This document shows, one piece after another, positions 1 to 64,000 of a stretch of DNA of 64,000 nucleotides. The stretch covers positions 3,173,174 through 3,237,173 of the forward strand of contig CP151667.1 in the NCBI GenBank assembly GCA_038400315.1. The letters are read 5' to 3'. Position numbers and translations under genes: made by a program. How positions within the stretch are numbered: the first letter of the stretch is position 1; every line of letters starts with the position of its first letter. This DNA comes from Isosphaeraceae bacterium EP7. Lineage in GTDB: Bacteria; Planctomycetota; Planctomycetia; Isosphaerales; Isosphaeraceae. Below the pieces are notes generated by a model. That model ran no database searches. It was not told the DNA's origin and worked only from the letters and a program-made list of their open reading frames with translations.

Positions 1-2
1 TG

Positions 3-503
3 GTAACCACCCCACCCGCGGGGACGCCCACCCGACCGACGGCGACCGCACCCGGCGCAGAGACTGTCCTGAGAATGGGTGACAAGCCCGTCGTTGGGAT
101 CACCTTTCCTTCCGATTGGAAGCAGGTCACCGGAGACCGCTATATCTCCGCCGTCAGTGCAGACGGGCAAGCTTATGCGATGATCGGCCCCCTGGAAGGG
201 AAAGCGGACAAACAAGAGGGGGTCAAGCGTGTCCAGAAAGGGCTCCCGAATTACCTCAAGGACATCGAATATGACGAGTTGACCGTGACCAAACGCGGCA
301 CCGCCGTGTTGACCGGCACGGCAAAGGGGAAGAAGACCGGCGTCGACGTCGTATTCGCGGCTGGGGTCTTTGATGCGGGCGCTGGGCAACTCGTCGCGGC
401 CGCATTCGTCGTCGATTCTCGGATTGAGGACTATTACAAGGAAACGATCCGCCAGATCTCCCAGACGATTCGAGTCGGGGACGATCTCGCGGCGAAGAAA
501 TAG
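3..503 (+). CDS. Unknown protein, 5' truncated by the window edge
   Basis: The frame is open from the first bases of the window, so this is the 3' part of a longer gene; the first ATG at 75 is probably internal. The visible part begins with a Pro/Thr/Ala-rich linker of about 20 residues, typical of a low-complexity stretch before a C-terminal domain. A compact domain of about 130 residues follows (motifs GITFPSDW and ETIRQISQTIRV), with an alternating beta pattern and a C-terminal helix. The fold pattern reminds me of DcrB/PsbP-like lipoprotein domains, but I cannot assign it to a family. The stop is the TAG at 501-503. Confidence 0.6.
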   Translation, partial: VTTPPAGTPTRPTATAPGAETVLRMGDKPVVGITFPSDWKQVTGDRYISAVSADGQAYAMIGPLEGKADKQEGVKRVQKGLPNYLKDIEYDELTVTKRGTAVLTGTAKGKKTGVDVVFAAGVFDAGAGQLVAAAFVVDSRIEDYYKETIRQISQTIRVGDDLAAKK

Positions 504-746
504 AGGGATGTCCTCCCCGATGGCGGACGCCGAACTAGCCCACGCTCGACCTCAGGAGTCCCCCGATGCCCGATCCACGTGCTCGGCGTCTTGATCTGGC
601 GAGAGTTCCCGAGTCGGGCCGGACGATCATCGGCCTGCTCGACGGCTGATGGGGGTCAGGTGAGGAGATTCGCGCGTCGACCGATACGGCCGGGAGTCAC
701 CTCGGTGGCGACCCGGCCATTCAATCGGGTCGGAAGGACGGTTGCC

Positions 747-1304
747 ATGAATGCAGGTGACATCGCGTTGCTCAAGGTCAATGAGTCTTTCCGCGGCGTA
801 TCCGACGAGGCCGTGGACGATGTCGCGCGACACGCTCGGGCCACGCATCATGCCGCGGGGAGCGTCGTTCACGAGGCGAACGAGGTGCTGGCGACCGTCA
901 GCTTCGTCCTCAATGGGCGGCTCAAGGCGGTACGGGTCGATCACCGCGGCGTCGAGTCGCTGTTCCGGATGATCGATCGCGGCGATCGGTACGGAAAGAT
1001 GGTTGGCGTGCTCGCCGAACCGGTGCCGATCCGCGTCATTGCGCTGGAGCCGACCACGGTTCTGAGCCTCGACGACGAGCGGGCGATGGAACTGACGCTC
1101 CGCCCCCGGACCTGCGCCGTCTGTGGCTCACGACCTACGCCGGGCTCTTGAAGCGGCACTTCCAATCTACCGGTGCTTTCCGTCCCGATTTGCCGGAACG
1201 GCCAGGCGCCGATCGACGGCGGAATCGTCACTAACATCCCCGCGAACGAATTGGTGCCGATGGGGTGCAACTTCGTGATCGCCGTCAGCGTGACGGCCAA
1301 ATAG
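747..1304 (+). pseudogene. Decayed cyclic-nucleotide-binding / patatin-like phospholipase
   Basis: The ATG at 747, 8-12 bases after GGAAGGACGG, opens a cNMP-binding domain (GSVVHEANEVLATVSFVLNG, then GDRYGKMVGVLAEPVPIRV) running to about 1100. The frame then ends at a TGA at 1149-1151. From about 1106 a different frame reads PDLRRLWLTTYAGLLKRHF, the kind of helix that follows cNMP domains. From about 1170 the first frame resumes with APIDGGIVTNIPANEL and MGCNFVIAVSVTAK before the stop at 1302-1304. DGG followed by N-x-P and MG-x-x-FVIAV is the catalytic-Asp region of patatin phospholipases. The oxyanion-hole and GxSxG parts between the domains are absent, so the gene carries a frameshift and a large internal deletion. 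An intact homologue would be a cNMP-gated NTE-type lipid esterase. Confidence 0.75.
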
Positions 1305-1729
1305 GCTCGCCCGTTCTGAGGAACGTCAACGGTCAATAACAACCGCCCGAGCAGGCCTTTGAGCCAAATCGGGCCGATTTGACGCGAGGTCAACCTGTCG
1401 CCGGAGGGACGCGGTGTCATGGCCGATATCGAGACGCAACACACTAATTCAATACCACTTGCGCCATTCTTAAAAGTAAAGCCGTAGTCATTCTTCCCGG
1501 AAGTGCAACGGTCGCATCAGACCCGCCGCGCGGCGATGGTGGGCAAGGCCGGAGCAGGGCGGTCGGCCGGGCCCAGTGGGCCTCCAAGTCCGACGAGATT
1601 CGGCGTCAAGACTCACGACTGCCTTGAGATTGAAACTGAGTCTCAGTATCATGACCCGCAGTCAACGGTCCGTGCCGAGTCCATTCGGGCCCAGTGGCGG
1701 GGCCGTTGGGGTCATTGAGGAATTGCCCG
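1305..1729. other. Intergenic region upstream of the EF-hand gene
   Basis: I find no coherent coding sequence between the pseudogene remnant and the EF-hand gene. The stretch around 1440-1500 is clearly richer in A and T than its surroundings. The distal part holds the promoter listed at 1624-1652 and a leader of about 70 bases. Sequence just after 1304 could be further eroded patatin tail, but I could not recognise it. Confidence 0.5.
1624..1652 (+). promoter_or_regulatory. Sigma70-type promoter with palindromic spacer
   Basis: TTGAGA (1624-1629) and TATCAT (1647-1652) are separated by exactly 17 bases. The spacer contains ACTGAG-T-CTCAGT (1635-1647), a perfect inverted repeat around one base that touches the -10 box and could be an operator. 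Transcription would start near 1659, about 70 bases before the EF-hand start codon. Confidence 0.55.
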
Positions 1730-3430
1730 ATGTTGATGAAGACGCGGTGCCCGATCTGGGCGGTCGGGGCCATGCTGGCGGGTCTCGTCGGGGTGGCGGC
1801 GGCCGAGGATACTCCGAAGGGGGCCGAGGCGATCCAGCTCGACGTGCGGGTCCTGGGATACGACGCCAACAAGGACGGGTTCCTTGATGGGCCCGAGCTG
1901 CTGACGTTCGCCCGGACGGTTCCGCTCGACGATGCGCTCCAGACGTACATCGGCTTCCTCGTCGCCCTGGGCGGGGCCAGCGACGCGACGATCGACCGGG
2001 TCGTGGCCTTCGACGTCAACAAGGACGGCAAGGTCACCAAGGCCGAGCTGCCGCCGCGCTTCTTCGTCCTGATCGAGAAGGCCGACGCCGACAAGGACGG
2101 GGCCCTGGCGCTCGCCGAGATCAAGGAGATGGCGCAGGACATGGGGGCACTCAGCCTGCCGAGGGACCTGCTGCTGGAGCTGAACGGCCGGGGCGTGCCC
2201 CAGACCGCCGCCCGCGTGCTGCTCCAGGATGCCGACCGCGACGGCAAGGTCAGCCGCGCCGAGCTGGTCGGGCCGATCCTGGCGATCTTCGACCGGGCCG
2301 ACGCCGACAAGGACGGCTCTCTGAACCCGGCCGAGATCAAGGTCATCGACGCCGAGCATGACCGCACCGGACTGCCCAGGGAGTTCAACGACCTGGACGG
2401 CCGGAGCGCCGACCGCGGCGGCGTGGCCAACGTCGAGCGGCTCTTGGCGTTCGATATTAACCACGACGGCAGGCTCACCAGGGTTGAGCTGCTCGGCAAG
2501 AAGCACGACCTGCTCGACCGGGTCGACGCCAACGGCGACGGGGTGCTCGACGCGGCCGAGCTGCAGATGTGGGAGCGCCGCGAGGCGCTGGTTTCCGGCC
2601 TGCAAACCCGCCGCGGCAGTGACGCGCCGAGCGCCTTCGAGAAGGCCCTGGGCTCGCACGGCTTCAGCGACGCCCAGACGCAGCAGGCGATCGCGCTGGT
2701 GAAGACCTATCGGGAGACGGTCCGCAAGCAGCCGACCGAGCTGCGTGCGCGGCTCCTGGATCAGCTTGCGGACACCCTGGGCGACGCGGCCTACCGGGCC
2801 TTCCAGGGGGACGTCATCGCGGCCCTCAAGGTTCGCGGCGGCGGGTTCAACGGCCAGTACATCCCGGCCACGAAGGTCGTCGAGCGCCTGCTCACGTTCG
2901 ACACCGACGGCGACGGCCGACTGTCGACGGCCGAGGTCGACGCCATGCCCCCGCGCCTCGAGCATGTCACGCGCGTCCAGGACGCGCACCACGCCCAGCG
3001 CAGGTCCGTAGTCACCGAGTCCTCGGTCGACCGCATCACCGGGTTCGATGCCGACAAGGACGGCAAGGTCACCAAGGCCGAGCTGCCCGAGCGGCTTCAG
3101 GCGCTGCTGAAGGGCGGTGACACCAACCGCGATGAGGTCCTCGACGCCGCCGAGCTGGCCGTCATCGCCAATCAAGAGAGCTTCGATCGGTTCATCCAGG
3201 GCGCGGTCGGCGGGGTGAACGTCGCTCTCATCGAGGGGGCGGTCGACGACCTGAAGGATGGCGCGGCCCGGGCCAAGGCCCTGGACGTGCTGGCCGACTA
3301 TCGCCAGGCGCTCCGCAGCTCGGCCGAGCAGGCCCGCGTGGAGTTGCAGTCGAAGCTCGTCGGAGTCCTCGGCGCCGCCGAGCTCCATGCGTTGCAGGAT
3401 TCGCTGGCCGGCGGCGAATCGGGCCGTTGA
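1730..3430 (+). CDS. Secreted protein with ten EF-hand calcium-binding loops
   Basis: The start at 1730 follows GAGGA (1717-1721) at 8 bases; MKTR at 1736 is an alternative. Residues 1-25 form a signal peptide ending GVAAAED. I count ten EF-hand-like loops: DANKDGFLD, DVNKDGKVT, DADKDGALA, DADRDGKVS, DADKDGSLN, DINHDGRLT, DANGDGVLD, DTDGDGRLS, DADKDGKVT and the weaker DTNRDEVLD, in which the loop Gly is replaced by Glu. They lie in two blocks around a helical middle region (about residues 285-380). Without a catalytic domain the protein probably buffers or senses calcium in the periplasm or at the surface. A promoter lies upstream and a strong hairpin downstream, so it is likely monocistronic. 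Multi-EF-hand secreted proteins are common in planctomycetes. Confidence 0.85.
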   Translation: MLMKTRCPIWAVGAMLAGLVGVAAAEDTPKGAEAIQLDVRVLGYDANKDGFLDGPELLTFARTVPLDDALQTYIGFLVALGGASDATIDRVVAFDVNKDGKVTKAELPPRFFVLIEKADADKDGALALAEIKEMAQDMGALSLPRDLLLELNGRGVPQTAARVLLQDADRDGKVSRAELVGPILAIFDRADADKDGSLNPAEIKVIDAEHDRTGLPREFNDLDGRSADRGGVANVERLLAFDINHDGRLTRVELLGKKHDLLDRVDANGDGVLDAAELQMWERREALVSGLQTRRGSDAPSAFEKALGSHGFSDAQTQQAIALVKTYRETVRKQPTELRARLLDQLADTLGDAAYRAFQGDVIAALKVRGGGFNGQYIPATKVVERLLTFDTDGDGRLSTAEVDAMPPRLEHVTRVQDAHHAQRRSVVTESSVDRITGFDADKDGKVTKAELPERLQALLKGGDTNRDEVLDAAELAVIANQESFDRFIQGAVGGVNVALIEGAVDDLKDGAARAKALDVLADYRQALRSSAEQARVELQSKLVGVLGAAELHALQDSLAGGESGR

Positions 3431-3439
3431 TCGATCGGC

Positions 3440-3482
3440 GAACGGCCGGGGGATGAGGTTCGCCCCTCGCCCCCGGCCGTTC
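3440..3482 (+). terminator. Strong hairpin after the EF-hand gene
   Basis: GAACGGCCGGGGG (3440-3452) is perfectly complementary to 3470-3482, giving a 13-bp GC-rich stem with a 17-base loop. It begins 10 bases after the stop codon. There is no T run, as is usual for terminator-like hairpins in this genome. Confidence 0.6.
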
Positions 3483-3525
3483 GGCCCGCGGATTCTCCGG
3501 TTTAGCGTGAGACAGAGCGACCTTG

Positions 3526-5094
3526 ATGGGATCAATCATGCCGCGAACGCTGATGAGTGGTGCCGCCCGGTCCCTGGTCCTGGTGCTTGTCCTCTCCGCG
3601 ATGGCGGATGCAAGGGCCGCCGGCGAATTCGCGTTCCATCACGAGAACGTGATGGGCACGTCAATGGAGCTGCGCGTCAGGGCCGACGACTCCGGGGCCG
3701 CCGGCCGGGCTGAGGCCGCGGTGCTCGCGGAGATCGACCGGCTCTCGGCCATTCTCAGCGGTTATGACGGTTCGAGCGAGTTCCGCCGCTGGCAGAAAAC
3801 CGTCGGCGTGCCGACCCCGGTTTCCGCCGAGCTGTTCGAGATGCTCGAACGCGCCGATGCCTGGAGGAGCCGGGGGAAGGGGACCTTCGACCCGAGGGTG
3901 CAGGCCCTGACCGAGCTCTGGTCGAGGTGCGCCAAGGAGGGTCGAGTTCCGACCGAGGCCGAACGCGCCGGGGCCCTCGCCCTGATGGCCGAGCCCGCCT
4001 GGCGGCTGGACCGCGACGCGAAGACGGCGACTCATCTGTCGAACTGCCCGCTCAGCCTGGACGGGATCGCCAAAGGGTACATCGTCGATCGCGCCTGCGA
4101 GGCCGCGAAGGTCGGGGCGGGCGGCGTGCGGGCCCTGATGCTCAACGTCGGCGGCGACTTGCGAGTGGTTGGCCCGATGGATCAGGCGATCGGGATCGCC
4201 TGGCCCGGGCGCGACTCGGAGACCTCGCGGCCGATCACGACGATCGAGGTCGCCAATCTCGGGGTCGCCACCAGCGGCAACGATCAACGAGGCTTCACGA
4301 TCGGCTCGCGACGGTATTCGCACATCTTCGACCCGCGCGACGGCCAGCCGCTCGACCGGGTGGTCAGCGCCACGGTGATCGCCCCCAATCTGGCCGACGC
4401 GGACGCGATGGCGAAAATCGTGGGCATCCTGACGACGGACGATAGCCTGACGCTGGTGGAGTCGATCCCTGGGGTCGAATGCCTGCTCGTCTCGGCCGAC
4501 GGGGTCGTCTCGCGCAGCCAGGGTTTCCGGCGCTTCGAGCGGCCGCGCATCTCGACGATCTCGCTCCGGAACGACACGCCGACGGCCGACGGCAGCAAGG
4601 CGGCCTGGAATGACGCCTTCGAGCTGGCCGTCGACTTCGAGATCAGCCCCCCCACGGGGAAGGCCGGGCGCTATCGTCGACCTTATGTGGCGATCTGGGT
4701 CGAGGACGCCGATGGCCTGGCGGTCAGGACGCTGACGCTCTGGGTGCAGTCGACCTCGCCTGGGCCTCGCTGGATCCCCGACCTGAAGCGCTGGTACAAG
4801 GCCGACCAGGTCCGGCGGCTCGTGGACAAGACCGACCTGGTCGAGACGACGTCGAGGGCGACCCGGCCCGCGGGCAAGTACAAGGTCGTCTGGGACGGCA
4901 CGGACGACCGCGGCCAGCGCCTCCATCAAGGGAAGTACACCCTCTCCATCGAGGTTGCCCGCGAGCACGGCACGCACCAGCTCATCCGCAAGGAGCTGAC
5001 GCTGGGAGACACGCCGATCGCCGAGACGCTGGAGGCGAACGTCGAGATCAAGGCGGCCTCCGTCGAGTACAGGCGCAAGGCCGACGCCCGCTGA
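3526..5094 (+). CDS. apbE: FAD:protein FMN transferase (ApbE) fused to DUF2271
   Basis: ApbE proteins transfer FMN from FAD onto Thr/Ser of partner proteins outside the cytoplasm, using Mg2+. Residues 1-32 form a signal peptide (LVLVLVLSAMADARA). The ApbE domain spans about 35-335, with HHENVMGTSMEL near the start, DGIAKGYIVDRA, LNVGGDLRVVG, ATSGNDQRGF, then YSHIFDPRDGQPLD and DADAMAKI, which carry the metal and FAD residues. Residues about 345-505 match the DUF2271 pattern (RRPYVAIWVEDADG, WIPDLKRWYK, Y-KVVWDGTDDRG). DUF2271 proteins are usually separate periplasmic proteins near flavinylated redox systems. No flavinylation substrate or PepSY reductase is visible nearby. TTG 3523 and ATG 3538 are possible alternative starts. 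Confidence 0.9.
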   Translation: MGSIMPRTLMSGAARSLVLVLVLSAMADARAAGEFAFHHENVMGTSMELRVRADDSGAAGRAEAAVLAEIDRLSAILSGYDGSSEFRRWQKTVGVPTPVSAELFEMLERADAWRSRGKGTFDPRVQALTELWSRCAKEGRVPTEAERAGALALMAEPAWRLDRDAKTATHLSNCPLSLDGIAKGYIVDRACEAAKVGAGGVRALMLNVGGDLRVVGPMDQAIGIAWPGRDSETSRPITTIEVANLGVATSGNDQRGFTIGSRRYSHIFDPRDGQPLDRVVSATVIAPNLADADAMAKIVGILTTDDSLTLVESIPGVECLLVSADGVVSRSQGFRRFERPRISTISLRNDTPTADGSKAAWNDAFELAVDFEISPPTGKAGRYRRPYVAIWVEDADGLAVRTLTLWVQSTSPGPRWIPDLKRWYKADQVRRLVDKTDLVETTSRATRPAGKYKVVWDGTDDRGQRLHQGKYTLSIEVAREHGTHQLIRKELTLGDTPIAETLEANVEIKAASVEYRRKADAR

Positions 5095-5120
5095 GGAAGA
5101 GAGCGTTCACCCCGCCGCTT

Positions 5121-5138
5121 CCGGATCTGCCGATCCGG
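5121..5138 (+). terminator. Small hairpin after apbE
   Basis: CCGGATC (5121-5127) pairs with GATCCGG (5132-5138) across a 4-base loop, and a second small stem (CCGAC/GTCGG) follows at once. This tandem pair lies between the apbE stop and the T6SS locus and may separate the two transcription units. No T run follows. Confidence 0.3.
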
Positions 5139-5252
5139 CCGACATCAGGTCGGAATTGGCGGACGACCATGCTTGCCCGCGACCGGGGGGTGTCGTACCG
5201 TCAGGACACATCCGAGAATCGGGGGGGTGCGGCGCGAGGCGAGGGGGCGGCG

Positions 5253-6089
5253 ATGACGGCCAGGGAGTTGCTGGAAGCGGGACGGCTGGGCGAGGCCATC
5301 GCCGTGCTCGGGGCCGAGTTGAAGGCCAGACCGACCGACAAGGGGCTGCGCGTCTTCCTGTTCGAGCTGCTCTGCTTCGCCGGCGAGTACGACCGCGCCG
5401 GCAAGCAGCTCGACGCGATCGGCCGACTGGAGACGACCCAGACCGAGGTCCAGCTCGGCGTCCGCCAGTACGTCGACCTGCTCGCCGCCGAGCGTTCCCG
5501 CGCGGCGGTCTTCGCCGGCAAGGCCAGGCCCCGGTTCCCGCTGCTGCCGCCCGAAGGCGTGGCCTTGCACGCCGACGCCCTCGCGCAACTGGCCGCCGGG
5601 GACGCCGCCGGCGCCGGCGAGCTGCTGAAGCGGGCCGAGGGGTTGCACGAGGTAGTGCGCGGGTCGCGCGACGGGGTGGAGTTCGACGAGGTGCGGGACG
5701 CCGACGACGTGCTGGCGCCGGTGGTCGAGGTGCTGACGGCGGCCGGCTATTTCTGGGTCCCCTGGTCGCAGGTGCAATACCTGGAAGTGGACCCGCCGAA
5801 GCGGCTGCGCGACCTGATCTGGGCCCCCGCCAAGCTGGCCACCCACGACGGCCAGCTCGGCGAGGTCTTCCTCCCCGCACTCTATCCCGGCTCTCACACG
5901 CACGCCGACGAGTCGGTGAAGCTGGGCCGAGCCACCGACTGGCAGGAATTCGAGCCCGGATCGGAGCTGCGCCGGGGCCTGGGTGCCAAGCTCTGCCTGG
6001 TGGGTGATGAGGCCTGGACCGTGGGCGAGCTGGGCACCCTGCAGATGGCCCGCGAAACCGCCGACACCGACGCGGGGGAGCGGGCCTGA
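5253..6089 (+). CDS. tagJ: T6SS accessory protein TagJ (ImpE family)
   Basis: This 278-residue protein fits the ImpE/TagJ family, an accessory factor in some type VI systems that binds the sheath protein TssB and is thought to influence sheath recycling by ClpV. It begins with a TPR-like helical part (ARELLEAGRLGEAIAVLGAEL, FELLCFAGEYDRAGKQLDA). The conserved C-terminal part carries YFWVPWSQVQYLEVDPP and LRDLIWAPAKL, followed by FLPALYPGS. The ATG at 5253 follows GAGGGGG at about 6 bases and places the start at the first family-like residue; the longer frame from 5169 adds an unlikely tail. It is the first gene of the locus and ends 3 bases before tssA. Confidence 0.88.
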   Translation: MTARELLEAGRLGEAIAVLGAELKARPTDKGLRVFLFELLCFAGEYDRAGKQLDAIGRLETTQTEVQLGVRQYVDLLAAERSRAAVFAGKARPRFPLLPPEGVALHADALAQLAAGDAAGAGELLKRAEGLHEVVRGSRDGVEFDEVRDADDVLAPVVEVLTAAGYFWVPWSQVQYLEVDPPKRLRDLIWAPAKLATHDGQLGEVFLPALYPGSHTHADESVKLGRATDWQEFEPGSELRRGLGAKLCLVGDEAWTVGELGTLQMARETADTDAGERA

Positions 6090-6092
6090 GCC

Positions 6093-8006
6093 ATGCCGAC
6101 CCCTCCGCTGCTGGACCTGGATGAATTGCTGGCGCCGATCCGCGAGGAGAGCCCCTCGGGCGAGAGCCTGGTCTACGAGCCCGAGTACGACGCGATCCGC
6201 CAGGCCAGGCGATCCGACGACAGTTCCAACGTGGGCGTCTGGCAGTCCAGCGACTCCAAGGTGGCCGACTGGGACGCCGTCGTCGACCTGGGCCTCGCCT
6301 GCCTGCGCACGAAGTCCAAAGATGCGCAAATTGCCGCCTGGATGGCCGAAGCCCTGGCCCGCAGGCACGGCCCGGCCGGGCTGCGCGACGGCCTTAAACT
6401 CGTCCGCGCCATCCAGGAATCGTTCTGGGAGACGTACCACCCCGAGATCGACGACGGCGACCTCGAATCGCGCCTCGGCCCGTTCGTCTTCCTGAACGGG
6501 ACCATCCCCCCGCTGCTGCGGTCGATGCCCCTGACCAGGGGGCTCGGCGACCGGCCCTTCGGCTTCTTCGACTGGAAGAAGTCGCGCGAGATCGAGAACG
6601 ACCTCCGCAAGAATCCCGACCTGCTCGAAGAGATGAAGCCCGTCGACCGCGCCGCCCTGGTGCGCGCCGAGGACTTCGACACCCAGGTCACGCAGACCCC
6701 GCGCGCGTTCTACGAGCTGCTCTCCGAGGACCTCGACGGTTGCCTCGAAGCCTGGAAAGACCTCGACACGGCCGCGAACGACCGCTTCGGCCGGCTGGCC
6801 CCCAGCCTGGTCGAGATCAAGAAGGCGATCGAGGACCTGCGCAAGTTCCTCGTCCCGACCGTCAAGCTCAAGCGCGAGCGGGAGCCCGACGCGGCGCCGG
6901 CGGTCGACGAGGAGATCGAGGAAGAGACCGAGGAGATCGAAGAACGCGACGATTTTGTCGAGGATGAGCCTGAAGCCGAGGCGACGGAAGAACTTGAGCC
7001 CGAGCCCGTCATCGAGGCACCCCGGCGTGTCTCCAGGCCCAAAACGTCGACATCAGGGCCGATTGCCGACGCGGATGAGGCGCGAGGGCGCATCCTCGAC
7101 GCGGCCGAGTATCTGCGGCGCAACAGGGCCGAGTCGTCGGCCGGCTATCTCGTCCCGCGTGCCCTGCGGATGGCCGACGTATTCGACGCGGGCGAATCCG
7201 TTGATCCAGCGATCCTGGAGGCGCCTTCCAGCGAGGCGCGCCAGTCATTGCGTCGGCTCGCCTCGGACGGGGAGTGGGAGGCCGCGCTGGCGCAGGCCGA
7301 GGCCGCGGTCTCGGGCCCCGAAGGCCGGGGTTGGCTCGACGCCCAGCGGCTGGCGATCTCGGCGATGGAACAAGGCGCCGGCGGCGACCTGTCCCGACCG
7401 GCCGCCGCCGCGAAGGCCCTGCTCGGCGCCTTGCTGCGATCCTATCCCGGGCTGCCCGACCAGGAACTGGCCGACGGCACCCCGGCCGCCAACGCCGAGA
7501 CCCGCGCCTGGCTGCGCGAGCAGTTCGACGCAACAGAACAACCGGCACACGTGGAAACGCCCGCCCCGCCCGCCTATATCCCGCCTCCGCCAGACATGCG
7601 CGACGCCGAGACGTCCGAACTCGATCCCTGGGACCTGGCCTTGCCGCTGGCGCAGGCAGGCCGGGCGGGGGAGGGGATCCAGTTGCTGCGGCGAGCCCTG
7701 AACGGGTCGTCGACGGGGCGCGAGAGGTTCGTCCGCAAATTGCAGATGGCCGAGCTCTGCCTGATGGCCGGCCACGTCCGTGTCGCCCTGCCGCTGGCCG
7801 AGGAATTGGCCCGGCAAGTCGATGATTTCAGGCTGGAGCACTGGGAAGACGAGCGGCTGATCGCACGCGTCTGGGCGGCCCTCTACCGCTGCCTGAAGGC
7901 GCTGGACCCCGCCCCCTCGGAGCGGGCGCAGCAGGCCTTCACGCGGCTCTGCCGGCTGGATATCGACGCGGCGATGGCATGCGGCGATGGCGGCACGCAT
8001 GCATGA
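6093..8006 (+). CDS. tssA: T6SS baseplate/sheath cap protein TssA
   Basis: TssA proteins prime baseplate assembly and coordinate tail-sheath polymerisation. Residues about 10-130 form the ImpA_N domain (IREESPSGESLVYEPEYDAI, FWETYHPEIDDGD near 110, then RLGPFVFLNG). A Glu-rich linker lies at about 270-315. The remaining 300 residues are helical with low-complexity Pro-rich spacers, and the last 130 (PWDLALPLAQAGR, VRKLQMAELCLMAGH) look like the longer C-terminal region of long-form TssA proteins. The length of 637 residues is at the long end of the family. It follows tagJ by 3 bases, while 222 bases separate it from tssB. Confidence 0.88.
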   Translation: MPTPPLLDLDELLAPIREESPSGESLVYEPEYDAIRQARRSDDSSNVGVWQSSDSKVADWDAVVDLGLACLRTKSKDAQIAAWMAEALARRHGPAGLRDGLKLVRAIQESFWETYHPEIDDGDLESRLGPFVFLNGTIPPLLRSMPLTRGLGDRPFGFFDWKKSREIENDLRKNPDLLEEMKPVDRAALVRAEDFDTQVTQTPRAFYELLSEDLDGCLEAWKDLDTAANDRFGRLAPSLVEIKKAIEDLRKFLVPTVKLKREREPDAAPAVDEEIEEETEEIEERDDFVEDEPEAEATEELEPEPVIEAPRRVSRPKTSTSGPIADADEARGRILDAAEYLRRNRAESSAGYLVPRALRMADVFDAGESVDPAILEAPSSEARQSLRRLASDGEWEAALAQAEAAVSGPEGRGWLDAQRLAISAMEQGAGGDLSRPAAAAKALLGALLRSYPGLPDQELADGTPAANAETRAWLREQFDATEQPAHVETPAPPAYIPPPPDMRDAETSELDPWDLALPLAQAGRAGEGIQLLRRALNGSSTGRERFVRKLQMAELCLMAGHVRVALPLAEELARQVDDFRLEHWEDERLIARVWAALYRCLKALDPAPSERAQQAFTRLCRLDIDAAMACGDGGTHA

Positions 8007-8110
8007 AACAAGTTGATCCTTCGGCGTTCTTTGTGTCACCGAGGGCAGACCGGCCCGTTGATAGCGCGGGGGAGACGCCGAGATTGGCGTAGTGCGGCGT
8101 CGCGACCCGA

Positions 8111-8139
8111 TTGACAGTCCGCCGCCGTGCCGCGATTCT
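8111..8139 (+). promoter_or_regulatory. Candidate promoter ahead of tssB
   Basis: TTGACA (8111-8116), a perfect -35 hexamer, is followed after 17 bases by GATTCT (8134-8139), a weak -10. It sits in the only sizeable gap of the early T6SS genes, about 90 bases before the tssB start. This would let the abundant sheath and tube genes be transcribed separately from tagJ-tssA. Confidence 0.4.
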
Positions 8140-8228
8140 TCAGGCTCGGCATGCCCGCGAGAGCCGGGGCGATGATCGCCCGAATCGGCATGTTCTTCCG
8201 CCTCGGATCCTATGGGGAGATGACCGCG

Positions 8229-8774
8229 ATGGCCGCCGAGAGCACCCAGCATAAGCTGGACCGGATCCGCAAGCCGCGCGTCCACATGACCTACGACGTC
8301 CAGGTGGGCGACGCCATCCAGGCCAAGGAGCTCCCGTTCGTGGTGGGCGTGATGGCCGACCTGTCGGGCAAGCCCGAGGAGGCCCTGCCCAAGCTGAAGG
8401 ACCGCAAGTTCGTCGACATCGACCGCGACACCTTCAACAAGGTGCTGGCCGGGATCAAGCCGAGGCTGGCCTTCCAGGTGGACAACACGCTGCAGGGCGA
8501 CGGCTCGAAGATGAACGTCGAGCTGAAGTTCTCGCACATCGACGACTTCAGCCCCGAGGCGGTCGTCAAGCAGGTGGAGCCGCTGCGAAAGCTGCTGGAG
8601 GCGCGCGACAAGCTGTCGAACCTGCTGAACAAGATGGACGGCAACGACAAGCTGGAAGAGCTACTCCAGGACGTGATCAACAACACCGAATCATTGAAGG
8701 CCCTGGGAGCCGAGACCGGCCGGGGCAAGGGCGCCATCGCGGGCGCGAGCACGCCGCAAGGGGAGGACGCCTGA
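8229..8774 (+). CDS. tssB: T6SS small sheath subunit TssB (VipA)
   Basis: TssB forms the contractile sheath together with TssC in the cytoplasm. The 181-residue protein starts with AESTQHKLDRIRKPRVHMTY and contains the typical VQVGDAIQAKELPFVVGVMADLSG, plus FVDIDRDTFNKVL and the FSHIDDFSPEAVVKQVEPL segment. The C-terminal helix (LSNLLNKMDGNDKLEELLQ) matches the part that pairs with TssC. I chose the ATG at 8229 because GGGGAG (8214-8219) lies 9 bases upstream and family members start at this point; in-frame ATGs from 8127 would add an unrelated basic leader. It ends one base before tssC. Confidence 0.95.
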   Translation: MAAESTQHKLDRIRKPRVHMTYDVQVGDAIQAKELPFVVGVMADLSGKPEEALPKLKDRKFVDIDRDTFNKVLAGIKPRLAFQVDNTLQGDGSKMNVELKFSHIDDFSPEAVVKQVEPLRKLLEARDKLSNLLNKMDGNDKLEELLQDVINNTESLKALGAETGRGKGAIAGASTPQGEDA

Positions 8775-8775
8775 G

Positions 8776-10266
8776 ATGAGCAGCGCCGAAGCCAGCCGAC
8801 CCGCCGCCGCGGGCGCCTCGACCACCGTGCAGGAGACCGGCCTGCTCGACAGGATCATCGCCCAGGGGAGGCTGGCCCGCGACGACGAGCAGCGGGCGCT
8901 GGCCAAGGACCTGATCGGCGAGTTCGTCGACCAGATCATGTCGGGCACGATGACCGTCTCGCCCGACACCTCGGCGATGATCAACGCGCGGATCGCGCAG
9001 ATCGATGCCCTGCTGTCCGAGCAGCTCAACGCCATCCTCCACCACGAGGACTTCCAGAAGCTGGAGGCGTCGTGGCGCGGGCTGCACTACCTGGTGCACC
9101 AGGCCGAGACGGGCACCTCCTTGAAGCTGCGGGTGATGAACGCCAGCAAGAAGGACCTGCTCAAGGACATGGAGCGGGCCGCCGAGTTCGACCAGAGCGC
9201 CCTGTTCAAGAAGGTGTACGAGGACGAATACGGCATGTTCGGCGGGGCCCCGTTCGGCGCCCTGGTGGGCGACTACGAGTTCGGTCGGTCGCCGCAGGAC
9301 ATCTCGCTGCTGGAGAAGATCTCCAACGTCGCCGCCGCGGCGCACGCCCCGTTCCTGTCGGCCGCCAGCCCGCAGCTGTTCAACTGGGACGACTTCACCG
9401 AGACCTCCGGCCCGCGCGACCTGGCCAAGATCTTCGAGACGGCCGACTACACCAAGTGGCGCAGCTTCCGCAACTCCGACGACGCCCGCTACGTCGCGCT
9501 CGCCCTCCCTCATATCCTGATGCGTGAGCCCTACGGGCCCGAGACCGTCCCGGTGGAGGCGTTCAACTTCAAGGAGGACGTCGACGGCACCGACCACGGC
9601 AAGTACCTCTGGGGCAACGCCGCCTACGCCCTGGCCACCCGCCTGACCGACTCGTTCGCGCAGCACCACTGGTGCGCCTCGATCCGCGGCGTCGAGGGGG
9701 GCGGCCTGGTGCAGGGGCTCAAGACGCACACGTTCGCCACCGACGACGGCGAGGTGGCGCTGAAGTGCCCGACGGAGGTGGCCATCACCGACCGCCGCGA
9801 GAAGGAGCTCTCAGACCTGGGGTTCATGCCGCTGGTCCACTGCAAGAACACGGATTACGCCGCGTTCTTCGGCGCCCAGTCGTGCCAGAATGCCAAGACG
9901 TACAACGACGACTCGGCCAATGCGAACGCGCGGCTGGCCACGCAGCTCCCCTACATCCTGGCCACGTCGCGGATTGCGCATTACCTCAAGTCGATGATGC
10001 GTGACAAGGTCGGCTCGTTCATGAGCCGGACCGACGTCGAGCAATTCCTCAACGCCTGGATCCTCCAGTACGTCACCGAGGACGACACCGCGTCGGCGTC
10101 GGTGAAGGCCAGCCACCCGCTGCGCGAGGCCCGGATCGACGTCGAGGAGGTGCCCGGCAAGCCCGGCAGCTACCGCGCGATCGCCTACCTCCGGCCGCAT
10201 TTCCAGCTGGAGGAGCTGACCGTCTCGCTGCGCCTGGTGGCCGAGCTGCCGCAGTCGGTGAAGTGA
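8776..10266 (+). CDS. tssC: T6SS large sheath subunit TssC (VipB)
   Basis: TssC, 496 residues here, is the second sheath protein and forms with TssB the helical sleeve around the Hcp tube. Recognisable segments are LEASWRGLHYLVHQAETG, FKKVYEDEYGMFGGAPFGAL, LAKIFETADYTKWRSFR, ILMREPYG and YLWGNAAYAL. In the C-terminal half FMPLVHCKNTDYAAFFGAQS is near-consensus and the protein ends in the sheath-core strands (AYLRPHFQLEELTVSLRLV). Length and motif order are normal for the family. Spacing to tssB is one base, with GGGAGGACG as ribosome-binding site inside the tssB end. Confidence 0.96.
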   Translation: MSSAEASRPAAAGASTTVQETGLLDRIIAQGRLARDDEQRALAKDLIGEFVDQIMSGTMTVSPDTSAMINARIAQIDALLSEQLNAILHHEDFQKLEASWRGLHYLVHQAETGTSLKLRVMNASKKDLLKDMERAAEFDQSALFKKVYEDEYGMFGGAPFGALVGDYEFGRSPQDISLLEKISNVAAAAHAPFLSAASPQLFNWDDFTETSGPRDLAKIFETADYTKWRSFRNSDDARYVALALPHILMREPYGPETVPVEAFNFKEDVDGTDHGKYLWGNAAYALATRLTDSFAQHHWCASIRGVEGGGLVQGLKTHTFATDDGEVALKCPTEVAITDRREKELSDLGFMPLVHCKNTDYAAFFGAQSCQNAKTYNDDSANANARLATQLPYILATSRIAHYLKSMMRDKVGSFMSRTDVEQFLNAWILQYVTEDDTASASVKASHPLREARIDVEEVPGKPGSYRAIAYLRPHFQLEELTVSLRLVAELPQSVK

Positions 10267-10276
10267 GTCATGCGCT

Positions 10277-10297
10277 CGGATCACCATATGTGATCCG
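10277..10297 (+). promoter_or_regulatory. Hairpin between tssC and hcp
   Basis: CGGATCAC (10277-10284) and GTGATCCG (10290-10297) form a perfect 8-bp stem with the loop CATAT, 10 bases after the tssC stop. There is no T run. A stable structure here could set mRNA ends or dosage between the sheath genes and hcp. The rest of the 146-base gap shows no clear promoter. Confidence 0.45.
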
Positions 10298-10412
10298 GGC
10301 CGAATTCCGGGAATGTCGAGTCACTTCGCCGCCCGGCACTCGTATCAATCCATGAACACGGAGGCCGACGGACGGCCCCGCGAGATGAACCCCGGACGCG
10401 AAAGAAACCACG

Positions 10413-10910
10413 ATGGCTGTTGATTACTTCCTGAAGCTCGATGGCGCGGGCATCAAGGGCGAGTCGCCCGTCGAGGGCCTGACCGACTACATGCAGATCG
10501 AGTCATACAGCTGGGGCGCGACGCAGACCGGGTCGTTCTCGCACGGGGGCGGCGGCGGCGGCGGCAAGGTGAGCATGCAGGACTTCCACTTCACGATGAA
10601 GACGAACAAGGCGTCGCCCAAGCTGATGGCCGCCTGCGCCAGCGGCGAGCACATCAAGACGGGGACGCTGATCGCCCGCAAGGCCGGCGGCAAGGCGGCC
10701 GTCCAGTTCCTCAAGGTCGTGATGTCCGACCTGCTGGTCTCCAGCTACCAGACCGGCGGCTCGGGCGGCGGCGACGAGATCCCGATGGACCAGATCAGCC
10801 TGAACTTCGCCAAGGTCGACTTCACCTACAAGGACCAGAAGGCCGACGGCACCGCGGGCAGCGACGTCGTGGGCGGCTGGGACCTGAAGAAGATGACCGC
10901 CGGCAAGTGA
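10413..10910 (+). CDS. hcp: T6SS tube protein Hcp (TssD)
   Basis: Hcp hexamers stack into the inner tube fired by the sheath and can carry small effectors. The 165-residue sequence has the canonical opening AVDYFLKLDGAGIKGES and the GLTDYMQIESYSWGATQTGS strand. Later come FHFTMKTNKASPKLMAACA and a C-terminal DQISLNFAKVDFTYKDQKAD. An unbroken run of seven glycines follows FSHGG, making an unusually flexible loop in the region that contacts the next ring. There is no C-terminal effector extension. Hairpins on both sides (10277-10297 and 10957-10995) suggest an independently processed, abundant transcript. Confidence 0.95.
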   Translation: MAVDYFLKLDGAGIKGESPVEGLTDYMQIESYSWGATQTGSFSHGGGGGGGKVSMQDFHFTMKTNKASPKLMAACASGEHIKTGTLIARKAGGKAAVQFLKVVMSDLLVSSYQTGGSGGGDEIPMDQISLNFAKVDFTYKDQKADGTAGSDVVGGWDLKKMTAGK

Positions 10911-10956
10911 CGCGGTCCCGGCGCGAACCGGCCCGACCATCGATCGTGTCGCCCCG

Positions 10957-10995
10957 CGGGGCGGCCGGCCCCGAACCCGGGGCCCGGCCGCCCCG
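10957..10995 (+). terminator. GC-rich hairpin after hcp
   Basis: CGGGGCGGCCG (10957-10967) is perfectly complementary to 10985-10995, and the stem can extend inward through CCCC/GGGG with a small mismatch. It lies about 45 bases after the hcp stop and 60 before tssE. It may be a partial terminator that lowers expression of the baseplate genes relative to hcp. Confidence 0.5.
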
Positions 10996-11052
10996 GGCGC
11001 CGTCGACCTCATCGACGACCCTGACAGATCCCGATCCGAAGGACTGGCGCCG

Positions 11053-11544
11053 ATGCCGCCACCGACCGTCGACCGCAAGCTCGTCGTCTCGATCCTCGAC
11101 CGGCTCGTCGACGCCGACCCGGGCCGCCGTTCGGGGGAGTCGCCCGACCCGCCGGCTACCGTCGCCGCCGTCCGGGCCTCGGTCAAGCGCGACCTGGAAT
11201 GGCTGCTCAACTGCAAGCGGTCGCCGATCGACCTGCCCGAGGACCTGCGGCACTTGCAAGTCTCCTCGCTGACGTACGGACTGCCCGACTTCACCGCGTC
11301 GAGCCTGAACGACCAGTCGCACCGCGACCAGCTGCGCCGGGCCATCGAGCAGGCCATCGCCCGGTTCGAGCCCAGGCTCACCCGGGTGCGCGTCAGCCTG
11401 GTGCGCGAGCCCGGCGTCGACCGCAACCTCCGATTCAAGATCGATGCCATGCTGAGGGCCGACCCCGCCCCCGTGGCCGTCACGTTCGACTCCACCCTGG
11501 AGCTGGCCACCCGCTCGTTCGTCGTGGGGGAGGACACCCTTTGA
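11053..11544 (+). CDS. tssE: T6SS baseplate protein TssE (gp25-like)
   Basis: TssE is the gp25-like wedge protein that nucleates sheath assembly on the baseplate. The 163 residues contain VAAVRASVKRDLEWLLNCKR, the helix-strand core in which gp25 proteins place their conserved acidic residue, then LQVSSLTYGLPDFTASSLND and the C-terminal strands RVSLVREPGVDRNLRFKIDA. The family's usual opening, DRL followed by a disordered stretch, is present (SILDRLVDADPGRRSGESPD). The stop TGA at 11542-11544 overlaps the TTG start of tssF, so the two are translationally coupled. Confidence 0.92.
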   Translation: MPPPTVDRKLVVSILDRLVDADPGRRSGESPDPPATVAAVRASVKRDLEWLLNCKRSPIDLPEDLRHLQVSSLTYGLPDFTASSLNDQSHRDQLRRAIEQAIARFEPRLTRVRVSLVREPGVDRNLRFKIDAMLRADPAPVAVTFDSTLELATRSFVVGEDTL

Positions 11545-13373
11545 TCGACGAGCTGCTGGGCTATTACAACAGCGAGCTGGAATATCTCCGCGAGATGGGG
11601 GCCGAGTTCGCCGGCAAGTACCCGCGCCTGGCGTCGAGGCTGCTGCTGGAGGCCGACAAGTGCGAGGACCCGCACGTCGAGCGGCTGCTGGAAGGGGTCG
11701 CCTTCCTCACCGCCCGGGTGCGCAAAAAGATCGACGACGAGTTCCCCGAGATCACCGACGGCCTGATCGGCCTGCTCCAGCCGCACTACCAGCGCCCCCT
11801 GCCGTCGATGACCGTCGTCCAGTTCGTCCCCGGCCGCGACGCGGCCAGGGCCGCCGAGCCGACGCGGATCGAGCAGGGCACCCGGCTCGACTCCAGGCCC
11901 GCCGCCGGCGGCCCCTGCCGGTTCCGTACCACCTCCCCGGTCGCGCTCTGGCCTGTGGACGTGGCCGCCGTCCGGCTCGACCTCGACCGCGTGAACGTCG
12001 AGGGCAAGCCCCCCGACGCCGTGGCTCTGCTGCAACTGACCTTGCGCCCCGCCGAGGGCCTGTCCTTCGGCCAGCTGGGCGCCATGGACCGGCTGCGGTT
12101 CTACCTGGACGGCACCGGGACCACCCCTTACGTCCTGCACGAACTCCTGCTGAATGACGCCCGGGGCGTGATGGCGCGGGGCCGCACGGCCGACGGTCGG
12201 GTCGAGCTGATCTCGCTGCCGCCCGACTGCCTCCGGCCGGTCGGCTTCGAGCCCGACGAGGCGATGTTCCCCCAGCCGGGGCACGCCTTCCCCGGCTACC
12301 GGTTGCTCCAGGAATTCTTCGCGTTCCCCCAGAAGTTCTTATTCGTCGATATGACGGGATTGTCCCGCCTGTCGACCCGCGGCTTCGTCGGCGACGTCGA
12401 CCTGCTCGTCTTCCTGGGCCGCTCACCCCGGTCCGACCTGATGGTGCAGCCCGAGACCTTCCGCCTGGGGTGCGCCCCCGCGGTGAACCTGTTCCCGCTG
12501 ATCACCGAGCCCATCGCCCTGTCCCAGGTTCAGCACGAGTACCGAGTCGTGCCCGACGTCGCGCGCCAGGGGACCACCGAGGTCTATTCCGTCGACGGCG
12601 TCAGCGGCTCGGACGGGTATCTCGGCAAGGCCGTCGAGTATCGGCCGTTCTACTCGGTGCAGCACGGCGCCGACGGCCGGCCGTCGGCCTACTGGCACGC
12701 CGCCCGACGGCCCTCGCCGCGCAAGGATGACCCGGGCACCGAGGTCTATCTCTCGTTCACCGACCCCGAGTTCAACCCGCGCGTGCCCGCCTCCGAGGTC
12801 ATCACCGTCCGTGCCACCTGCACCAATCGCGACCTGCCGGCGAAGCTCCCCTTCGGCGGCGAGGCGGGCGACTTCACGGCCGAGGCCGGCGTCTCGCTCA
12901 GCCGGGTCCGCTGCCTGGTCAAGCCGACCAGGTCGCTGCGCCCCCCGTCGGGCCGGGGCGCCCAGTGGCGACTCATCTCCATGCTCTCGCTCAATCACCT
13001 GTCGATCTCGGACGACGGCGACGGCCGCGGCCTGGACGCCCTGCGCGAGATCCTCAGGCTGCACGACTTCGCCGACTCGCCCGCCACCCGGCAGATGATC
13101 GGCGGGATCGTCGGGCTGTCCTGCCGCCGCGTCGCGGGCCGGACGGGCCGCGCCTTCGGCCCGGCCGCCTGCCTGGGACAGGAGGTGACCGTCGAGTTCG
13201 ACGAGGCCGAGTTCGCCGGCAGCAGCGCGTTCCTGCTGGCCTCGGTGCTCGACCGCTTCCTCGGCCTCTATGCCTCGATCAACTCATTCAGCCAGCTCGT
13301 CGCGCGGACCCGACAGCGGGAAGGAATCCTGAGAAAATGGCCCCCCCGAGCCGGCGACCGGCCCTTGCTCTAG
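11541..13373 (+). CDS. tssF: T6SS baseplate protein TssF
   Basis: TssF forms the baseplate wedge with TssG and TssE. The protein is 610 residues if it starts at TTG 11541, which overlaps the tssE stop and follows GGGGGAGGA at about 8 bases. The N-terminus is diagnostic (LLGYYNSELEYLREMGAEFA, KYPRLASRLLL, DPHVERLLEGVAFLTARV, DEFPEITDGLIGLLQPHY). Further landmarks are FPGYRLLQEFFAFPQKFLFV, LFPLITEPI, and a C-terminal FLLASVLDRFLGLYASINSF with QLVARTRQ. In-frame ATGs upstream lie inside tssE and give an unrelated Arg-rich leader. The last 37 bases overlap tssG. Confidence 0.93.
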   Translation: MIDELLGYYNSELEYLREMGAEFAGKYPRLASRLLLEADKCEDPHVERLLEGVAFLTARVRKKIDDEFPEITDGLIGLLQPHYQRPLPSMTVVQFVPGRDAARAAEPTRIEQGTRLDSRPAAGGPCRFRTTSPVALWPVDVAAVRLDLDRVNVEGKPPDAVALLQLTLRPAEGLSFGQLGAMDRLRFYLDGTGTTPYVLHELLLNDARGVMARGRTADGRVELISLPPDCLRPVGFEPDEAMFPQPGHAFPGYRLLQEFFAFPQKFLFVDMTGLSRLSTRGFVGDVDLLVFLGRSPRSDLMVQPETFRLGCAPAVNLFPLITEPIALSQVQHEYRVVPDVARQGTTEVYSVDGVSGSDGYLGKAVEYRPFYSVQHGADGRPSAYWHAARRPSPRKDDPGTEVYLSFTDPEFNPRVPASEVITVRATCTNRDLPAKLPFGGEAGDFTAEAGVSLSRVRCLVKPTRSLRPPSGRGAQWRLISMLSLNHLSISDDGDGRGLDALREILRLHDFADSPATRQMIGGIVGLSCRRVAGRTGRAFGPAACLGQEVTVEFDEAEFAGSSAFLLASVLDRFLGLYASINSFSQLVARTRQREGILRKWPPRAGDRPLL

Positions 13374-14416
13374 CCGAGATCCTCGGCGCCGAGCCCCACC
13401 GATTCGACTTCTTCCAGGCCGTCCGCCTGCTCGGCCTGCTGCGCCCCGGCCGCGCGGCGGTGGGCCGCTCGGCGCGTCCCGGCCGGGAGATCGTCCGGTT
13501 CGCCGCCAGGCTCGGGCTGGCCTTCCCCCCCAGCTCCATTCACACGCTCAACGGCCTGGATGTCGGGGCGGGGGCCCCGCGCGCGGACGACCCGCCGCCG
13601 GTGATGACCGTCGCCTTCCTCGGCCTCACCGGCCCCTCGGGCGCGATGCCTCACGCCTACACGGAGCTCGTCCAGGAACGCAGGCGCGCCGGAGACGCCG
13701 GCCTGGCCGCCTTCCTCGACCTGTTCAACCACCGGCTCATCTCGCTCTTCTATCGGGCCTGGGAAAAGCACCGGCCGCTGGTTGCCGACGAGCAGGCGAG
13801 GCTCCGCGCCGTCGCGCACGGCCGCCCCGACGACGACGGGCTGAACCGCCACCTCATGGCGCTCATCGGCCTGGGGCTGCCCGCCCTGCGCGACCGCCAG
13901 GGGTTGCCCGACTCCGTCCCGCTGGCGTACGCGAACCTCTTCGCACGCCGTCAGCGGCCCGCCGTGATGCTCTCGGCCATGCTGCTCGACTACGCCGATT
14001 ATCCCGTCGAGGTCATCCAGTTCCAGGGCTCATGGCTGGCCCTCGACCCCGCCGATCGGTCGCGGATGGGCCGCGCGGGGGGCTTCAACCGCCTGGGCGT
14101 CGACCTCGTGGTCGGGGGACGCGTCCGCGACGTCCAGGGCCGCTTCCGGCTACGCATCGGCCCGCTCGACCTCGGCCAGTACCGGGCCCTCCTGCCGGGC
14201 GGCCCGTCGCTGCGGCCGCTCGCCGAGCTGACCCGCCTCTATGTCGGCGGCGAGCTCTCCTTCGACGTCCAGCTCGTGCTGAAGGCCGACCAGGTCCCCC
14301 CGTGCCGGCTGGGTGCCACCCCCGGGGCCGGCGCCCGCCTGGGGCGCGACGCCTGGCTCGTCAGCCGGCCGAGGGAGGCCGACGCCGATGAGGCCGTCTT
14401 CCCCTCGGGAGTCTGA
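13337..14416 (+). CDS. tssG: T6SS baseplate protein TssG
   Basis: TssG pairs with TssF in the baseplate wedge. The 359-residue product shows the family start (PHRFDFFQAVRLLGLL), VRFAARLGLAFPPSSIHTL, then FLGLTGPSGAMPHAYTELVQ and FLDLFNHRLISLFYRAWEKH. The C-terminal half carries WLALDPADRSRMG, GPLDLGQYRALLPGG and LTRLYVGGELSFDVQLVLKA. The start codon lies 37 bases inside the end of tssF and is preceded by AAGGA at 11 bases. A 165-base gap with two palindromic elements separates it from vgrG. Confidence 0.92.
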   Translation: MAPPSRRPALALAEILGAEPHRFDFFQAVRLLGLLRPGRAAVGRSARPGREIVRFAARLGLAFPPSSIHTLNGLDVGAGAPRADDPPPVMTVAFLGLTGPSGAMPHAYTELVQERRRAGDAGLAAFLDLFNHRLISLFYRAWEKHRPLVADEQARLRAVAHGRPDDDGLNRHLMALIGLGLPALRDRQGLPDSVPLAYANLFARRQRPAVMLSAMLLDYADYPVEVIQFQGSWLALDPADRSRMGRAGGFNRLGVDLVVGGRVRDVQGRFRLRIGPLDLGQYRALLPGGPSLRPLAELTRLYVGGELSFDVQLVLKADQVPPCRLGATPGAGARLGRDAWLVSRPREADADEAVFPSGV

Positions 14417-14425
14417 AGTCGACAG

Positions 14426-14467
14426 ATGCCGGCATTTGTGTGTCCGATACGGCCATCAGCGGCCGTA
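14426..14467 (+). promoter_or_regulatory. Palindrome and hairpin upstream of vgrG
   Basis: ATGCCGGCAT (14426-14435) is a perfect 10-bp palindrome. It is followed by TACGGCC (14448-14454) pairing with GGCCGTA (14461-14467) across a 6-base loop. Both lie just after the tssG stop. They may be a weak terminator or a regulatory site at the junction between baseplate and spike genes; the sequence alone does not decide. Confidence 0.35.
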
Positions 14468-14581
14468 ACAGGTGCGGAACCCGACTTCCCGCGTCTGCTT
14501 GCCCGTCGCGGCGACGCATGAGACAATCCCCGACGCGACCCCGGCGGCGCGCGGGCAGATCCAACGGGCGGGACCCCGATC

Positions 14582-16684
14582 ATGGCTCAAGGAACCGAGG
14601 CAGACGACGCGATGTCAGGACCGATCCAGTCCTCGCGGACCCTGCAAGTCGAGACCCCCCTGGGGCCCGACGCATTCATCCTCACCGGCATGATCGCCGA
14701 CGAGGGGGTCTCGCAGCTCTACCAGATCGACCTGTCTCTCATCGCCACCAACGACACGCCCGTAGTCTTCGACCGGCTGCTCGGCAAGAAGGTGGGCGTG
14801 GCCGCCGAGCTGGAGGCCCTGGGGACTTATCGGCATTTCGGCGGCATCTGCAAGCGGATCACGCAGGGCTTCCGCGGCAACTACACGACCGATTACCGCA
14901 TGGAGGTCGTCCCCACCCACTGGCTGCTGACGAGGCGCACCGACAGCCGGATCTTCCAGCAGAAGTCCGTCCCCGAGATCCTCAAGATCGTCCTCGCCGG
15001 GCTCGACGTCACCTATCAGCTCCAGGGCACCTACCCCAGTCGCGAGTTCTGCGCGCAGTACCGCGAGACCGACTTCCAGTTCGCCTCGCGGCTGATGGAA
15101 GACGAGGGGATCTTCTACTTCTTCACCCACGGGCCCGGCGGCGCGCACTCGATGGTCGTCGCCGACCACAACGACTCCTTCGTGCCCGACCCGGACCGCC
15201 CCGTCCTGGGGATGCGAGATTATCTCGAGGCCGACTACGGCATCGTCGCCTGGGAGCAGGGCCAGCAGCTCCGCTCGGGCCAGGTCACGCTCTTCGACCA
15301 CCACTGGCAGCGGCCGCATCAGCATTTAGAGGGCAATTCGTCGTCGCCGCCGCCGGTCGTCGTGGGCAAGCACACCCACCCTCAGTCCGTCGGCAACAAC
15401 GGCCAGCTGGAGCTCTACGACTACCCCGGCGGCTACGCCCACTGGTTCGACGGCGTCGATCATACCGGCGGAAGCCAGCCGGGCGACCTCGGGAAGATCG
15501 ACCAGCAGGCTCCGCGCATCGCCCGCATCCGCCTCCAGGAGCAGCTCGCCGGCGGCATCGTCGCCGTGGGCGAGGGGGACGACCGCTCGATGGCCGCCGG
15601 CCGCAGGTTCACCATGAGGGGGCACCACGACGGCGACGGAGATTATATCTTCACATCCGTGCGCCACGAGATGCAGTCGACCGACTCCGTCCGGTCGGGC
15701 GGCTCGGCCTCCCCCTATCGCAACGAGTTCACCGCCATCCCCGCTGGCCAGCCCTACCGCCCCGCGCGGACCACGCCCAGGCCCTCCGTGCGCGGGCCGC
15801 AGACGGCCGTCGTCACCGGCCCCGCTGGCGACGAGATCTTCACCGATAAATACGGCCGCGTGAAGGTCCACTTCCACTGGGACCGCACCGAGAACCTGAA
15901 GGCCGACAGCTCGTGCTGGGTCCGGGTCGGCACCCCCTGGGCCGGCGCCGGGTGGGGCGCCGTGCAGATCCCGCGCATCGGTCAGGAGGTCATCGTCGAC
16001 TTCGTCGAGGGAGACCCCGACCGCCCGATCATCACCGGCAGCGTCTTCAACGCCCAGATGATGCCCCCCTATACCCTGCCGGACAACAAGACCCAGAGCG
16101 GCCTGAAGACCCGCAGCACCCCCCAGGGCGGCCCCGAGAACTTCAACGAGCTGAGGTTCGAAGACAAGAAGGGCTCCGAACAAGTCTACATGCATGCCGA
16201 GCGAGACTTCGATCGGGTCGTCGAGAATAACGACACGCTCAAGGTGGGCAGCGCCAAGGCCGACGACGGCAGCCAGACCATCGAGATCTGGAAAGACCGC
16301 ACCGAGACCGTCAAGACCGGCAACGAGAAGGTGACCGTCGAGAAGGGCAACCGCGACGTCGTCGTCGCCATGGGCAACGACTCTCACGCCATCAAGATGG
16401 GCAACCGCAACGTCGTGATCGACATGGGGAACGACTCGCTCAAGATCAAGATGGGCAACCAGACCACCAAGCTCGACCTGGGTGCCAGCAGCACCGAGGC
16501 CCTGCAATCGATCACCCTGAAGGTGGGCCAGAGCAGCCTTACCATCGACCAGATGGGCGTCACTATCAAGGGGATGAAGGTCACCGTCCAGGGGCAGGTC
16601 ATGACCGAGGTGAAGGGCGCCATGGTGATGGTGCAGGCCGACGCGATGCTCAAGATGGGCGGCGGCGTCACCATGATCGGCTGA
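14582..16684 (+). CDS. vgrG: T6SS spike protein VgrG (TssI)
   Basis: VgrG trimers cap the Hcp tube and puncture the target. The gp27-like part spans about residues 15-400 (SRTLQVETPLGPDAFILTGM, REFCAQYRETDFQFASRLME, DEGIFYFF). The gp5 OB-fold follows at about 430-510 (YGRVKVHFHWDR, SSCWVRVGTPWAG, PRIGQEVIVDFVEGDPDRP). A repetitive beta-helix ends the protein, with repeated MGN units (MGNDSHAIKMGNRNVVIDMG). The 700-residue length and absence of a further C-terminal domain indicate a structural spike, tipped by the PAAR protein encoded downstream, rather than an evolved effector VgrG. An alternative in-frame start lies at MSGPIQ. Confidence 0.95.
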   Translation: MAQGTEADDAMSGPIQSSRTLQVETPLGPDAFILTGMIADEGVSQLYQIDLSLIATNDTPVVFDRLLGKKVGVAAELEALGTYRHFGGICKRITQGFRGNYTTDYRMEVVPTHWLLTRRTDSRIFQQKSVPEILKIVLAGLDVTYQLQGTYPSREFCAQYRETDFQFASRLMEDEGIFYFFTHGPGGAHSMVVADHNDSFVPDPDRPVLGMRDYLEADYGIVAWEQGQQLRSGQVTLFDHHWQRPHQHLEGNSSSPPPVVVGKHTHPQSVGNNGQLELYDYPGGYAHWFDGVDHTGGSQPGDLGKIDQQAPRIARIRLQEQLAGGIVAVGEGDDRSMAAGRRFTMRGHHDGDGDYIFTSVRHEMQSTDSVRSGGSASPYRNEFTAIPAGQPYRPARTTPRPSVRGPQTAVVTGPAGDEIFTDKYGRVKVHFHWDRTENLKADSSCWVRVGTPWAGAGWGAVQIPRIGQEVIVDFVEGDPDRPIITGSVFNAQMMPPYTLPDNKTQSGLKTRSTPQGGPENFNELRFEDKKGSEQVYMHAERDFDRVVENNDTLKVGSAKADDGSQTIEIWKDRTETVKTGNEKVTVEKGNRDVVVAMGNDSHAIKMGNRNVVIDMGNDSLKIKMGNQTTKLDLGASSTEALQSITLKVGQSSLTIDQMGVTIKGMKVTVQGQVMTEVKGAMVMVQADAMLKMGGGVTMIG

Positions 16685-16736
16685 GCCTCGGAATCGGATC
16701 GACACGCGACACGCCCAGACACGGCCGGGACCGGAC

Positions 16737-17507
16737 ATGAGCCAGACGACCACATCCATGAAAACGGGCTTCACCGCCGAGACCGCCACGCAGGTCGTCG
16801 GCCGGTACGCCGCCGCCGACGAGACGAAGGCCCTGGCCGACCCGGGCCTCGCCCCCCCCGCGTTCGTCAATCTCCTGGCCGGCAAGGGCCTGCACACCGA
16901 GGCCATCAAGGCCCTGGCCCACGCCATTCCCCCACGCGAGGCCGTCTGGTGGGCCTGCCTCTGCGTCCGCAGGGCCGCCGGCCTGGGCAAGACGCCGCCG
17001 CGTGAACAGATCGACGCGCAAGCCGCCGCCGAGGCCTGGGTCTCCGACCCATCCGAGCCCAACCGCCGCGCCGCGCAGGCCGCCGCCGACCTCGCCGGCC
17101 TGGCCACCCCCGCCGGCTGCGCCGCCGTCGCCGCCTTCTGGTCGGGCGGCAGCCTGGGGCCCCCCGACGTGCCGGCCATCCCCCCCGGCCCCTACCTGAC
17201 GGCCCACGGCGCCGCCTGCGCCGTGATCCTTGCCACCGTCACCACCACCCCCGAGAAGGCCCCCGACGCGTTCGCCGCCGACCTCGCCCTGGGCCTGGAA
17301 GTTGCCGCAGGCAAGCACCCCTGGCCCGAAGCCCCACGCCAGGCCTCGGCCCCGGACGCGTCTTCATCATCCGTGGCCCCGAAAGCCCGGCCCGTCGTCC
17401 CCTTCTCAGACCCCGACCCGATGCCCAGGGCCGCCGGCCCGGGGCCGATGCCCGCAGCGCCGGCCGGCCCGCAAGGCCCCGCGCGCCGCCCCTCAAACTG
17501 GGACTGA
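16737..17507 (+). CDS. T6SS-associated unknown, DUF6931-like
   Basis: This 256-residue Ala-rich protein lies between vgrG and PAAR, 3 bases before PAAR, so it is co-transcribed with the spike genes. The conserved-looking core is FVNLLAGKGLHTEAIKALAH and IPPREAVWWACLCVR (about residues 40-85), followed by helices (AAEAWVSDPSEPNRRAAQAA) and a disordered Pro/Ala-rich tail from about residue 195. The EAVWWAC motif and position match what I recall of the DUF6931 family in type VI loci, but this is recall, not a search. It has no signal peptide, membrane segment or catalytic motif that I recognise. Its place next to vgrG and PAAR suggests an adaptor or chaperone for loading the spike; an effector is less likely. 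Confidence 0.7.
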   Translation: MSQTTTSMKTGFTAETATQVVGRYAAADETKALADPGLAPPAFVNLLAGKGLHTEAIKALAHAIPPREAVWWACLCVRRAAGLGKTPPREQIDAQAAAEAWVSDPSEPNRRAAQAAADLAGLATPAGCAAVAAFWSGGSLGPPDVPAIPPGPYLTAHGAACAVILATVTTTPEKAPDAFAADLALGLEVAAGKHPWPEAPRQASAPDASSSSVAPKARPVVPFSDPDPMPRAAGPGPMPAAPAGPQGPARRPSNWD

Positions 17508-17510
17508 ACT

Positions 17511-17801
17511 ATGCCCCAGCCCGCAGCCCGCGTCGGCGACATGCACGTCTGCGCCCTGGTCACCGTCCTGGTCCCGCACGTCGGCGGCCCCATCCTGCCG
17601 CCCGGCGGGCTCCCCGTCCTCATCGGCGGCCTGCCCGCCGCACGCGTGGGCGACATGGCCGTCTGCGTCGGGCCCCCCGACGTCATCGTCCTGGGCAGCT
17701 TCACCGTCCTCATCGGCGGCCTGCCCGCCGCACGCATGGGCGACCTCACCGCGCACGGCGGCGTCATCGCCATGGGCTATCCGACCGTCCTCATCAACTG
17801 A
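17511..17801 (+). CDS. PAAR spike-tip protein
   Basis: PAAR proteins sharpen the VgrG spike and often bind zinc at the tip. The 96-residue protein is a bare PAAR domain with three pseudo-repeats: AARVGDMHVC, AARVGDMAVCVGPPD and AARMGDLTAHGGVIAMG, separated by GGLPVLIGG and FTVLIGG strands. The final AMGYPTVLIN is the usual PAAR ending. There is no N- or C-terminal effector extension. Two of the repeats are nearly identical at the DNA level (see 17614-17744). It follows the DUF6931-like gene by 3 bases and precedes clpV by 79 bases. Confidence 0.93.
   Translation: MPQPAARVGDMHVCALVTVLVPHVGGPILPPGGLPVLIGGLPAARVGDMAVCVGPPDVIVLGSFTVLIGGLPAARMGDLTAHGGVIAMGYPTVLIN
17614..17744 (+). repeat. 41-base direct repeat inside the PAAR gene
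   Basis: Bases 17614-17654 and 17704-17744 differ at one position only, with a period of 90 bases (30 codons). Each copy encodes VLIGGLPAAR followed by V or M and then GD. PAAR pseudo-repeats normally diverge, so the near identity points to recent duplication or gene conversion. Confidence 0.85.
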
Positions 17802-17880
17802 TCCGCCCGCCGGGAGCCCTCGGACCTCCTCCGCGAGTCAAGTCGGCCACGTCCCCCCATCGAACCCGCAGGAACGCCCC

Positions 17881-20520
17881 ATGGCCCTCGACTCAGGCGC
17901 ACTCATCAGGACCCTCAACACGGCCAGCCGCGACGCCCTGATGGACGCCGCCAACCGCTGCCTGGTGCGCACCAATCGGAGCGTCGAGGTCGAGCACTGG
18001 CTCTCGGCCCTCGTCGATGGCCCCGACGCCGACGTCCCGCGCATCCTCCGCTATTTCGACATCAGCCCCGCCCACCTCGGCCGGGACATCAACCGCGCCC
18101 TCGACGCCCTGCGCACCGGCAACGACCGCACACCCGCGCTGGCCGAGCCCATCGCCGACCTCATCCGCGAGGCCTGGCTCCTCGCCTCCGTCCAGTTCGG
18201 CCTCGCCAAGGTCCGCACCGGCACGCTCTTGCTGGCCCTGGTCTCCGACCCCGCGCTCGCTCGGCTGGCACGCGGGATCTCGCCCGAGCTCGCCAAGGTC
18301 TCGCCCGAGGCGCTCGCCGGCAACTTCCTCAAGATCGTCGCCGGCTCCCCCGAGGACGAGTCGCCCGCCGATGCCGGCAGGGCCTCGTCGCCCTCGACGG
18401 CCGACGCGACTTCCCCGATGTCGACCAAGTCGCCGGCGCTTGACCAGTACACCGTCGACCTCACCGCCAGGGCACGCGCCGGCAAGATCGACCCGGTGCT
18501 GGGGCGTGACTCCGAGGTCCGCCAGATGGTCGATATCCTCATCCGCAGGCGCCAGAATAACCCGATCCTCACCGGCGAGGCGGGCGTCGGCAAGACCGCT
18601 GTCGTCGAGGGGTTCGCCCGCAGGATCGCCGCCGGTGATGTTCCCCCGGCGCTCGCCAACGTCTCCCTGCGCACGCTCGACCTCGGCCTCTTGCAGGCCG
18701 GCGCCGGCGTGAAGGGGGAGTTCGAGAATCGCCTGAAGCAGGTCATCGAGGAGGTGAAGGCATCAACCGTCCCCATCATCCTCTTCATCGACGAGGCCCA
18801 CACCCTCATCGGAGCTGGCGGGCAGGCCGGCCAGAATGACGCGGCGAACTTGCTGAAGCCCGCGCTCGCCCGCGGCGACCTCCGCACGATCGCCGCGACG
18901 ACCTGGGCCGAATACAAGAAATACTTCGAGAAGGACGCCGCGCTCGCCCGCAGGTTCCAGGTCGTCAAGGTCGAGGAGCCCGCCGAAGACCGGGCCATCG
19001 AGATGATGCGCGGGATTACCGGCATGCTCGAAGCCCACCACGGCGTACGCATCCTGGACGAGGCCGTCGAGGCGTCGGTCAAGTTCTCCGCCAGGTACAT
19101 CCCCGGCCGACAGCTCCCGGATAAGTCCGTCAGCCTGCTGGACACCGCCTGCGCCCGAGTCGCCATCAGCCAGGGGGCCATCCCGCCCGCCGTCGAGGAC
19201 GCCCGCCGTCGGATCGAGGTCCTCGACGTCGAGATCGGCATCCTCCGCCGCGAGGCCGCTTCGGGCGCCCCCCACGTCGATCGCCTCGCCGAGCGTGACG
19301 AGGACCTCGAAGCCGCGAAGGCCCGCCTCGCCGCCCTCGAAGCACGCTGGGAGGCCGAGAAAACAGTCGTCGCCCGCGTCCGCGCCCTCCGCGAACAGAT
19401 CGAGGCCCGCCACGCGCAAGGGCAGGGGGATGACGCCGCCCTCGCCGATCTCGAGGCCGCCACCGCCGAGTTGCGTGCGCTCCAGGGCGAGTCCCCCCTG
19501 ATGCACACCTGCGTCGACGGCCAGGCCATCGCCGAGGTCGTCGCCGGCTGGACCGGCATCCCCGTCGGCAAGATGCTGGCCGATGAAATTCACACGCTCT
19601 TGAACCTTCAGGATCGCCTCGGCGAGCGAGTCATCGGCCAGGCCCACGCCCTGCACGCGATCGCCCAGCGGGTGCGCACGTCGCGGGCCAACCTCACCGA
19701 CCCCCGCCGCCCCGTGGGCGTCTTCCTCCTCGTCGGCCCCAGCGGCGTGGGCAAGACCGAGACCGCACTGGCCCTGGCCGACGCCCTGTATGGCGGCGAG
19801 CGGAACCTCGTCACCATCAACATGAGCGAGTATCAGGAGTCGCACACCGTCTCGGGACTGAAGGGCTCGCCCCCCGGCTACGTGGGCTATGGGGAAGGGG
19901 GGGTGCTCACCGAGGCCGTGCGCCGCAAGCCGTACTCTGTGGTGCTGCTCGACGAAGTCGAGAAAGCCCACCCGGACGTCATGGAACTCTTCTTCCAGGT
20001 CTTCGACAAGGGGCTCCTCGAGGACGGCGAGGGCCGCGCGATCGACTTCAAGAACACGATCATCCTCCTGACCTCCAACGTCGGAACCGCCACCGTCATG
20101 GCCCTCTGCGCCGACCCCGAGACCGCCCCAGACCCCGGCCCGCTCGCCGAATCGATCCGCCCCGACCTGCTCAAGGCCTTCCCTCCCGCGCTCCTGGGCC
20201 GGATGATCACCGTGCCGTATTACCCCATCTCCGACGACGTGATGCGCCGGATCATCGGCCTTCAGCTCGGCCACATCGCCGCCCGACTGAAAAAGAACCA
20301 CAAGTCGACCTTTACCTATTCCGACGCCCTCATCGACGCCGTCGCCGCCCGCTGCCTCGAAGTGGACAGTGGCGCCCGCAACGTCGACCACATCCTGACC
20401 CGGTCCCTCCTTCCCGAGCTCTCCGAGGCCATCCTCGCCCGCATGGCATCCGGCCAATCCACCACGAGTGTCAATGCAACCCTTGACTCCGACGGGAAGT
20501 TCACCTACGAGATCGCCTGA
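17881..20520 (+). CDS. clpV: T6SS ATPase ClpV (TssH)
   Basis: ClpV is the AAA+ unfoldase that disassembles contracted sheaths. The 879-residue protein has a ClpN domain (about 1-150, RTLNTASRDALMDAANRC), then the first AAA module with Walker A GEAGVGKT near 232 and Walker B ILFIDEAHTLIGAGG. A coiled-coil middle region follows (about 440-540), then a second module with GPSGVGKT near 619 and VVLLDEVEKAHPDV. VAGWTGIPVGKM precedes the second module, and PPGYVGYGEGGVLTEAVRR is the pore region. FPPALLGRM and the C-terminal ARNVDHILTRSLLPELSEAI are typical. It ends the recognisable T6SS run. Confidence 0.95.
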   Translation: MALDSGALIRTLNTASRDALMDAANRCLVRTNRSVEVEHWLSALVDGPDADVPRILRYFDISPAHLGRDINRALDALRTGNDRTPALAEPIADLIREAWLLASVQFGLAKVRTGTLLLALVSDPALARLARGISPELAKVSPEALAGNFLKIVAGSPEDESPADAGRASSPSTADATSPMSTKSPALDQYTVDLTARARAGKIDPVLGRDSEVRQMVDILIRRRQNNPILTGEAGVGKTAVVEGFARRIAAGDVPPALANVSLRTLDLGLLQAGAGVKGEFENRLKQVIEEVKASTVPIILFIDEAHTLIGAGGQAGQNDAANLLKPALARGDLRTIAATTWAEYKKYFEKDAALARRFQVVKVEEPAEDRAIEMMRGITGMLEAHHGVRILDEAVEASVKFSARYIPGRQLPDKSVSLLDTACARVAISQGAIPPAVEDARRRIEVLDVEIGILRREAASGAPHVDRLAERDEDLEAAKARLAALEARWEAEKTVVARVRALREQIEARHAQGQGDDAALADLEAATAELRALQGESPLMHTCVDGQAIAEVVAGWTGIPVGKMLADEIHTLLNLQDRLGERVIGQAHALHAIAQRVRTSRANLTDPRRPVGVFLLVGPSGVGKTETALALADALYGGERNLVTINMSEYQESHTVSGLKGSPPGYVGYGEGGVLTEAVRRKPYSVVLLDEVEKAHPDVMELFFQVFDKGLLEDGEGRAIDFKNTIILLTSNVGTATVMALCADPETAPDPGPLAESIRPDLLKAFPPALLGRMITVPYYPISDDVMRRIIGLQLGHIAARLKKNHKSTFTYSDALIDAVAARCLEVDSGARNVDHILTRSLLPELSEAILARMASGQSTTSVNATLDSDGKFTYEIA

Positions 20521-20697
20521 GGGAAGCAGCGAGATGCAGGCCGGCTCGAAACGGTCCCGGCCCTTCGGAGATCCGACCTGCTTTTTTGCCCCGGGCCGTC
20601 GAGCGGTATCGACCATGAGGAACGGCACGACCACAAGCGCAAGCGGACCCTCGCCTCGATCGAGGAGCTGCGCGAGTTCATCCACGTCGTCGCCCTG

Positions 20698-20958
20698 ATG
20701 CGGCTATACGACTCGCCCGACCTCCACGGGGTCGGGCACATCCCCTCTCGCAACATCATCAAACTCGATCATACCTACTTATCAAAGTGCCCCCAGATGC
20801 TCGCGGTGATCGGCAACCTGGCCCCGATCGACTCGCGAGGCGCCGCCGGCGACTCGATCCTGCGGGCCGTCTTCGAGGTCGAACTGCTCGCCAGCGCCAT
20901 CACCACCAAGCTCCAATCCAAGGTAGAATCGGTGCGGTCGGCCACAACGCCCGGCTGA
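20698..20958 (+). CDS. Hypothetical fragment downstream of clpV
   Basis: The frame of clpV stays open from just after its stop (20521) to 20958. From about 20605 it reads as plausible protein (HEERHDHKRKRTLASIEELR, then MRLYDSPDLHGVGHIPSRN, and FEVELLASAITTKLQSKV). The only ATG in this frame that could start it is at 20698, giving 86 residues and leaving protein-like sequence upstream unused. It is therefore either a small gene with an unrecognised start or the 3' remnant of a larger one. I do not recognise the family. Confidence 0.35.
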   Translation: MRLYDSPDLHGVGHIPSRNIIKLDHTYLSKCPQMLAVIGNLAPIDSRGAAGDSILRAVFEVELLASAITTKLQSKVESVRSATTPG

Positions 20959-21033
20959 TCTTCGGGAACGTCCCCCGAGGTCGACGCCGTGGCCGCCCGC
21001 CACCGCGAGCTTCCACCCATGCGCATCATCATT

Positions 21034-22443
21034 ATGTCTCAAATTCGACGTTCCGACCTCGCCGTCCTTCTCCTGCCGGCCGCAGTGCTCTTCGCAACCA
21101 TTTCGCCGCCAATCGCCAGGGCGCAAGCCCCTTCCAGCTACGACCAGATCGCCCCCGTGCTGCTGGGCAAGGAGGCGTTCAAAGATCGGATGGCCAAGGA
21201 CAAGGCCGACAAGGCGGCCGTGATGGCCCGCCAGCAGGACCTTCTGAAGGCCCGATACGACCTCGCATCGAAGCCCCATCAAACCTCCAAGATGACACGC
21301 GGCAAGCCGATCCAGGTCGGCCCGGCCGCCAGGCTTCCGCAGGGCCTGACCTGGGACCAGCTCGCCGCGATGCCCTCGGCCGAGATCCGCGAGAAGGGCC
21401 TGTTTCCCGCGGGCTTCCTCCCCCTGCCGCACCCCAAGCATGAGGTGGGCGGCATGCTGTTCTCGCAGGTCGAGATCAAGGCGTTGCCTCGGCTGGAGCG
21501 GTTCGACCTCGACTTCGACCTGCCCGACCACTTCCTCCCCGAGTTCCCGCCAGCCATGTTCCTGACCTCCCGCACCGACCTGGGCGACGTCTCCCAGGGG
21601 AAGGTCGTGACCGTCGAGAACTTCCAGGAGATCTTCGCCGGGATCCTCAACGCCAAGGACCTGGAGGGGCTGCGGCTCCTGGTGACGCAGTTCCCGCAGC
21701 AGCAGTTCAACGCCACGGCCGACCGCAAGACCGAGAGCCCGCTCGGCATGCAGGGGGTCTCCTGCTTCGACTGCCACGTCAACGGCCACACCTCGGCCGC
21801 GACCCACCTCGCCGGCGACATCCGCCCGCAGTCGCACCGCCGGCGGATCGACACAACCAGCCTCCGAGGCGTGAACATCCAGCGACTCTTCGGCTCCCAG
21901 AGGGCCCTGAAGACGATTGAGGACTTCACCGAGTTCGAGCAGCGCGGGGCCTACTTCGACGGCGACCACGTCTCCGCGGCGGCCAAGGGGGTGAATCCCC
22001 TGGAGCGGGGCAGCCAGGTCCACTTCATGTCCGAAGTGCAGGAGCTGCTCGACTTCCCGCCCGCGCCGGACCTGAACGTCTTCGGCAAGCTCGACCCCGC
22101 CAAATTTGGGGCCGATTCCCCGGAGATGCGAGGCCAGACACTCTTCAGCGGCAAGGCCCAGTGCGCGACCTGCCACCCCGCCCCCTACTACACCGACAAC
22201 CTGATGCACGACCTGAAGGTCGACCGCTTCTACAAGACCCAGACCATCAACGGCCTCGTCGCCACCAGCCAGGGGCCCATCAAGTCGTTCCCCCTGCGAG
22301 GCATCAAGGAGTCTCCCCCTTACCTCCACGACGGCCGCTTGCTCACGCTGGAAGACACCGTCGAGTTCTTCAACCTGATCCTCGAATTGAAGCTGAACGC
22401 CCAGGAGAAGGCCGACCTCGTCGCCTTCATGCTCCAGCTCTGA
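21034..22443 (+). CDS. Secreted di-heme c-type cytochrome
   Basis: The product, 469 residues from ATG 21034 (MSQIRRSD; ATG 21019 is also possible), has a signal peptide ending ATISPPIARAQA. It carries two heme c sites, CFDCH at about 244-248 and CATCH at about 377-381. The second lies in the context PEMRGQTLFSGKAQCATCHP that is usual in MauG/cytochrome c peroxidase-type C-terminal domains, and the protein ends with KSFPLRGIKESPPYLHDGR, LEDTVEFFNLIL and a last helix. These are features of the bacterial di-heme peroxidase superfamily, although the N-terminal heme domain is diverged. A periplasmic oxidoreductase or peroxidase role is likely; the substrate is unknown. A hairpin with a T run follows. 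Confidence 0.8.
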   Translation: MSQIRRSDLAVLLLPAAVLFATISPPIARAQAPSSYDQIAPVLLGKEAFKDRMAKDKADKAAVMARQQDLLKARYDLASKPHQTSKMTRGKPIQVGPAARLPQGLTWDQLAAMPSAEIREKGLFPAGFLPLPHPKHEVGGMLFSQVEIKALPRLERFDLDFDLPDHFLPEFPPAMFLTSRTDLGDVSQGKVVTVENFQEIFAGILNAKDLEGLRLLVTQFPQQQFNATADRKTESPLGMQGVSCFDCHVNGHTSAATHLAGDIRPQSHRRRIDTTSLRGVNIQRLFGSQRALKTIEDFTEFEQRGAYFDGDHVSAAAKGVNPLERGSQVHFMSEVQELLDFPPAPDLNVFGKLDPAKFGADSPEMRGQTLFSGKAQCATCHPAPYYTDNLMHDLKVDRFYKTQTINGLVATSQGPIKSFPLRGIKESPPYLHDGRLLTLEDTVEFFNLILELKLNAQEKADLVAFMLQL

Positions 22444-22455
22444 TCCGTCGATCGA

Positions 22456-22492
22456 GGGGCGGCCGCTCGAACGTCGGCCGCCCCCCCTTTTC
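22456..22492 (+). terminator. Rho-independent terminator of the cytochrome gene
   Basis: GGGGCGGCCG (22456-22465) pairs perfectly with CGGCCGCCCC (22475-22484) and is followed by CCCTTTTC. It lies 13 bases after the stop codon, in the short gap between convergent genes. Confidence 0.7.
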
Positions 22493-22496
22493 AAGC

Positions 22497-24776
22497 TTAC
22501 TTCGCGCCGTCGTCGAGCCTCTTCGCCGTCTTCTCGGCCCCATCATGGCGCAAGATGATGTGCGTGACCTCGCCCCGTTCATCCTTCACGAACGTGACCA
22601 GATCGTCGGCGGTCGGCTTGAGGAAGAACGAGGTCTCCGACTCCGGGAAGACCTCGGTCTTGCCCTCGTCGGTCGCCTGGGCCATGAGCCGATCCCCATC
22701 GCGGGTGATCGTCAGGATCTCATGCTTGCCCATCTCATAGCGGCCGATGTAGGCGTCGTAGAGTTTTGGATCAACCTTGGCCACCTTGTGGACCGCGGCG
22801 CCGATGGCCTTCAACGCTCCCTTGCCGGCCAACAGGTAAGCGTTCAAGATGTTGTCGAACTTCTGAGCGTCGTCGTTGTTCACGAGGAAGACGTAACCGA
22901 TGCCCTTCTCTCGATCCATCACCGACTTGCTGGTGAACCCCGTGTTCCTCCCCCCGTGCCCGTAATGGACCCCTTGCGGCGTCTCCTCGATCGCGACACC
23001 CAGGCCCCACGACGAATTCACGCGATCCGGGACCTTCACCTGGGGGCGGAGCATCTCCTTCGAGGTCGCTTCTTCCAGCCCTTTGCCCTGGACCACGGCG
23101 ATCAGGAACTTGGCATATTCCCCGGCGGAGACATGCAGGCTCGCCGCCATGTTCGGCTGGTCGGGCTTCCCTTTCGACAGCGGCGACCTGCCGCCGTGGC
23201 CGGTCGCGGTCATCCGCGCCACGTCGTCGGTCCAGATGAGCGAGGCGTGCTCGATGCCCAGCGGCGTGAAGACGTCCTCGCGGCAGAGGTCGACCAGCGT
23301 GCGGCCGGTGAGCTTCTCGACGACCTTGCCGAGATAGACGAATCCCTCGCCCGAGTAGGAGACCTCGGTGCCCGGGGTGAACTTGATGTCGAGCTTGCCT
23401 GTCCGCCAGTTCGGGAACCCGGTCCGGTGGGTCAGGACCATCCGGGCCGTGATGAGCTTGTAGCGGTCGTCGTGGGCGATATCCTCGTAAGGCAGATACG
23501 TATGCAGCGGCGTGTCGAGGTCGAGAACGCCCCGGTCCACCAGTCGCATCACGATGTAGGCGAAGACGGGCTTCGTCATCGACGCCGCCTCGAACACCGT
23601 GTCATCCGCGACCGGCTCGGCGCTCGCCGCGTTCTTGACGCCGAACCCCCGATGGTAAACGATCTTCGAATCCTTGATGACGGCGACCGAGATCCCGGGC
23701 ACGGAGTAATAATCCAGGTAGGCCGACATCACACGATCGAGCTCCTCGGCATTGAAGGGCTCGGAGCCGCGGAGCACCCCTTCCTCGCCGATGAGGCCGG
23801 GCCAGGGCACGGGCGTGACGTGCAGCGGGGGCACCTCAGCGACCTTGCCCTCCTCGACTTCGATCGCGACGCTCGCGTCCGTCTTCACTCGGACGTCCGC
23901 CGAGTCGACCGGCCGAATGACAAAAGAACCAATGGGAACGTCCGACGCCTTGTAAGCCCCGGACGGGTCGACGATGCCCTCGACCGCGAGATGCGGAAAC
24001 CGGGTCGACCGGGCCAGCACGTGGGAGGGGAGTGCCGAGGCCGACGCTTCCTCCCATGAAATCCGGCCGGAGATCTCGCCGAATTTCGTGTCGGGCCCGA
24101 CGAGCAGGACTTCGCCGCACCGGTCGGGCTGGTCGAGCTTCTGCGTCCCGGTCCCCCAGGAGAGCCACGAGAACGAGCCGTCCTCGTCTTTATCCGCAAC
24201 CGAGACGTCGAAGCCGATCGTCCGCTCGGGACTGAGATCGACGGCCACCTCGATTCGCCACTCGTACACAATCCGTGAATCGGCGCGGACCACGGTCACC
24301 TTCATCGTCTTGTCGGTGACCTCCGGGGGCCCGACGACCATGTTCTCCTTCCCGTACCGGGCATACTGGATGAGCCGAGGGCCGGTCGCGGCATGGGTCG
24401 CATCGAGGAACAACTCGCAGCTATCCTGGCTGTTCCAGGTCGGCTTGCCGGGCCCGTCCGCGATGACCGAGTCGTCTTTCACTTCCACGGCGACATAGAT
24501 TGCGTGCTCTTGCGCGTCGTAGGCGATGCGGAACGTGGCGGCCAGGTCGGCCTCGCCCTTGAGCGTGTCGCCGTCCTCCACCCGCGCGATGGGCTGCGCC
24601 TTCAGGCCCGCGGGCCAGTCGGAAAGGTTGCCGTCGACGACGATCCCGCGTGCCGGGTACGCCACGGCGACTGCCCCGTTGTGGCCGAACGAGCGGCCCG
24701 GTGCGATCAGGGTCGCCAGCGCGAGAAACACGGCAAACCTGCCGCCGATGGAACGAGAGCCAGCATCGATGCCCAT
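22497..24776 (-). CDS. CBM9-like domain fused to class C beta-lactamase-type serine hydrolase
   Basis: The 759-residue protein has a signal peptide (FAVFLALATLIAPGRSFG). Residues about 40-225 resemble a family 9 carbohydrate-binding/DOMON-like domain (GIVVDGNLSDWPAGLKA, HAIYVAVEVKDDSV, CELFLDATHA, YEWRIEVAV). A linker with a carboxypeptidase-regulatory-like segment follows (about 235-310). The beta-lactamase/PBP4*-type hydrolase occupies about 340-650, with nucleophile motif SMTK at 399-402, Y474 in SYSGEG as the second-motif Tyr, and HGG at 607-609 in YGHGGRNTGF in place of KTG. The last 90 residues resemble the lipocalin-like tail of such esterases. It probably hydrolyses an ester or peptide at a glycan surface; resistance to beta-lactams is not implied. 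ATG 24776 directly precedes the signal peptide. Confidence 0.85.
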   Translation of the reverse strand: MGIDAGSRSIGGRFAVFLALATLIAPGRSFGHNGAVAVAYPARGIVVDGNLSDWPAGLKAQPIARVEDGDTLKGEADLAATFRIAYDAQEHAIYVAVEVKDDSVIADGPGKPTWNSQDSCELFLDATHAATGPRLIQYARYGKENMVVGPPEVTDKTMKVTVVRADSRIVYEWRIEVAVDLSPERTIGFDVSVADKDEDGSFSWLSWGTGTQKLDQPDRCGEVLLVGPDTKFGEISGRISWEEASASALPSHVLARSTRFPHLAVEGIVDPSGAYKASDVPIGSFVIRPVDSADVRVKTDASVAIEVEEGKVAEVPPLHVTPVPWPGLIGEEGVLRGSEPFNAEELDRVMSAYLDYYSVPGISVAVIKDSKIVYHRGFGVKNAASAEPVADDTVFEAASMTKPVFAYIVMRLVDRGVLDLDTPLHTYLPYEDIAHDDRYKLITARMVLTHRTGFPNWRTGKLDIKFTPGTEVSYSGEGFVYLGKVVEKLTGRTLVDLCREDVFTPLGIEHASLIWTDDVARMTATGHGGRSPLSKGKPDQPNMAASLHVSAGEYAKFLIAVVQGKGLEEATSKEMLRPQVKVPDRVNSSWGLGVAIEETPQGVHYGHGGRNTGFTSKSVMDREKGIGYVFLVNNDDAQKFDNILNAYLLAGKGALKAIGAAVHKVAKVDPKLYDAYIGRYEMGKHEILTITRDGDRLMAQATDEGKTEVFPESETSFFLKPTADDLVTFVKDERGEVTHIILRHDGAEKTAKRLDDGAK

Positions 24777-25093
24777 GAAGTTCACCCCCGATGGATCGAG
24801 GTCGCGCGGGCCGGAATCGGCCGTCGCGGCGCCTCGATCGGTCGTACCCTGGATCTTCGCGGGGGCCGGCCCCGGCCGTGACGCCCCCACGCAACACTCC
24901 ACACCAGTCCGGCGTCGACTTGAACGAAAATTCCGGCTTCGGCCCCGGAGCCCGGTATTCACGCCCCGCCGAGATTTCCCGTCCAATCACGGCTCACGCC
25001 GATCGAACGACCTGGAACCGCCCTTGATCGTCTCGCGGAATTTCTATTCAAGCCGCCTCTCGGGGCCTGTGTATCACCTGGGAGGATCGAGCG
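24777..25093. other. Divergent intergenic region
   Basis: This 317-base gap separates the serine hydrolase (leftward) from the ECF sigma gene (rightward) and must hold both promoters. On the plus strand TTGATC and TATTCA occur 15 bases apart around 25024-25050, a poor sigma70 match. I could not find a convincing ECF-type GGAAC/CGTC pair at 16-17 bases. GGGAGGA ahead of 25094 is the ribosome-binding site of the sigma gene. Confidence 0.4.
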
Positions 25094-25720
25094 ATGGACG
25101 AAGCACCAAGCACACGACCGAGCCTCCTGATCCGCCTGAGAAACCCCGCTGACGAGCGGGCCTGGGCCGAGTTCACCGAGATTTACGGCCCCCTGGTCCA
25201 TCAGTTGGCTCGGCGGCGGGGGCTCCAGGAGGCCGATGCGCAGGACCTCGTCCAGGACGTCTTCCGCGCCGTGGCCCGGGCCATCGACCGGTTCGACCCA
25301 GACCCGGGCCGGGGCTCGTTCCGGGGCTGGCTGTCGCAGATCGCCCGCAACCTGATCATCAACCTCCTGAACGCACGCCGCCGACACCCCCAGGGGTCCG
25401 GCGACACCGGCGTGCAAGACATGCTGGATCAAGTTCCCGAACCGTCCGCGGAGGACTCGGCCGACTTCGACGTCGAGCACCGGCGAAGGCTGCTCGCCTG
25501 GGCGGCGGGCCGGGTCCGGCGCGAATTCTCGGAGCTGGCCTGGCGGGCGTTCTGGCTTACCGGGGTCGAAGGGCAGCCGCCCAGGGACGTGGCCGAGGCC
25601 CTGGGGATGACCCTGGGCACGGTCTATCAATACAAGAGCCGGGCCGTCGTCCGGCTCAGGCGCGAGATCGAGCAGTTCGGCTGGACATCGGCCGAGGACT
25701 TCCTGGAGACCGATCGATGA
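25094..25720 (+). CDS. ECF RNA polymerase sigma factor
   Basis: The 208-residue protein has region 2 (AWAEFTEIYGPLVHQLARRR, then EADAQDLVQDVFRAVARAI with FRGWLSQIARNLIINLLNAR) and region 4 (WRAFWLTGVEGQPPRDVAEA, LGMTLGTVYQYKSRAVVRLR). The strong DAQDLVQDVF and GWLSQIARN motifs are standard for planctomycete ECF factors. The stop overlaps the start of the next gene (ATGA at 25717-25720), so it is coupled to the membrane kinase, which carries the anti-sigma-type zinc motif. The pair probably forms one signalling unit in which the kinase controls the sigma factor. Confidence 0.93.
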   Translation: MDEAPSTRPSLLIRLRNPADERAWAEFTEIYGPLVHQLARRRGLQEADAQDLVQDVFRAVARAIDRFDPDPGRGSFRGWLSQIARNLIINLLNARRRHPQGSGDTGVQDMLDQVPEPSAEDSADFDVEHRRRLLAWAAGRVRREFSELAWRAFWLTGVEGQPPRDVAEALGMTLGTVYQYKSRAVVRLRREIEQFGWTSAEDFLETDR

Positions 25721-28071
25721 GATCGCGACTGATCCCGGGCGAATGCAGCGAATCGAGGCTCAGCTCGTTCCTGGACGACCGCCTGCCCGAGCCCGAAAAC
25801 GCCCACCTCGCCGCCCACCTCGACCAGTGCGAGAACTGCCGGAAGACCCTGGAACGACTCGCCGCGGGAAGCCGCCTCTGGGCCGACCTCCGCGAGATGG
25901 CCCCCGACTTCGGCCCCGCGCGGGCGGTAAACCGAGCCCATCTGACCGAGACGACCGACGGACATCCGAGGAGGCCGCAGGACGCCGAAGACCTCGGCTT
26001 CCTCGCCCCCCCGGCCGGCCCCGGCTCCATCGGCAGGCTGGGCGTGTATGACGTGGTTGGCGTGCTGGGGCGAGGCGGTTTCGGCATCGTGATGAAGGCG
26101 ACCGACCCGTCCCTTGGCCGCCTCGTTGCCATCAAGGTCCTCTCACCCCACCTCGCCGCCAATGCGTCGGCCCGGGGCCGGTTCGCCCGCGAGGCCAAGG
26201 CCGCCGCCGCGGTCGTCCACGAGAACGTCGTCGCCATCCACTCCGTCGACTCCTGGAACGGGCTCCCCTACCTGGTCATGCCCTGCGTCGCCGGCCCCTC
26301 GCTCCAGAAGCGGGTCGACGGCGCCGGCCCGCTCTCGTTGAAGGAAATCCTGCGAATCGGCATGCAGGCGGCGCTCGGGCTGGCGGCGGCCCACGACCAG
26401 GGGATCATCCATCGCGACGTCAAGCCGTCGAACATCCTCCTCGGAGAAGGGGTCGAGCGCGTCAAGCTGTCCGACTTCGGCCTGGCCCGGGCCGTCGACG
26501 ACGCCAGCGTCACGCAGAGCGGCGTGATCTCGGGCACGCCCCAGTATATGTCCCCAGAACAGGCACGAGGCGAGCCGGCCGACCACCGCTCCGACCTCTT
26601 CAGCCTCGGCGGCGTGCTCTACTTCATGGGCGCCGGCCACCCGCCTTTCCGGGCCGACTCCACCCCGGCCGTCCTCCGTCGGGTCTGCGACGACCCCCAC
26701 AGGCCCCTCGACGAGGTCAATCCCGACATCCCCGGCTGGCTGGCCGAGGCCGTCGACCGCCTGCTCGCCAAGCAGCCCGCCGGGCGATTTTCGTCCGCCG
26801 CAGAGGTCGCCGACGTCCTCAGGCGCGGGCTCGCCGACCTGCAACGTCCCTCGAAACGAACCGTTCAACCCCCGATCGTCCCCCCACCCGCCCGGGTCCG
26901 CCCGAAGCGTAAGTTCGCCACGACCGCCATCCTGGCCTCGGCCGCGCTCCTCGCCCTCGTCCTGGGCGCATCGCCTGGCAATTTCCGCGACCTGCTGCCG
27001 CCCGCGATCCGCAACTTCGTGAATGGAGCGGGCCCGGCCGCCAAGGAGGAGAACCGGAACGCGATCGCCCCCATCGTCGGCTCGGGGCACTCCGCCACAA
27101 AAGATTGGGAACTGGCCGATTTCACCGAGGTGACGATCGGTTCCACGTTCAAGGCAGAAATCGTCAAAGGCGACGCATTCAAGGTCATCACCACATCCGA
27201 TGACAACCTGGTCGAGTTCATCCAGATCGTCAAGGATGGGAAGAGGCTGAAGGTCGGCATGAAATCGGGACAAGGTTATCACCCGAAAGAGCCCCTGAAG
27301 GTCAGGATCGAACTCCCCGCCATCGACGGCCTAGACTTGGACGGCTCGTCCAGGGCGTCGATCGACGGGTTCCGATCCGAGGGGGATTTCAAGCTGAAGC
27401 TCGACGGATCCAGCACGCTTGACGGGTCGATTGACCTCAAGAACGCGGAGTTCCAGATCCGAGGCTCCAGCAAGGTCACACTGGCCGGATCCGCCGAGGT
27501 CGCCCGCCTCTCGGTCGGGGGATCGAGCCGGCTTCTGCTGGCCGGATTCCGCCTGACCCAATGCGATCTCGATGCCGCCGGCTCCTCCAAAATCACGCTC
27601 GCGACCCAGGCCGGCCGCCCCTTCCGCGCCAAGCTCTCCGGCTCGAGCGATCTGGACGCGACCCTGGACGCGGCAGACATCGAGCTCGCCCTCGGAGGGT
27701 CGAGCCGCGCCACGCTCCACGGCACCGCCAAGGACGCAAAAATCAAGCTCGACGGTTCGAGCGAACTCAACGCCGCCGGCTTCTCCATCGACGCCGAGAC
27801 CCTGAACCTGCTCGCCAGCGCGTCGAGCCAGGTCGCCCTCAAGGGAGCGGCGAAATCCGCCAACCTCATGGCATCCGGCAACAGCCGGCTCAAGCTCGCG
27901 GATCTGGTCGTCGGCGCGGCCGTGGTCAAGCTTTCGGGCTCCTCGAAGGCCTCGCTCAACGTCCAGGCAAGCCTGATGTATCACATCTCGTCCGGATCCA
28001 AGCTGGAATACTCGGGCGATCCGGCCCTGAGCGGCTCGAAATCAAGCGGAGCAGAGATCCGACGCCCGTGA
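25717..28071 (+). CDS. Membrane Ser/Thr kinase with zinc-finger N-terminus and DUF2807-like outer domain
   Basis: Domain order in 784 residues: an anti-sigma-type zinc finger at about 10-50 (HLDQCENC, H-x3-C-x2-C, at 34-41); a Hanks-type kinase at about 110-375 with GRGGFG (119-124), VAIK with K141, HRDVKPSN (232-239), DFG (253-255) and GTPQYMSPEQARG; one membrane helix near 395-415; and an extracytoplasmic part. The outer part resembles the head-GIN/DUF2807 beta-solenoid, built of repeats around LDGSS (IDGLDLDGSSRASIDGF, FKLKLDGSSTLDGSIDL, and many GSS turns). All kinase catalytic residues are present. By overlap with the sigma gene it is the likely signal-receiving regulator: binding at the beta-solenoid could control kinase activity and release of sigma. 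A hairpin terminator follows. Confidence 0.9.
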   Translation: MRSRLIPGECSESRLSSFLDDRLPEPENAHLAAHLDQCENCRKTLERLAAGSRLWADLREMAPDFGPARAVNRAHLTETTDGHPRRPQDAEDLGFLAPPAGPGSIGRLGVYDVVGVLGRGGFGIVMKATDPSLGRLVAIKVLSPHLAANASARGRFAREAKAAAAVVHENVVAIHSVDSWNGLPYLVMPCVAGPSLQKRVDGAGPLSLKEILRIGMQAALGLAAAHDQGIIHRDVKPSNILLGEGVERVKLSDFGLARAVDDASVTQSGVISGTPQYMSPEQARGEPADHRSDLFSLGGVLYFMGAGHPPFRADSTPAVLRRVCDDPHRPLDEVNPDIPGWLAEAVDRLLAKQPAGRFSSAAEVADVLRRGLADLQRPSKRTVQPPIVPPPARVRPKRKFATTAILASAALLALVLGASPGNFRDLLPPAIRNFVNGAGPAAKEENRNAIAPIVGSGHSATKDWELADFTEVTIGSTFKAEIVKGDAFKVITTSDDNLVEFIQIVKDGKRLKVGMKSGQGYHPKEPLKVRIELPAIDGLDLDGSSRASIDGFRSEGDFKLKLDGSSTLDGSIDLKNAEFQIRGSSKVTLAGSAEVARLSVGGSSRLLLAGFRLTQCDLDAAGSSKITLATQAGRPFRAKLSGSSDLDATLDAADIELALGGSSRATLHGTAKDAKIKLDGSSELNAAGFSIDAETLNLLASASSQVALKGAAKSANLMASGNSRLKLADLVVGAAVVKLSGSSKASLNVQASLMYHISSGSKLEYSGDPALSGSKSSGAEIRRP

Positions 28072-28101
28072 GCCGACCGAGTTCGATCACTTGACACTCA
28101 A

Positions 28102-28150
28102 GGCCGAGATCGGGGATGGGCAATCAAACCAGCCACCCCCGATCTCGGCC
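28102..28150 (+). terminator. Terminator hairpin of the sigma/kinase operon
   Basis: GGCCGAGATCGGGG (28102-28115) is perfectly complementary to 28137-28150, a 14-bp stem with a 21-base loop, 30 bases after the kinase stop. No T run follows. Confidence 0.6.
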
Positions 28151-28249
28151 GTCCCGCGCCCGGTTGCTTCAACGCAAGATAAGGTGATACGTCCCAGGCA
28201 TCGCACGACGGTCGCAGGTGCCGAACGATTCTGGTAGAGTTCGAAAACT

Positions 28250-28513
28250 ATGGGAAACACGACCGCCGCCGTCAGGGCCATGGACAAGATGCTCGACCAG
28301 TTGAGCGGCTGCCTCAACGCCGAGGCGGCTCGTCGCGTCGTCGAGTTGAAGATCGATGGTGAGGCGCAGGCCCGCTTTGAGGCCCTCGGTGAAAAGGCAA
28401 ACGAGGGGCTTCTCAGCGACGAAGAACTTGACGAATACAAGAGTTACATCGACATCATCTCCATCCTGAAGCTGAAGGCAAAGCGTCTCCTCGCATCGTC
28501 GAGCGGCGTCTGA
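28250..28513 (+). CDS. Small helical protein paired with an HNH nuclease
   Basis: This 87-residue protein (MDKMLDQLSGCLNAEAARRV, ALGEKANEGLLSDEELDEYK, IISILKLKAKRLLASS) is probably all helical. The KANEGLLSDEELDEYKSYI segment resembles small proteins that, as I recall, are often encoded directly before HNH nucleases in planctomycetes and cyanobacteria. The gene stops 2 bases before the broken HNH gene, consistent with a former two-gene unit. It is intact here, without a clear ribosome-binding site. Function unknown; it may be an antitoxin-like or regulatory partner. Confidence 0.65.
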   Translation: MGNTTAAVRAMDKMLDQLSGCLNAEAARRVVELKIDGEAQARFEALGEKANEGLLSDEELDEYKSYIDIISILKLKAKRLLASSSGV

Positions 28514-28515
28514 CG

Positions 28516-28904
28516 ATGGATGCGGAGACGCGTGCGTTCGAGCCGGAGGCCGATGCGAATACTGCCTGCTTCGCCAGGAGCACGTTGATTTGCCGCATCA
28601 CATCGAGCACATCGTCGCGAAGCAGCACGGCGCGAACGACGATCACGAAAACTTCGCCCTCGCCTGTTCCCGCTGCAACGCATTCAAAGGCCCGAACCCG
28701 AGCGGCATCGACCCCGAAAGTGGCCAGCTCGTCCACCTCTTCAACCCCCGCCGTCACGCCTGGGCCGACCACTTCGCCTTCCGCACCAATTGACTCATCG
28801 GCCTGACTCCCCTCGGCCGGACGACGGTCTCGGTCCTCGGCATGAATGAGACGAGGCGTCTTGAACTCCGGGCCTTGCTGCTGGCCGAGGGTGAGCTTCC
28901 CTAG
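28516..28904 (+). pseudogene. HNH endonuclease with a frameshift and a nonsense codon
   Basis: The expected start MDAETRAF is read from ATG 28516. The conserved core is one frame away: from about 28539 that frame reads RAGGRCEYCLLRQEHVDLPH, IEHIVAKQHGANDDHENFAL, ACSRCNAFKGPNPSGIDPES and FNPRRHAWADHF, a complete HNH domain with CxxC pairs and His-Ile-Glu-His. A frameshift near 28537-28541 therefore separates start and domain. The domain frame then meets TGA at 28791-28793, yet continues in the same frame as LIGLTPLGRTTVSVLGMNE and ELRALLLAEGELP to TAG 28902-28904, the normal tail. A CGA-to-TGA change explains the stop. No in-frame ATG or GTG precedes the domain, so I call it non-functional. 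Confidence 0.85.
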
Positions 28905-28905
28905 A

Positions 28906-30333
28906 CTATTGGGCACTGAGACCGTGGACTGACTGAGTTCGGACCACCGGAGGCGGGCTCCATTTCCCGGTGAGGGCGTCGGATTTCGGGCCATAGAGAC
29001 GCATGCAGATGTTGAAGGGGCCCTTGGGGGCGGGCAGCCAGTTGGCTTCCTTGCCCTTGCCGGGGCTCTCGTTCTGGAAGTAGAGGTCGAGCGACCCATC
29101 GGCGTTGGTTTTGAACGGCATGTAGCTGCTGACGGCGAAGCGGTTGAGCACGTTCGCCACCTGGAAGCCCTCGCTGTCGTAGAGCGTGATCGACCAGAAG
29201 GCGTTCACGGGCGGGGTGGCCCCCTTGTCGAAGTGGAGGATGTATTGATTGGCGCCGTCGAGCGGCTTGCCGGTGTCGTCGGCGAGATTCAGGGGATAGA
29301 TTGCGTCCTCGGGCAAGTTGGCACCGAGGCCCATCCGGGCGACGATGGCACGCTTCAGGTAGTAGTTTTCATAAACCCCCATCGTATCGGTATTCATGGA
29401 CCAGCCATTCACGACCCGGGCGAGCGTCGGCACCTTCCAGGCCATGAGCCGCTGGGCCTCCTCGGGCGCGCTTTCCAGCGCCTTCCGAATGACGGGATCG
29501 AGCTTGGCGAAGTCGAAACTCTTGCCGGGCTCGATGCCGATCCGAGTCATTTCCTCGAGGATCGGCTGATCGGTGCTGTGCGGGGGGTGCAGCTTGAGGA
29601 GTTCGGCCGCGTAGGCGAAGTATCTCTCGGCGGACATGGTGTCGACCTGGGTCTTCGGCGGCGTCTTCATGTCCAAGGTCGGGTCGATCTTCACCGTCAG
29701 AGGCTCGGGCGCCTTGCCCCAACGTGAGAGCGGCGTGACCTTGTAGCCCGCCTGGATCTTGTGAACCGTCGGGTAGTCAGCCTCCCCATCCGTCTTGGTG
29801 CGGCCGATCACCCAGATGTAAGGGGTCGGGGCCGCCAGGCGAGTGAACCCCTCGGGCACCGTCCCGCTCCATCCGGGCGGCGTGACGAGGAAATGGCCCG
29901 CCTTGGTGCCGGTCGTCCGCCAGCCCGGCGACGCGAAGACGTCGGACCACATGTCGAGCATCGGCAAGAGATAGAATCTTCCATCCGTGTCAGGCGCGGA
30001 GACCACCTGGGCCTCCTCGGTCAGGTCGAGCCAGGCGATGGAGTAGAGCGTGTCGAAGTTGATTCGCACGACCACCTTCAAATCGGCGGGCGGATAGGCC
30101 GGGACGCTCACGAACAAATTCATCGGCCCCTTGCCGAACTCCTTGCCGGGCTCGATGTTCACCGACTGCTTGCGCGTGATGTCCATCGTGATGAGCGGGT
30201 AGAAGTAGAGATAGGCATCGACGCCGATGGCGTGTGCGGCCTCCTGGGTCAGCGGCTCGTCGGCGCGTGCCTGCGGGGGCAGCACGGCCGCGCAGGCGGC
30301 GAGAATCGCGGTGAAGAGAGATCGCGGTGCCAT
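28906..30333 (-). CDS. Secreted DUF1254/DUF1214 protein
   Basis: The 475-residue protein starts at ATG 30333, which follows GGAAGG at 7 bases, and has a signal peptide (SLFTAILAACAAVLPPQARA). The N-terminal DUF1254 domain begins with AAHAIGVDAYLYFYPLITMD and includes VVRINFDTLYSIAWLDLTEE, FYLLPMLDMWSDVFASPGWR and TPYIWVIGRTKTDG. DUF1214 covers the last 110 residues (VNAFWSITLYDSEGFQVAN, SYMPFKTNADGSLDLYFQNE, ICMRLYGPK). Proteins with this pair of domains are widespread and export-targeted, with no established enzymatic role that I know of. A promoter lies about 85-110 bases upstream. The gene is monocistronic on this strand. Confidence 0.88.
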   Translation of the reverse strand: MAPRSLFTAILAACAAVLPPQARADEPLTQEAAHAIGVDAYLYFYPLITMDITRKQSVNIEPGKEFGKGPMNLFVSVPAYPPADLKVVVRINFDTLYSIAWLDLTEEAQVVSAPDTDGRFYLLPMLDMWSDVFASPGWRTTGTKAGHFLVTPPGWSGTVPEGFTRLAAPTPYIWVIGRTKTDGEADYPTVHKIQAGYKVTPLSRWGKAPEPLTVKIDPTLDMKTPPKTQVDTMSAERYFAYAAELLKLHPPHSTDQPILEEMTRIGIEPGKSFDFAKLDPVIRKALESAPEEAQRLMAWKVPTLARVVNGWSMNTDTMGVYENYYLKRAIVARMGLGANLPEDAIYPLNLADDTGKPLDGANQYILHFDKGATPPVNAFWSITLYDSEGFQVANVLNRFAVSSYMPFKTNADGSLDLYFQNESPGKGKEANWLPAPKGPFNICMRLYGPKSDALTGKWSPPPVVRTQSVHGLSAQ

Positions 30334-30415
30334 GATCAATCCTTCCGCCGTCCGAGATTCTCGGGCGGCGCGTGAGACGTCGACCTCAGCCGCTCCGACG
30401 ACCGATTTGTGGCTC

Positions 30416-30444
30416 ATGTGAACAGCCGAATTGGCCCGAGTCAA
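30416..30444 (-). promoter_or_regulatory. Promoter of the DUF1254/DUF1214 gene
   Basis: Read on the minus strand, TTGACT (30444-30439) and TCACAT (30421-30416) are 17 bases apart. The distance to the start codon at 30333 is about 80 bases. The -35 box is good and the -10 box is mediocre. Confidence 0.4.
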
Positions 30445-30547
30445 GCACGACTCTCCACCCACATGAAGATTGATCATGCTTTGCAAGCGTTATACTCGAC
30501 GGCTCGTCGCCCCGTCCTCCGGCGACGAAACATTTGGGGGTAAGCGT

Positions 30548-30904
30548 TCACGGCCGGTCGAGCTTCCATCCCAGGAATTGCTCGATATCATCCGCAGCGG
30601 ACGTCGCCTGTCCCCTGACCCACTCATCAGAATCTCTGAGTGCAGACTCGATCACTGGCCTCGCGACACACTCCGTCAAATTACGGTGGATTCGCGCGAC
30701 ATGCCCGAGCCCAAGAACCGAGTTGCCCCGGGTGATGGCGTCCCCATGGCTGGCCAATCGAAGGCAGATGCCCTCGGCCTCCTCGGGATTCTCTGAGTGC
30801 AGGGACATCGAGAGGGCGAGGAGGCGAAGTTCCGTCAGGTCGCCCCGCGATAGCAAATCCTCGACATCGTCACCGCCGGACTTGGGGACGGCCTCGTAAC
30901 GCAT
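30548..30904 (-). CDS. Small HEAT-like repeat protein, possible immunity protein
   Basis: The 118-residue product is predicted helical with HEAT-like character: EDLLSRGDLTELRLLALSMS, EEAEGICLRLASHGDAITRG, NSVLGLGHVARIHR, IESALRDSDEWVRGQATSAA and DDIEQFLGW. The pattern of paired helices with a D-x-x-VRG-x-A motif is typical of short HEAT/PBS-lyase-type proteins often found as immunity proteins of polymorphic toxins. I chose ATG 30904 because GGAGG lies 9 bases upstream; ATG 30913 would touch that GGAGG. A longer antisense-looking frame that overlaps its start (ending at 30870) may be the tail of a lost upstream partner. Function is inferred only from this resemblance. Confidence 0.6.
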   Translation of the reverse strand: MRYEAVPKSGGDDVEDLLSRGDLTELRLLALSMSLHSENPEEAEGICLRLASHGDAITRGNSVLGLGHVARIHRNLTECVARPVIESALRDSDEWVRGQATSAADDIEQFLGWKLDRP

Positions 30905-30913
30905 GCGGGTCAT

Positions 30914-31685
30914 CCTCCAGCAGAGGACGGTAAATCTCGGCCGGTTCTCGCAGCATCTCGCTGAAAACCTTTTCCAGGAGAGGCCGTGAGGCCCGAATTT
31001 TCGGGACCCTGTCCGCGACTTCAACCGACGATTTGGCAGGGACAATTTCACCTGCACCGGACGTCGGAGAGCAGATTCGTGATGCATGCGATCCACCCTG
31101 ACAGCAGGAAAACCCGCTGACCCTGCCTTTCTTGCGCCGCACGATTGTAGGCCAGCTCGACCGTTCATACAAACATGGAAGCAGGACTTCGGATCGCATC
31201 AGGCGAATCGCTTGGATCTGAAAAAAAGTCCCCTCGGACTTGCTATGCTGCTTTTTCGCAACATCGGCGGTCCGAAAAGGCGAAAGTTCGAAAAAATCCG
31301 CAATGTCAGCCAAATCGTAGGGAGGGATCTGGCCAAAGTTACGATTATTGTTATGAGCGATCTTGCGATGTGGCCGGTTTGATGAAGAGACCACCGCGTC
31401 CGGGGATCGCGTTCTTTGGAAATTTGCTCGCAGAGGAAGGGGCCAGGTGACTTCTAAGTCAGCCACCTAAGGGATCCGCACGTCGAGATCTTGCTCGGGA
31501 CTGAGATTAACTTAGGGCGACTCGATGCTCGACGAAAAAATGAACTCTACGAAACGAACCCAATGAAATAATTTCTTGGCGAGAAACAACTTCGGGCAAG
31601 CAAACGCCAATTTTTGCAGGGCAATGTCGGGGTTAAAATCGATCCCGGGATTCGCCCTAAGTGGGAGACCAAAAGAGCATCGGGT
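30914..31685. other. GC-poorer region without a convincing gene
   Basis: About 770 bases between the HEAT-like gene and the ABC operon have clearly more A and T than the neighbourhood, especially 31200-31640. A minus-strand frame from 31466 to 30870 is open, but only its last 55 residues look protein-like (KIRASRPLLEKVFSEMLREP, AEIYRPLLEDDPHALR). They abut and overlap the start of the HEAT-like gene, so this may be the remnant of a former upstream partner. The rest has no codon bias or recognisable motif. No repeats or transposase remnants were seen. Confidence 0.45.
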
Positions 31686-32537
31686 TCAGTTCCCCTCGGG
31701 GGTCTTCACCCGCATCTCACGCCAGGTCATCGAGGCGGCGGCGATGGTTGTGGCGATGGCGGAGACGGTCAAGAGCGCCAGCAAGCTTGTGGTGGCGGTG
31801 GGGGCTTCGCTGAGGTCGATGGCCCACTGGCGGTAGGTGACGTCGAGCCAGCGGGCGCAGAGGACCCGGAAGTGGTAGTTGATGGTCGCCTGGCGGACGA
31901 CGAACGGGATGTTGGCGATCACCCCTTCGAAGATGCTCAGGTAGGCGACCCCTACCACCAGGACTCGCTTGAGGAACATCCCGGCCATGCCGAAGAGGCA
32001 GACGTAGGCGGTGACCGCCAGGGCCAACACACCGGAGACCGACGCGGCCTGGACCGGGAAGGTGGGCCACCAGTAGGTCGGCTCGCCCCAGTGGACCGCG
32101 ACGAGGGTGGCGGCCACCGAGAAGGCGGTCATGGCGGCCACGATGCCGAGGGTCGCGGCCAGCTTGCCGAGGTAGATCGCCCAGCGCGGCAGCGGCCGCA
32201 TCAGCAGATAGGTGAGGGTCTGATCCTCGGACTCGTCGCGGATCATGCCCGAGGCGTAGATCAGGGCCGCCAGGGGGGCCAGGGCATGGGGGATGATGTT
32301 GTAGAGGGTGGCGAACTCGAGGTCGGCCGCGGAGGAGTCGTTCCCCCGGGATCGGGCCAGGGCCACGATCCCGGCCGGCAGCAGGAACAGGAGCCCCAGC
32401 ACCAGCGGGCGCTTGCCGCGGAGGTGGCGGGCCAGGCTCAGCCGCACCAGGGCGATGAACGCCGCCGTGTACGAGAACGCCGGGGGGGTGCCGGGTTTGG
32501 AGATGGGCATCGGGGTGTCGAGGGTCGCGTCGATCAT
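31686..32537 (-). CDS. ABC-2 type transporter permease (second system)
   Basis: The 283-residue integral membrane protein has about six hydrophobic segments, for example PLVLGLLFLLPAGIVALA, LGIVAAMTAFSVAATLVAVH, VSGVLALAVTAYVCLFGMAG and a final SLLALLTVSAIATTIAAASM. Between the first segments it carries GMIRDESEDQTLTYLLMRPL, the cytoplasmic loop typical of ABC-2 export permeases. Its ATG overlaps the stop of the upstream ATPase gene (ATGA), so the two encode one transporter. It is the last gene of the four-gene operon. The substrate is unknown. Confidence 0.85.
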   Translation of the reverse strand: MIDATLDTPMPISKPGTPPAFSYTAAFIALVRLSLARHLRGKRPLVLGLLFLLPAGIVALARSRGNDSSAADLEFATLYNIIPHALAPLAALIYASGMIRDESEDQTLTYLLMRPLPRWAIYLGKLAATLGIVAAMTAFSVAATLVAVHWGEPTYWWPTFPVQAASVSGVLALAVTAYVCLFGMAGMFLKRVLVVGVAYLSIFEGVIANIPFVVRQATINYHFRVLCARWLDVTYRQWAIDLSEAPTATTSLLALLTVSAIATTIAAASMTWREMRVKTPEGN

Positions 32538-33526
32538 TTGGTGGGGCTCACCAGGTAGCGGAAGACGGCCTCGAGGTTGTCGTCATCGGAGTAGACCTCC
32601 TCGATCGGCGACTCGGCCCGCATCGAGAGCTCGGCCAGGCGGCCGTAGAAGCGGTCGGGGGAGCGAGTCTCGACCAGGATCGTGCCGTCGTCGCGCCTCA
32701 GCTCGACGCCCACGACGTCGTCGAACCGGACGAGCTCGGCGGCCAGGGCGCGGCGGTCGGCGGACTTGAGGACGATCCGGTGGGGGTGGGTGTCGATCAG
32801 GTCGCGGATCTGGCGGACCTGGCCCTCGGCGACCAGGCGACCGTGGTTCAGGAGCACGATTTCTCGGGTGACGGACTGGATCTCATGCAAGACATGACTG
32901 GAGATCACGACGCCCCGGCCGCCCTCGCCGATCTCGAGGATGATGTCCATGAGGTCGCGCCTGGCGACGGGGTCGGTGCCGGTGAGGGGCTCGTCGAGGA
33001 AGAGGACCTCGGGATCGTGAACGATCGCCTGAGCGATCTTGGTCCGCTGCCTCATCCCCTTGGAGTAGCCCCGGATGGCCCGGCCGGCGTGCTCGGTCAT
33101 CCGGACCCGCTCCAGGGCGCGGTCGGCGGCCTGCCTGGCCTGCTTTCGGAGCATGCCGCCCAGGCCGGCGCAGGTGGCGACGAATTCACGCCCGCTCATC
33201 CACTCATAGAAGGCATCCTGCTCGGGGCAGAGGCCGACCCTGCGGTTGAGCGCCGGGTTGTTCCAGGCCCGCTGGCCCAGCACAAGCACCTCGCCCTGGC
33301 TGGGCTTCAGCTGCCCGGTGGCCAGTTGAAGCGCGGTGCTCTTGCCCGCGCCGTTGGGGCCGAGCAGCCCGGTGACGCCGGGTGCGATCGCCAGCGTCAA
33401 GTTGTTCACGCCGATGACGTTGCCGTACCACTTCGAGGCGTTGCGGAACTCGACGATCGGGGCCTCTCCGGCGGCCGGGGCGGCGTCGGCGAGGGGCGTC
33501 GGGTGGGTGGTGGCGTTCATGTTCAT
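32534..33526 (-). CDS. ABC transporter ATP-binding protein (second system)
   Basis: The 330-residue nucleotide-binding protein has Walker A GPNGAGKST, the Q-loop region (VGLCPEQDAFYEWMSG), signature YSKGMRQRTKIAQAI, Walker B EVLFLDEPLTGTDP and the switch His in VVISSHVLHEIQ. A C-terminal extension of about 100 residues follows, as in other ABC-2 exporter ATPases. The start MNMNATTHPT at 33526 overlaps the end of the upstream permease by 4 bases. The stop overlaps the downstream permease start. It energises export by the permease at 31686-32537. Confidence 0.9.
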   Translation of the reverse strand: MNMNATTHPTPLADAAPAAGEAPIVEFRNASKWYGNVIGVNNLTLAIAPGVTGLLGPNGAGKSTALQLATGQLKPSQGEVLVLGQRAWNNPALNRRVGLCPEQDAFYEWMSGREFVATCAGLGGMLRKQARQAADRALERVRMTEHAGRAIRGYSKGMRQRTKIAQAIVHDPEVLFLDEPLTGTDPVARRDLMDIILEIGEGGRGVVISSHVLHEIQSVTREIVLLNHGRLVAEGQVRQIRDLIDTHPHRIVLKSADRRALAAELVRFDDVVGVELRRDDGTILVETRSPDRFYGRLAELSMRAESPIEEVYSDDDNLEAVFRYLVSPTK

Positions 33527-34590
33527 TTGAGGCGATCCAGGCCCTTCACTCGCGACGAGAGGGTCAGCGCCGAGAGCCCGAAGAGCCCCGCCAGCACGCC
33601 GGCCGACCAGGTCCAAGGGACCGCCGCCGTCGGCGAGTCGGCGTCAAAGGGTCGAGGCTCCTCGACGAAAACCGGCGAGGGCGGGGGCCTGCGACGGCGG
33701 CCGAAGAGGCCCATCCTGGGGGCGGCCGCCTGGGTGGCGGCTTGCTGCCCGGCCCGGAACAGGGCCGTCAGCTTGTCTCGCTCTGGCTCGGCCCGGATGA
33801 GGGCCTCGCGCACCCGGCCCAGGTTGTTGCCGTAGGAGACCAGAGGCGCCCATTCGACCTTGGCGGTCTGGTGGATCGCGTCGGCCGCGATGCCACCCCC
33901 GATCCAGATCGCCATCCAGATGGCCCCGACCGACCGCGAGTTGCGGGACAGCGACGAGATGGCCAGCATCAGCGTGCCGGCCGAGGCGATCATCACCAGG
34001 CAGAAGCCCAGGCTCGCCAGCAGCAGCGGACCCGTGTCCCGGATCACGGCCAGGTCGAGGCTGAAGGCCAGGCCGAGCAGGTAGGCCACCAGCACGGGCA
34101 ACGCGGTGACCGCGCCGATGTAGACGGCGATGACGCCGAACTTGCCCAGGAAGTACTCATATCTGCGGATCGGCCGCGAGAGGTAGAGCGGGATCGCGTT
34201 GAACCGGAGGTCCTGGCTGATCAGGTCGGGGCCGACCAGGAGGACCAGGATCATCGAGAAGAACATCTGCATCCGGAAGAAAGCGTCGAACGCCAGCGTC
34301 CAGATCGTCGCCCGGAAGGCCCGAGGGCCCGCCTTCAGCTCCTCCGGCAGGCCGTCGCCCAGCAACGCCAGCAGCGGCGTGATCAGGCTCGATTTCTGCT
34401 CGAACAGGCCCCAGAGCACCAGGGCCGCGGCCAGCACCAGCGAGAGCATCAGGGCGCTGAAGAGCGCGTAACGCACCGGCTTGTTGCGCCACTGGGTGCG
34501 CACGCCCTGGCGGGTGATGGCCAGCCAGCGCAGGCCCTGGCCGGTGCGTGCGCCGTCCCAGTGCTGATATCCCTGGTCGAAGATGGGCAT
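33523..34590 (-). CDS. ABC-2 type transporter permease (first system)
   Basis: The 355-residue permease has a cytoplasmic N-terminus (PIFDQGYQHWDGARTGQGL) and hydrophobic segments including ALFSALMLSLVLAAALVLWG, MFFSMILVLLVGPDLISQDL, FGVIAVYIGAVTALPVLVAY and LLLASLGFCLVMIASAGTLM. GPDLISQDLRFNAIPLYLSR with PIRRYEYFLGK is the characteristic ABC-2 loop. A long soluble stretch rich in Arg and Pro (about 290-330) precedes the last membrane segment. It lies 3 bases downstream of its ATPase gene and overlaps the next ATPase by 4 bases. Confidence 0.88.
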   Translation of the reverse strand: MPIFDQGYQHWDGARTGQGLRWLAITRQGVRTQWRNKPVRYALFSALMLSLVLAAALVLWGLFEQKSSLITPLLALLGDGLPEELKAGPRAFRATIWTLAFDAFFRMQMFFSMILVLLVGPDLISQDLRFNAIPLYLSRPIRRYEYFLGKFGVIAVYIGAVTALPVLVAYLLGLAFSLDLAVIRDTGPLLLASLGFCLVMIASAGTLMLAISSLSRNSRSVGAIWMAIWIGGGIAADAIHQTAKVEWAPLVSYGNNLGRVREALIRAEPERDKLTALFRAGQQAATQAAAPRMGLFGRRRRPPPSPVFVEEPRPFDADSPTAAVPWTWSAGVLAGLFGLSALTLSSRVKGLDRLK

Positions 34591-34593
34591 GGG

Positions 34594-35514
34594 TCAGGCC
34601 TGGCCCCCGGGCGACGCGATGGCTTTCAAGAACACATCTTCCAGCGTGCTCCGGCGAGGGCGGAGCGACCGGACCTGCTCGCCGGACTGGCCGACGACCT
34701 CCCAGATCGACCGGGCGGTCTGGCCGTCGGCCATCGTTACCATGATCTCGTCGTCGAGCGGCTCGGCGGCCAGGCCCGCGGCGGCCAGGGCATGCATCAA
34801 AGGGGCTTGATCTCCCTTGGCCCGGACGACCACCTGCCGCGAGTGGGCGGCCTTCATCTCGGCGATGAGCCCCTGGGCCAGCAGCCGGCCTCCGCCCAGC
34901 ACCATCACCCGGTCGCAGACGGCCTCGACGTCGGGCAGCAGGTGGCTGGAGAAGAGCAGGCTCATCCCCTTGTTGCGGGCCAGGTCGCGGGCCAGTTCCA
35001 GCACTTCCTCGCGGCCGGCGGGGTCCATGCCATTGGTCGGCTCGTCCAGGATGAGAAGCTTCGGATCATGAACGATCGCCGATGCGATCTTGAGCCGCTG
35101 CTTCATGCCGGTCGAGTAGCTGTCCACCTTGCGGTAGCGGGCCTCGCCCAGGCCCACGTAGTCGAGCACCTCGTGGGCCCGCTGCATGGCGTCGGTACGC
35201 CGCATCCCGGCCAGCTCGCCGGCGTAGGCCACGAAGTCGACCCCGGCCAGGCCCGGGAACAGGCACTCGTCCTCGGGGGCGAAGCCCGCCACCTGGCGGA
35301 TCGCCAGCCGCTCGGCGTGGATGTCCCGGCCCAGCACCGCCCCGCCGCCGGAGTCGACGCGGATCAGGCCCAGCAGCGTCCGGATCATCGTGGTCTTGCC
35401 CGCGCCGTTGGGCCCGAGCAGGCCGATGGCCCCCTCGGGCATCGCCACGTCCAGCGCGTTCAGGGCCCTGATCTTGCCGTAGGTCTTGGTGACGCCCTGG
35501 AGCTCGAACAGCAT
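34594..35514 (-). CDS. ABC transporter ATP-binding protein (first system)
   Basis: The first gene of the exporter operon encodes 306 residues with Walker A GPNGAGKTT, Q-loop VAGFAPEDECLFPGLAG, signature YSTGMKQRLKIASAI, Walker B KLLILDEPTNGMDP and H-loop LLFSSHLLPDVE. The C-terminal domain ends with STLEDVFLKAI, usual in ABC-2/NatA-like ATPases. Two complete ATPase-permease pairs in one operon, with differing ATPases, suggest a heteromeric exporter or two related exporters for the same kind of substrate. Confidence 0.92.
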   Translation of the reverse strand: MLFELQGVTKTYGKIRALNALDVAMPEGAIGLLGPNGAGKTTMIRTLLGLIRVDSGGGAVLGRDIHAERLAIRQVAGFAPEDECLFPGLAGVDFVAYAGELAGMRRTDAMQRAHEVLDYVGLGEARYRKVDSYSTGMKQRLKIASAIVHDPKLLILDEPTNGMDPAGREEVLELARDLARNKGMSLLFSSHLLPDVEAVCDRVMVLGGGRLLAQGLIAEMKAAHSRQVVVRAKGDQAPLMHALAAAGLAAEPLDDEIMVTMADGQTARSIWEVVGQSGEQVRSLRPRRSTLEDVFLKAIASPGGQA

Positions 35515-35790
35515 GGTGCCCCGCCGCGTCAGGTCGGATTGGGTCGAGTCGGATCAAAGGCCGAGGGGTCTTCGCCGCGCCCGGGCCGATCTTGGATCCG
35601 GGTGCCCGACAATCTTAGCGGCTCGGTCGGCCCGACGATACCGTGTACGCGGCGGGCGGCCCCTCGCAAGAATCGGGGGCGGCCGGCGAACGCATTTCCG
35701 TGCTCCGAAGGATGGCCCCCGCGGTTTATCCTGCCGGTGCGACCGGCCGAAGCCGGGCGCCCGCCCCGCGCCCCTATCAGGACCCCAGCG

Positions 35791-37227
35791 ATGGCGACCG
35801 ATGCACAGGTCGAGGCCGGCGACGAACCCGGTGAAGCTCTCGCAGCCGACGGCGCGACGGTCGAGGCCGGCGACCTCCCGGTCGACGGGCCTCCGATGCC
35901 CGACCCCGAGACGGTCCCTCCGCCCCCCGCCGAGCCGGTGGCGCCGGCCGGCAGGTTGGCCTCGGTGGATGTCCTGCGCGGGGTGGCCCTGCTGGGCATC
36001 CTGGCGATGAACATCGTCGACTTCGCCTGGCCGAATCGCGTCTACAGCAACCCCTACGCCGCGCCCGGCGCGGGGCCCGTCGACGTCGGCTTCTGGATGT
36101 TCAATCACTTTGTGTTCGACACCAAGATGATGACCCTATTCTCCATGCTCTTCGGCGCCGGCCTGGTGCTGATGACCGATCGGGCCGAGGGCCGGGGGGC
36201 CAGGCTGGGGCGGGTCTATTACCGGCGGGTTTCCTGGCTGCTCGTCATCGGCCTGATCCACTCCTACCTCATCTGGGCGGGCGACATCCTGGTGATGTAC
36301 GCCAGTTGCGGGTTCCTGCTCTACCCCTGTCGCCGTTGGAGCCCCAAAACCCTGCTGGTGGTCGGCACGTGCCTGGTCCTCATGGCGGCCCCCCTGGTCG
36401 TCGGGGCCCGGGGCGCCTTCTCTTACATGAAGCGGACGCACGAGAGGGTGCAGGCCGAGACCAAGGCGGGCAAGACGCCGACCAAGTGGGAGAAGCGGGT
36501 CAGCGACGGCTGGGCGAAGACCCTGAAGGGGACGAAGCCGAGCCACGAGCGGTTCCAGAAGGACATCGCCACTCACCGAGGGGGCTACGCCGGGATTGTC
36601 AAGGAGCGGGCCGAAGAGCTCATCTCCTCACAGACCTTCGGCTTCATCTTCGCCGGCTGGTGGCTGGCCGGCGGCCGGATGCTGCTGGGCATGGGCCTGA
36701 TGAAGCTGGGCGTCTTCTCGGGCCTTCGATCCAATCGCTTCTACACATGGATGATGGTCCTCGGCTATGGAATCGGCCTGCCGCTGATGGCGATCGAGAC
36801 CGCGGTGAGCCTGCGGACGGGCTTCTTCGCCGGCCGCCCGCTCGACTACATCACCCAGGGCTGGGTCCTGCTCTACCTGGTGGGGAGCATGCCGGTGGTG
36901 CTGGGCCACGTCGGCCTGGTGATGCTCATCGTCCGCGCAGGGCTGCTCTCGGGGCTGACCCGTCGGCTCGCGGCCGTGGGCCGGATGGCCCTGAGCAACT
37001 ACCTGTTCGACTCGATCCTCTGCACGACCCTCTTCTACGGCTACGGCCTGGGCCTCTACGGCTCCGTCCCCCGCCCCTACCTGATGGGCCTTACCCTCAT
37101 GATCTGGGCCTTCCAGCTCACCTTCAGCCCCGTCTGGCTGGCCCACTTTCGCTACGGCCCCGCCGAGTGGCTCTGGCGCTCGCTGACCTACTGGAAGCCC
37201 CAGCCGATGCGGGCCGTGGCGGGATGA
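35791..37227 (+). CDS. DUF418-type multi-span membrane protein
   Basis: The 478-residue protein begins with about 55 disordered, acidic, Pro-rich residues, then GRLASVDVLRGVALLGILAM and NIVDFAWPNRVYSNP, the classical opening of the DUF418/YeiB family. Around ten hydrophobic segments follow, with TKMMTLFSMLFGAGLVLMTD, SWLLVIGLIHSYLIWAGDIL and RMALSNYLFDSILCTTLFYG as landmarks. The final FSPVWLAHFRYGPAEWLWRS, with LTYWKP close behind, is the conserved family end. The family is related to acyltransferase-like and heparan acetyltransferase membrane proteins, but its substrate is undefined. It is divergent from the ABC operon and ends in a shared terminator. The much longer open frame upstream of 35791 is antisense to the ABC genes. 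Confidence 0.88.
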   Translation: MATDAQVEAGDEPGEALAADGATVEAGDLPVDGPPMPDPETVPPPPAEPVAPAGRLASVDVLRGVALLGILAMNIVDFAWPNRVYSNPYAAPGAGPVDVGFWMFNHFVFDTKMMTLFSMLFGAGLVLMTDRAEGRGARLGRVYYRRVSWLLVIGLIHSYLIWAGDILVMYASCGFLLYPCRRWSPKTLLVVGTCLVLMAAPLVVGARGAFSYMKRTHERVQAETKAGKTPTKWEKRVSDGWAKTLKGTKPSHERFQKDIATHRGGYAGIVKERAEELISSQTFGFIFAGWWLAGGRMLLGMGLMKLGVFSGLRSNRFYTWMMVLGYGIGLPLMAIETAVSLRTGFFAGRPLDYITQGWVLLYLVGSMPVVLGHVGLVMLIVRAGLLSGLTRRLAAVGRMALSNYLFDSILCTTLFYGYGLGLYGSVPRPYLMGLTLMIWAFQLTFSPVWLAHFRYGPAEWLWRSLTYWKPQPMRAVAG

Positions 37228-37233
37228 GACCGA

Positions 37234-37269
37234 GGGCGGCGATGCCCAATCCCGGCATCGCCGCCCTTT
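37234..37269. terminator. Bidirectional terminator
   Basis: GGGCGGCGATGCC (37234-37246) pairs perfectly with GGCATCGCCGCCC (37254-37266), loop CAATCCC, followed on the plus strand by TTT. It lies between the converging DUF418 and M56 genes. Confidence 0.7.
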
Positions 37270-37276
37270 CACGACC

Positions 37277-40200
37277 TTATTTCTTGGCGTTGAACTCCAC
37301 CCGGGCCGCCTCGCCCGGCTTGACGGTCACCTTCTCCAGGCTCAGCTTGGGGACGTCTCGCTCGCGTTCGTAGAGGGGCAACAAGGCGACTCCATATTCC
37401 CCAGGGGCCAAGTCACCGAACTCGAAGTCCGTCTGGCCGGGCTGCAACTCCAGGACGGCACCGCCGAGGTCATCGCGAACCATCTCGACGCGGGCGGCCT
37501 CGGGGAAGACCCCGCGATCGACCCTGCCAACCAGACGGCCGGTGGCCGGCATGGTGACTTCGATCGCCTGCTTCCCCTCATCGTTGATGCGTTCCAGATG
37601 CGTGGACCTTCCCCGGCCAAGGCCGGTACGCCACCAGGCCAGCTCGACCTCGGCCTGCTCGGGGACCCCGTCGAATCGGAATCGCCCCGCGTCGTCGGTC
37701 ACCCCTTTCAGGAACAGCTCGATCTCCGGATTGAAGTTGAGGAGGTCATCCACGAGATGTTCCCATTTGATCGGGGGGCGGGCAGGACGCCTCGCATCTC
37801 GCTTGCCCGAGGCGATCAGGCGCAGCTGGACGCCCGAGACGGGCAGACCCGCGGAGTCGAGGATCCGCCCGCCGTAAGATCGCAGGTTGGCCGGATCGAT
37901 CGGGTCGAGGCGGAACGTCGTGGTCGATTTTACGCGTGGATCGGTGGCCACGACCCGGGGTACGATTCGACGCTGGTACCCATCGGCAGAGACGGTGACC
38001 TGGAGCGGCATACCCAGGAAAAGGTGCGAGATCTTGAATTGACCCTGGTCGGACCGGCATGGCTCGCCGAGCCCGACGTTGTGAGTGTGGAGCCTGACCG
38101 ACGGGTCGCCGGATTTCCAGTCGGGCGAGAAGCTGAGGAGCACGTTGAACGCGCGGATGGGTTGGTCCGTCTTCGAGTCGACCACGCGGCCGGAAATCTC
38201 GCCGGCCGGTTTCAACCGGACGGTGACGACCTCGTCCGTGTCGAGCGGGAGCGAATGCTTCTCCAGGAAGGAAAGCTCCATCCCATAAAACGAGAAGACG
38301 CCACCGGCGGAGAGGGAGTCGAGCGAAAACCGGCCCGATTCATCGGTCATCGTGCTCACGCCGTCGAAGGTCCCCAGCAAGTCATGCTCGAATGCGACCC
38401 TCACCTTGGCGATGGGCTGCAACGCGTCATCAACGACGCGACCGCGGATGCGATGGCCGGGGTCGAGGGTCACGGAAACCTCCGCCGGCTTGTCGGGCGG
38501 ACCGGCCTGCACGCTCAGGCGACGGGGTGCGAACCCCTTGGCGGAGACGACGATCTCCTTGCCGAAGTTCCGATCCTGATACAGGTTCTTCATCAGGAAA
38601 CGCCCGTCGGCCCCGGTCTTTGCGTTGCGTACACCGGCATCCCCGCGATTCCTCACGAGGGCCCCTTCAATGGGCAGCCCATCCTTGCTGACGACGGTCC
38701 CGGCGATCGCCCCCCCGTCCGGGGGTGGCGTCAAAGAGACGTCGAGCGTCTGCCGTAGCGACGCGAGGGTGATCGGCGTGACGTTCGTTGCATACGCTCG
38801 CTTTCCGTGGCGCACCACGAAGGCGACGCCAATCGGCAGCTTCTCCAGGCGATAGCGGCCGTCTGTGTCCGACACGGCCCGGGAGAACTCGTAAGAGTCA
38901 TCCGGGGTGATCGCCGTGATCTTGGCTCCCGGGAGCGGGTTGCCCTCGGCGTCGCGTATCTGGCCTTCCAGCGTCGAGGCAGGTCCGAGGAGCACGTCGA
39001 GGTTGGTGACCTCATCCGCGATCAGGGTCACCTTACGCCGCTCGTTGGCGTGGCCATCGGCCGAGATCGAGACCTCGTTCGAGCCCGGCATCAGGCGTTG
39101 GACGAGATATGTGCCGTCGCGGTCGGTGATGGGTGCCTCGGGCCGATCGGCCCAGCCCACGATCACATTCGCCCCCTGGATCGGTTGGCCCGTCGCCTTG
39201 TCCTTCACGCGAACCTTGAGGGACGCCGCCGGGCGGACCAGGATCTCGAGCGGCCCTCCCGACTGTCCGATCGCGGTCAGTTCCACCACGCCATCCTGGC
39301 CGGCCAGGGTGCGTGAGGTCAGCTGACCCAGAGTTGCCCAGACGCAATAGCGACCGAGGGTCAGCCCGTCGAACGCGAAGTTCCCCCTCGCGTCGGCGAC
39401 CTGGCGAAGGGCCGACCCGCCGCCCGGACGATATCGCTCCTCGTCGCGATATTGCCGGATCAGCAGGACCTCGGCCCCCGGCACCGGATCTCCCCCCGCT
39501 TCTTTGACCACGCGGCCCCGGATGCGCCCCACGGCCGGCAGGTGGGCGGGAATGGCCGGAGAAGCGGGCTGGGCTTTCGCGGCGGCCGGTTCGTCGGCCG
39601 CGCGGGTCTCATCGGCCGCGGAGGCTGCCCCTGGGGGCCGGGCGGTCGCGAGGCCGAGGATGAGGAGGGTGGCGACGATCGCCAGGCGCGTTGCTCGGGC
39701 TCGGCTCATTGGCACGTGGCTGCGCGTGCCGTCGAACATGACGTTCATGCGTTGCTCCAGTGTGTTGGGGCGGGCCATCGCGACGAGGGCGGCGGAGCGG
39801 GCGAGGGCCAGGGGGCGGGCCAGGGCGAGGAGTTGGCGGGCGTAGTCCGTGGGCCGCTCTCCGGCCTGGACCACACAGTCGTCGCAGGCGTGCTCGCATT
39901 CCAGGCGCATCCGATGCAGGGCGTGCCATGCGAGGGGGTGGAACCAGAACAGGGACGTCGTCAGCCGACCGATGAGCTGCCAGGCGACGTCGAGGCGCCG
40001 GATGTGGGCCAGCTCGTGGCGCAGCACCAGGCGGCGGGCCTCGGACGACCAGTTGGTGGCCTCGGCCGGCAGGAGGATGACCGGGAGAAACACGCCCCAG
40101 GTCAGGGCGATCGGCGAGTCGCCCGACTGACGCAGGTCGACGGGACGGCGGATTCCCGAGGCTCGCCTCAGGTCGTCCAGCAGCGAGATCCAGGATTGAT

Positions 40201-40747
40201 CCCGCACGACCGAAGATCGGCGGCGACGCTGAAAATTCGCGGTCAGGCCGAGGAGTGTCGGGATGGCCGAGGCCATCGCTCCAACGGCCCAGAGGGCGAG
40301 CACGACGGAGGCGCGTGTCCAACTCGGAGGGGGATCGATGGCGGCGGGCCCCTCGGTGCGAGCGAACTGAGGGCTTGTTGCGGGCTCGGGGCGGGCCTCC
40401 ATGGCATCCATGATGAGAGGACGGTCGTCCCTGATGGGAGGGCGGTCGTCGGCACGGATGGTCGTCTCCTCACGCGTGGGCTCGTCGGTTTCGACCCGGA
40501 GCGGTTCCGGTGCGAACGAAAACGCGGGGATCGCCGGCAAGTTCCAGCCGGGAACGGACCAGGTGACGACCGGCAGGGCGACCAGGCCGGCGAGGGTGAA
40601 TGCCCAGATCCGATGGCGGAGCGCGGCCGAAGATCGGCGTGCGAACACGATGACGAGGTTGGCCAGCAGCAGCAGGATCGTCGCCCTGAGGGCCGCGTCC
40701 ACCAGGAGCGGCGTGAAGGAGACGGCGAGTGCGAATTCCAGGCGCAT
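37277..40747 (-). CDS. BlaR-like M56 membrane metallopeptidase with many carboxypeptidase-regulatory-like domains
   Basis: The 1156-residue protein has N-terminal membrane helices (LVDAALRATILLLLANLVIV, IWAFTLAGLVALPVVTWSVP, then one near 145-165). The M56 zinc peptidase carries HELAH at 244-248 and WFHPLAWHALHRMRLECEHA, ending in CDDCV. A further membrane helix is at about 355-375. The rest is extracytoplasmic and contains about seven carboxypeptidase-regulatory-like beta-sandwiches, each with GRV- or GTVV-type starts (IRGRVVKEAGGDPVPGAEVL, LEGQIRDAEGNPLPGAKITA, IAGTVVSKDGLPIEGALVRN). In BlaR1 the sensor is a penicillin-binding domain; here these beta-sandwiches replace it. By analogy it cleaves or inactivates the BlaI-type repressor encoded one base upstream. 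The ligand is unknown. Confidence 0.9.
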   Translation of the reverse strand: MRLEFALAVSFTPLLVDAALRATILLLLANLVIVFARRSSAALRHRIWAFTLAGLVALPVVTWSVPGWNLPAIPAFSFAPEPLRVETDEPTREETTIRADDRPPIRDDRPLIMDAMEARPEPATSPQFARTEGPAAIDPPPSWTRASVVLALWAVGAMASAIPTLLGLTANFQRRRRSSVVRDQSWISLLDDLRRASGIRRPVDLRQSGDSPIALTWGVFLPVILLPAEATNWSSEARRLVLRHELAHIRRLDVAWQLIGRLTTSLFWFHPLAWHALHRMRLECEHACDDCVVQAGERPTDYARQLLALARPLALARSAALVAMARPNTLEQRMNVMFDGTRSHVPMSRARATRLAIVATLLILGLATARPPGAASAADETRAADEPAAAKAQPASPAIPAHLPAVGRIRGRVVKEAGGDPVPGAEVLLIRQYRDEERYRPGGGSALRQVADARGNFAFDGLTLGRYCVWATLGQLTSRTLAGQDGVVELTAIGQSGGPLEILVRPAASLKVRVKDKATGQPIQGANVIVGWADRPEAPITDRDGTYLVQRLMPGSNEVSISADGHANERRKVTLIADEVTNLDVLLGPASTLEGQIRDAEGNPLPGAKITAITPDDSYEFSRAVSDTDGRYRLEKLPIGVAFVVRHGKRAYATNVTPITLASLRQTLDVSLTPPPDGGAIAGTVVSKDGLPIEGALVRNRGDAGVRNAKTGADGRFLMKNLYQDRNFGKEIVVSAKGFAPRRLSVQAGPPDKPAEVSVTLDPGHRIRGRVVDDALQPIAKVRVAFEHDLLGTFDGVSTMTDESGRFSLDSLSAGGVFSFYGMELSFLEKHSLPLDTDEVVTVRLKPAGEISGRVVDSKTDQPIRAFNVLLSFSPDWKSGDPSVRLHTHNVGLGEPCRSDQGQFKISHLFLGMPLQVTVSADGYQRRIVPRVVATDPRVKSTTTFRLDPIDPANLRSYGGRILDSAGLPVSGVQLRLIASGKRDARRPARPPIKWEHLVDDLLNFNPEIELFLKGVTDDAGRFRFDGVPEQAEVELAWWRTGLGRGRSTHLERINDEGKQAIEVTMPATGRLVGRVDRGVFPEAARVEMVRDDLGGAVLELQPGQTDFEFGDLAPGEYGVALLPLYERERDVPKLSLEKVTVKPGEAARVEFNAKK

Positions 40748-40748
40748 G

Positions 40749-41141
40749 CTATTTCCCCTCCCGGCGGGCCTGCTGGATGAGCTGCTCCAGACGCTCGATG
40801 TCGTCGTTGCTCAGATTGGCGACGGACGGGTGCAGGATCGCCTCGACGGTGGCGGCGGCCGAGCCGGCGAAGAAGGTCTGCATCAGGTGCCTGAGGGCCG
40901 ATTGCTTCGCCGCGTCGCGCGAGTGGACCGCGCGGTAGACATATTTGGTGCCCACCTGATGATGCTGGAGCAGGCCCTTGGCCTCAAGCGACCGGATCAT
41001 CGTCCGCACGGCCGAGTACGACGGCGGGTCGGCCAGGTCGGCCAGCACGTCGGCCACCGAGGCCTCTCTCAGCTTGTAGACCGAATCCATGATCTGCCGC
41101 TCGCGGGCACCAAGGCCCGCCTGGTATTGCTGCCTTGCCAT
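40749..41141 (-). CDS. blaI: BlaI/MecI-family transcriptional repressor
   Basis: The 130-residue protein is a winged-helix repressor: GLGARERQIMDSVYKLREAS, VADVLADLADPPSYSAVRTM and IRSLEAKGLLQHHQVGTKYV form the DNA-binding domain, and SALRHLMQTFFAGSAAATVE with DDIERLEQLIQQARREGK the dimerisation tail. PSYSAVRTMIRSLE is the recognition helix. I chose ATG 41141 because family members start close to QYQAGLGARE; the longer frame runs into the promoter. The stop is one base from the M56 gene, forming the usual repressor-sensor operon. A promoter with overlapping inverted repeats lies upstream, suggesting autoregulation. Confidence 0.92.
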   Translation of the reverse strand: MARQQYQAGLGARERQIMDSVYKLREASVADVLADLADPPSYSAVRTMIRSLEAKGLLQHHQVGTKYVYRAVHSRDAAKQSALRHLMQTFFAGSAAATVEAILHPSVANLSNDDIERLEQLIQQARREGK

Positions 41142-41196
41142 GCGTCCGCTCGCGGGTGACCGGGGATGGGCCGCCGGGCGACATGCCTGGCATCCC

Positions 41197-41237
41197 ATTG
41201 CCACTGGCAGTGTATTGCCACAAATCAGTCGAGTCAA
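41197..41237 (-). promoter_or_regulatory. Promoter and probable BlaI operator
   Basis: On the minus strand TTGACT (41237-41232) and TACACT (41214-41209) are spaced by exactly 17 bases. The -10 box is overlapped by CACTG-G-CAGTG (41202-41212) and TGCCA-C-TGGCA (41199-41209), two interleaved inverted repeats. ATTGCCAC occurs twice (41197-41204 and 41214-41221). Transcription would start near 41202, about 60 bases before the blaI start. This is an ideal arrangement for repression by the BlaI dimer. Confidence 0.65.
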
Positions 41238-41335
41238 TGGCGCCGCGATCGATTTCGATCGCAGGGCCGGTGGCTTGACGGCGAGGCCCGGCGGCCTACA
41301 CCTTGGAGGGGTGTTGGGCCGGGCAGGGGGGTTGG

Positions 41336-42244
41336 ATGAAGGCGTTTTATTGCGACGAGTTCGTCATCGAGCTGCCGCCGACGCATCGGTTCCCGATGAT
41401 CAAGTACGCCATGCTCCGGCGGCGGATCGTGGAGGCCGGATTGGTGCCTGAGGGCTCGTTGTTGGTGCCACACGCCGCGACCGACGTGGAGCTTTGCCGC
41501 GCGCACGCCCCGGACTACGTCAGGCGCGTCGCGGGGGGCTTGCAGACCGAGGCCGAGGTCCGGGAGATGGGCTTCCCCTGGTCGCGCTCGCTGGTCGAGC
41601 GGTCGAGGCGGTCCAGCGGTGCGACGATCGAGGCGGCACGCGCGGCGTTTGAGGACGGGGTGGCGGTGAATCTGGCCGGCGGCACTCATCACGCACACGC
41701 CGACAAGGCGGCCGGCTACTGCATCTTCAATGACTCGGCCGTGGCCGCGCGGGCGATGCAGGCCGAGGGGCGGGCCAGGCGCGTGGTGGTGATCGACACC
41801 GACGTCCACCAGGGGGACGGCACCGCCTCGATCCTGGCCGGCGACCCGACCGTCTTCACCTTCTCGATCCACGGGGCCAAGAATTACCCCATGCGCAAGC
41901 AGCCCAGCGACCTCGACGTGAATCTGCCCGACGGCACCGACGACGGTGCCTATCTCGATGCGCTGGAGCGTGGCGTCCGCCGGGCGATCGACCGCTCGAG
42001 GGCCGATCTGGCCATCATGCTGGCCGGCGCCGACCCGTTCGAGGGGGACACTCTGGGCCGGTTGAAGGTGACCAAGGCGGGGCTTGCCGCGCGCGACCGG
42101 ATCGTGCTCGACCACTGCCGTGCCGCCGGCCTGCCGGTGGCCATCTCGATGGCCGGGGGCTACGCGAAGCACGTCGAGGACACCGTCGACATCCACTACC
42201 AGACCGTGCAGGCCGCCGCCGGCCTGGCGGCGTCGTTCCGCTGA
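41336..42244 (+). CDS. Histone deacetylase-family zinc amidohydrolase
   Basis: The 302-residue protein belongs to the bacterial HDAC/acetoin-utilisation superfamily, zinc enzymes that remove acyl groups from amines such as acetyl-polyamines or acetyl-lysine. The catalytic His pair is in GGTHHAHADKAAGYCIFND (H118, H119). The metal ligands are D156 and H158 in VIDTDVHQGDGTA and D233 in LAGADPFEGD. The N-terminus (YCDEFVIELPPTHRFPMIKY) matches the short single-domain class. In place of the usual catalytic Tyr motif GGY, AGGYAKHVEDTVDIH provides Tyr at the C-terminus. The start MKAFYC at 41336 follows a purine-rich stretch. Substrate unknown. Confidence 0.9.
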   Translation: MKAFYCDEFVIELPPTHRFPMIKYAMLRRRIVEAGLVPEGSLLVPHAATDVELCRAHAPDYVRRVAGGLQTEAEVREMGFPWSRSLVERSRRSSGATIEAARAAFEDGVAVNLAGGTHHAHADKAAGYCIFNDSAVAARAMQAEGRARRVVVIDTDVHQGDGTASILAGDPTVFTFSIHGAKNYPMRKQPSDLDVNLPDGTDDGAYLDALERGVRRAIDRSRADLAIMLAGADPFEGDTLGRLKVTKAGLAARDRIVLDHCRAAGLPVAISMAGGYAKHVEDTVDIHYQTVQAAAGLAASFR

Positions 42245-42415
42245 GTTCGCGTCGTCTTCGGCGGCATATCGAGCAGAAACCCCCGGGGCGGCGTAGAATG
42301 ATCGCGTGGTGGCGGGTCCCCCTCGTCCCGCATCGGGATCGCCCCGGGCGGCGTACCCTCGGCCGACGGATGGCCCGGGCGCGACGCGTCCCTCGTTTTC
42401 AGGGATTTCAATCCG

Positions 42416-44263
42416 ATGCTTCCATCGAACATCGTGCGATGTTTCGCCGCAGCCCTCTGCGTGGCCCTGGCTGCTCTCTCGGCGCCCGCCGCCCAGGCCG
42501 CCGATCGGCCGTCCACGGCTCGCGGGCTCGATGGCAAGGACGTGGCGCTGACCGCCCCGAAGGGGGGCGCCGCCGTGCTCATCTTCTATTCGACGGAGTG
42601 CCCGATCTCCAACGCCTACAGCCCGGCGTTGAAGGCCTTGCGGGGCGACTATCTGGCGGACAGGCTGACCATGGTCGGCGTCTGCGTCGACCCCGACCTA
42701 TCTGACCGCGCGGTGGCGACCCACAAGGCGGAGTACGGCCTGGAATTCCCCGTCGTGCGCGACCGCCGTGGCACCCTGGCCAGGTCCTTCGGCGCCAGTG
42801 TCACGCCCGAGGTGGCGGTTCTCGACCAGGCCGGCGAGGTCCGCTACCTGGGGCGGATCGACGATCAGTATGCCGCCCGCCTCAAGCGGAACGCGAATTC
42901 GACGTCGCACGAGCTGCGCGACGCCGTGGCCGCGTTGACGACGGGCAAGCCCGTCGCCGTGGCCCTGACCAAGGCGGTCGGCTGCCCGCTGCCGGTCCCG
43001 GCGGCCAGGCCGGAGCAGGCCCCGACCTACGCGGGCGAGGTGGTCTCCATCCTCCAGGCGCATTGCCAGGAATGCCACCGGCCGGGGCAGGTCGGGCCGT
43101 TCCCGCTGCTGACGTACGAGCAGGCCCGCAAGCGTGCCGATGACCTGGCCTCGGTGGCGGAGGACCGGCGGATGCCCCCCTGGAAGCCGCTGGCGGGCGC
43201 CGGAATCCCGTTCGCGCACGACAAGTCGATGTCCGAGGCCGAGATCGCCATGCTCGTCGCCTGGGCCGGCGCTGGGGCCCCCGAGGGAGACCCGTCGAAG
43301 GCGCCCGCCCCGCGGGCGTTCCCAGAAGGGTGGGCGCTGGGCACGCCCGACCTCGTCGTGGACATCGGCACCGACTTCGAGGTGCCCGCCTCGGGCGACG
43401 ACATCTACCGCTGCTTCGTGATCCCCACGAACTTGCCCGAGAAGGTGGCCGTGTCGGCCGTCGAGTACCGGCCCGGCAACGCGTCGGTGGTGCATCACGT
43501 GCTGGGCTACGTCGACACCAGGGGGGACGCCCGCAAGAAGGACGAGGCCGAGGCCGGCCCCGGCTACACCTGCTTCGGCGGCCCCGGGTTCGCCGCCGTG
43601 AGCGACATGGGGGGGTGGGCGCCCGGCAATGAGCCGCGCTATCTGCCCGAGGGGGTCGGCCGGTTCCTGCCGAGCGGGGCCGACCTCGTCGTGCAGGTGC
43701 ACTATCACCCGTCGGGCAAGCGCGAGGTGGACCGGACGAGGATCGGGCTCTACTTCGCCAAGACGCCCATCAGGCAGACGCTCGTCTCGGCGATGGCGGC
43801 CGACCCGGAGCACCTGGAGCTGCCCGCGGGCGACGCGAACATCGCCGCGAAGGCGATTTGGAAGGTGCCGGTCGACGTCGATGCGTACTCGGTGACGCCC
43901 CACATGCACATGAGGGGGCGTGACATCTCCATGGCGGCGATCCTGCCCGACGGCACGCGCAAGCCCCTGATCCGGATCGACGACTGGGACTTCAACTGGC
44001 AGAACTCGTACCTGTTCCGCGAGCCCCTGTTCCTGCCCGCCGGCACGGTCGTCGAGGTCGAAGGGCACTTCGACAACTCGGCGGCCAACCCCCGCAACCC
44101 GATCAAGCCGCCGGTGAAGGTGCACTGGGGCGAGGGGACGCACGACGAGATGTTCATCGGCTTCATCTCGGTGGCCAAGCACGGCCAGGACCTGACCCGA
44201 CCGGGCGAGCAGGACGACCTGGGGAAGATCCTCCGCGACCAGCGGAAGCCGCCCGGCCGCTAG
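42416..44263 (+). CDS. Redoxin - heme c - copper monooxygenase-like fusion protein
   Basis: The 615-residue exported protein has a signal peptide (CFAAALCVALAALSAPAAQA). Residues about 35-175 form a thioredoxin-like redoxin domain (VLIFYSTECPISNAYSPALK, FPVVRDRRGTLARSFGASVT, PEVAVLDQAGEVRYLGRID) with one N-terminal Cys in TECP and no CxxC. At about 217-221 CQECH binds heme c (ILQAHCQECHRPGQVGPFPL). From about 300 it resembles the copper type II ascorbate-dependent monooxygenase fold: VVHHVLGYVD, VVQVHYHPSG and HMHMRG near 496 supply the His ligands. Such fusions are common in planctomycetes, usually without biochemical assignment. A stem-loop terminator follows. Confidence 0.85.
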   Translation: MLPSNIVRCFAAALCVALAALSAPAAQAADRPSTARGLDGKDVALTAPKGGAAVLIFYSTECPISNAYSPALKALRGDYLADRLTMVGVCVDPDLSDRAVATHKAEYGLEFPVVRDRRGTLARSFGASVTPEVAVLDQAGEVRYLGRIDDQYAARLKRNANSTSHELRDAVAALTTGKPVAVALTKAVGCPLPVPAARPEQAPTYAGEVVSILQAHCQECHRPGQVGPFPLLTYEQARKRADDLASVAEDRRMPPWKPLAGAGIPFAHDKSMSEAEIAMLVAWAGAGAPEGDPSKAPAPRAFPEGWALGTPDLVVDIGTDFEVPASGDDIYRCFVIPTNLPEKVAVSAVEYRPGNASVVHHVLGYVDTRGDARKKDEAEAGPGYTCFGGPGFAAVSDMGGWAPGNEPRYLPEGVGRFLPSGADLVVQVHYHPSGKREVDRTRIGLYFAKTPIRQTLVSAMAADPEHLELPAGDANIAAKAIWKVPVDVDAYSVTPHMHMRGRDISMAAILPDGTRKPLIRIDDWDFNWQNSYLFREPLFLPAGTVVEVEGHFDNSAANPRNPIKPPVKVHWGEGTHDEMFIGFISVAKHGQDLTRPGEQDDLGKILRDQRKPPGR

Positions 44264-44281
44264 CCTTCGAAACGCCGAAAT

Positions 44282-44315
44282 CCCTCGCCTCGGGCGGCAT
44301 TGCCCGGGGCGAGGG
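44282..44315. terminator. Bidirectional terminator
   Basis: CCCTCGCCTCGGGC (44282-44295) pairs with GCCCGGGGCGAGGG (44302-44315) with one G-T pair and the loop GGCATT. It lies between converging genes, 18 bases after one stop and 29 before the other. Confidence 0.65.
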
Positions 44316-44343
44316 AGGGGGCGTTCTCGCGATCCTCGGCGGA

Positions 44344-46023
44344 TCAGAAGTAGAGCTGGAAGCGGAGCATGAACTCGTCGCTGGTCAGCTGCTTGCGCGC
44401 GACGGGCGAGGTGTTGAACAGGACCGGGTTGCCGAACTCGGCGTGGTTCCAGGCCAGGTACACCTTGACGTACTGGGTGAGGTGCCAGTTGACGCCGACC
44501 CAGTTCATCCAGACGCGGTTGGACCAGAGGTTGGGGTCGGCCAGGCCCTGCGAGAAGACGTTGTTCGAGACGTCCATGTACTCGAATCGGGCGAACGGCT
44601 CGATGGCCCCGGTGCCGAAGTTTCCCTTGGTCGGGTTGAAGGGGTGGATGGGCTTGACCAGGCCGATGTTGCCGCGGGTTTCGCCGGTCAGCAAATAGCT
44701 CGCCTGGGCATAGAAGCTCTGCACGCCGATGCGGTCGCGGTCGCGGAGGTTGACGGTCGTGGCATACTGGCTGGCACCGCTACCCCACTCGCCGACGACG
44801 GCGAGTTGCTTGTAGTACCAGGCGGCGTGCAGGTCCCAGAAGGCCCGGAAGCCCGACTCACGCACGTTGGTGTTGAAGGCGAGGAACGGGATGCCCGCCA
44901 CGCTGTTGCCCGTGGTCGGCACGATGGTCCGCAGGACCTGCGGGATGGGAGCGTGCTCCTGCTGGCCGGCGTAGAACGAGCCGCCGATGTTGAAGTTCTC
45001 GAGCGCCGTGTCCTTCCACTCGTCGAACGGTCTGTAGTTGAGGAAACCGGCGACGTCCTTCGAGTTGTCGGCGTCGATCAGGCCGTTGCGCGTGCCGTTG
45101 AAGATACCGCCAGCGTAATCGAGCTTCTGGCCGAACAGGCGGCCGAAGGCCATCACGCCGTCGTCGCGGTTGAGGGCGAAGTTGTTGAAGAAGATCGACC
45201 GCTCGGGGACGGTCAGCCCCTGGATCGGCTCGACGAAGAACTCGTAAGTGAACGGGGTTTTGAACCGACCGGCCCTGATCCTGAGCTTGGGGCTGTAGTC
45301 GATGTCGGCGAAGACGTCAAGCAGCGAGAACGAGTCGAAGCCGTTGGCGAACGACACGAAGTAGCCGAATTGCTTGGACACCCGGCCGCTGAACATGAAC
45401 CACTGGCGGGGGAAGAGGAACGTGTTGCGGACGTTGACCTGGCCCCCCTGCTCGAATCCTCGGTAGTCGAACTGGGTCAGGTTGTGGAACTGGAGGATGT
45501 ATTCATCGTTGTCGGCCCTGATCTCGAAACCCGGGCCGAACTTGACCTTGCCCGGGAAGTTATCGAGCGTGGCCGGCGAGTTGAACCGGGCCGAGGGCGC
45601 CGGGGCCGGCGGGTTCGACTGCCCCGGGGCCGAGACACCGCCCATGGCGGAGGGGGCGGCGGTCGCGCCGGGCGGCCCGGTGTCGCCGCCGGAGGCGGGC
45701 GTTCCTCCGGAGGTCAGTCCGGGGCCGACGCCCGGCGTCCCGTTCGGGTCGTAGACGCCAACAGCCGGGCCCGGCTGGGCCGGCTCGGACAGCGTGTTGA
45801 CCTGATTCGCGAGCTGCTTGACCATGCCCTCGAGTTGGTGGATCCGTTCTTCGAGCTGGGCCTCGCGAGTTGGGTTTGCTTCCGAGTTGGCCGCGGGGGG
45901 GACGGCCGGGTCGGGAAGCGGTGGGGTCTGGCCGAATGCGGCCTGACCCAGGCCTCCGATCAGGAGGCCTCCCATCACGAGGGAAAACTTGCGGCTCTTA
46001 GGGCCGCGGGACGATCTTGGCAT
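44344..46023 (-). CDS. OprO/OprP-like outer-membrane porin
   Basis: The 559-residue protein starts at 46023 with GGGGAG 9 bases upstream and has a signal peptide (SLVMGGLLIGGLGQAAFGQ). A short coiled coil follows (REAQLEERIHQLEGMVKQLA with NQVNTL), probably for trimerisation or cell-wall anchoring, then a Gly/Pro linker (85-145). The barrel begins near 150 (DNDEYILQFHNLTQFDYRGF) and contains DYSPKLRIRAGRFKTPFTYE and FNNFALNRDDGVMAFGRLFG, the usual phosphate-selective porin O/P segments. The C-terminus LTSDEFMLRFQLYF ends in Phe, the outer-membrane insertion signal. It probably passes anions such as phosphate or polyphosphate; specificity is inferred. Confidence 0.9.
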   Translation of the reverse strand: MPRSSRGPKSRKFSLVMGGLLIGGLGQAAFGQTPPLPDPAVPPAANSEANPTREAQLEERIHQLEGMVKQLANQVNTLSEPAQPGPAVGVYDPNGTPGVGPGLTSGGTPASGGDTGPPGATAAPSAMGGVSAPGQSNPPAPAPSARFNSPATLDNFPGKVKFGPGFEIRADNDEYILQFHNLTQFDYRGFEQGGQVNVRNTFLFPRQWFMFSGRVSKQFGYFVSFANGFDSFSLLDVFADIDYSPKLRIRAGRFKTPFTYEFFVEPIQGLTVPERSIFFNNFALNRDDGVMAFGRLFGQKLDYAGGIFNGTRNGLIDADNSKDVAGFLNYRPFDEWKDTALENFNIGGSFYAGQQEHAPIPQVLRTIVPTTGNSVAGIPFLAFNTNVRESGFRAFWDLHAAWYYKQLAVVGEWGSGASQYATTVNLRDRDRIGVQSFYAQASYLLTGETRGNIGLVKPIHPFNPTKGNFGTGAIEPFARFEYMDVSNNVFSQGLADPNLWSNRVWMNWVGVNWHLTQYVKVYLAWNHAEFGNPVLFNTSPVARKQLTSDEFMLRFQLYF

Positions 46024-46453
46024 CCGTGCCACTCCCCCTGATGTGTGCAATCTCCGCGGACGAGGCAGCCATGAGCGGGTTTCTGCCCCAATATCTGCCA
46101 TTTCTGGCAGACGTGGCCACGCCGAAATTTCGACCACGGCAAACGCGATCTGCCGATCAAGAAAATCGGCATCTGGCCCGCCGAATCTTAGGGAAAATCC
46201 AGGAAATCCGACCAAACCCCCCATCCTGCGGCGGCTCGTCGGGCATTTCCACTGTTCCGCGGGCGACTTGACAGCACCGAACCCGCGACCTAGAGGCCCT
46301 GTAGCATCCGCGATTGACGGCAGATCCGGCATCCCCGGGCCGATCGTCCGTCCGCAATGGCGGGCAGACGCCATCTCACGCCCCGTTGGTTGGGATCGAC
46401 CGGGGCGAGACGCCGGACGATCCGGAGTTCGCCGCCTGGAGGAGTTTCGCGCC
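46024..46453. other. Divergent intergenic region between porin and pilin-like gene
   Basis: This 430-base gap must hold both promoters. For the plus strand, TTGACA (46268-46273) is followed after 17 bases by TAGAGG (46291-46296), a perfect -35 with a weak -10, about 150 bases before the pilin-like start. On the minus strand I could not settle on a porin promoter. Frames open through the region show no protein-like sequence. Confidence 0.4.
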
Positions 46454-46924
46454 ATGTCGGGACAGAGCGTCAGCCGTCGACGGGCCGGGTTCACCCTGAG
46501 TGAGTGCGCCTTGGCCCTGGTGATCCTGGGCGTCCTGGCCGCCTTTGGCGTGCCGCGATTCAACCAGGGTGTCGAGCGATCGAAGGCCGCGGAAGCGTTT
46601 GCCTACGGCGCCTCGGTCCGCTCGGCCCAGGACCGTTATCGTTCGCACCACCAAACTTACGCCACGACGCTGGCCGACCTGGACATCGCGTTCGCGGCCC
46701 CCAGGTTCTTCGCCGTCGGCCCGTTCAGGCCGGGCTCGTCCGGCTCGATCGAGGGCTCATGGTCGCTGACCCTGACGAGGACCGGCGATTCGGCCGGATA
46801 CGGGTCCTACACCATCGTCTTCACCCAGGAGGGCTTCGACGGCGTGGCCAGCACCCTCGATGCCTTGCCGGACATCGACCCGGTCGTCACTTCGCGAGTC
46901 GGGACCGGCGGCCCGGGTCGCTGA
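46454..46924 (+). CDS. Type IV pilin-like protein (prepilin-type N-terminus)
   Basis: The 156-residue protein has a short basic leader, then the prepilin peptidase site and hydrophobic helix RAGFTLSECALALVILGVLA. Cleavage would follow Gly, giving Phe at +1 and Glu at +5 as in true pilins and pseudopilins. The globular part has YRSHHQTYATTLADLDIAF, GSWSLTLTRTG and YTIVFTQEGFDG, an arrangement like minor pilins or type II secretion pseudopilins. GGAGGAG lies 9 bases before ATG 46454. No pilus assembly gene is in the window, so the partner system must be elsewhere. Confidence 0.85.
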   Translation: MSGQSVSRRRAGFTLSECALALVILGVLAAFGVPRFNQGVERSKAAEAFAYGASVRSAQDRYRSHHQTYATTLADLDIAFAAPRFFAVGPFRPGSSGSIEGSWSLTLTRTGDSAGYGSYTIVFTQEGFDGVASTLDALPDIDPVVTSRVGTGGPGR

Positions 46925-47270
46925 TCGGTCCAAGCGGGGATTGACCGGCGGGGGAAGAAGTCCCGCGAGGCGGCGGGTTGGCGATGACGTTCGATCGAGG
47001 GGCCGGAATGCACACCATGGATCTCCAGCGGCCCGCGCCGACGCAGCACGGATCGAAGGGGCCTCCTCGTTCGGGCCGCCCACGATCGCTCCTCGAGATC
47101 CGCCGCCCCCGCCGACGACGTTCATCGGCCCGGCGAGCCCCTGGGGGCTGCCCTCCTCGAGCGCACGGCCTCCAGAGCGACGGGACTTCGATGAGCGAAC
47201 CGGGGCTCAGGCCGACACGCGACCTTCGAAGAGAGGCCGGCTCGGCCTCTGCTCTCGCGGGGTGCCCGAG
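46925..47270. other. Gap before the DUF5658-like gene
   Basis: The 346 bases hold no recognised gene. The frame of the following gene is open through this stretch and reads a Pro-rich passage (FGPPTIAPRDPPPPPTTFIG) near 47080-47140, which could be an N-terminal extension, but no start with a good ribosome-binding site supports it. No clear promoter or hairpin was found. Confidence 0.35.
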
Positions 47271-47969
47271 ATGAGCCGCCATCGCGACCCCACGCCCGGC
47301 CCCTGGCCCGATGACCGTTGCGGGCCCGACCGCAGGAGACGGCCGACGGGCCCGCTCGACGTCTTCCGCCCGGGCGGCCGGCGTGTGGCCGTGCGCCGCG
47401 CCGAGGAACGCCAGGACACGTACTTCGTCGACCAGATCCCGAACCGGCTGCTGGCCCTGATGGTGCTGCTGGTGGTGCTCAGCCTGGTCGACGGCCTGCT
47501 GACGCTCAGGCTCGTCGCCCTGGGCGCCGAGGAGGCCAACCCGGTGCTACGCGTCCTGCTCGACCAGGGCCCGGGAACCTTCCTGATGGGCAAGTTCCTG
47601 CTGACGGCGCTGGGCCTGCCCGTGCTCCTGGTCTACCGGAACCAGCGACTCTTCGGCACGCGAATCCGGGCGGGGGCGGCCCTGTCCGTCTTCCTCGTGC
47701 TCTTCCTGGCGCTGCTGGCCTACCAGACCTGGCTGATCCGGGCGAGGGGAGGGCACGCCGCCTTGGCCCTTGCCCTACTTCGCGGCGGCCCCTCGGTGGT
47801 GGCCGATGGCCTGCGCATAGAGCTCCTGGATGCGGTCGACCTTGCGCTCCCAGTCGTAATGGTCGAGGATCCGTTGCCGGCCGTTGCGGCCCATCGACCG
47901 CCTCAGCTCGGGGTCGGCCGCCAGGCGTTTCATCGCGGCGGCGAATCCCGAGACGAGTGCCTCGCGTGA
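47271..47969 (+). CDS. DUF5658-like small membrane protein
   Basis: After about 45 Arg- and Pro-rich residues come three hydrophobic segments: LLALMVLLVVLSLVDGLLTL, FLLTALGLPVLLVYRN and ALSVFLVLFLALLAYQTWLI. Asp in VDGLLT and the motif GAEEANPVLRVLL between segments 1 and 2 match the pattern of DUF5658 (D-x3-T, E-x-NP), a family of unknown function. The recognisable part ends near residue 165. The frame then continues for about 65 residues opposite the glycosyltransferase gene without protein-like features. I use ATG 47271; the family assignment is from motif memory. Confidence 0.65.
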   Translation: MSRHRDPTPGPWPDDRCGPDRRRRPTGPLDVFRPGGRRVAVRRAEERQDTYFVDQIPNRLLALMVLLVVLSLVDGLLTLRLVALGAEEANPVLRVLLDQGPGTFLMGKFLLTALGLPVLLVYRNQRLFGTRIRAGAALSVFLVLFLALLAYQTWLIRARGGHAALALALLRGGPSVVADGLRIELLDAVDLALPVVMVEDPLPAVAAHRPPQLGVGRQAFHRGGESRDECLA

Positions 47970-49049
47970 GGTGGGTGGGACGAGGATCCCGCACGACTCG
48001 TCGAGGTAGTCGGCCGGCCCGCCCCATTCGGTGGCGATCGCCGGGATGCCGCAGGCCATCGCCTCCAGGACGACGGCGCCACCGCACTCGTAGAGGCTCG
48101 GCAGCACCAGGGCGTCGGCCTCGCGCAGCCTCGCCGGGCATTCGGACTGCTTGATCCAACCGTGGAAGGTCACCCGGGGAGCCAGGCCCAGGCGTGCCAC
48201 CTGCTCCTCCGCCGGGGCACGCATCGGCCCGTCGCCCAGCAGGTCGAGCCGGACGTCGGCCCCGGCTTGCACCGCCGCGTGCAGGGCGTCGATGAGCACG
48301 TCGACCGCCTTCCAGTCGACCATCCGCCCGATGAAGAGGAACCGGGTCGGCCCTGCCTGGGGGGCCCGGTCGCCTTCCGGGGCCGACCAGAGTTCCAGAT
48401 CGACGCCATTCTCGACCAGCTCGATCACCTCCCCACGGACGCCCGAGGGGAGCGCCTTGCGGGTCCGCTCGTTGGCGACCAGGACCATGTCGGCCTTCAG
48501 CTTGCCCGGGGCCATCCGGTTGATCGAGTCGGAGACGAGCCGCCGCAGGCTCCGCGATCCTTGGGCCGCATCGTCCTTGCCGCCGAAGGCCGGCGGGTAG
48601 GTCATCCCGCCGTTGAGCGGGCCGATCACCAGCGGCAGACGCAGCTTGTGCAAGGTGGAAGGCTCGCCGGCCGCCACGGGGATCGGCTGGTGGACCACGT
48701 CGATCCCGTGCTCGCGGATGAGCCGGGCGGCGATCGACCTGGCGATCCTCTGGGTCGAGAGTCGGCTGATCATCCCCAGGGTGAAATAGCTGACCGTGTG
48801 CGGCAGGCGCCGCCCGAGCTTCAGCAGCGACTTGTGGAGCGAGGTGTCCGGGACGAACGAGATCCGGTCGAGGTCGTCGGGGAACATCGCCGTCAGCTCG
48901 GCCCGGGTCCGGTCATGCACGATCATCCAGCACTCCGCCCCCCGCTTGCGGAGGACGCGGAAGTAGTGGACGGGCAGGATCGCCTCGCCACCGAACTTCG
49001 AAGATGCATGCTCGGCGATGATGAGGACTTTGTTCTGTTGATTCGACAT
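47775..49049 (-). CDS. GT4-family glycosyltransferase
   Basis: The 424-residue protein has the GT-B fold of GT4 enzymes, which transfer a sugar from a nucleotide donor. The N-terminal half shows VLIIAEHASSKFGGEAILPV (the Gly-rich acceptor loop), HGIDVVHQPIPVAAGEPSTL and LVIGPLNGGMTYPPAFGG. The C-terminal half has FLFIGRMVDWKAVDVLIDAL, DLLGDGPMRAPAEE and RVTFHGWIKQSE. The donor-binding ADALVLPSLYECGGAVVLEA, MACGIPAIATEWGG carries the E-x7-E motif. This resembles colanic/exopolysaccharide-type transferases. MSNQQNK at 49049 is the likely start; ATG 49079 is possible. Its 3' end overlaps the converging DUF5658-like frame by 195 bases. Confidence 0.88.
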   Translation of the reverse strand: MSNQQNKVLIIAEHASSKFGGEAILPVHYFRVLRKRGAECWMIVHDRTRAELTAMFPDDLDRISFVPDTSLHKSLLKLGRRLPHTVSYFTLGMISRLSTQRIARSIAARLIREHGIDVVHQPIPVAAGEPSTLHKLRLPLVIGPLNGGMTYPPAFGGKDDAAQGSRSLRRLVSDSINRMAPGKLKADMVLVANERTRKALPSGVRGEVIELVENGVDLELWSAPEGDRAPQAGPTRFLFIGRMVDWKAVDVLIDALHAAVQAGADVRLDLLGDGPMRAPAEEQVARLGLAPRVTFHGWIKQSECPARLREADALVLPSLYECGGAVVLEAMACGIPAIATEWGGPADYLDESCGILVPPTSREALVSGFAAAMKRLAADPELRRSMGRNGRQRILDHYDWERKVDRIQELYAQAIGHHRGAAAK

Positions 49050-49277
49050 GATTCGAGGGGAAAATCCGTGCGCCGGCATCGGCGGGGCCGCATCCCGGCG
49101 GCCGACGGGCCGGGCACCCCGGGGTCGCCGCGCTCCCCTCGGGGCTCAAGCATGCAAGATCTCCGATCATACTCTCCGCGCGCCCGGGGTTCAAGCTCGC
49201 CGCCCGCGGCCCCGTGCCGCTATGATGGGCGTCCAGCCGGCGGATCTGACGCCGCGAGGGCGGCGAGGGCACCAGCG

Positions 49278-50723
49278 TTGGGCGTGACGGCAGAGCGGAA
49301 GACGGACGGGAAGGGGGACCGCACGCGCCCTGCGAGCGGGTCGGTGGCGGCCGAGATCGCGCCAACCCTGAGGCTGGCCGTCCCGGTGGTCCTGGCCGAG
49401 CTCGGCTGGATGGCCATGGGGGTCGAGGACACCCTGATCGTCGGCCGGCTCGGCCCCGAGTCGATCGGCGCCGTCGGCCTGGGGTCGATGCTCCACTTCG
49501 TCCCGGCCATCTTCGGCATGGGCATGCTGCTGGGGCTCGACGCCGTGGTCTCGCGCGCCTTCGGCGAGGGGCGCCTCGACGAGTGCCACCGGTCGCTGGT
49601 GCAGGGGGTCTACCTGGCGCTCTTTTTGACGCCCCCGCTGATGCTGCTGGTCGCGGCGCTTGGCCCCGCGATGGCCTGGTGGGGTGTCGACCCGACGGTG
49701 CTGGGCCTGGTGGGGCCCTACCTGCGGGCGATCAACTGGAGCACGCCGCCCCTGCTCATCTACGCTGCATTCCGCCGCTACGTGCAGGGGATGGGCCGGG
49801 CGGCCCCGGTGATGGCGGCGCTGGTCGTGGCCAACGTGTTGAACATCGCCGGCAACTTCGTGCTGGTCTTCGGCCTGCTGGGCTTCCCCCGGATGGGCGT
49901 CGAGGGCTCGGGCTGGGCCACCTGCCTGGCGCGGCTGGCCATGGCCGCCATGCTGGTCTCCTACGCCTTCTGGCACGACCGCCGCGCCGGGACCGGCTTC
50001 TGGAACGTCTCGCTCCGGCCCGACCGTGCCCGCCTGGGCAGGCTGTTCGGCCTGGGCCTGCCGGCGGCCACGCACCTGGCGCTCGAGGTCGGCGTCTTCG
50101 GCGCGGCCACGGCGCTGGCCGGCACGATGGGGGCCGCAACGTTGGCGGCGCACCACATCGTGCTGAACGCGTCGAGCGTGACCTTCATGGTGCCGCTGGG
50201 CGTGGCCTCGGCGGGCGCCGTTCGCGTGGGCCAGGCGCTGGGCCGCGGCGATCCGGCGACGGCGGCACGCGCGGGCTGGTCGGCCCTGATCCTGGGCGTC
50301 GGCTTCATGGCGTGCACCGGCCTGGCCTTCGTGCTCGCCCCGGGCGCCGTGCTGCGGCTGTATACCGACCGGCCCGAGGTCCTCTCCATCGGATTGAGTT
50401 TGATGTCGATGGCGGCCCTCTTCCAGCTCTTCGACGGTATGCAGGGGGTGGCGACCGGGATCTTGCGCGGCGCCGGCGACACGCGCACGCCCATGCTGGT
50501 GAACCTGGGGGCGCACTGGTTCCTCGGCCTGCCGCTGGGCGCCACGCTCGCCTACGGCCTGGGCTGGGGCGCCAGGGGCCTCTGGGCCGGCCTCGCCTTC
50601 GGCCTCATCGTCGCCGGGCTCATCCTCATTCGCACCTGGGCCGCGATGGCCCGGCGGCTCGCCGATGAACACGACGCCAGCCACCCAGAGACCCGACGAC
50701 CCCCGCAGGAGGGCCAGCCATGA
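49278..50723 (+). CDS. MATE-family multidrug/solute exporter
   Basis: The 481-residue protein has twelve hydrophobic segments in two halves. The first half opens with LRLAVPVVLAELGWMAMGVE, DTLIVGRLGPESIGAVGLGS, and FGMGMLLGLDAVVSRAFGEG, diagnostic of MATE exporters; the second has FGLGLPAATHLALEVGVFGA and TMGAATLAAHHIVLNASSVT with MVPLGVASAGAVRVGQALGR. Such proteins exchange cations for organic solutes. No ATG precedes it in frame. TTG 49278 (GAGGG 8 bases upstream) is the likely start; GTG 49284 is the alternative. The stop overlaps the next gene by ATGA. A TATGAT hexamer near 49221 could be its -10 box. Confidence 0.9.
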   Translation: MGVTAERKTDGKGDRTRPASGSVAAEIAPTLRLAVPVVLAELGWMAMGVEDTLIVGRLGPESIGAVGLGSMLHFVPAIFGMGMLLGLDAVVSRAFGEGRLDECHRSLVQGVYLALFLTPPLMLLVAALGPAMAWWGVDPTVLGLVGPYLRAINWSTPPLLIYAAFRRYVQGMGRAAPVMAALVVANVLNIAGNFVLVFGLLGFPRMGVEGSGWATCLARLAMAAMLVSYAFWHDRRAGTGFWNVSLRPDRARLGRLFGLGLPAATHLALEVGVFGAATALAGTMGAATLAAHHIVLNASSVTFMVPLGVASAGAVRVGQALGRGDPATAARAGWSALILGVGFMACTGLAFVLAPGAVLRLYTDRPEVLSIGLSLMSMAALFQLFDGMQGVATGILRGAGDTRTPMLVNLGAHWFLGLPLGATLAYGLGWGARGLWAGLAFGLIVAGLILIRTWAAMARRLADEHDASHPETRRPPQEGQP

Positions 50724-51784
50724 CCATCAGAGACGCAACCCGTACGGCAGCCCTCGCGCTGCTGGCAGCCCTGGTCCCCGCCCCGGCCGCCGTCGCCGCC
50801 GGGCCGAAATACGCGATCGAGTCGAAGCCCTCGCGGCGCGTCGAGGCGACGCTCACCCTGGCGATCTCGGCCCCGCAGCTCAAGGCCGATGAGTGGGACG
50901 TCTTCGTCCCCAAGATCCCCGCGCTCCCCTGCCAGTCGGCCGTCAGCTCGGCCGCCAGGCCCGAGGGGCGTGAGGTCGCCGAGGGGAGCCCCAGGCATCA
51001 GCCGGTCCTCGAGGTCATCGTCGCCGCGACGACCGGGGAACTCGCCAAGGCCCTGACCGTCGAGGCCCGATACACCGCCACCCTGATCGCCCGCCGCCTG
51101 GTCGAGCTCAAGCCGGGAGACGCCCCCGCCAAGGTCGCGCCGCTGACCGCCAACGAGCGGGTGCTCTCGCTGAGGGCCAGCGCCGAGCACTTCGACTTCG
51201 AGACCCCCGAGTTCCGCGCCTGGCTGGCCGACCGCGGCCTGGCCCGCGGCGAGGGCGAGCCCGACGTCGACTATGCGAGGCGCGTGTTCCTCGCCATCAA
51301 GAAAGAGTTCTCGTATCACTATACGAACAAGCTCGACCGCCACGCCACGGCCGTCTGCAAGGCGGGCAAGTCGGACTGCGGCGGGCTCTCGGTCGTGTTC
51401 ACCTCGGCCATGCGGGCGCACGGCATCCCGGCCAGGCTCCTCGTCGGCCGCTGGGCCTTCGACGGTGGCGAGGGGGGCGGCCCCGCGGGGAACCAGGAGC
51501 ACGTCAAGGCCGAGTTCTACGCCGATGGGGTCGGCTGGGTCCCCGTCGACTGCTCGTCGGCCATCCTCCACGACAAGGAGCCCGAGGGGCTGACCTACTT
51601 CGGCACCGACGCCGGCGACTTCATCGTCCACCACCTGGACCTCGACCTGGAGATCCCCTCGCATCGCTTCGGCAAGCAGACGATGATGGTCCTCCAGATC
51701 CCCCCCTGGTGGGTCCGCGGCAGCGGCCAGCTGGCGGGTGTCACGAGCGTCGTCTCCTGGAAGGTGGCCGATCTCCACGAATGA
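50720..51784 (+). CDS. Secreted transglutaminase-like cysteine protease/amidase
   Basis: The 354-residue protein has a signal peptide (AALALLAALVPAPAAVAAG), an N-terminal beta-rich region (about 30-150) and a transglutaminase-like core. Catalytic Cys lies in KSDCGGLSVVFTSAMRAHGI with PARLLVG, and His/Asp in NQEHVKAEFYADGVGWVPVD. It begins within the stop of the MATE gene, so it is translated from the same message. Transglutaminase-like proteins in bacteria are usually periplasmic proteases or peptide-bond-modifying enzymes. Its job beside a MATE exporter and sugar genes is not clear. Confidence 0.87.
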   Translation: MTIRDATRTAALALLAALVPAPAAVAAGPKYAIESKPSRRVEATLTLAISAPQLKADEWDVFVPKIPALPCQSAVSSAARPEGREVAEGSPRHQPVLEVIVAATTGELAKALTVEARYTATLIARRLVELKPGDAPAKVAPLTANERVLSLRASAEHFDFETPEFRAWLADRGLARGEGEPDVDYARRVFLAIKKEFSYHYTNKLDRHATAVCKAGKSDCGGLSVVFTSAMRAHGIPARLLVGRWAFDGGEGGGPAGNQEHVKAEFYADGVGWVPVDCSSAILHDKEPEGLTYFGTDAGDFIVHHLDLDLEIPSHRFGKQTMMVLQIPPWWVRGSGQLAGVTSVVSWKVADLHE

Positions 51785-51815
51785 CCGATCGCTGTCAATC
51801 GACGGGATGGTACGC

Positions 51816-52718
51816 ATGACCGATGACAAGCTCGACTCTCAGGTCGAAGCCTCGGCGGGCCTGGCCGACACCTCGGCCCCGCCGCCCTCGCGGAATTGGG
51901 CCCGGCCGGTGCTTCCGATGATCGGCCTGGCCCTGGCGATTACGCTGTCGCTCGGCGCCTCCCGGCTCGCGGAGCCGCGGGCCACGCCCATCACGCCTGT
52001 GGAAGTCACGCGCCTCTTCAACGGCAAGAACCTCGACGGCCTCTCCACCTGGCTGAAGGGGCCCGGGCGGCAAGATCCCGGCCGCGTGTTCGTCGTGGAA
52101 GATTCGACCATCCATATCAGCGGCGACGGGTATGGATATCTCGCCGCCGAGGAGGAATACCGCGACTACCACCTGATCGTGGAATACCGCTGGGGCAAGA
52201 GGACCGACGGCGGGACGTCGGTGCGCAACTCGGGCATCCTCCTGCACGCGACCGGCCCGGACGGCAACGCCGAGGGGACCTGGATGGCGTCGGTCGAGTG
52301 CCAGCTGGCGCAGGGCTGCGTGGGCGACCTGATCGTCATCCCCGGCCGCGACCAGGGCGGGGCCAAGATCCCCGTGACGCTCAGGTCCGACGTCGCGAAC
52401 GGACCCGACGGCCGGCCTCGGTGGAAGGAAGGGGGGAGTCCTCGCGAATTCAAGGGGGGGCAACTCTGGTGGTCGAAGCATGACCCGGATTATAAGGAGT
52501 TGCTGGACACGCGAGGCAGGGACGACGTGGAGAGCCCGGTGGGCGACTGGACCCGGGTCGAATGCCTGTGCGACGGGGGCCGGATCGAGGTCCGGGTCAA
52601 CGGCGTGGTGGTCAACAGGGCCTATGACGTGTCGCCGTCGGCCGGCAAGATCCTGCTCCAGACCGAAGGGTTCGAGCTCTTCGTCCGCAAGTTCGAGGTC
52701 CAACCCCTGAAGAAGTGA
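51816..52718 (+). CDS. Membrane-anchored DUF1080 (3-keto-disaccharide hydrolase-like) protein
   Basis: The 300-residue protein has an N-terminal anchor or signal segment (PVLPMIGLALAITLSLGASR) followed by one DUF1080 concanavalin-like domain. Diagnostic strands are VTRLFNGKNLDGLSTWLK, YLAAEEEYRDYHLIVEYRWG, TSVRNSGILLHATGPDG, ASVECQLAQGCVGDLIV and the end VNGVVVNRAYDVSPSAGKIL. Members of this family hydrolyse or cleave 3-keto-glycosides. The next two genes, a Gfo/Idh/MocA oxidoreductase and a TIM-barrel isomerase/epimerase, are the usual companions. ATG 51816 follows GGGATGG at 5 bases; ATG 51807 is an alternative. It lies 31 bases after the transglutaminase gene. Confidence 0.88.
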   Translation: MTDDKLDSQVEASAGLADTSAPPPSRNWARPVLPMIGLALAITLSLGASRLAEPRATPITPVEVTRLFNGKNLDGLSTWLKGPGRQDPGRVFVVEDSTIHISGDGYGYLAAEEEYRDYHLIVEYRWGKRTDGGTSVRNSGILLHATGPDGNAEGTWMASVECQLAQGCVGDLIVIPGRDQGGAKIPVTLRSDVANGPDGRPRWKEGGSPREFKGGQLWWSKHDPDYKELLDTRGRDDVESPVGDWTRVECLCDGGRIEVRVNGVVVNRAYDVSPSAGKILLQTEGFELFVRKFEVQPLKK

Positions 52719-52730
52719 AAGGATCCGCGC

Positions 52731-54014
52731 ATGCGAACCCCGACGCCCCGCAGGGACTTCCTGAAGGCCGCCGCGGCGGCCGGCCTGCTCGCCGCACCCG
52801 CGACGGCGACGACGAAGGCGGCCGAACGCGACGTGCTACGCGTCGGGCTCGTGGGATGCGGAGGCCGGGGGACGGGGGCGGCATCGCAGGCCTTGGCCGC
52901 CGACCCGGGCGCCAGGCTCGTGGCCATGGCCGACGCCTTCGAGGATCGCCTGCTCGACAGCCTGGCCGTCCTGCAAGCCGACCCGTCCGTGACCTCCAAG
53001 GTGGACGTCCGGCCCGAGTCCCGATTCGTCGGCTTCGACGCATGCGACAGACTGATCGCCGGCGATGTCGACGTCGTCCTGCTCTGCACCCCGCCGCACT
53101 TCCGGCCCCAGCACCTCAAGGCGGCGATCGACGCCGGCAAGCACGTCTTCGCCGAAAAGCCGGTCGCGGTCGACTCGCCCGGCGTACGCTCCGTTCTGGA
53201 GACCTGCGCCCTCGCCAAGTCGAAGGGCCTGTCCGTCGCCTCGGGGCTCTGCCTGCGCTCCGACAGCGGCTTTCGCGAGACCGTCAGGCGCATCCACGAC
53301 GGGGCCGTCGGCGACATCCTCACGCTCTTCGCCAACGACTATCGCTCGGGACGTTGGGCGAAGCCCAAGCAGCCCGGCTGGTCGGAGATGACCTACCAGA
53401 TGCGCAACTGGTACAACTTCACCTGGCTCTCGGGCGACTTCAACGTCGAGCAGCACGTCCACCATCTCGACACCTGCGCGTGGATCATGAAGGACCAATA
53501 CCCGGCGAAGGCCGTCGGCATGGGCGGCCGTCAGGTCCTGACCGGGCCCGAGTACGGCCAGATCTACGACCACTTCTCGGTCATCTATGAATATGCCGAT
53601 GGAGCCCGGCTCGTCAGCGAGTGCCGCCAGCAGCCCGGATGCTCGAACGACATGAGCATGCAGGCCTTCGGCACGCGCGGCAGGGCTGATCTCTCCGAGC
53701 GCCGCAAGGGGCTTCGCATCCGCGCCGCGGGCGTCGACTGGTTTTACGACGGCCCCAAGAACTCGATGTACCAGACCGAGCATGACGAGCTTTTCGCCGG
53801 CATTCGCGCGGGCAAGCCCGTGAACAACGGCGACTACATGGCCCGCAGCACGCTCCTGGCGATCATGGGCCGGATGGCCGCCTACACCGGCCAGGAAGTC
53901 ACCTGGGAGATGGCCCTGAACTCGCAGGAAGACCTCAGCCCGTCCCGATATGATTGGGACGCTACGCCGCCCGCCTCCCAGGTCGCCATCCCCGGCCAGA
54001 CCATCTTCCGCTGA
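52731..54014 (+). CDS. Tat-exported Gfo/Idh/MocA oxidoreductase
   Basis: The 427-residue protein begins with a Tat signal, RRDFLKAAAAAGLLAAPATA, then the Rossmann fold with VLRVGLVGCGGRGTGAASQA for NAD(P). Typical Gfo/Idh/MocA motifs are VDVVLLCTPPHFRPQHLKAA, IDAGKHVFAEKPVAVDSPG (the EKP catalytic Lys) and HHLDTCAWIM. The C-terminal sheet domain contains the family tail with YMARSTLLAIMGRMAAYTG. Export by Tat fits folding with bound cofactor in the cytoplasm. Such enzymes oxidise the C3 hydroxyl of sugars; with DUF1080 next door, a 3-keto-glycoside route is likely. GAAAGGA lies 9 bases before ATG 52731. Confidence 0.93.
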   Translation: MRTPTPRRDFLKAAAAAGLLAAPATATTKAAERDVLRVGLVGCGGRGTGAASQALAADPGARLVAMADAFEDRLLDSLAVLQADPSVTSKVDVRPESRFVGFDACDRLIAGDVDVVLLCTPPHFRPQHLKAAIDAGKHVFAEKPVAVDSPGVRSVLETCALAKSKGLSVASGLCLRSDSGFRETVRRIHDGAVGDILTLFANDYRSGRWAKPKQPGWSEMTYQMRNWYNFTWLSGDFNVEQHVHHLDTCAWIMKDQYPAKAVGMGGRQVLTGPEYGQIYDHFSVIYEYADGARLVSECRQQPGCSNDMSMQAFGTRGRADLSERRKGLRIRAAGVDWFYDGPKNSMYQTEHDELFAGIRAGKPVNNGDYMARSTLLAIMGRMAAYTGQEVTWEMALNSQEDLSPSRYDWDATPPASQVAIPGQTIFR

Positions 54015-54039
54015 AACCCGCGAGATCGAAGGGGAAACG

Positions 54040-55014
54040 ATGGAACCAGGAGCGACCGCCCAACCCCGGGGACTCGACGATCTCGGCCGCCGCACCTGGC
54101 TGCGCGCGACGGCCGGTGGCCTCGCGGCGCTGGCCACGGGCGTCGGCCGTGCGAGCGCCGACGAGCCGGTGAAGGCGGCCGGGAAGGGCCGTGTCACGCA
54201 GTTCCAGATCGCCTGCATGACCCTGCCCTATTCGCGCTTCCCGCTCGGGCGTGCCCTGACGGGAATCAAGTCGGCCGGATATCGCCACGTGGCCTGGGGG
54301 ACGACGCATCGGGAAGGGGCCCGCGAAGACGCGGTCCTCGCCGCCGACGCGCCCCCCGACCGGGCGAGGGAGCTGGGGGCGAGGTGCCGCGACCTCGGGC
54401 TGGAGCCCTTGATGATGTTCTCAGGGGTCTATCCCGAGGCCGACGATGCGCCCCAGATCCTCAGGGCACGGATCAAGCAGGCTTCAGCAGGGGGCGTGCC
54501 CCAGGTCCTGACGTTCGGCCACACGAAGGGGGGCAACCGCAGCCTCTGGGTCGAGCGGCTCAAGGCGCTCGGCCCGATCGCGCGCGACCACGGGGTCACG
54601 GTCGTCGTGAAGCAGCACGGCGGCGAGACCGGCACGGGCGCCGCCTGCGCGTCGATTATCCGGGAGGTCGGCGACGAAGGGATCAAGGTCAACTACGACG
54701 CCGGAAACGTGATGGATTACCTCGACGTGGACCCGATCCCCGACATCGAGGCCTGCGCAGGCGAGGTGCGCAGTTTCTGCATCAAGGACCACCGCAATGT
54801 CCCGCTGGACCAGGACTGCGGGCCCGGCCTCGGCGTGATCGATCACTACCGGCTGCTCCGCCCCCTCGCATTCACCGGCCGGCCCCTGCCGCTCTGCTGC
54901 GAGAACATCTCCGCCCCGCTCCTCCCACCGCCCACCGACCCTCGTGAGATCGACGACCTGGCCCGCCGGGCGCGGGAGTTCCTCGAGATCGTCACCCGGG
55001 GGCTGCATGCTTAA
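54040..55014 (+). CDS. Secreted sugar phosphate isomerase/epimerase-like TIM-barrel protein
   Basis: The 324-residue protein starts at 54040 behind AAGGGGA and has a Tat-like leader (GRRTWLRATAGGLAALATGV). The rest resembles AP-endonuclease-2/xylose-isomerase-type TIM barrels: FPLGRALTGIKSAGYRHVAW, GLEPLMMFSGVYPEAD, GVTVVVKQHGGETGTG, KVNYDAGNVMDYLDVDP and VRSFCIKDHRN. His, Glu and Asp residues at these strand ends would hold a metal. Similar proteins act as epimerases, isomerases or keto-sugar hydratases. It is the last gene of the run and its stop shares bases with the stop of the converging gene (TTAA at 55011-55014). Confidence 0.87.
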   Translation: MEPGATAQPRGLDDLGRRTWLRATAGGLAALATGVGRASADEPVKAAGKGRVTQFQIACMTLPYSRFPLGRALTGIKSAGYRHVAWGTTHREGAREDAVLAADAPPDRARELGARCRDLGLEPLMMFSGVYPEADDAPQILRARIKQASAGGVPQVLTFGHTKGGNRSLWVERLKALGPIARDHGVTVVVKQHGGETGTGAACASIIREVGDEGIKVNYDAGNVMDYLDVDPIPDIEACAGEVRSFCIKDHRNVPLDQDCGPGLGVIDHYRLLRPLAFTGRPLPLCCENISAPLLPPPTDPREIDDLARRAREFLEIVTRGLHA

Positions 55015-57425
55015 TCCGACACCGGCCGCCTCGACGGACGGCGTGTGTCCGGAGTCGGAGTCGTCGGCCGGCCGTTGACGGTGCCCGAGCGGACCCGGAC
55101 GGGCTCGAAGGCCGAGCCGTCGAGCGCGGTGTTGCCGGCGGCCGTCACCCTCAGCTCGTCGGGGTCGGGCGGGGGCCCTTCGCCCAGCCAGAGCGTCGGG
55201 CCGGGGCCCTTGGCGGGCTTGCCCAGGCGGTTGTCTCGCAGGTCGAGCGTCATGTAGAGCCGGCCCGCGTTGGACTTGATCGCGGGGGAGTGCTCCACCG
55301 AAAAGAACCCGGGGCGGGCCGGCTGCTCGATGGTGTTGCCGCGGAACTCCAGGCCGAAGGCCGGCGCGTGCGACCAGCCCCAGTGCACGGGCAGCTCCGT
55401 CGGCGCGGCGGTCACCTTCAGCGCATCGCCTCCGCCCAGGAACTGATTGTCGCGGATGATCGTGCCGAAGTGGTTCCCCACCAGCACCAGGTTGTTCGCC
55501 TCGCGGCTCCCCCGGGTGTCCAGTCGGTTGCGTTCGAACCGCTCGCCGACGAACCCGCTGGCCACGCTGATGACGGCCTTCGGGTCGGGCAGGGGTGCGT
55601 CCAGCAGGAAGGTGTCGGCGTCGACGGCCTGGGCCAGCCGGATCCAGGTCCCGGCCGAAGGCCCGGTCAGGACCGCCAGCACGGCCCCGGCCCCGGCGGG
55701 CTCGCCCTGCCGCCCTGCCACCCGCACGACGTACCCGTCGGCGGAGACCGCGGCGGGCCTCCCCTCGAAGCTCAGGCGATACGCCTCCGTCAGGATCAGC
55801 TCCGCGGCATTGATCCCCGGGATCGTGTCATCGTCGCGCGGGCCGATCCCCTCGACGGTGTTCTCCGCCACGAGGTCTCCGGCCCCCGAGTTCGTCAGCA
55901 CCAAAAACCGCCAGGTCTTGCCGTGGGGGGCCACCGGCTTGACGCGGTTGCCCTTCAGCACCAGGCCCCGCGTGCCATGGCCGACGAAAACCTCGAAGCA
56001 GGCCGACCCCGGGGGCGTCCCCGTGTAGGTGTTGTCGACGATCTCCCAGGGGCCGCCGAAGAACTCGACCGCCCCCCCGCGCAGGCGATTCCCGGCAATC
56101 CGCCCGGAAACCGCCGCGGGCAGCCGGATTAGCTTTGGTGCGGGCTCGGTCTTCGTCCGGCTCGGCCGGGCGACCGGCGGCCCCTCCAGGTCCAGGCCCT
56201 CGATCCTGAGGTTCACCCGGTACTCGGGATACTTGGGGCTGAGGCCATGGCCGATCACCGCGGGGCCGTAGAAGGTCCCTTCGTCCCAGAGGACGGGGCC
56301 GCTGAACCGGACCGAGAACCCTTGCAAAGTCGTGCAGCCCGCCCGGATCTCGATGGCCGTACCCCAGCGGGGCGAACCCGGCCCCTGGCCGAATTCCAGG
56401 ATGGCCCCGGGCTGGCCGACCAGTTCGATCGGCTCGACCAGGAGAAGCGGGCGATCGAGCCGGTACACCCCGGGCGTCAGCACGACCCGCCCGCCCCTGG
56501 CCGCCAGCGCATTCAGGTCGTCGCCCGGCCTGGCCTCGGCCGACCCGCTCGCCCGGATCGGACCAATTCTGGACAGGTCGCAGGCCCCGCCCCGGAACCG
56601 GGCGACGGCGAACCGTCCGTCGGCGAGGTCGGCCCGCACCATCATCACCGAGCCCGACTCGTCGCGACTGGGGGTGAAGTGCAGGTCGACGCGACCGTCG
56701 CCCGCCTTGGTCGCCACCATCGGCGCCATCGTCCCTTTTCCATAAGGCGGATGCGTCTCGGATAGCCCGCCGACCCAGGCCGTGCCCGCGGCGTTGCTCA
56801 GCGTCAGACCCGTTGGCTCGGAGCCCGGGGGCAGGCCGGTCACTTCCAGGTGCACCGCGCCACGCAGGCCGGGCCGCGAGTCGTCCTGACCTGCCCATCT
56901 CACCTGCAAGGGGGCGGCGACCACCTCCGGAACTGACAGGGCGGGCATTGCCAGCGCGGGATCGCAGGGGCCGGCGAGGAGGCGGGACGACTCCACCCGG
57001 TCGTCGGGGTATCCGACCGTCACGCGCAGGGGCACGCGGGCCAGGTCGCGGCCGGGGGCGAGGAACAGGTCGCCCCTGTCCGGCAACTTCGGATCCCGCA
57101 AGAACTCGGTATTGGCCGATTTGCGCGGATTCATCCCCGACTCCCAGCGCAATCCGTCGGGGCCCTCAACCCGGACCCAGCGGACCTCGACCCCGGCCGC
57201 GAGCCCCGTCAGGGCGATCCGAGCGTCTTGCAGCCGATCGGGGCCCACCCCCACGCCGGGCCCGACCCGATCCTGCCCATCTTGCCCGACCCAGGCGCAG
57301 GCCAATCGGGCCAAGGCCCGCCCGCCCGCCCGGCCCTGCGTCTGACTCCGGGCAGGGCCCGCCCACGCCCATGCAAGGGCCAGGGACGTCATCAGGCCGA
57401 GGCCGATCCTTCCGCCAGCATTCAT
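55011..57425 (-). CDS. Secreted right-handed beta-helix protein
   Basis: The 804-residue protein has a signal peptide (LGLMTSLALAWAWAGPARS). GGAGGT lies 5 bases before ATG 57425. Residues about 30-290 look like beta-sandwich domains. A pectate-lyase-like entry, RPGDDLNALAARGGRVVLTP, GVYRLDRPLLLVEPIELVGQ, begins at about 310. A solenoid of short strands follows (TTLQGFSVRFSG, SGRIAGNRLRGGAVEFFGGP, EIVDNTYTG, LVLVGNHFGTIIRDNQFLGG, GLEFRGNTIEQ). I see no pectate-lyase catalytic set. It may bind or cleave a polysaccharide; the function is unknown. The gene converges on the isomerase gene. Confidence 0.82.
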   Translation of the reverse strand: MNAGGRIGLGLMTSLALAWAWAGPARSQTQGRAGGRALARLACAWVGQDGQDRVGPGVGVGPDRLQDARIALTGLAAGVEVRWVRVEGPDGLRWESGMNPRKSANTEFLRDPKLPDRGDLFLAPGRDLARVPLRVTVGYPDDRVESSRLLAGPCDPALAMPALSVPEVVAAPLQVRWAGQDDSRPGLRGAVHLEVTGLPPGSEPTGLTLSNAAGTAWVGGLSETHPPYGKGTMAPMVATKAGDGRVDLHFTPSRDESGSVMMVRADLADGRFAVARFRGGACDLSRIGPIRASGSAEARPGDDLNALAARGGRVVLTPGVYRLDRPLLLVEPIELVGQPGAILEFGQGPGSPRWGTAIEIRAGCTTLQGFSVRFSGPVLWDEGTFYGPAVIGHGLSPKYPEYRVNLRIEGLDLEGPPVARPSRTKTEPAPKLIRLPAAVSGRIAGNRLRGGAVEFFGGPWEIVDNTYTGTPPGSACFEVFVGHGTRGLVLKGNRVKPVAPHGKTWRFLVLTNSGAGDLVAENTVEGIGPRDDDTIPGINAAELILTEAYRLSFEGRPAAVSADGYVVRVAGRQGEPAGAGAVLAVLTGPSAGTWIRLAQAVDADTFLLDAPLPDPKAVISVASGFVGERFERNRLDTRGSREANNLVLVGNHFGTIIRDNQFLGGGDALKVTAAPTELPVHWGWSHAPAFGLEFRGNTIEQPARPGFFSVEHSPAIKSNAGRLYMTLDLRDNRLGKPAKGPGPTLWLGEGPPPDPDELRVTAAGNTALDGSAFEPVRVRSGTVNGRPTTPTPDTRRPSRRPVSD

Positions 57426-57663
57426 CCCGGACCTCCATGTTCGGGCGATCTCATCCTCCGGCCCGATCGCCACGAGGGCTCGAGTCTAGCCGACCGCGTC
57501 GCCACCATGCCAGGGTCGGAGGCTGACGCCGCACCTGTGGGCGACGCTCATTTCGGAACCGAAACAAACTTCTAAAAAATTCCCCGAACAAATCCTGTCA
57601 CTTCGCGAGTCGAACGACGTAAGGCCTTAGGGGAAGTTCCAACTCTTCGTGGATCGAGGCACG

Positions 57664-59616
57664 ATGAGCGTGCACGATCACTGTTCGTTGGTGCCAGGCG
57701 ATGAGGCCAGGCGGATGTTCGAAGGACCCAGATCGCCTTGGTTTCGTTACGGGATGGCCCTGCTCGGGCTAGCGACGACTCTTGCGCTGCTGTTGAAGAT
57801 CCCCGTCAACGCGATCCCCCCGGTGGCCCTGGGCATCACCCTGTTCGTCGCCTGGTTCGGGGGCCTCTGGCCCAGCATGGCCCTGCTGCTGGCGACGGTC
57901 CTGATCGCGACGCCCAGGCTCTCGACGTCCGGGGATCTCTTCCGGATGGTGGTCTACGCGACGGACGCCGCGCTGGTCAACCTGATCATCGCCTGGTTCT
58001 GGCGCGAGCACAGCCGTGCCGAGGCCGAGGCGGCCGACCGCCGGGCGACCGAGCTGCGTTACCGGATGCTCTTCGAGGAGACGCCCGACCCCCTCTGGGT
58101 GGTCGCACCCCGGACCCTGGCGATCCTGGAATGCAACGAGGCCGCCACCCGCCAGTACGGCTACACGCCCTCGGAATTCAACGGCCTGACGCTCAACGAC
58201 CTGCGAGCCTCGCCCGAGGGGCGTGCACGCGTCCGGGTCGACGCCGCCATGGAGGCCGAGCCGCACCGCGCATTGCGCATCCGGGCCGACACCCCCGCCA
58301 GCGAGGGCGTGGAGGCCCCGGCGGGGGTGATCGCACACCGCCGCAAGGATGGGTCGAGCCTGGATGTCGACCTATCCAGCCGGCCGATCCAGGGCAAGGG
58401 GCTCGAGGCCGGGTCCTTGCTCGTCCTGGGTCGTGACGTCAGCGAGCGTCTGAAGGCCGAGGCCGAGCTGGACCGCGCCAAGCGCGAGGCCGAGGCCGCC
58501 AACCGGGCCAAGGACAGGTTCCTGGCCGTGCTCAGCCACGAGCTGCGAACCCCCCTGACCCCGGTCTTACTCGCCTGCTCGGCCCTGCTCGACGGGGCCG
58601 ACGACCTCGCCCCCGAGATCCGCCAGACCCTGGACATGATCCGCCGCAACGTCGAGCTGACCTCGAGGCTGGTCGCCGACCTGCTCGACGTCACCCGCAT
58701 CTCGCGCGGCAAGATGACGCTCGACCGCCGCCGGCTGTCCCTGAATGGCCTCATCCGCGAGTCGCTCCTGATCTGCGAGTCGGACCTCCAGGCCTCGAAA
58801 GTCCGGCTGGAGGTCGACCTCAGGGCCACCCGAGACCTGGTCGACGTCGACCCCGCCCGGCTCCAGCAGGTGCTCTGGAACGTGGTGAAGAACGCCGTGA
58901 AGTTCACGCCGGCGGGCGGCCTGATCCGGGTCCGCACGCTCGATGGCGACGGCCCGCGGTCGATCCGCGTGGAAGTCTCCGACGACGGCGCCGGCCTGGC
59001 CCCCGAGGCCCTGGCGCGTATCTTCGAACCGTTTCACCAGGAATCGGGCCCGGGTGGTGCCCACGGCCGCGGCGGGCTCGGCCTGGGCCTGGCCATCAGC
59101 CGCGGGATCGTCGAGGCCCACGGCGGCCTGCTCCAGGCCACCAGCGCCGGGCTCGGCCGTGGGGCCACCTTCAGCGTCGAGCTGGCGACCGCCGCCGCCG
59201 AACTGGACGCTCCCGCGCCCGGACTCGTGCCCGCCGCGGACCCCCGAGGCCGCAGCCTGAAGCTCCTGGTCGTCGACGACCACGCCGACACGGTCCGCGT
59301 CATCTCGGCGCTGCTGGAACGGGCCGGGCACCGCGTGACCCGGGCGAGCAGCCTCGGGTCGGCCCGCGAGGCCGCCCTGGCCGGGCGCTTCGACCTACTC
59401 CTCTGCGACATCGGCCTGGCCGACGGCAGCGGCCTGGACCTGATGCGCGAGCTGGCGCCGACCGGCCTGAGGGGCATCGCCCTGAGCGGCTTCGGCACCG
59501 CCGCCGACGTGGCGAGCAGCCTGGAGGCCGGGTTCGTCGCCCACCTGACCAAGCCCGTCCGCTGGAACGAGCTGATCCGTCAGATCGACGACGCGGTCCC
59601 GGCCATCGGCCCCTGA
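57664..59616 (+). CDS. Hybrid sensor histidine kinase with PAS and receiver domain
   Basis: Domain order over 650 residues: three to four membrane helices at about 25-115 (YGMALLGLATTLALLLK, VALGITLFVAWFGGLW, PSMALLLATVLIATP), like the DUF4118/KdpD type; a PAS domain at about 130-265 (LFEETPDPLWVVAPRTLAIL, ECNEAATRQYGYTPSEF); HisKA with H292 in LAVLSHELRTPLTPVLLACS; a HATPase with NVVKNAVKFTPAGG, DDGAGL and GLGLAISRGIVEAHGG; and a C-terminal receiver domain with VVDDHADTV and phospho-acceptor D582 in LLLCDIGLADG. All catalytic residues are present. No separate response regulator gene adjoins it. The ATG at 57664 follows GAGG; GTG 57649 is possible. Confidence 0.92.
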   Translation: MSVHDHCSLVPGDEARRMFEGPRSPWFRYGMALLGLATTLALLLKIPVNAIPPVALGITLFVAWFGGLWPSMALLLATVLIATPRLSTSGDLFRMVVYATDAALVNLIIAWFWREHSRAEAEAADRRATELRYRMLFEETPDPLWVVAPRTLAILECNEAATRQYGYTPSEFNGLTLNDLRASPEGRARVRVDAAMEAEPHRALRIRADTPASEGVEAPAGVIAHRRKDGSSLDVDLSSRPIQGKGLEAGSLLVLGRDVSERLKAEAELDRAKREAEAANRAKDRFLAVLSHELRTPLTPVLLACSALLDGADDLAPEIRQTLDMIRRNVELTSRLVADLLDVTRISRGKMTLDRRRLSLNGLIRESLLICESDLQASKVRLEVDLRATRDLVDVDPARLQQVLWNVVKNAVKFTPAGGLIRVRTLDGDGPRSIRVEVSDDGAGLAPEALARIFEPFHQESGPGGAHGRGGLGLGLAISRGIVEAHGGLLQATSAGLGRGATFSVELATAAAELDAPAPGLVPAADPRGRSLKLLVVDDHADTVRVISALLERAGHRVTRASSLGSAREAALAGRFDLLLCDIGLADGSGLDLMRELAPTGLRGIALSGFGTAADVASSLEAGFVAHLTKPVRWNELIRQIDDAVPAIGP

Positions 59617-59626
59617 CCGTCACACC

Positions 59627-60622
59627 TCAGGCCACCGTCACCACCACCTTGCCGCTGAGCGTGCCGGCCCCGTGCGAGGTATTCTGCTCCAGGAACTCCT
59701 GGGCCTGCCGCGTCTCCTCCAGCGGGAAGACCTTGCCGATGATCGGCTTGAGCTTCCCCTCGCCGGCCCAGCGCGACATCTCGACGGCCGAGGTCCGCTG
59801 CTCGTCGGCCGATGCGTTGAACATGGCGAAACCCAGAAGCGAGCAGTCGCGCGGGTAGAACGAGCCGACCGGCAACGAAGGTTTGGAGGTCCGGCCCGCG
59901 ATCAGGATCATCCGGCCTCGCTTGCGGAGCAGGGGGACGCTAACCTCCAGGTCGTGCTCTCGCAAAGTGTCGTACCAGACGTCGATGCCTTCGGGGCTGA
60001 ACTGGCGGAGGGCGGCCGGGATGTCATCGGTCTTGTAGTTCAAGGCCAGGTCGGCCCCCAGCGACTCGGCCAATTTGACCCGCTCAGGGCTGCCCGCCGA
60101 CGTGGCCACGCGGGCCCCCGCGGCCTTGGCCATCTGCACGACCATCGACCCGACCCCGCCCGAGCCGCCCGGCACATACACCGTCTCGCCGGCCTTGAGC
60201 TGGCCGGTGCGGAACAGCCCCAGGTGCGCCGTGATGCCCGTCAGCGCAATGGCCGCCGCCTGGGTGTCGTCCAGATTCGCGGGGGTGAGGTACAGCCACT
60301 CGGCGTCGACATTGGCGAACTCCGAGGCCGCGCCCGGCCTCCCCATCAGCCCCTGGTTCGACCCCCAGACCCGGTCGCCAACTTTCAGGCCCGTGACCCC
60401 CTGGCCCACCTCGTCGACCGTCCCGGCCACGTCGGACCCCAGGATATAAGGGAACGCCATCGGCATGGCGACCATGCCCGACCGCACGTACAGGTCAATC
60501 GGGTTGAAAGAGACCGCCCCCACCTTCACCCGGACCTGCCCCGGCCCCAGCTCGGGCAACGGCAAGTCCCCCACCTTGATCTGATCGGCCCCGCCCGTCT
60601 GCTCGATGTATGCGGCTCGCAT
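59627..60622 (-). CDS. Zinc-independent MDR dehydrogenase (quinone oxidoreductase-like)
   Basis: The 331-residue protein belongs to the medium-chain dehydrogenase superfamily, quinone oxidoreductase class. It begins with RAAYIEQTGGADQIKVGDLP and has VRVKVGAVSFNPIDLYVRSG, ILGSDVAGTVDEVGQGVTG (substrate domain), then VYVPGGSGGVGSMVVQMAKA for NADPH. Zinc ligands of alcohol dehydrogenases are absent. PIIGKVFPLEETRQAQEFLE near the end is the usual tail. It would reduce quinones or enones with NADPH. It lies 86 bases downstream of the membrane heme gene on the same strand. Confidence 0.92.
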   Translation of the reverse strand: MRAAYIEQTGGADQIKVGDLPLPELGPGQVRVKVGAVSFNPIDLYVRSGMVAMPMAFPYILGSDVAGTVDEVGQGVTGLKVGDRVWGSNQGLMGRPGAASEFANVDAEWLYLTPANLDDTQAAAIALTGITAHLGLFRTGQLKAGETVYVPGGSGGVGSMVVQMAKAAGARVATSAGSPERVKLAESLGADLALNYKTDDIPAALRQFSPEGIDVWYDTLREHDLEVSVPLLRKRGRMILIAGRTSKPSLPVGSFYPRDCSLLGFAMFNASADEQRTSAVEMSRWAGEGKLKPIIGKVFPLEETRQAQEFLEQNTSHGAGTLSGKVVVTVA

Positions 60623-60708
60623 TGGATTTTGGACCCTCCCCGACCGGCCTTCGGAATCTGTTCAGAGGCGGCCAAGCAAGGCCCCCCATTCGCCCCCCAC
60701 CATACCAC

Positions 60709-61914
60709 TCAGGGCCCGCCGAGCACACGGACCTCGGCCGCCGGTCGTGCCTCCCTCGGCGAGTCGGCGGCCGACATTGGCTCGACCTTCGCGGGCGTGG
60801 CCTCGGCGGCCCCCAACACATAAGAAAATGCCCCGAGCAAGTCACCGCGACTTCCGCCGTGACAGACGACGCACTGCTTGGCCGAACGAACCGCGCCCAG
60901 CATCCGCACGACCTCGCCGTCACGGGCCGAGACGATGTCTTCCCCTTGCCGCAGGCTTTCCAGGCCATAGGACTCGAACCTGTCCAGCGGGCGGGTCGGC
61001 GCGTTGTGCAGCTTGTCCATCTTCGGAAGGTGATCGGAGACGTAGGCGACGGGCTCGTCATGGAGGAGCAAACCAACAAGCTCGATATTTCGGACCGCCC
61101 AATGGTCGGCGCCGTCCGGGATCTGGCTGAATTTGTGCGGTTCGAAACCGGCCACATGCCGGCGATCCTTGATCAGTCCGTTGCGCCCCGAGTTGGCGAA
61201 GTCCACGATGCTCGACTCCAGCAGCCTCCACATCGGGCCTTGATCTGCGGCCGCGAGCGGGTCGGAGACGCCCGGAGACCACGTCGAGACCTTGCGGGAA
61301 GCCGGCTGGAGCGGGACCTTTTCGATGCGCATGGATCGCTTCAGCCGGTATTCGTTGGGTAAAAAGTTCCGCGTCACGCCAAATCCCGGGCTGTTGATGA
61401 ACAGCGAGATTGTGTCTTCGTGAAGTTGCTTTAGGATCCAATCGCGATGGAGCAGCAAACCGTGGCCGTCGCGCTGCTCTTCGAAGGCTCGATCCATCAC
61501 GGACAGTCCCTCGATGGCGTCCGGACTCAAGATCGTCCCACCCGGGACGGGCTTCGGCGAAGGGGCTCGGTCTTCCATGGATTCATAGGGATACATGGAA
61601 CGCAGACGGTCGTATTCGCGGTTGGAGGCCAGGACGAAGCCCCCGGCCAGGCCGTATGCGGCAACGGTCGCCAGGCAGGAAGCCTTCAGGAAAAACGAGG
61701 GGCCTCGCCGCGACCGATACCAGGCGACGGCCGCGAGACTCGTGAGCACGGCCTGGAAGGACAGTGCGGGCAGGAAAAGGATCGGCAAACTCAAGCCGAT
61801 CATGAGAAAAGCGACGACGAGCAAGGTCGCCACGCCCCGGTACGAGACGCTCGCTGCGAGGCCATTGGCGATCAAGAAGAACACCGTCGATACGGTCAGC
61901 GAGAGATAAAGCAT
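60709..61914 (-). CDS. Membrane protein with a C-terminal c-type heme site
   Basis: The 401-residue product, starting at 61914 behind GGAGGGGAG, has about four N-terminal membrane segments (LSLTVSTVFFLIANGLAASV, VATLLVVAFLMIGLSLPILF, LPALSFQAVLTSLAAVAW, ASCLATVAAYGLAGGFVLAS). A soluble part of about 280 residues contains RDWILKQLHEDTISLFINSP, WRLLESSIVDFANSGRNGLI and VGLLLHDEPVAYVSDHLPKM, then one heme c site CVVCHGGSRGDLLGAFSY (C348, C351, H352). The region just before the heme (RFESYGLESLRQGEDIV) looks like a conserved linker. I know the pattern only as an uncharacterised planctomycete membrane cytochrome. A respiratory or sensory electron-transfer role is possible. Confidence 0.75.
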   Translation of the reverse strand: MLYLSLTVSTVFFLIANGLAASVSYRGVATLLVVAFLMIGLSLPILFLPALSFQAVLTSLAAVAWYRSRRGPSFFLKASCLATVAAYGLAGGFVLASNREYDRLRSMYPYESMEDRAPSPKPVPGGTILSPDAIEGLSVMDRAFEEQRDGHGLLLHRDWILKQLHEDTISLFINSPGFGVTRNFLPNEYRLKRSMRIEKVPLQPASRKVSTWSPGVSDPLAAADQGPMWRLLESSIVDFANSGRNGLIKDRRHVAGFEPHKFSQIPDGADHWAVRNIELVGLLLHDEPVAYVSDHLPKMDKLHNAPTRPLDRFESYGLESLRQGEDIVSARDGEVVRMLGAVRSAKQCVVCHGGSRGDLLGAFSYVLGAAEATPAKVEPMSAADSPREARPAAEVRVLGGP

Positions 61915-62001
61915 GACGGCGTCTCCCCTCCGATCGCGGCAAATCACCCCGGGACGGACGGGTCCGGGCGCGAACCGATCGGCTGTCTCAGGCGTCTCTG
62001 G

Positions 62002-62030
62002 ATGACGGATCGGGCGTGATGCCGTAAAAT
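62002..62030 (+). promoter_or_regulatory. Candidate promoter of ilvD
   Basis: ATGACG (62002-62007) and TAAAAT (62025-62030) are separated by 17 bases. The transcription start would lie about 90 bases before ATG 62127. No leader-peptide or attenuator is evident in the transcript leader. Confidence 0.4.
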
Positions 62031-62126
62031 GGGCCGTCCCACGCCCCGGCTCGCGCAGGCGCGCCCCGGCGGGCGTTCTCTCAACACGGTCCCACGACCG
62101 CACACGCACGAACAGGCCCCAGAACC

Positions 62127-63809
62127 ATGGCGTTCGACACCAGACACCGCAGCAGGCACCTCCTCGACGGCAGGGACCGCGCACCGGCCCGGGCCATGCT
62201 CAAGGCCATCGGCTTTGATGACGAGGCGCTGTCCAAGCCGATCATCGGCATCGCCAACACCTGGATCGAGACGATGCCCTGCAACTATCACCTGCGCGAG
62301 GTCGCCGACCGGGTGCGGCAGGGGATCATCGACGCGGGCGGCACCCCCATGGAATTCAACACCGTCGCCATCAGCGACGGCATCACCATGGGCACCGAGG
62401 GGATGAAGGCCAGCCTCATCAGCCGCGAGATCATCGCCGACTCGATCGAGCTGGTCGGCCGCGGCCACGCCTTCGACGCCGTCGTCGCCCTGGCGGCCTG
62501 CGACAAGACCATCCCGGGGGCCGCCATGGGCCTGCTCCGGCTGGACGTGCCGGGCGTCGTCGTCTACGGCGGCTCGATCGCGCCCGGGAAGTTCAAGGGG
62601 AAAGACGTCACCATCATGGACGTCTTCGAGGCCGTCGGCTCCAACGCCCGCGGCATGATGTCCGACGCCGACTTCCGCGACCTGGAAGACCACGCCTGTC
62701 CCGGCGCCGGCGCCTGCGGCGGCCAGTTCACGGCCAACACCATGGCGCTGGCCCTCGAGTTCCTGGGCATCTCGCCCGTCGGCTCCGCCAGCCCGCCGGC
62801 CCTCGATTGCCGCAAGGGCGACGCCGCCTATGACGCCGGCAAGCTGGTTCTCGACCTGTTGAAGCGAGGCGTCAAGGCGAAGGACCTGCTGACGAAGCTG
62901 GCCTTCGAGAACGCCATCGCCGGGGTGGCCGCCACCGGGGGCTCGACCAACGCCGTGCTCCACCTGCTGGCCATCGCCCGCGAGGTGGGCATCCCGCTGA
63001 CGATCGACGAGTTCGACACCGTCAGCGAGCGGACCCCCACGCTGGCCGACCTCAAGCCGGGCGGCCGGTTCGTGGCCACCGACTTCGACCGCGCCGGCGG
63101 CACGGCGCTGGTCGCCAAGCGGCTGATCGCGGCCGGCAAGCTCGACGGCAGCCAGGTCACGCCGACCGGCAAGACCCTGGCCGAGGAGTCGGACTCGGCC
63201 GTCGAGACCCCCGGTCAGGAAGTGATCCTCACCGCCGAGAAGCCCCTGAAGATGACCGGCGGCCTGGTGATCCTCAAGGGGAACCTGGCCCCCGAGGGAT
63301 GCGTGCTCAAGGTGGCGGGCGCCGAGCGCAAGCTGCACACCGGGCCGGCCCGGGTCTTCGACCGCGAGGAGGACGCGATGGCCGCCGTGACGACCGGCTC
63401 GATCAAGGCCGGCGACGTCGTGGTCATCCGCTATGAAGGCCCCCGAGGCGGCCCCGGCATGCGCGAGATGCTGGGCGTCACCGCGGCCATCGTCGGCCAG
63501 GGCCTCGGCGAGACCGTCGCCCTGATGACCGACGGCCGCTTCAGCGGGGCCACCCGAGGCCTGATGGCCGGCCACGTCGCCCCCGAGGCCGCACGAGGCG
63601 GGCCCATCGCCGCCGTCCGCGAAGGCGACATCATCACCTTCGACATCGCCGCCCGCACCCTCAACGTCGATGTGCCCGAGGCCACCCTCAAGGAGCGAAT
63701 GGTCGGCTGGGTCGCCCCCCCGCCGCGCTACACCACGGGCGTCTTCGCCAAGTACGCCTCGCTGGTCTCCTCGGCCTCCGAAGGCGCCATCACGCTGCCC
63801 ATCTGGTAA
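62127..63809 (+). CDS. ilvD: Dihydroxy-acid dehydratase
   Basis: IlvD converts 2,3-dihydroxy-3-methylvalerate and -isovalerate to the 2-keto acids of isoleucine and valine synthesis, using an Fe-S cluster. The 560-residue length is normal for the short form. Cluster Cys residues are C52 (ETMPCNYHLREVAD), C125 (LAACDKTIPGAAMGLLRLDV) and C197 (CPGAGACGGQFTANTMA). Other landmarks are FNTVAISDGITMGTEGMKAS, AVAATGG-type GVAATGGSTNAVLHLLAIAR, and the C-terminal RYEGPRGGPGMREMLGVTAA, LMTDGRFSGATRGLMAGHVA with PEAARGGPIA. It is not in an ilv operon. A strong hairpin follows. Confidence 0.97.
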   Translation: MAFDTRHRSRHLLDGRDRAPARAMLKAIGFDDEALSKPIIGIANTWIETMPCNYHLREVADRVRQGIIDAGGTPMEFNTVAISDGITMGTEGMKASLISREIIADSIELVGRGHAFDAVVALAACDKTIPGAAMGLLRLDVPGVVVYGGSIAPGKFKGKDVTIMDVFEAVGSNARGMMSDADFRDLEDHACPGAGACGGQFTANTMALALEFLGISPVGSASPPALDCRKGDAAYDAGKLVLDLLKRGVKAKDLLTKLAFENAIAGVAATGGSTNAVLHLLAIAREVGIPLTIDEFDTVSERTPTLADLKPGGRFVATDFDRAGGTALVAKRLIAAGKLDGSQVTPTGKTLAEESDSAVETPGQEVILTAEKPLKMTGGLVILKGNLAPEGCVLKVAGAERKLHTGPARVFDREEDAMAAVTTGSIKAGDVVVIRYEGPRGGPGMREMLGVTAAIVGQGLGETVALMTDGRFSGATRGLMAGHVAPEAARGGPIAAVREGDIITFDIAARTLNVDVPEATLKERMVGWVAPPPRYTTGVFAKYASLVSSASEGAITLPIW

Positions 63810-63840
63810 CCCGAATCGCCCCTTGAAACGACCCGGTCCC

Positions 63841-63883
63841 CGACGACGCCCGGCCTGAGCCCCCCTCCGGCCGGGCGTCGTCG
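63841..63883 (+). terminator. Terminator hairpin after ilvD
   Basis: CGACGACGCCCGGCC (63841-63855) is perfectly complementary to 63869-63883, a 15-bp stem with a 13-base loop, 31 bases after the stop. No T run follows. Confidence 0.65.
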
Positions 63884-63890
63884 CGCCCGG

Positions 63891-63967
63891 TTGGGTTCGT
63901 TTTGCCGCCGGATTGGCTTCGTTTCGAAACGCCCGGAATGGCTTCGATCCGCACGCAAGTGGGTTCG
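63891..63967. repeat. Cluster of degenerate TTGGCTTCG repeats
   Basis: Four variants of TTGG(G/C)TTCGTTT occur at 63891, 63913, 63938 and 63959 (spacing 22, 25 and 21 bases) with unrelated spacers between. On the minus strand they read CGAA(G/C)CCAATCC. The cluster may continue past the window. No coding potential is convincing here. Confidence 0.6.
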
Positions 63968-64000
63968 TCGGCGGCTATCACCGGGGCCGGGCGACTCGAC

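What the first reader, a model, noticed from the sequence alone, without database searches (positions are those of the whole stretch)
37277..41237. BlaI repressor with M56 sensor whose outer part is a chain of regulatory-like beta-sandwiches
The beta-lactam sensor of BlaR1 is replaced by about 750 residues of carboxypeptidase-regulatory-like domains. The promoter is overlapped by two interleaved inverted repeats and an ATTGCCAC direct repeat. It looks like a proteolytic signalling switch for an unknown, perhaps polymeric, ligand.
Basis: partly seen in the sequence, partly recalled or inferred. Interest (0 to 1): 0.5.

Follow-up and report, generated by a model that had tools for sequence, protein, structure and literature searches.

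The report
Self-regulating BlaI switch with M56 receptor
A planctomycete bacterium carries a two-gene switch like the one that turns on penicillin resistance in staphylococci, but its outer part is a chain of small sandwich-shaped domains instead of a penicillin sensor, and the only clear copy of the repressor's DNA site found in the genome is in front of the switch itself.

Summary
The finding is real and can be sharpened. BlaI (40749-41141, minus; ATG at 41141, not the TTG at 41237) lies one base before an M56 protein (37277-40747) with BlaR1's fold (Z 19.6), zinc motifs and likely topology, and a 784-residue tail, mostly beta, of about eight transthyretin/CarboxypepD_reg sandwiches. The operator is best read as two tandem 16-bp dyads, TGGCAATACACTGCCA and TGGCAATGGGATGCCA, the first on the -10 box of a TTGACT-N17-TACACT promoter; the same layout stands before many BlaI relatives in Planctomycetota, and with TGCTA/TAGCA arms before more distant ones, Acidobacteriota and Gemmatimonadota included. 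In the 7.2-Mb genome the only exact sites, and the only model hits, are this promoter, so the pair looks like a self-regulating switch without a clear regulon; single degenerate sites cannot be excluded. The design is common: 5 of 10 full-length M56 proteins in this genome have such tails, and 42 of 45 family genomes have M56. The nearly invariant Phe102 at BlaI's known cut site is Ile here, so cleavage of BlaI is inferred, not shown. Ligand unknown. New variant of the BlaR1-BlaI kind.

The parts
40749..41141 (-). BlaI/MecI/CopY-family repressor, 130 aa, start ATG 41139-41141
   Evidence: Pfam PF03965 E 2.6e-28; weak hits to solved BlaI/MecI chains, best E 0.0075
37277..40747 (-). M56 membrane metalloprotease with beta-sandwich tail, 1156 aa
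   Evidence: Pfam PF05569 E 1.1e-32 and PF13620 E 6.3e-61; structural match to BlaR1 Z 19.6
39713..40321 (-). M56 membrane/protease core, residues 143-345
   Evidence: H244 E245 H248 D253 E285 D289 Y302 R333 invariant in the window and 10 relatives; profile hit to BlaR1 8exs E 4.3e-7
40004..40018 (-). HELAH zinc motif, residues 244-248
40322..40546 (-). Pro-rich outer loop between TM2 and TM3 (position of BlaR1 EL1), residues 68-142, mostly predicted disordered
   Evidence: pLDDT under 50 at 71-102 and 104-142; position from hydropathy
37280..39631 (-). linker and outer chain of about eight TTR/CarboxypepD_reg-like beta sandwiches, residues 373-1156
   Evidence: the number eight is my own count from the strand list
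41232..41237 (-). -35 box TTGACT
   Evidence: TTGAC also present in 20 of 20 hand-chosen relatives
41209..41214 (-). -10 box TACACT, inside dyad 1
41205..41220 (-). operator dyad 1 TGGCAATACACTGCCA
41188..41203 (-). operator dyad 2 TGGCAATGGGATGCCA

Best explanation
A BlaR1-BlaI-type proteolytic switch that controls its own operon. BlaI dimers sit on two tandem 16-bp dyads (TGGCA-N6-TGCCA), the first on the -10 box, and shut the blaI-M56 promoter (site conservation shown; binding inferred). The M56 protein sits in the inner membrane with N and C ends outside and its zinc protease facing the cytoplasm (inferred from sequence and fold). Its outer chain of TTR-like sandwiches, with the disordered loop between TM2 and TM3, takes the place of the penicillin sensor and BlaR1's EL1 loop. 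Binding of an envelope or extracellular macromolecule to the chain, or strain on it, would open the protease; BlaI would be cut and the operon derepressed, making more receptor (inferred). Because no other clear site of this kind was found in the genome, the receptor itself would be the main product of the switch here; in some relatives DUF1800-DUF1501 or DUF362 genes follow on the same strand and could be the output.
For: Adjacent pair, one base apart. The adjacency recurs: an M56 reading directly after BlaI in 71 of 80 named loci; 5 of the 9 misses have under 500 bp of DNA after BlaI, the other four have 1.9-6.5 kb and are true misses by that test. Catalytic set H244/E245/H248, D253, E285xxxD289, Y302 invariant in 11 sequences, matching BlaR1 residues given in PMC9834060 (passages). 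BlaR1 match Z 19.6, 245 residues, 3.4 A; profile E 4.3e-7. Positive residues at the loops that should be inside. Tandem dyads: >=11 of 14 pairs in 47 of 81 upstream regions, 3.0 expected; arm spacing 6 in 84 of 85 same-class pairs; TTGAC and 17-bp spacing conserved. Two exact sites in 7.2 Mb, both here; model R1 hits only this place at E <= 10.
Against: BlaI residue 102, almost invariant Phe at the known cut site (PMC9834060), is Ile here, with Ala101 for Asn. BlaR1's autocleavage Phe284 has no clear counterpart (residue 323 is Ala by count). Hydropathy also passes three stretches outside the four that I call TM (2-20, 213-231, 306-324). 34 of 81 upstream regions do not reach 11 pairs, and a few that do (such as L170, L182, L191) are by eye not of the TGxxA type. 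The site searches could miss single dyads. No ligand evidence.
Confidence: 0.66

Rival explanations
1. BlaI is a plain autorepressor; the M56 protease acts on another substrate, and the pair only shares an operon.
For: Ile instead of the almost invariant Phe at the BlaI cut site (PMC9834060 passages).
Against: Adjacency in 71 of 80 loci; A101 and I102 invariant in the 11-member ortholog alignment, which would fit a shifted specificity of a paired protease.
Confidence: 0.15
2. The tail is the effector, not a sensor: an envelope scaffold or adhesin whose amount is tuned by BlaI and M56.
For: The pair's own promoter is the only clear site in this genome; fold matches include pilins, adhesins and an S-layer protein.
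Against: Different tails on the same core and repressor family (HEAT, TPR, TonB_C, WD40-type, LRR) suit swappable input domains; BlaR1 precedent.
Confidence: 0.17
3. BlaI heads a wider regulon through single or degenerate dyads, or also controls the divergent histone-deacetylase gene (likely ATG 41336).
For: 22 one-mismatch single sites lie elsewhere in the genome; the tool's control, the pattern read backwards, has 5 matches against 25 in all, though it differs in base order. By a rough gene of the 22 are intergenic and at least 3 more (L090, L093, L097) lie within about 50 bp of a reading's start; that same gene call puts the window's own operator inside a reading, so 'inside' counts for little. 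The model search scored only 150 of 850 first-look candidates. The deacetylase start is 115 bp from dyad 1, and a deacetylase relative lies on the blaI strand upstream of blaI in 2 of 97 loci searched, L163 and L122.
Against: No second tandem site at E <= 10; in 44 other family genomes and 8 further genomes all model hits at E <= 1e-3 lie at blaI genes; the deacetylase was not found near blaI in 95 of 97 loci, some of them short or repeated.
Confidence: 0.24

Closest known systems
BlaR1-BlaI / MecR1-MecI of Staphylococcus and Bacillus
   Same: Repressor plus M56 membrane protease; HExxH...ExxxD set and fold; N-out C-out topology as read from sequence; control of the pair's own operon (the last as inferred here; for the staphylococcal pair as I recall it).
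   Different: No penicillin-binding sensor but a chain of TTR-like sandwiches; different half-site (TGGCA, not TACA); no gene follows in the operon; Ile not Phe at the known BlaI cut position.
CopY/CopR operator RNYKACANNYGTMRNY
   Same: 16-bp dyad around a 2-base centre, two such regions in E. hirae (PMC7253601, abstract and passages).
   Different: Other arm bases; no C-terminal CxC metal motif in this BlaI (seen in the sequence).
CarboxypepD_reg / transthyretin-like domains (carboxypeptidase D, NTE domain of SusC transporters)
   Same: Fold: residues 509-590 match duck carboxypeptidase D Z 14.4, 79 residues, 1.3 A.
   Different: Here about eight in a row after an M56 protease.

Membership tests
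BlaI/MecI/CopY repressors (PF03965) | full-length winged-helix plus dimer domain above Pfam cut-off | tested here: met
   99.1 bits against 22.6, profile 1-115 of 115
BlaI/MecI/CopY repressors (PF03965) | Asn101-Phe102 cut site of BlaI | tested here: not met
   Ala101-Ile102 by alignment with MecI, invariant in the 11-member ortholog alignment
BlaI/MecI/CopY repressors (PF03965) | TACA/TGTA operator of the studied members | tested here: not met
   arms are TGGCA/TGCCA; the 16-bp length and 2-base centre agree with the CopY consensus
Peptidase M56 (BlaR1 type) | HExxH and ExxxD zinc motifs with Asp at HExxH+9 | tested here: met
   H244-H248, D253, E285-D289 invariant in 11
Peptidase M56 (BlaR1 type) | BlaR1 membrane-protease fold | tested here: met
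   Z 19.6, 245 aligned, model 11-331
Peptidase M56 (BlaR1 type) | proteolytic activity on BlaI | not testable with these tools
   needs co-expression
BlaR1/MecR1 beta-lactam sensors proper | C-terminal penicillin-binding sensor domain | tested here: not met
   no such Pfam family in the protein at E <= 0.1; NCBIfam blaR1_generic 72.7 bits against a cut-off of 400, residues 147-323 only
BlaR1/MecR1 beta-lactam sensors proper | Ser283-Phe284 autocleavage loop | tested here: inconclusive
   residue ten before R333 is Ala323; register uncertain, the structural match ends at 331 against 294

The most novel reading that the evidence does not exclude
M56-BlaI pairs form a large class of insulated receptor-protease switches: one receptor core with interchangeable outer domains (TTR chains, HEAT, TPR, WD40-type propellers, LRR, thioredoxin, TonB_C), each read out by its own BlaI at one private pair of dyads, so that the product is mainly more receptor: a self-amplifying, possibly bistable, surface-sensing state. 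The BlaI recognition helix and its half-site change together, keeping parallel copies in one cell from cross-talking.
Probability: 0.28. Interest if true: 0.7.

Novelty: new variant of a known kind. Interest (0 to 1): 0.47.

Why it matters
BlaR1-BlaI is known mainly as a resistance switch. Here the same core, present up to 22 times per genome in this family, is joined to outer chains that do not resemble penicillin sensors. The operator is defined to the base and is the only clear copy in its genome, so gel shift, reporter and ligand screens are direct. If the private-switch reading holds, it would be a general bacterial receptor design.

Tried and rejected
My first spacing guess of 17 was wrong as a rule: a scan of 5 gaps x 21 spacings puts gap 2, spacing 18 on top; the window has 17.

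A regulon: searched by pattern, by where the one-mismatch sites lie and by a sequence-only model of promoter plus operator; none was found, with the limits told under the third rival. In one search two genomes have a second strong site, each just upstream of a second BlaI (handles matched by contig and coordinates). G315 and G398 in that call are one genome.

A recognition code: BlaI residue 47 is T in 25 of 25 loci with TGGCA/TGTCA/TGTTA dyads and A or G in 34 of 34 with TGCTA; 22 of 81 had no exact dyad and were left out. With 13 more BlaIs (68 of 94 scored, 26 unscored), T goes with GGC, GGT, GTC or GTT, also with Arg50 in three of these, so neither position alone fixes the site, and on a tree residue 47 changes only 3 times, with 1 independent pair on well-supported branches. 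It is a lead, not a test.

The search for related loci with the M56 protein found nothing. Foldseek ranks a Bacillus surface protein, macroglobulins and pilins first, with poor superposition over the whole chain; rows were used instead. I first thought that no deacetylase lies near other blaI genes; a search found two of 97. Papers: the listings showed me no paper on M56 with CarboxypepD_reg tails or on this operator; one search listed 20 of 1,051 and 20 of 139, and the library lacks most subscription journals.

Full report
What is there. On the minus strand, BlaI (40749-41141) and an M56 protein (37277-40747) follow each other with one base between stop and start. BlaI matches Penicillinase_R over its full profile (99.1 bits). 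I take ATG 41141 as its start, because the promoter and operator lie inside the longer TTG reading to 41237. The M56 protein has Pfam M56 at 135-335 and CarboxypepD_reg at E 6.3e-61. A reading on the other strand ends at 37227, so no same-strand gene follows closely; a histone-deacetylase-type gene (Pfam E 9e-57) diverges, its likely ATG at 41336.

The protease. A profile of 11 M56 regions finds only BlaR1 chains among solved structures at E <= 0.1, best E 4.3e-7. In those 11, H244, E245, H248, D253, E285, D289, Y302 and R333 are invariant. These correspond to BlaR1 HExxH at 201, Asp210, E242xxxD246, Tyr261 and, less surely, Arg294; the BlaR1 residues are from passages of PMC9834060. The match for Y302 and R333 is by position, not by residue-level superposition. 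Hydropathy peaks that I take as TM helices are 18-36, 47-65, 148-166 and 350-368; peaks at 2-20, 213-231 and 306-324 also pass the threshold and I take them as the start of TM1 and as core parts. Residues 37-48 hold 4 K/R and no D/E, and 170-354 hold 28 K/R and 17 D/E, which fits N and C ends outside and the protease inside. The AlphaFold2 model (22 sequences, mean pLDDT 77.1, pTM 0.40) aligns to BlaR1 over 11-331, Z 19.6, 245 residues, 3.4 A. The low pTM means that the placing of the domains relative to each other is not to be trusted.

The outer chain. Residues 373-405 are a low-confidence linker; 406-1152 are almost all strands and loops, about eight sandwiches by my count of the strand list. 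Residues 509-590 match the TTR-like domain of carboxypeptidase D (Z 14.4, 79 residues, 1.3 A), and NTE domains of SusC-type transporters appear at 763-852 and 511-590. Most of the TM2-TM3 loop, the place of BlaR1's EL1, has pLDDT under 50. Among three orthologs the sandwich 677-763 is the most conserved outer part, mean identity 0.49 against 0.54 for 143-345; three sequences are few.

The operator. In 80 named loci found with an 11-member BlaI alignment (the best 80 of 447) plus the window, two tandem dyads with spacing 17-19 reach 11 or more of 14 pairs in 47 of 81 upstream regions, 3.0 expected from 50 first-order resamplings of the same regions; 12 or more in 25, 0.36 expected. The scan did not presuppose the bases; a few of the hits are by eye chance pairs of another kind (L170, L182, L191). 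In 20 loci chosen by hand for clean TGGCA dyads, out of 31 with Thr47, TTGAC stands before the site in 20 of 20; the hexamer spacing, with the -10 fixed at six bases into dyad 1, is 17 in 15, 18 in 4 and 20 in 1; the window has TTGACT-N17-TACACT. The alignment of 19 of these with the window has the consensus GTGGCAATACATTGCCACnTGGCAATnGATTGCCAC after TTGAC. Of the 49 loci with Ala or Gly at position 47, from Acidobacteriota, Gemmatimonadota, some Planctomycetota and others, 34 have an exact TGCTA-N6-TAGCA dyad and 15 no exact dyad of the four kinds tested.

No clear regulon. TGGCAATNNNNTGCCA occurs exactly twice in 7.2 Mb, both here. There are 22 one-mismatch sites elsewhere; with the three matches here that is 25, against 5 for the tool's control, the pattern read backwards, which has another base order. 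By a rough gene of the 22 fall in readings and 2 between genes, but the same call also puts the window's own operator inside a reading (the TTG form of blaI), and at least three others lie within about 50 bp of a reading's start, so this counts for little. The model of promoter plus operator hits only this place at E <= 10, once on each strand; it scored 150 of 850 first-look candidates. Among 45 family genomes, hits at E <= 1e-3 occur in six, G000, G008, G014, G028, G030 and G032, each upstream of the blaI ortholog seen; the best hit at another place has E 0.039 (stricter filters above 40 genomes can lose weak sites). In nine handles (eight distinct genomes) hits at E <= 1e-3 again lie at blaI genes, including two second BlaIs.

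How common. This genome has 11 M56 and 11 BlaI Pfam hits; of the 10 full-length M56 proteins five have CarboxypepD_reg (the window's, L025, L026, L027, L031), the rest do not at E <= 0.001. M56 is found in 42 of 45 family genomes, up to 22 per genome. Relatives of the whole M56 protein at E <= 1e-60 are in 7 of these 45, the window's included. BlaI relatives at E <= 1e-20 are in 73 of 397 class genomes. Of the 71 M56 readings next to the 80 BlaIs, CarboxypepD_reg is in 21 of 29 with Thr47 BlaIs and 5 of 42 of the others, which show HEAT (6), TonB_C (5) and TPR (3) among the 25 families listed of 106; some readings are cut by contig ends. DUF1800 and DUF1501 genes follow in 3 of 15 Thr47 loci with a complete M56 and more than 2.5 kb downstream and in 0 of 37 others, and in L106 and L108, outside that count; a DUF362 gene follows in L074 (Pfam), the same genome as L119, and a close relative of it in L075. 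DUF1501 proteins carry a twin-arginine motif and DUF1800-DUF1501 pairs are predicted operons of unknown function (PMC5122149, passages). A relative of the window's deacetylase lies upstream of blaI, on the same strand and not divergent, in L163 (57% identity) and L122 (37%), 2 of 97 loci searched, a set with repeats.

How it most likely works. By analogy with BlaR1, BlaI shuts the promoter by sitting on the -10 box; an outside signal felt by the sandwich chain opens the protease; BlaI is cut; the pair is made in larger amount. Shown: gene order, predicted fold, catalytic residues, conservation of the site and that no second clear site was found. Inferred: binding, cleavage, direction of control, topology, ligand. 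Against the cleavage step: Ala101-Ile102 in place of Asn-Phe, while the BlaR1 paper calls that Phe almost invariant in BlaI.

Novelty. Same kind as BlaR1-BlaI, with another sensor, another operator type, no gene attached here and no clear regulon. I saw no paper on it in the listings, which cover open-licence PMC papers only and of which two were capped.

Noticed in passing
L027:5953-9984 (own genome): An M56 paralog with CarboxypepD_reg domains and a C-terminal AhpC/TSA thioredoxin-type domain on one chain, 1343 aa, next to its own BlaI.
   Followed up: partly
L032:6227-6493 (own genome, contig C2, 70 kb): A short M56 reading of 88 aa on a small contig, with no BlaI hit on that contig.
   Followed up: no
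L023:5361-7223 with upstream region (own genome): Another BlaI-M56 pair whose upstream DNA carries GCGTTCA-TT-TGAACGC, which suggests a different operator of its own.
   Followed up: no
L117:6895-7806 (Paludisphaera soli): The M56 reading next to a 72% identical BlaI ends after 304 aa: a frame break in the gene or the assembly.
   Followed up: no
L106, L108, L113 (L113 is the genome of L131), L125, L129: BlaI-M56 followed by DUF1800 and DUF1501 genes on the same strand, a possible output operon.
   Followed up: partly
L163:4049-4939, L122:227-1072: Relatives of the window's divergent histone-deacetylase-type gene upstream of blaI on the same strand in two other loci.
   Followed up: partly
window 42416-44263: A 615-aa protein with a redoxin/AhpC-TSA part and a weak cytochrome-type stretch downstream of the deacetylase gene.
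   Followed up: no
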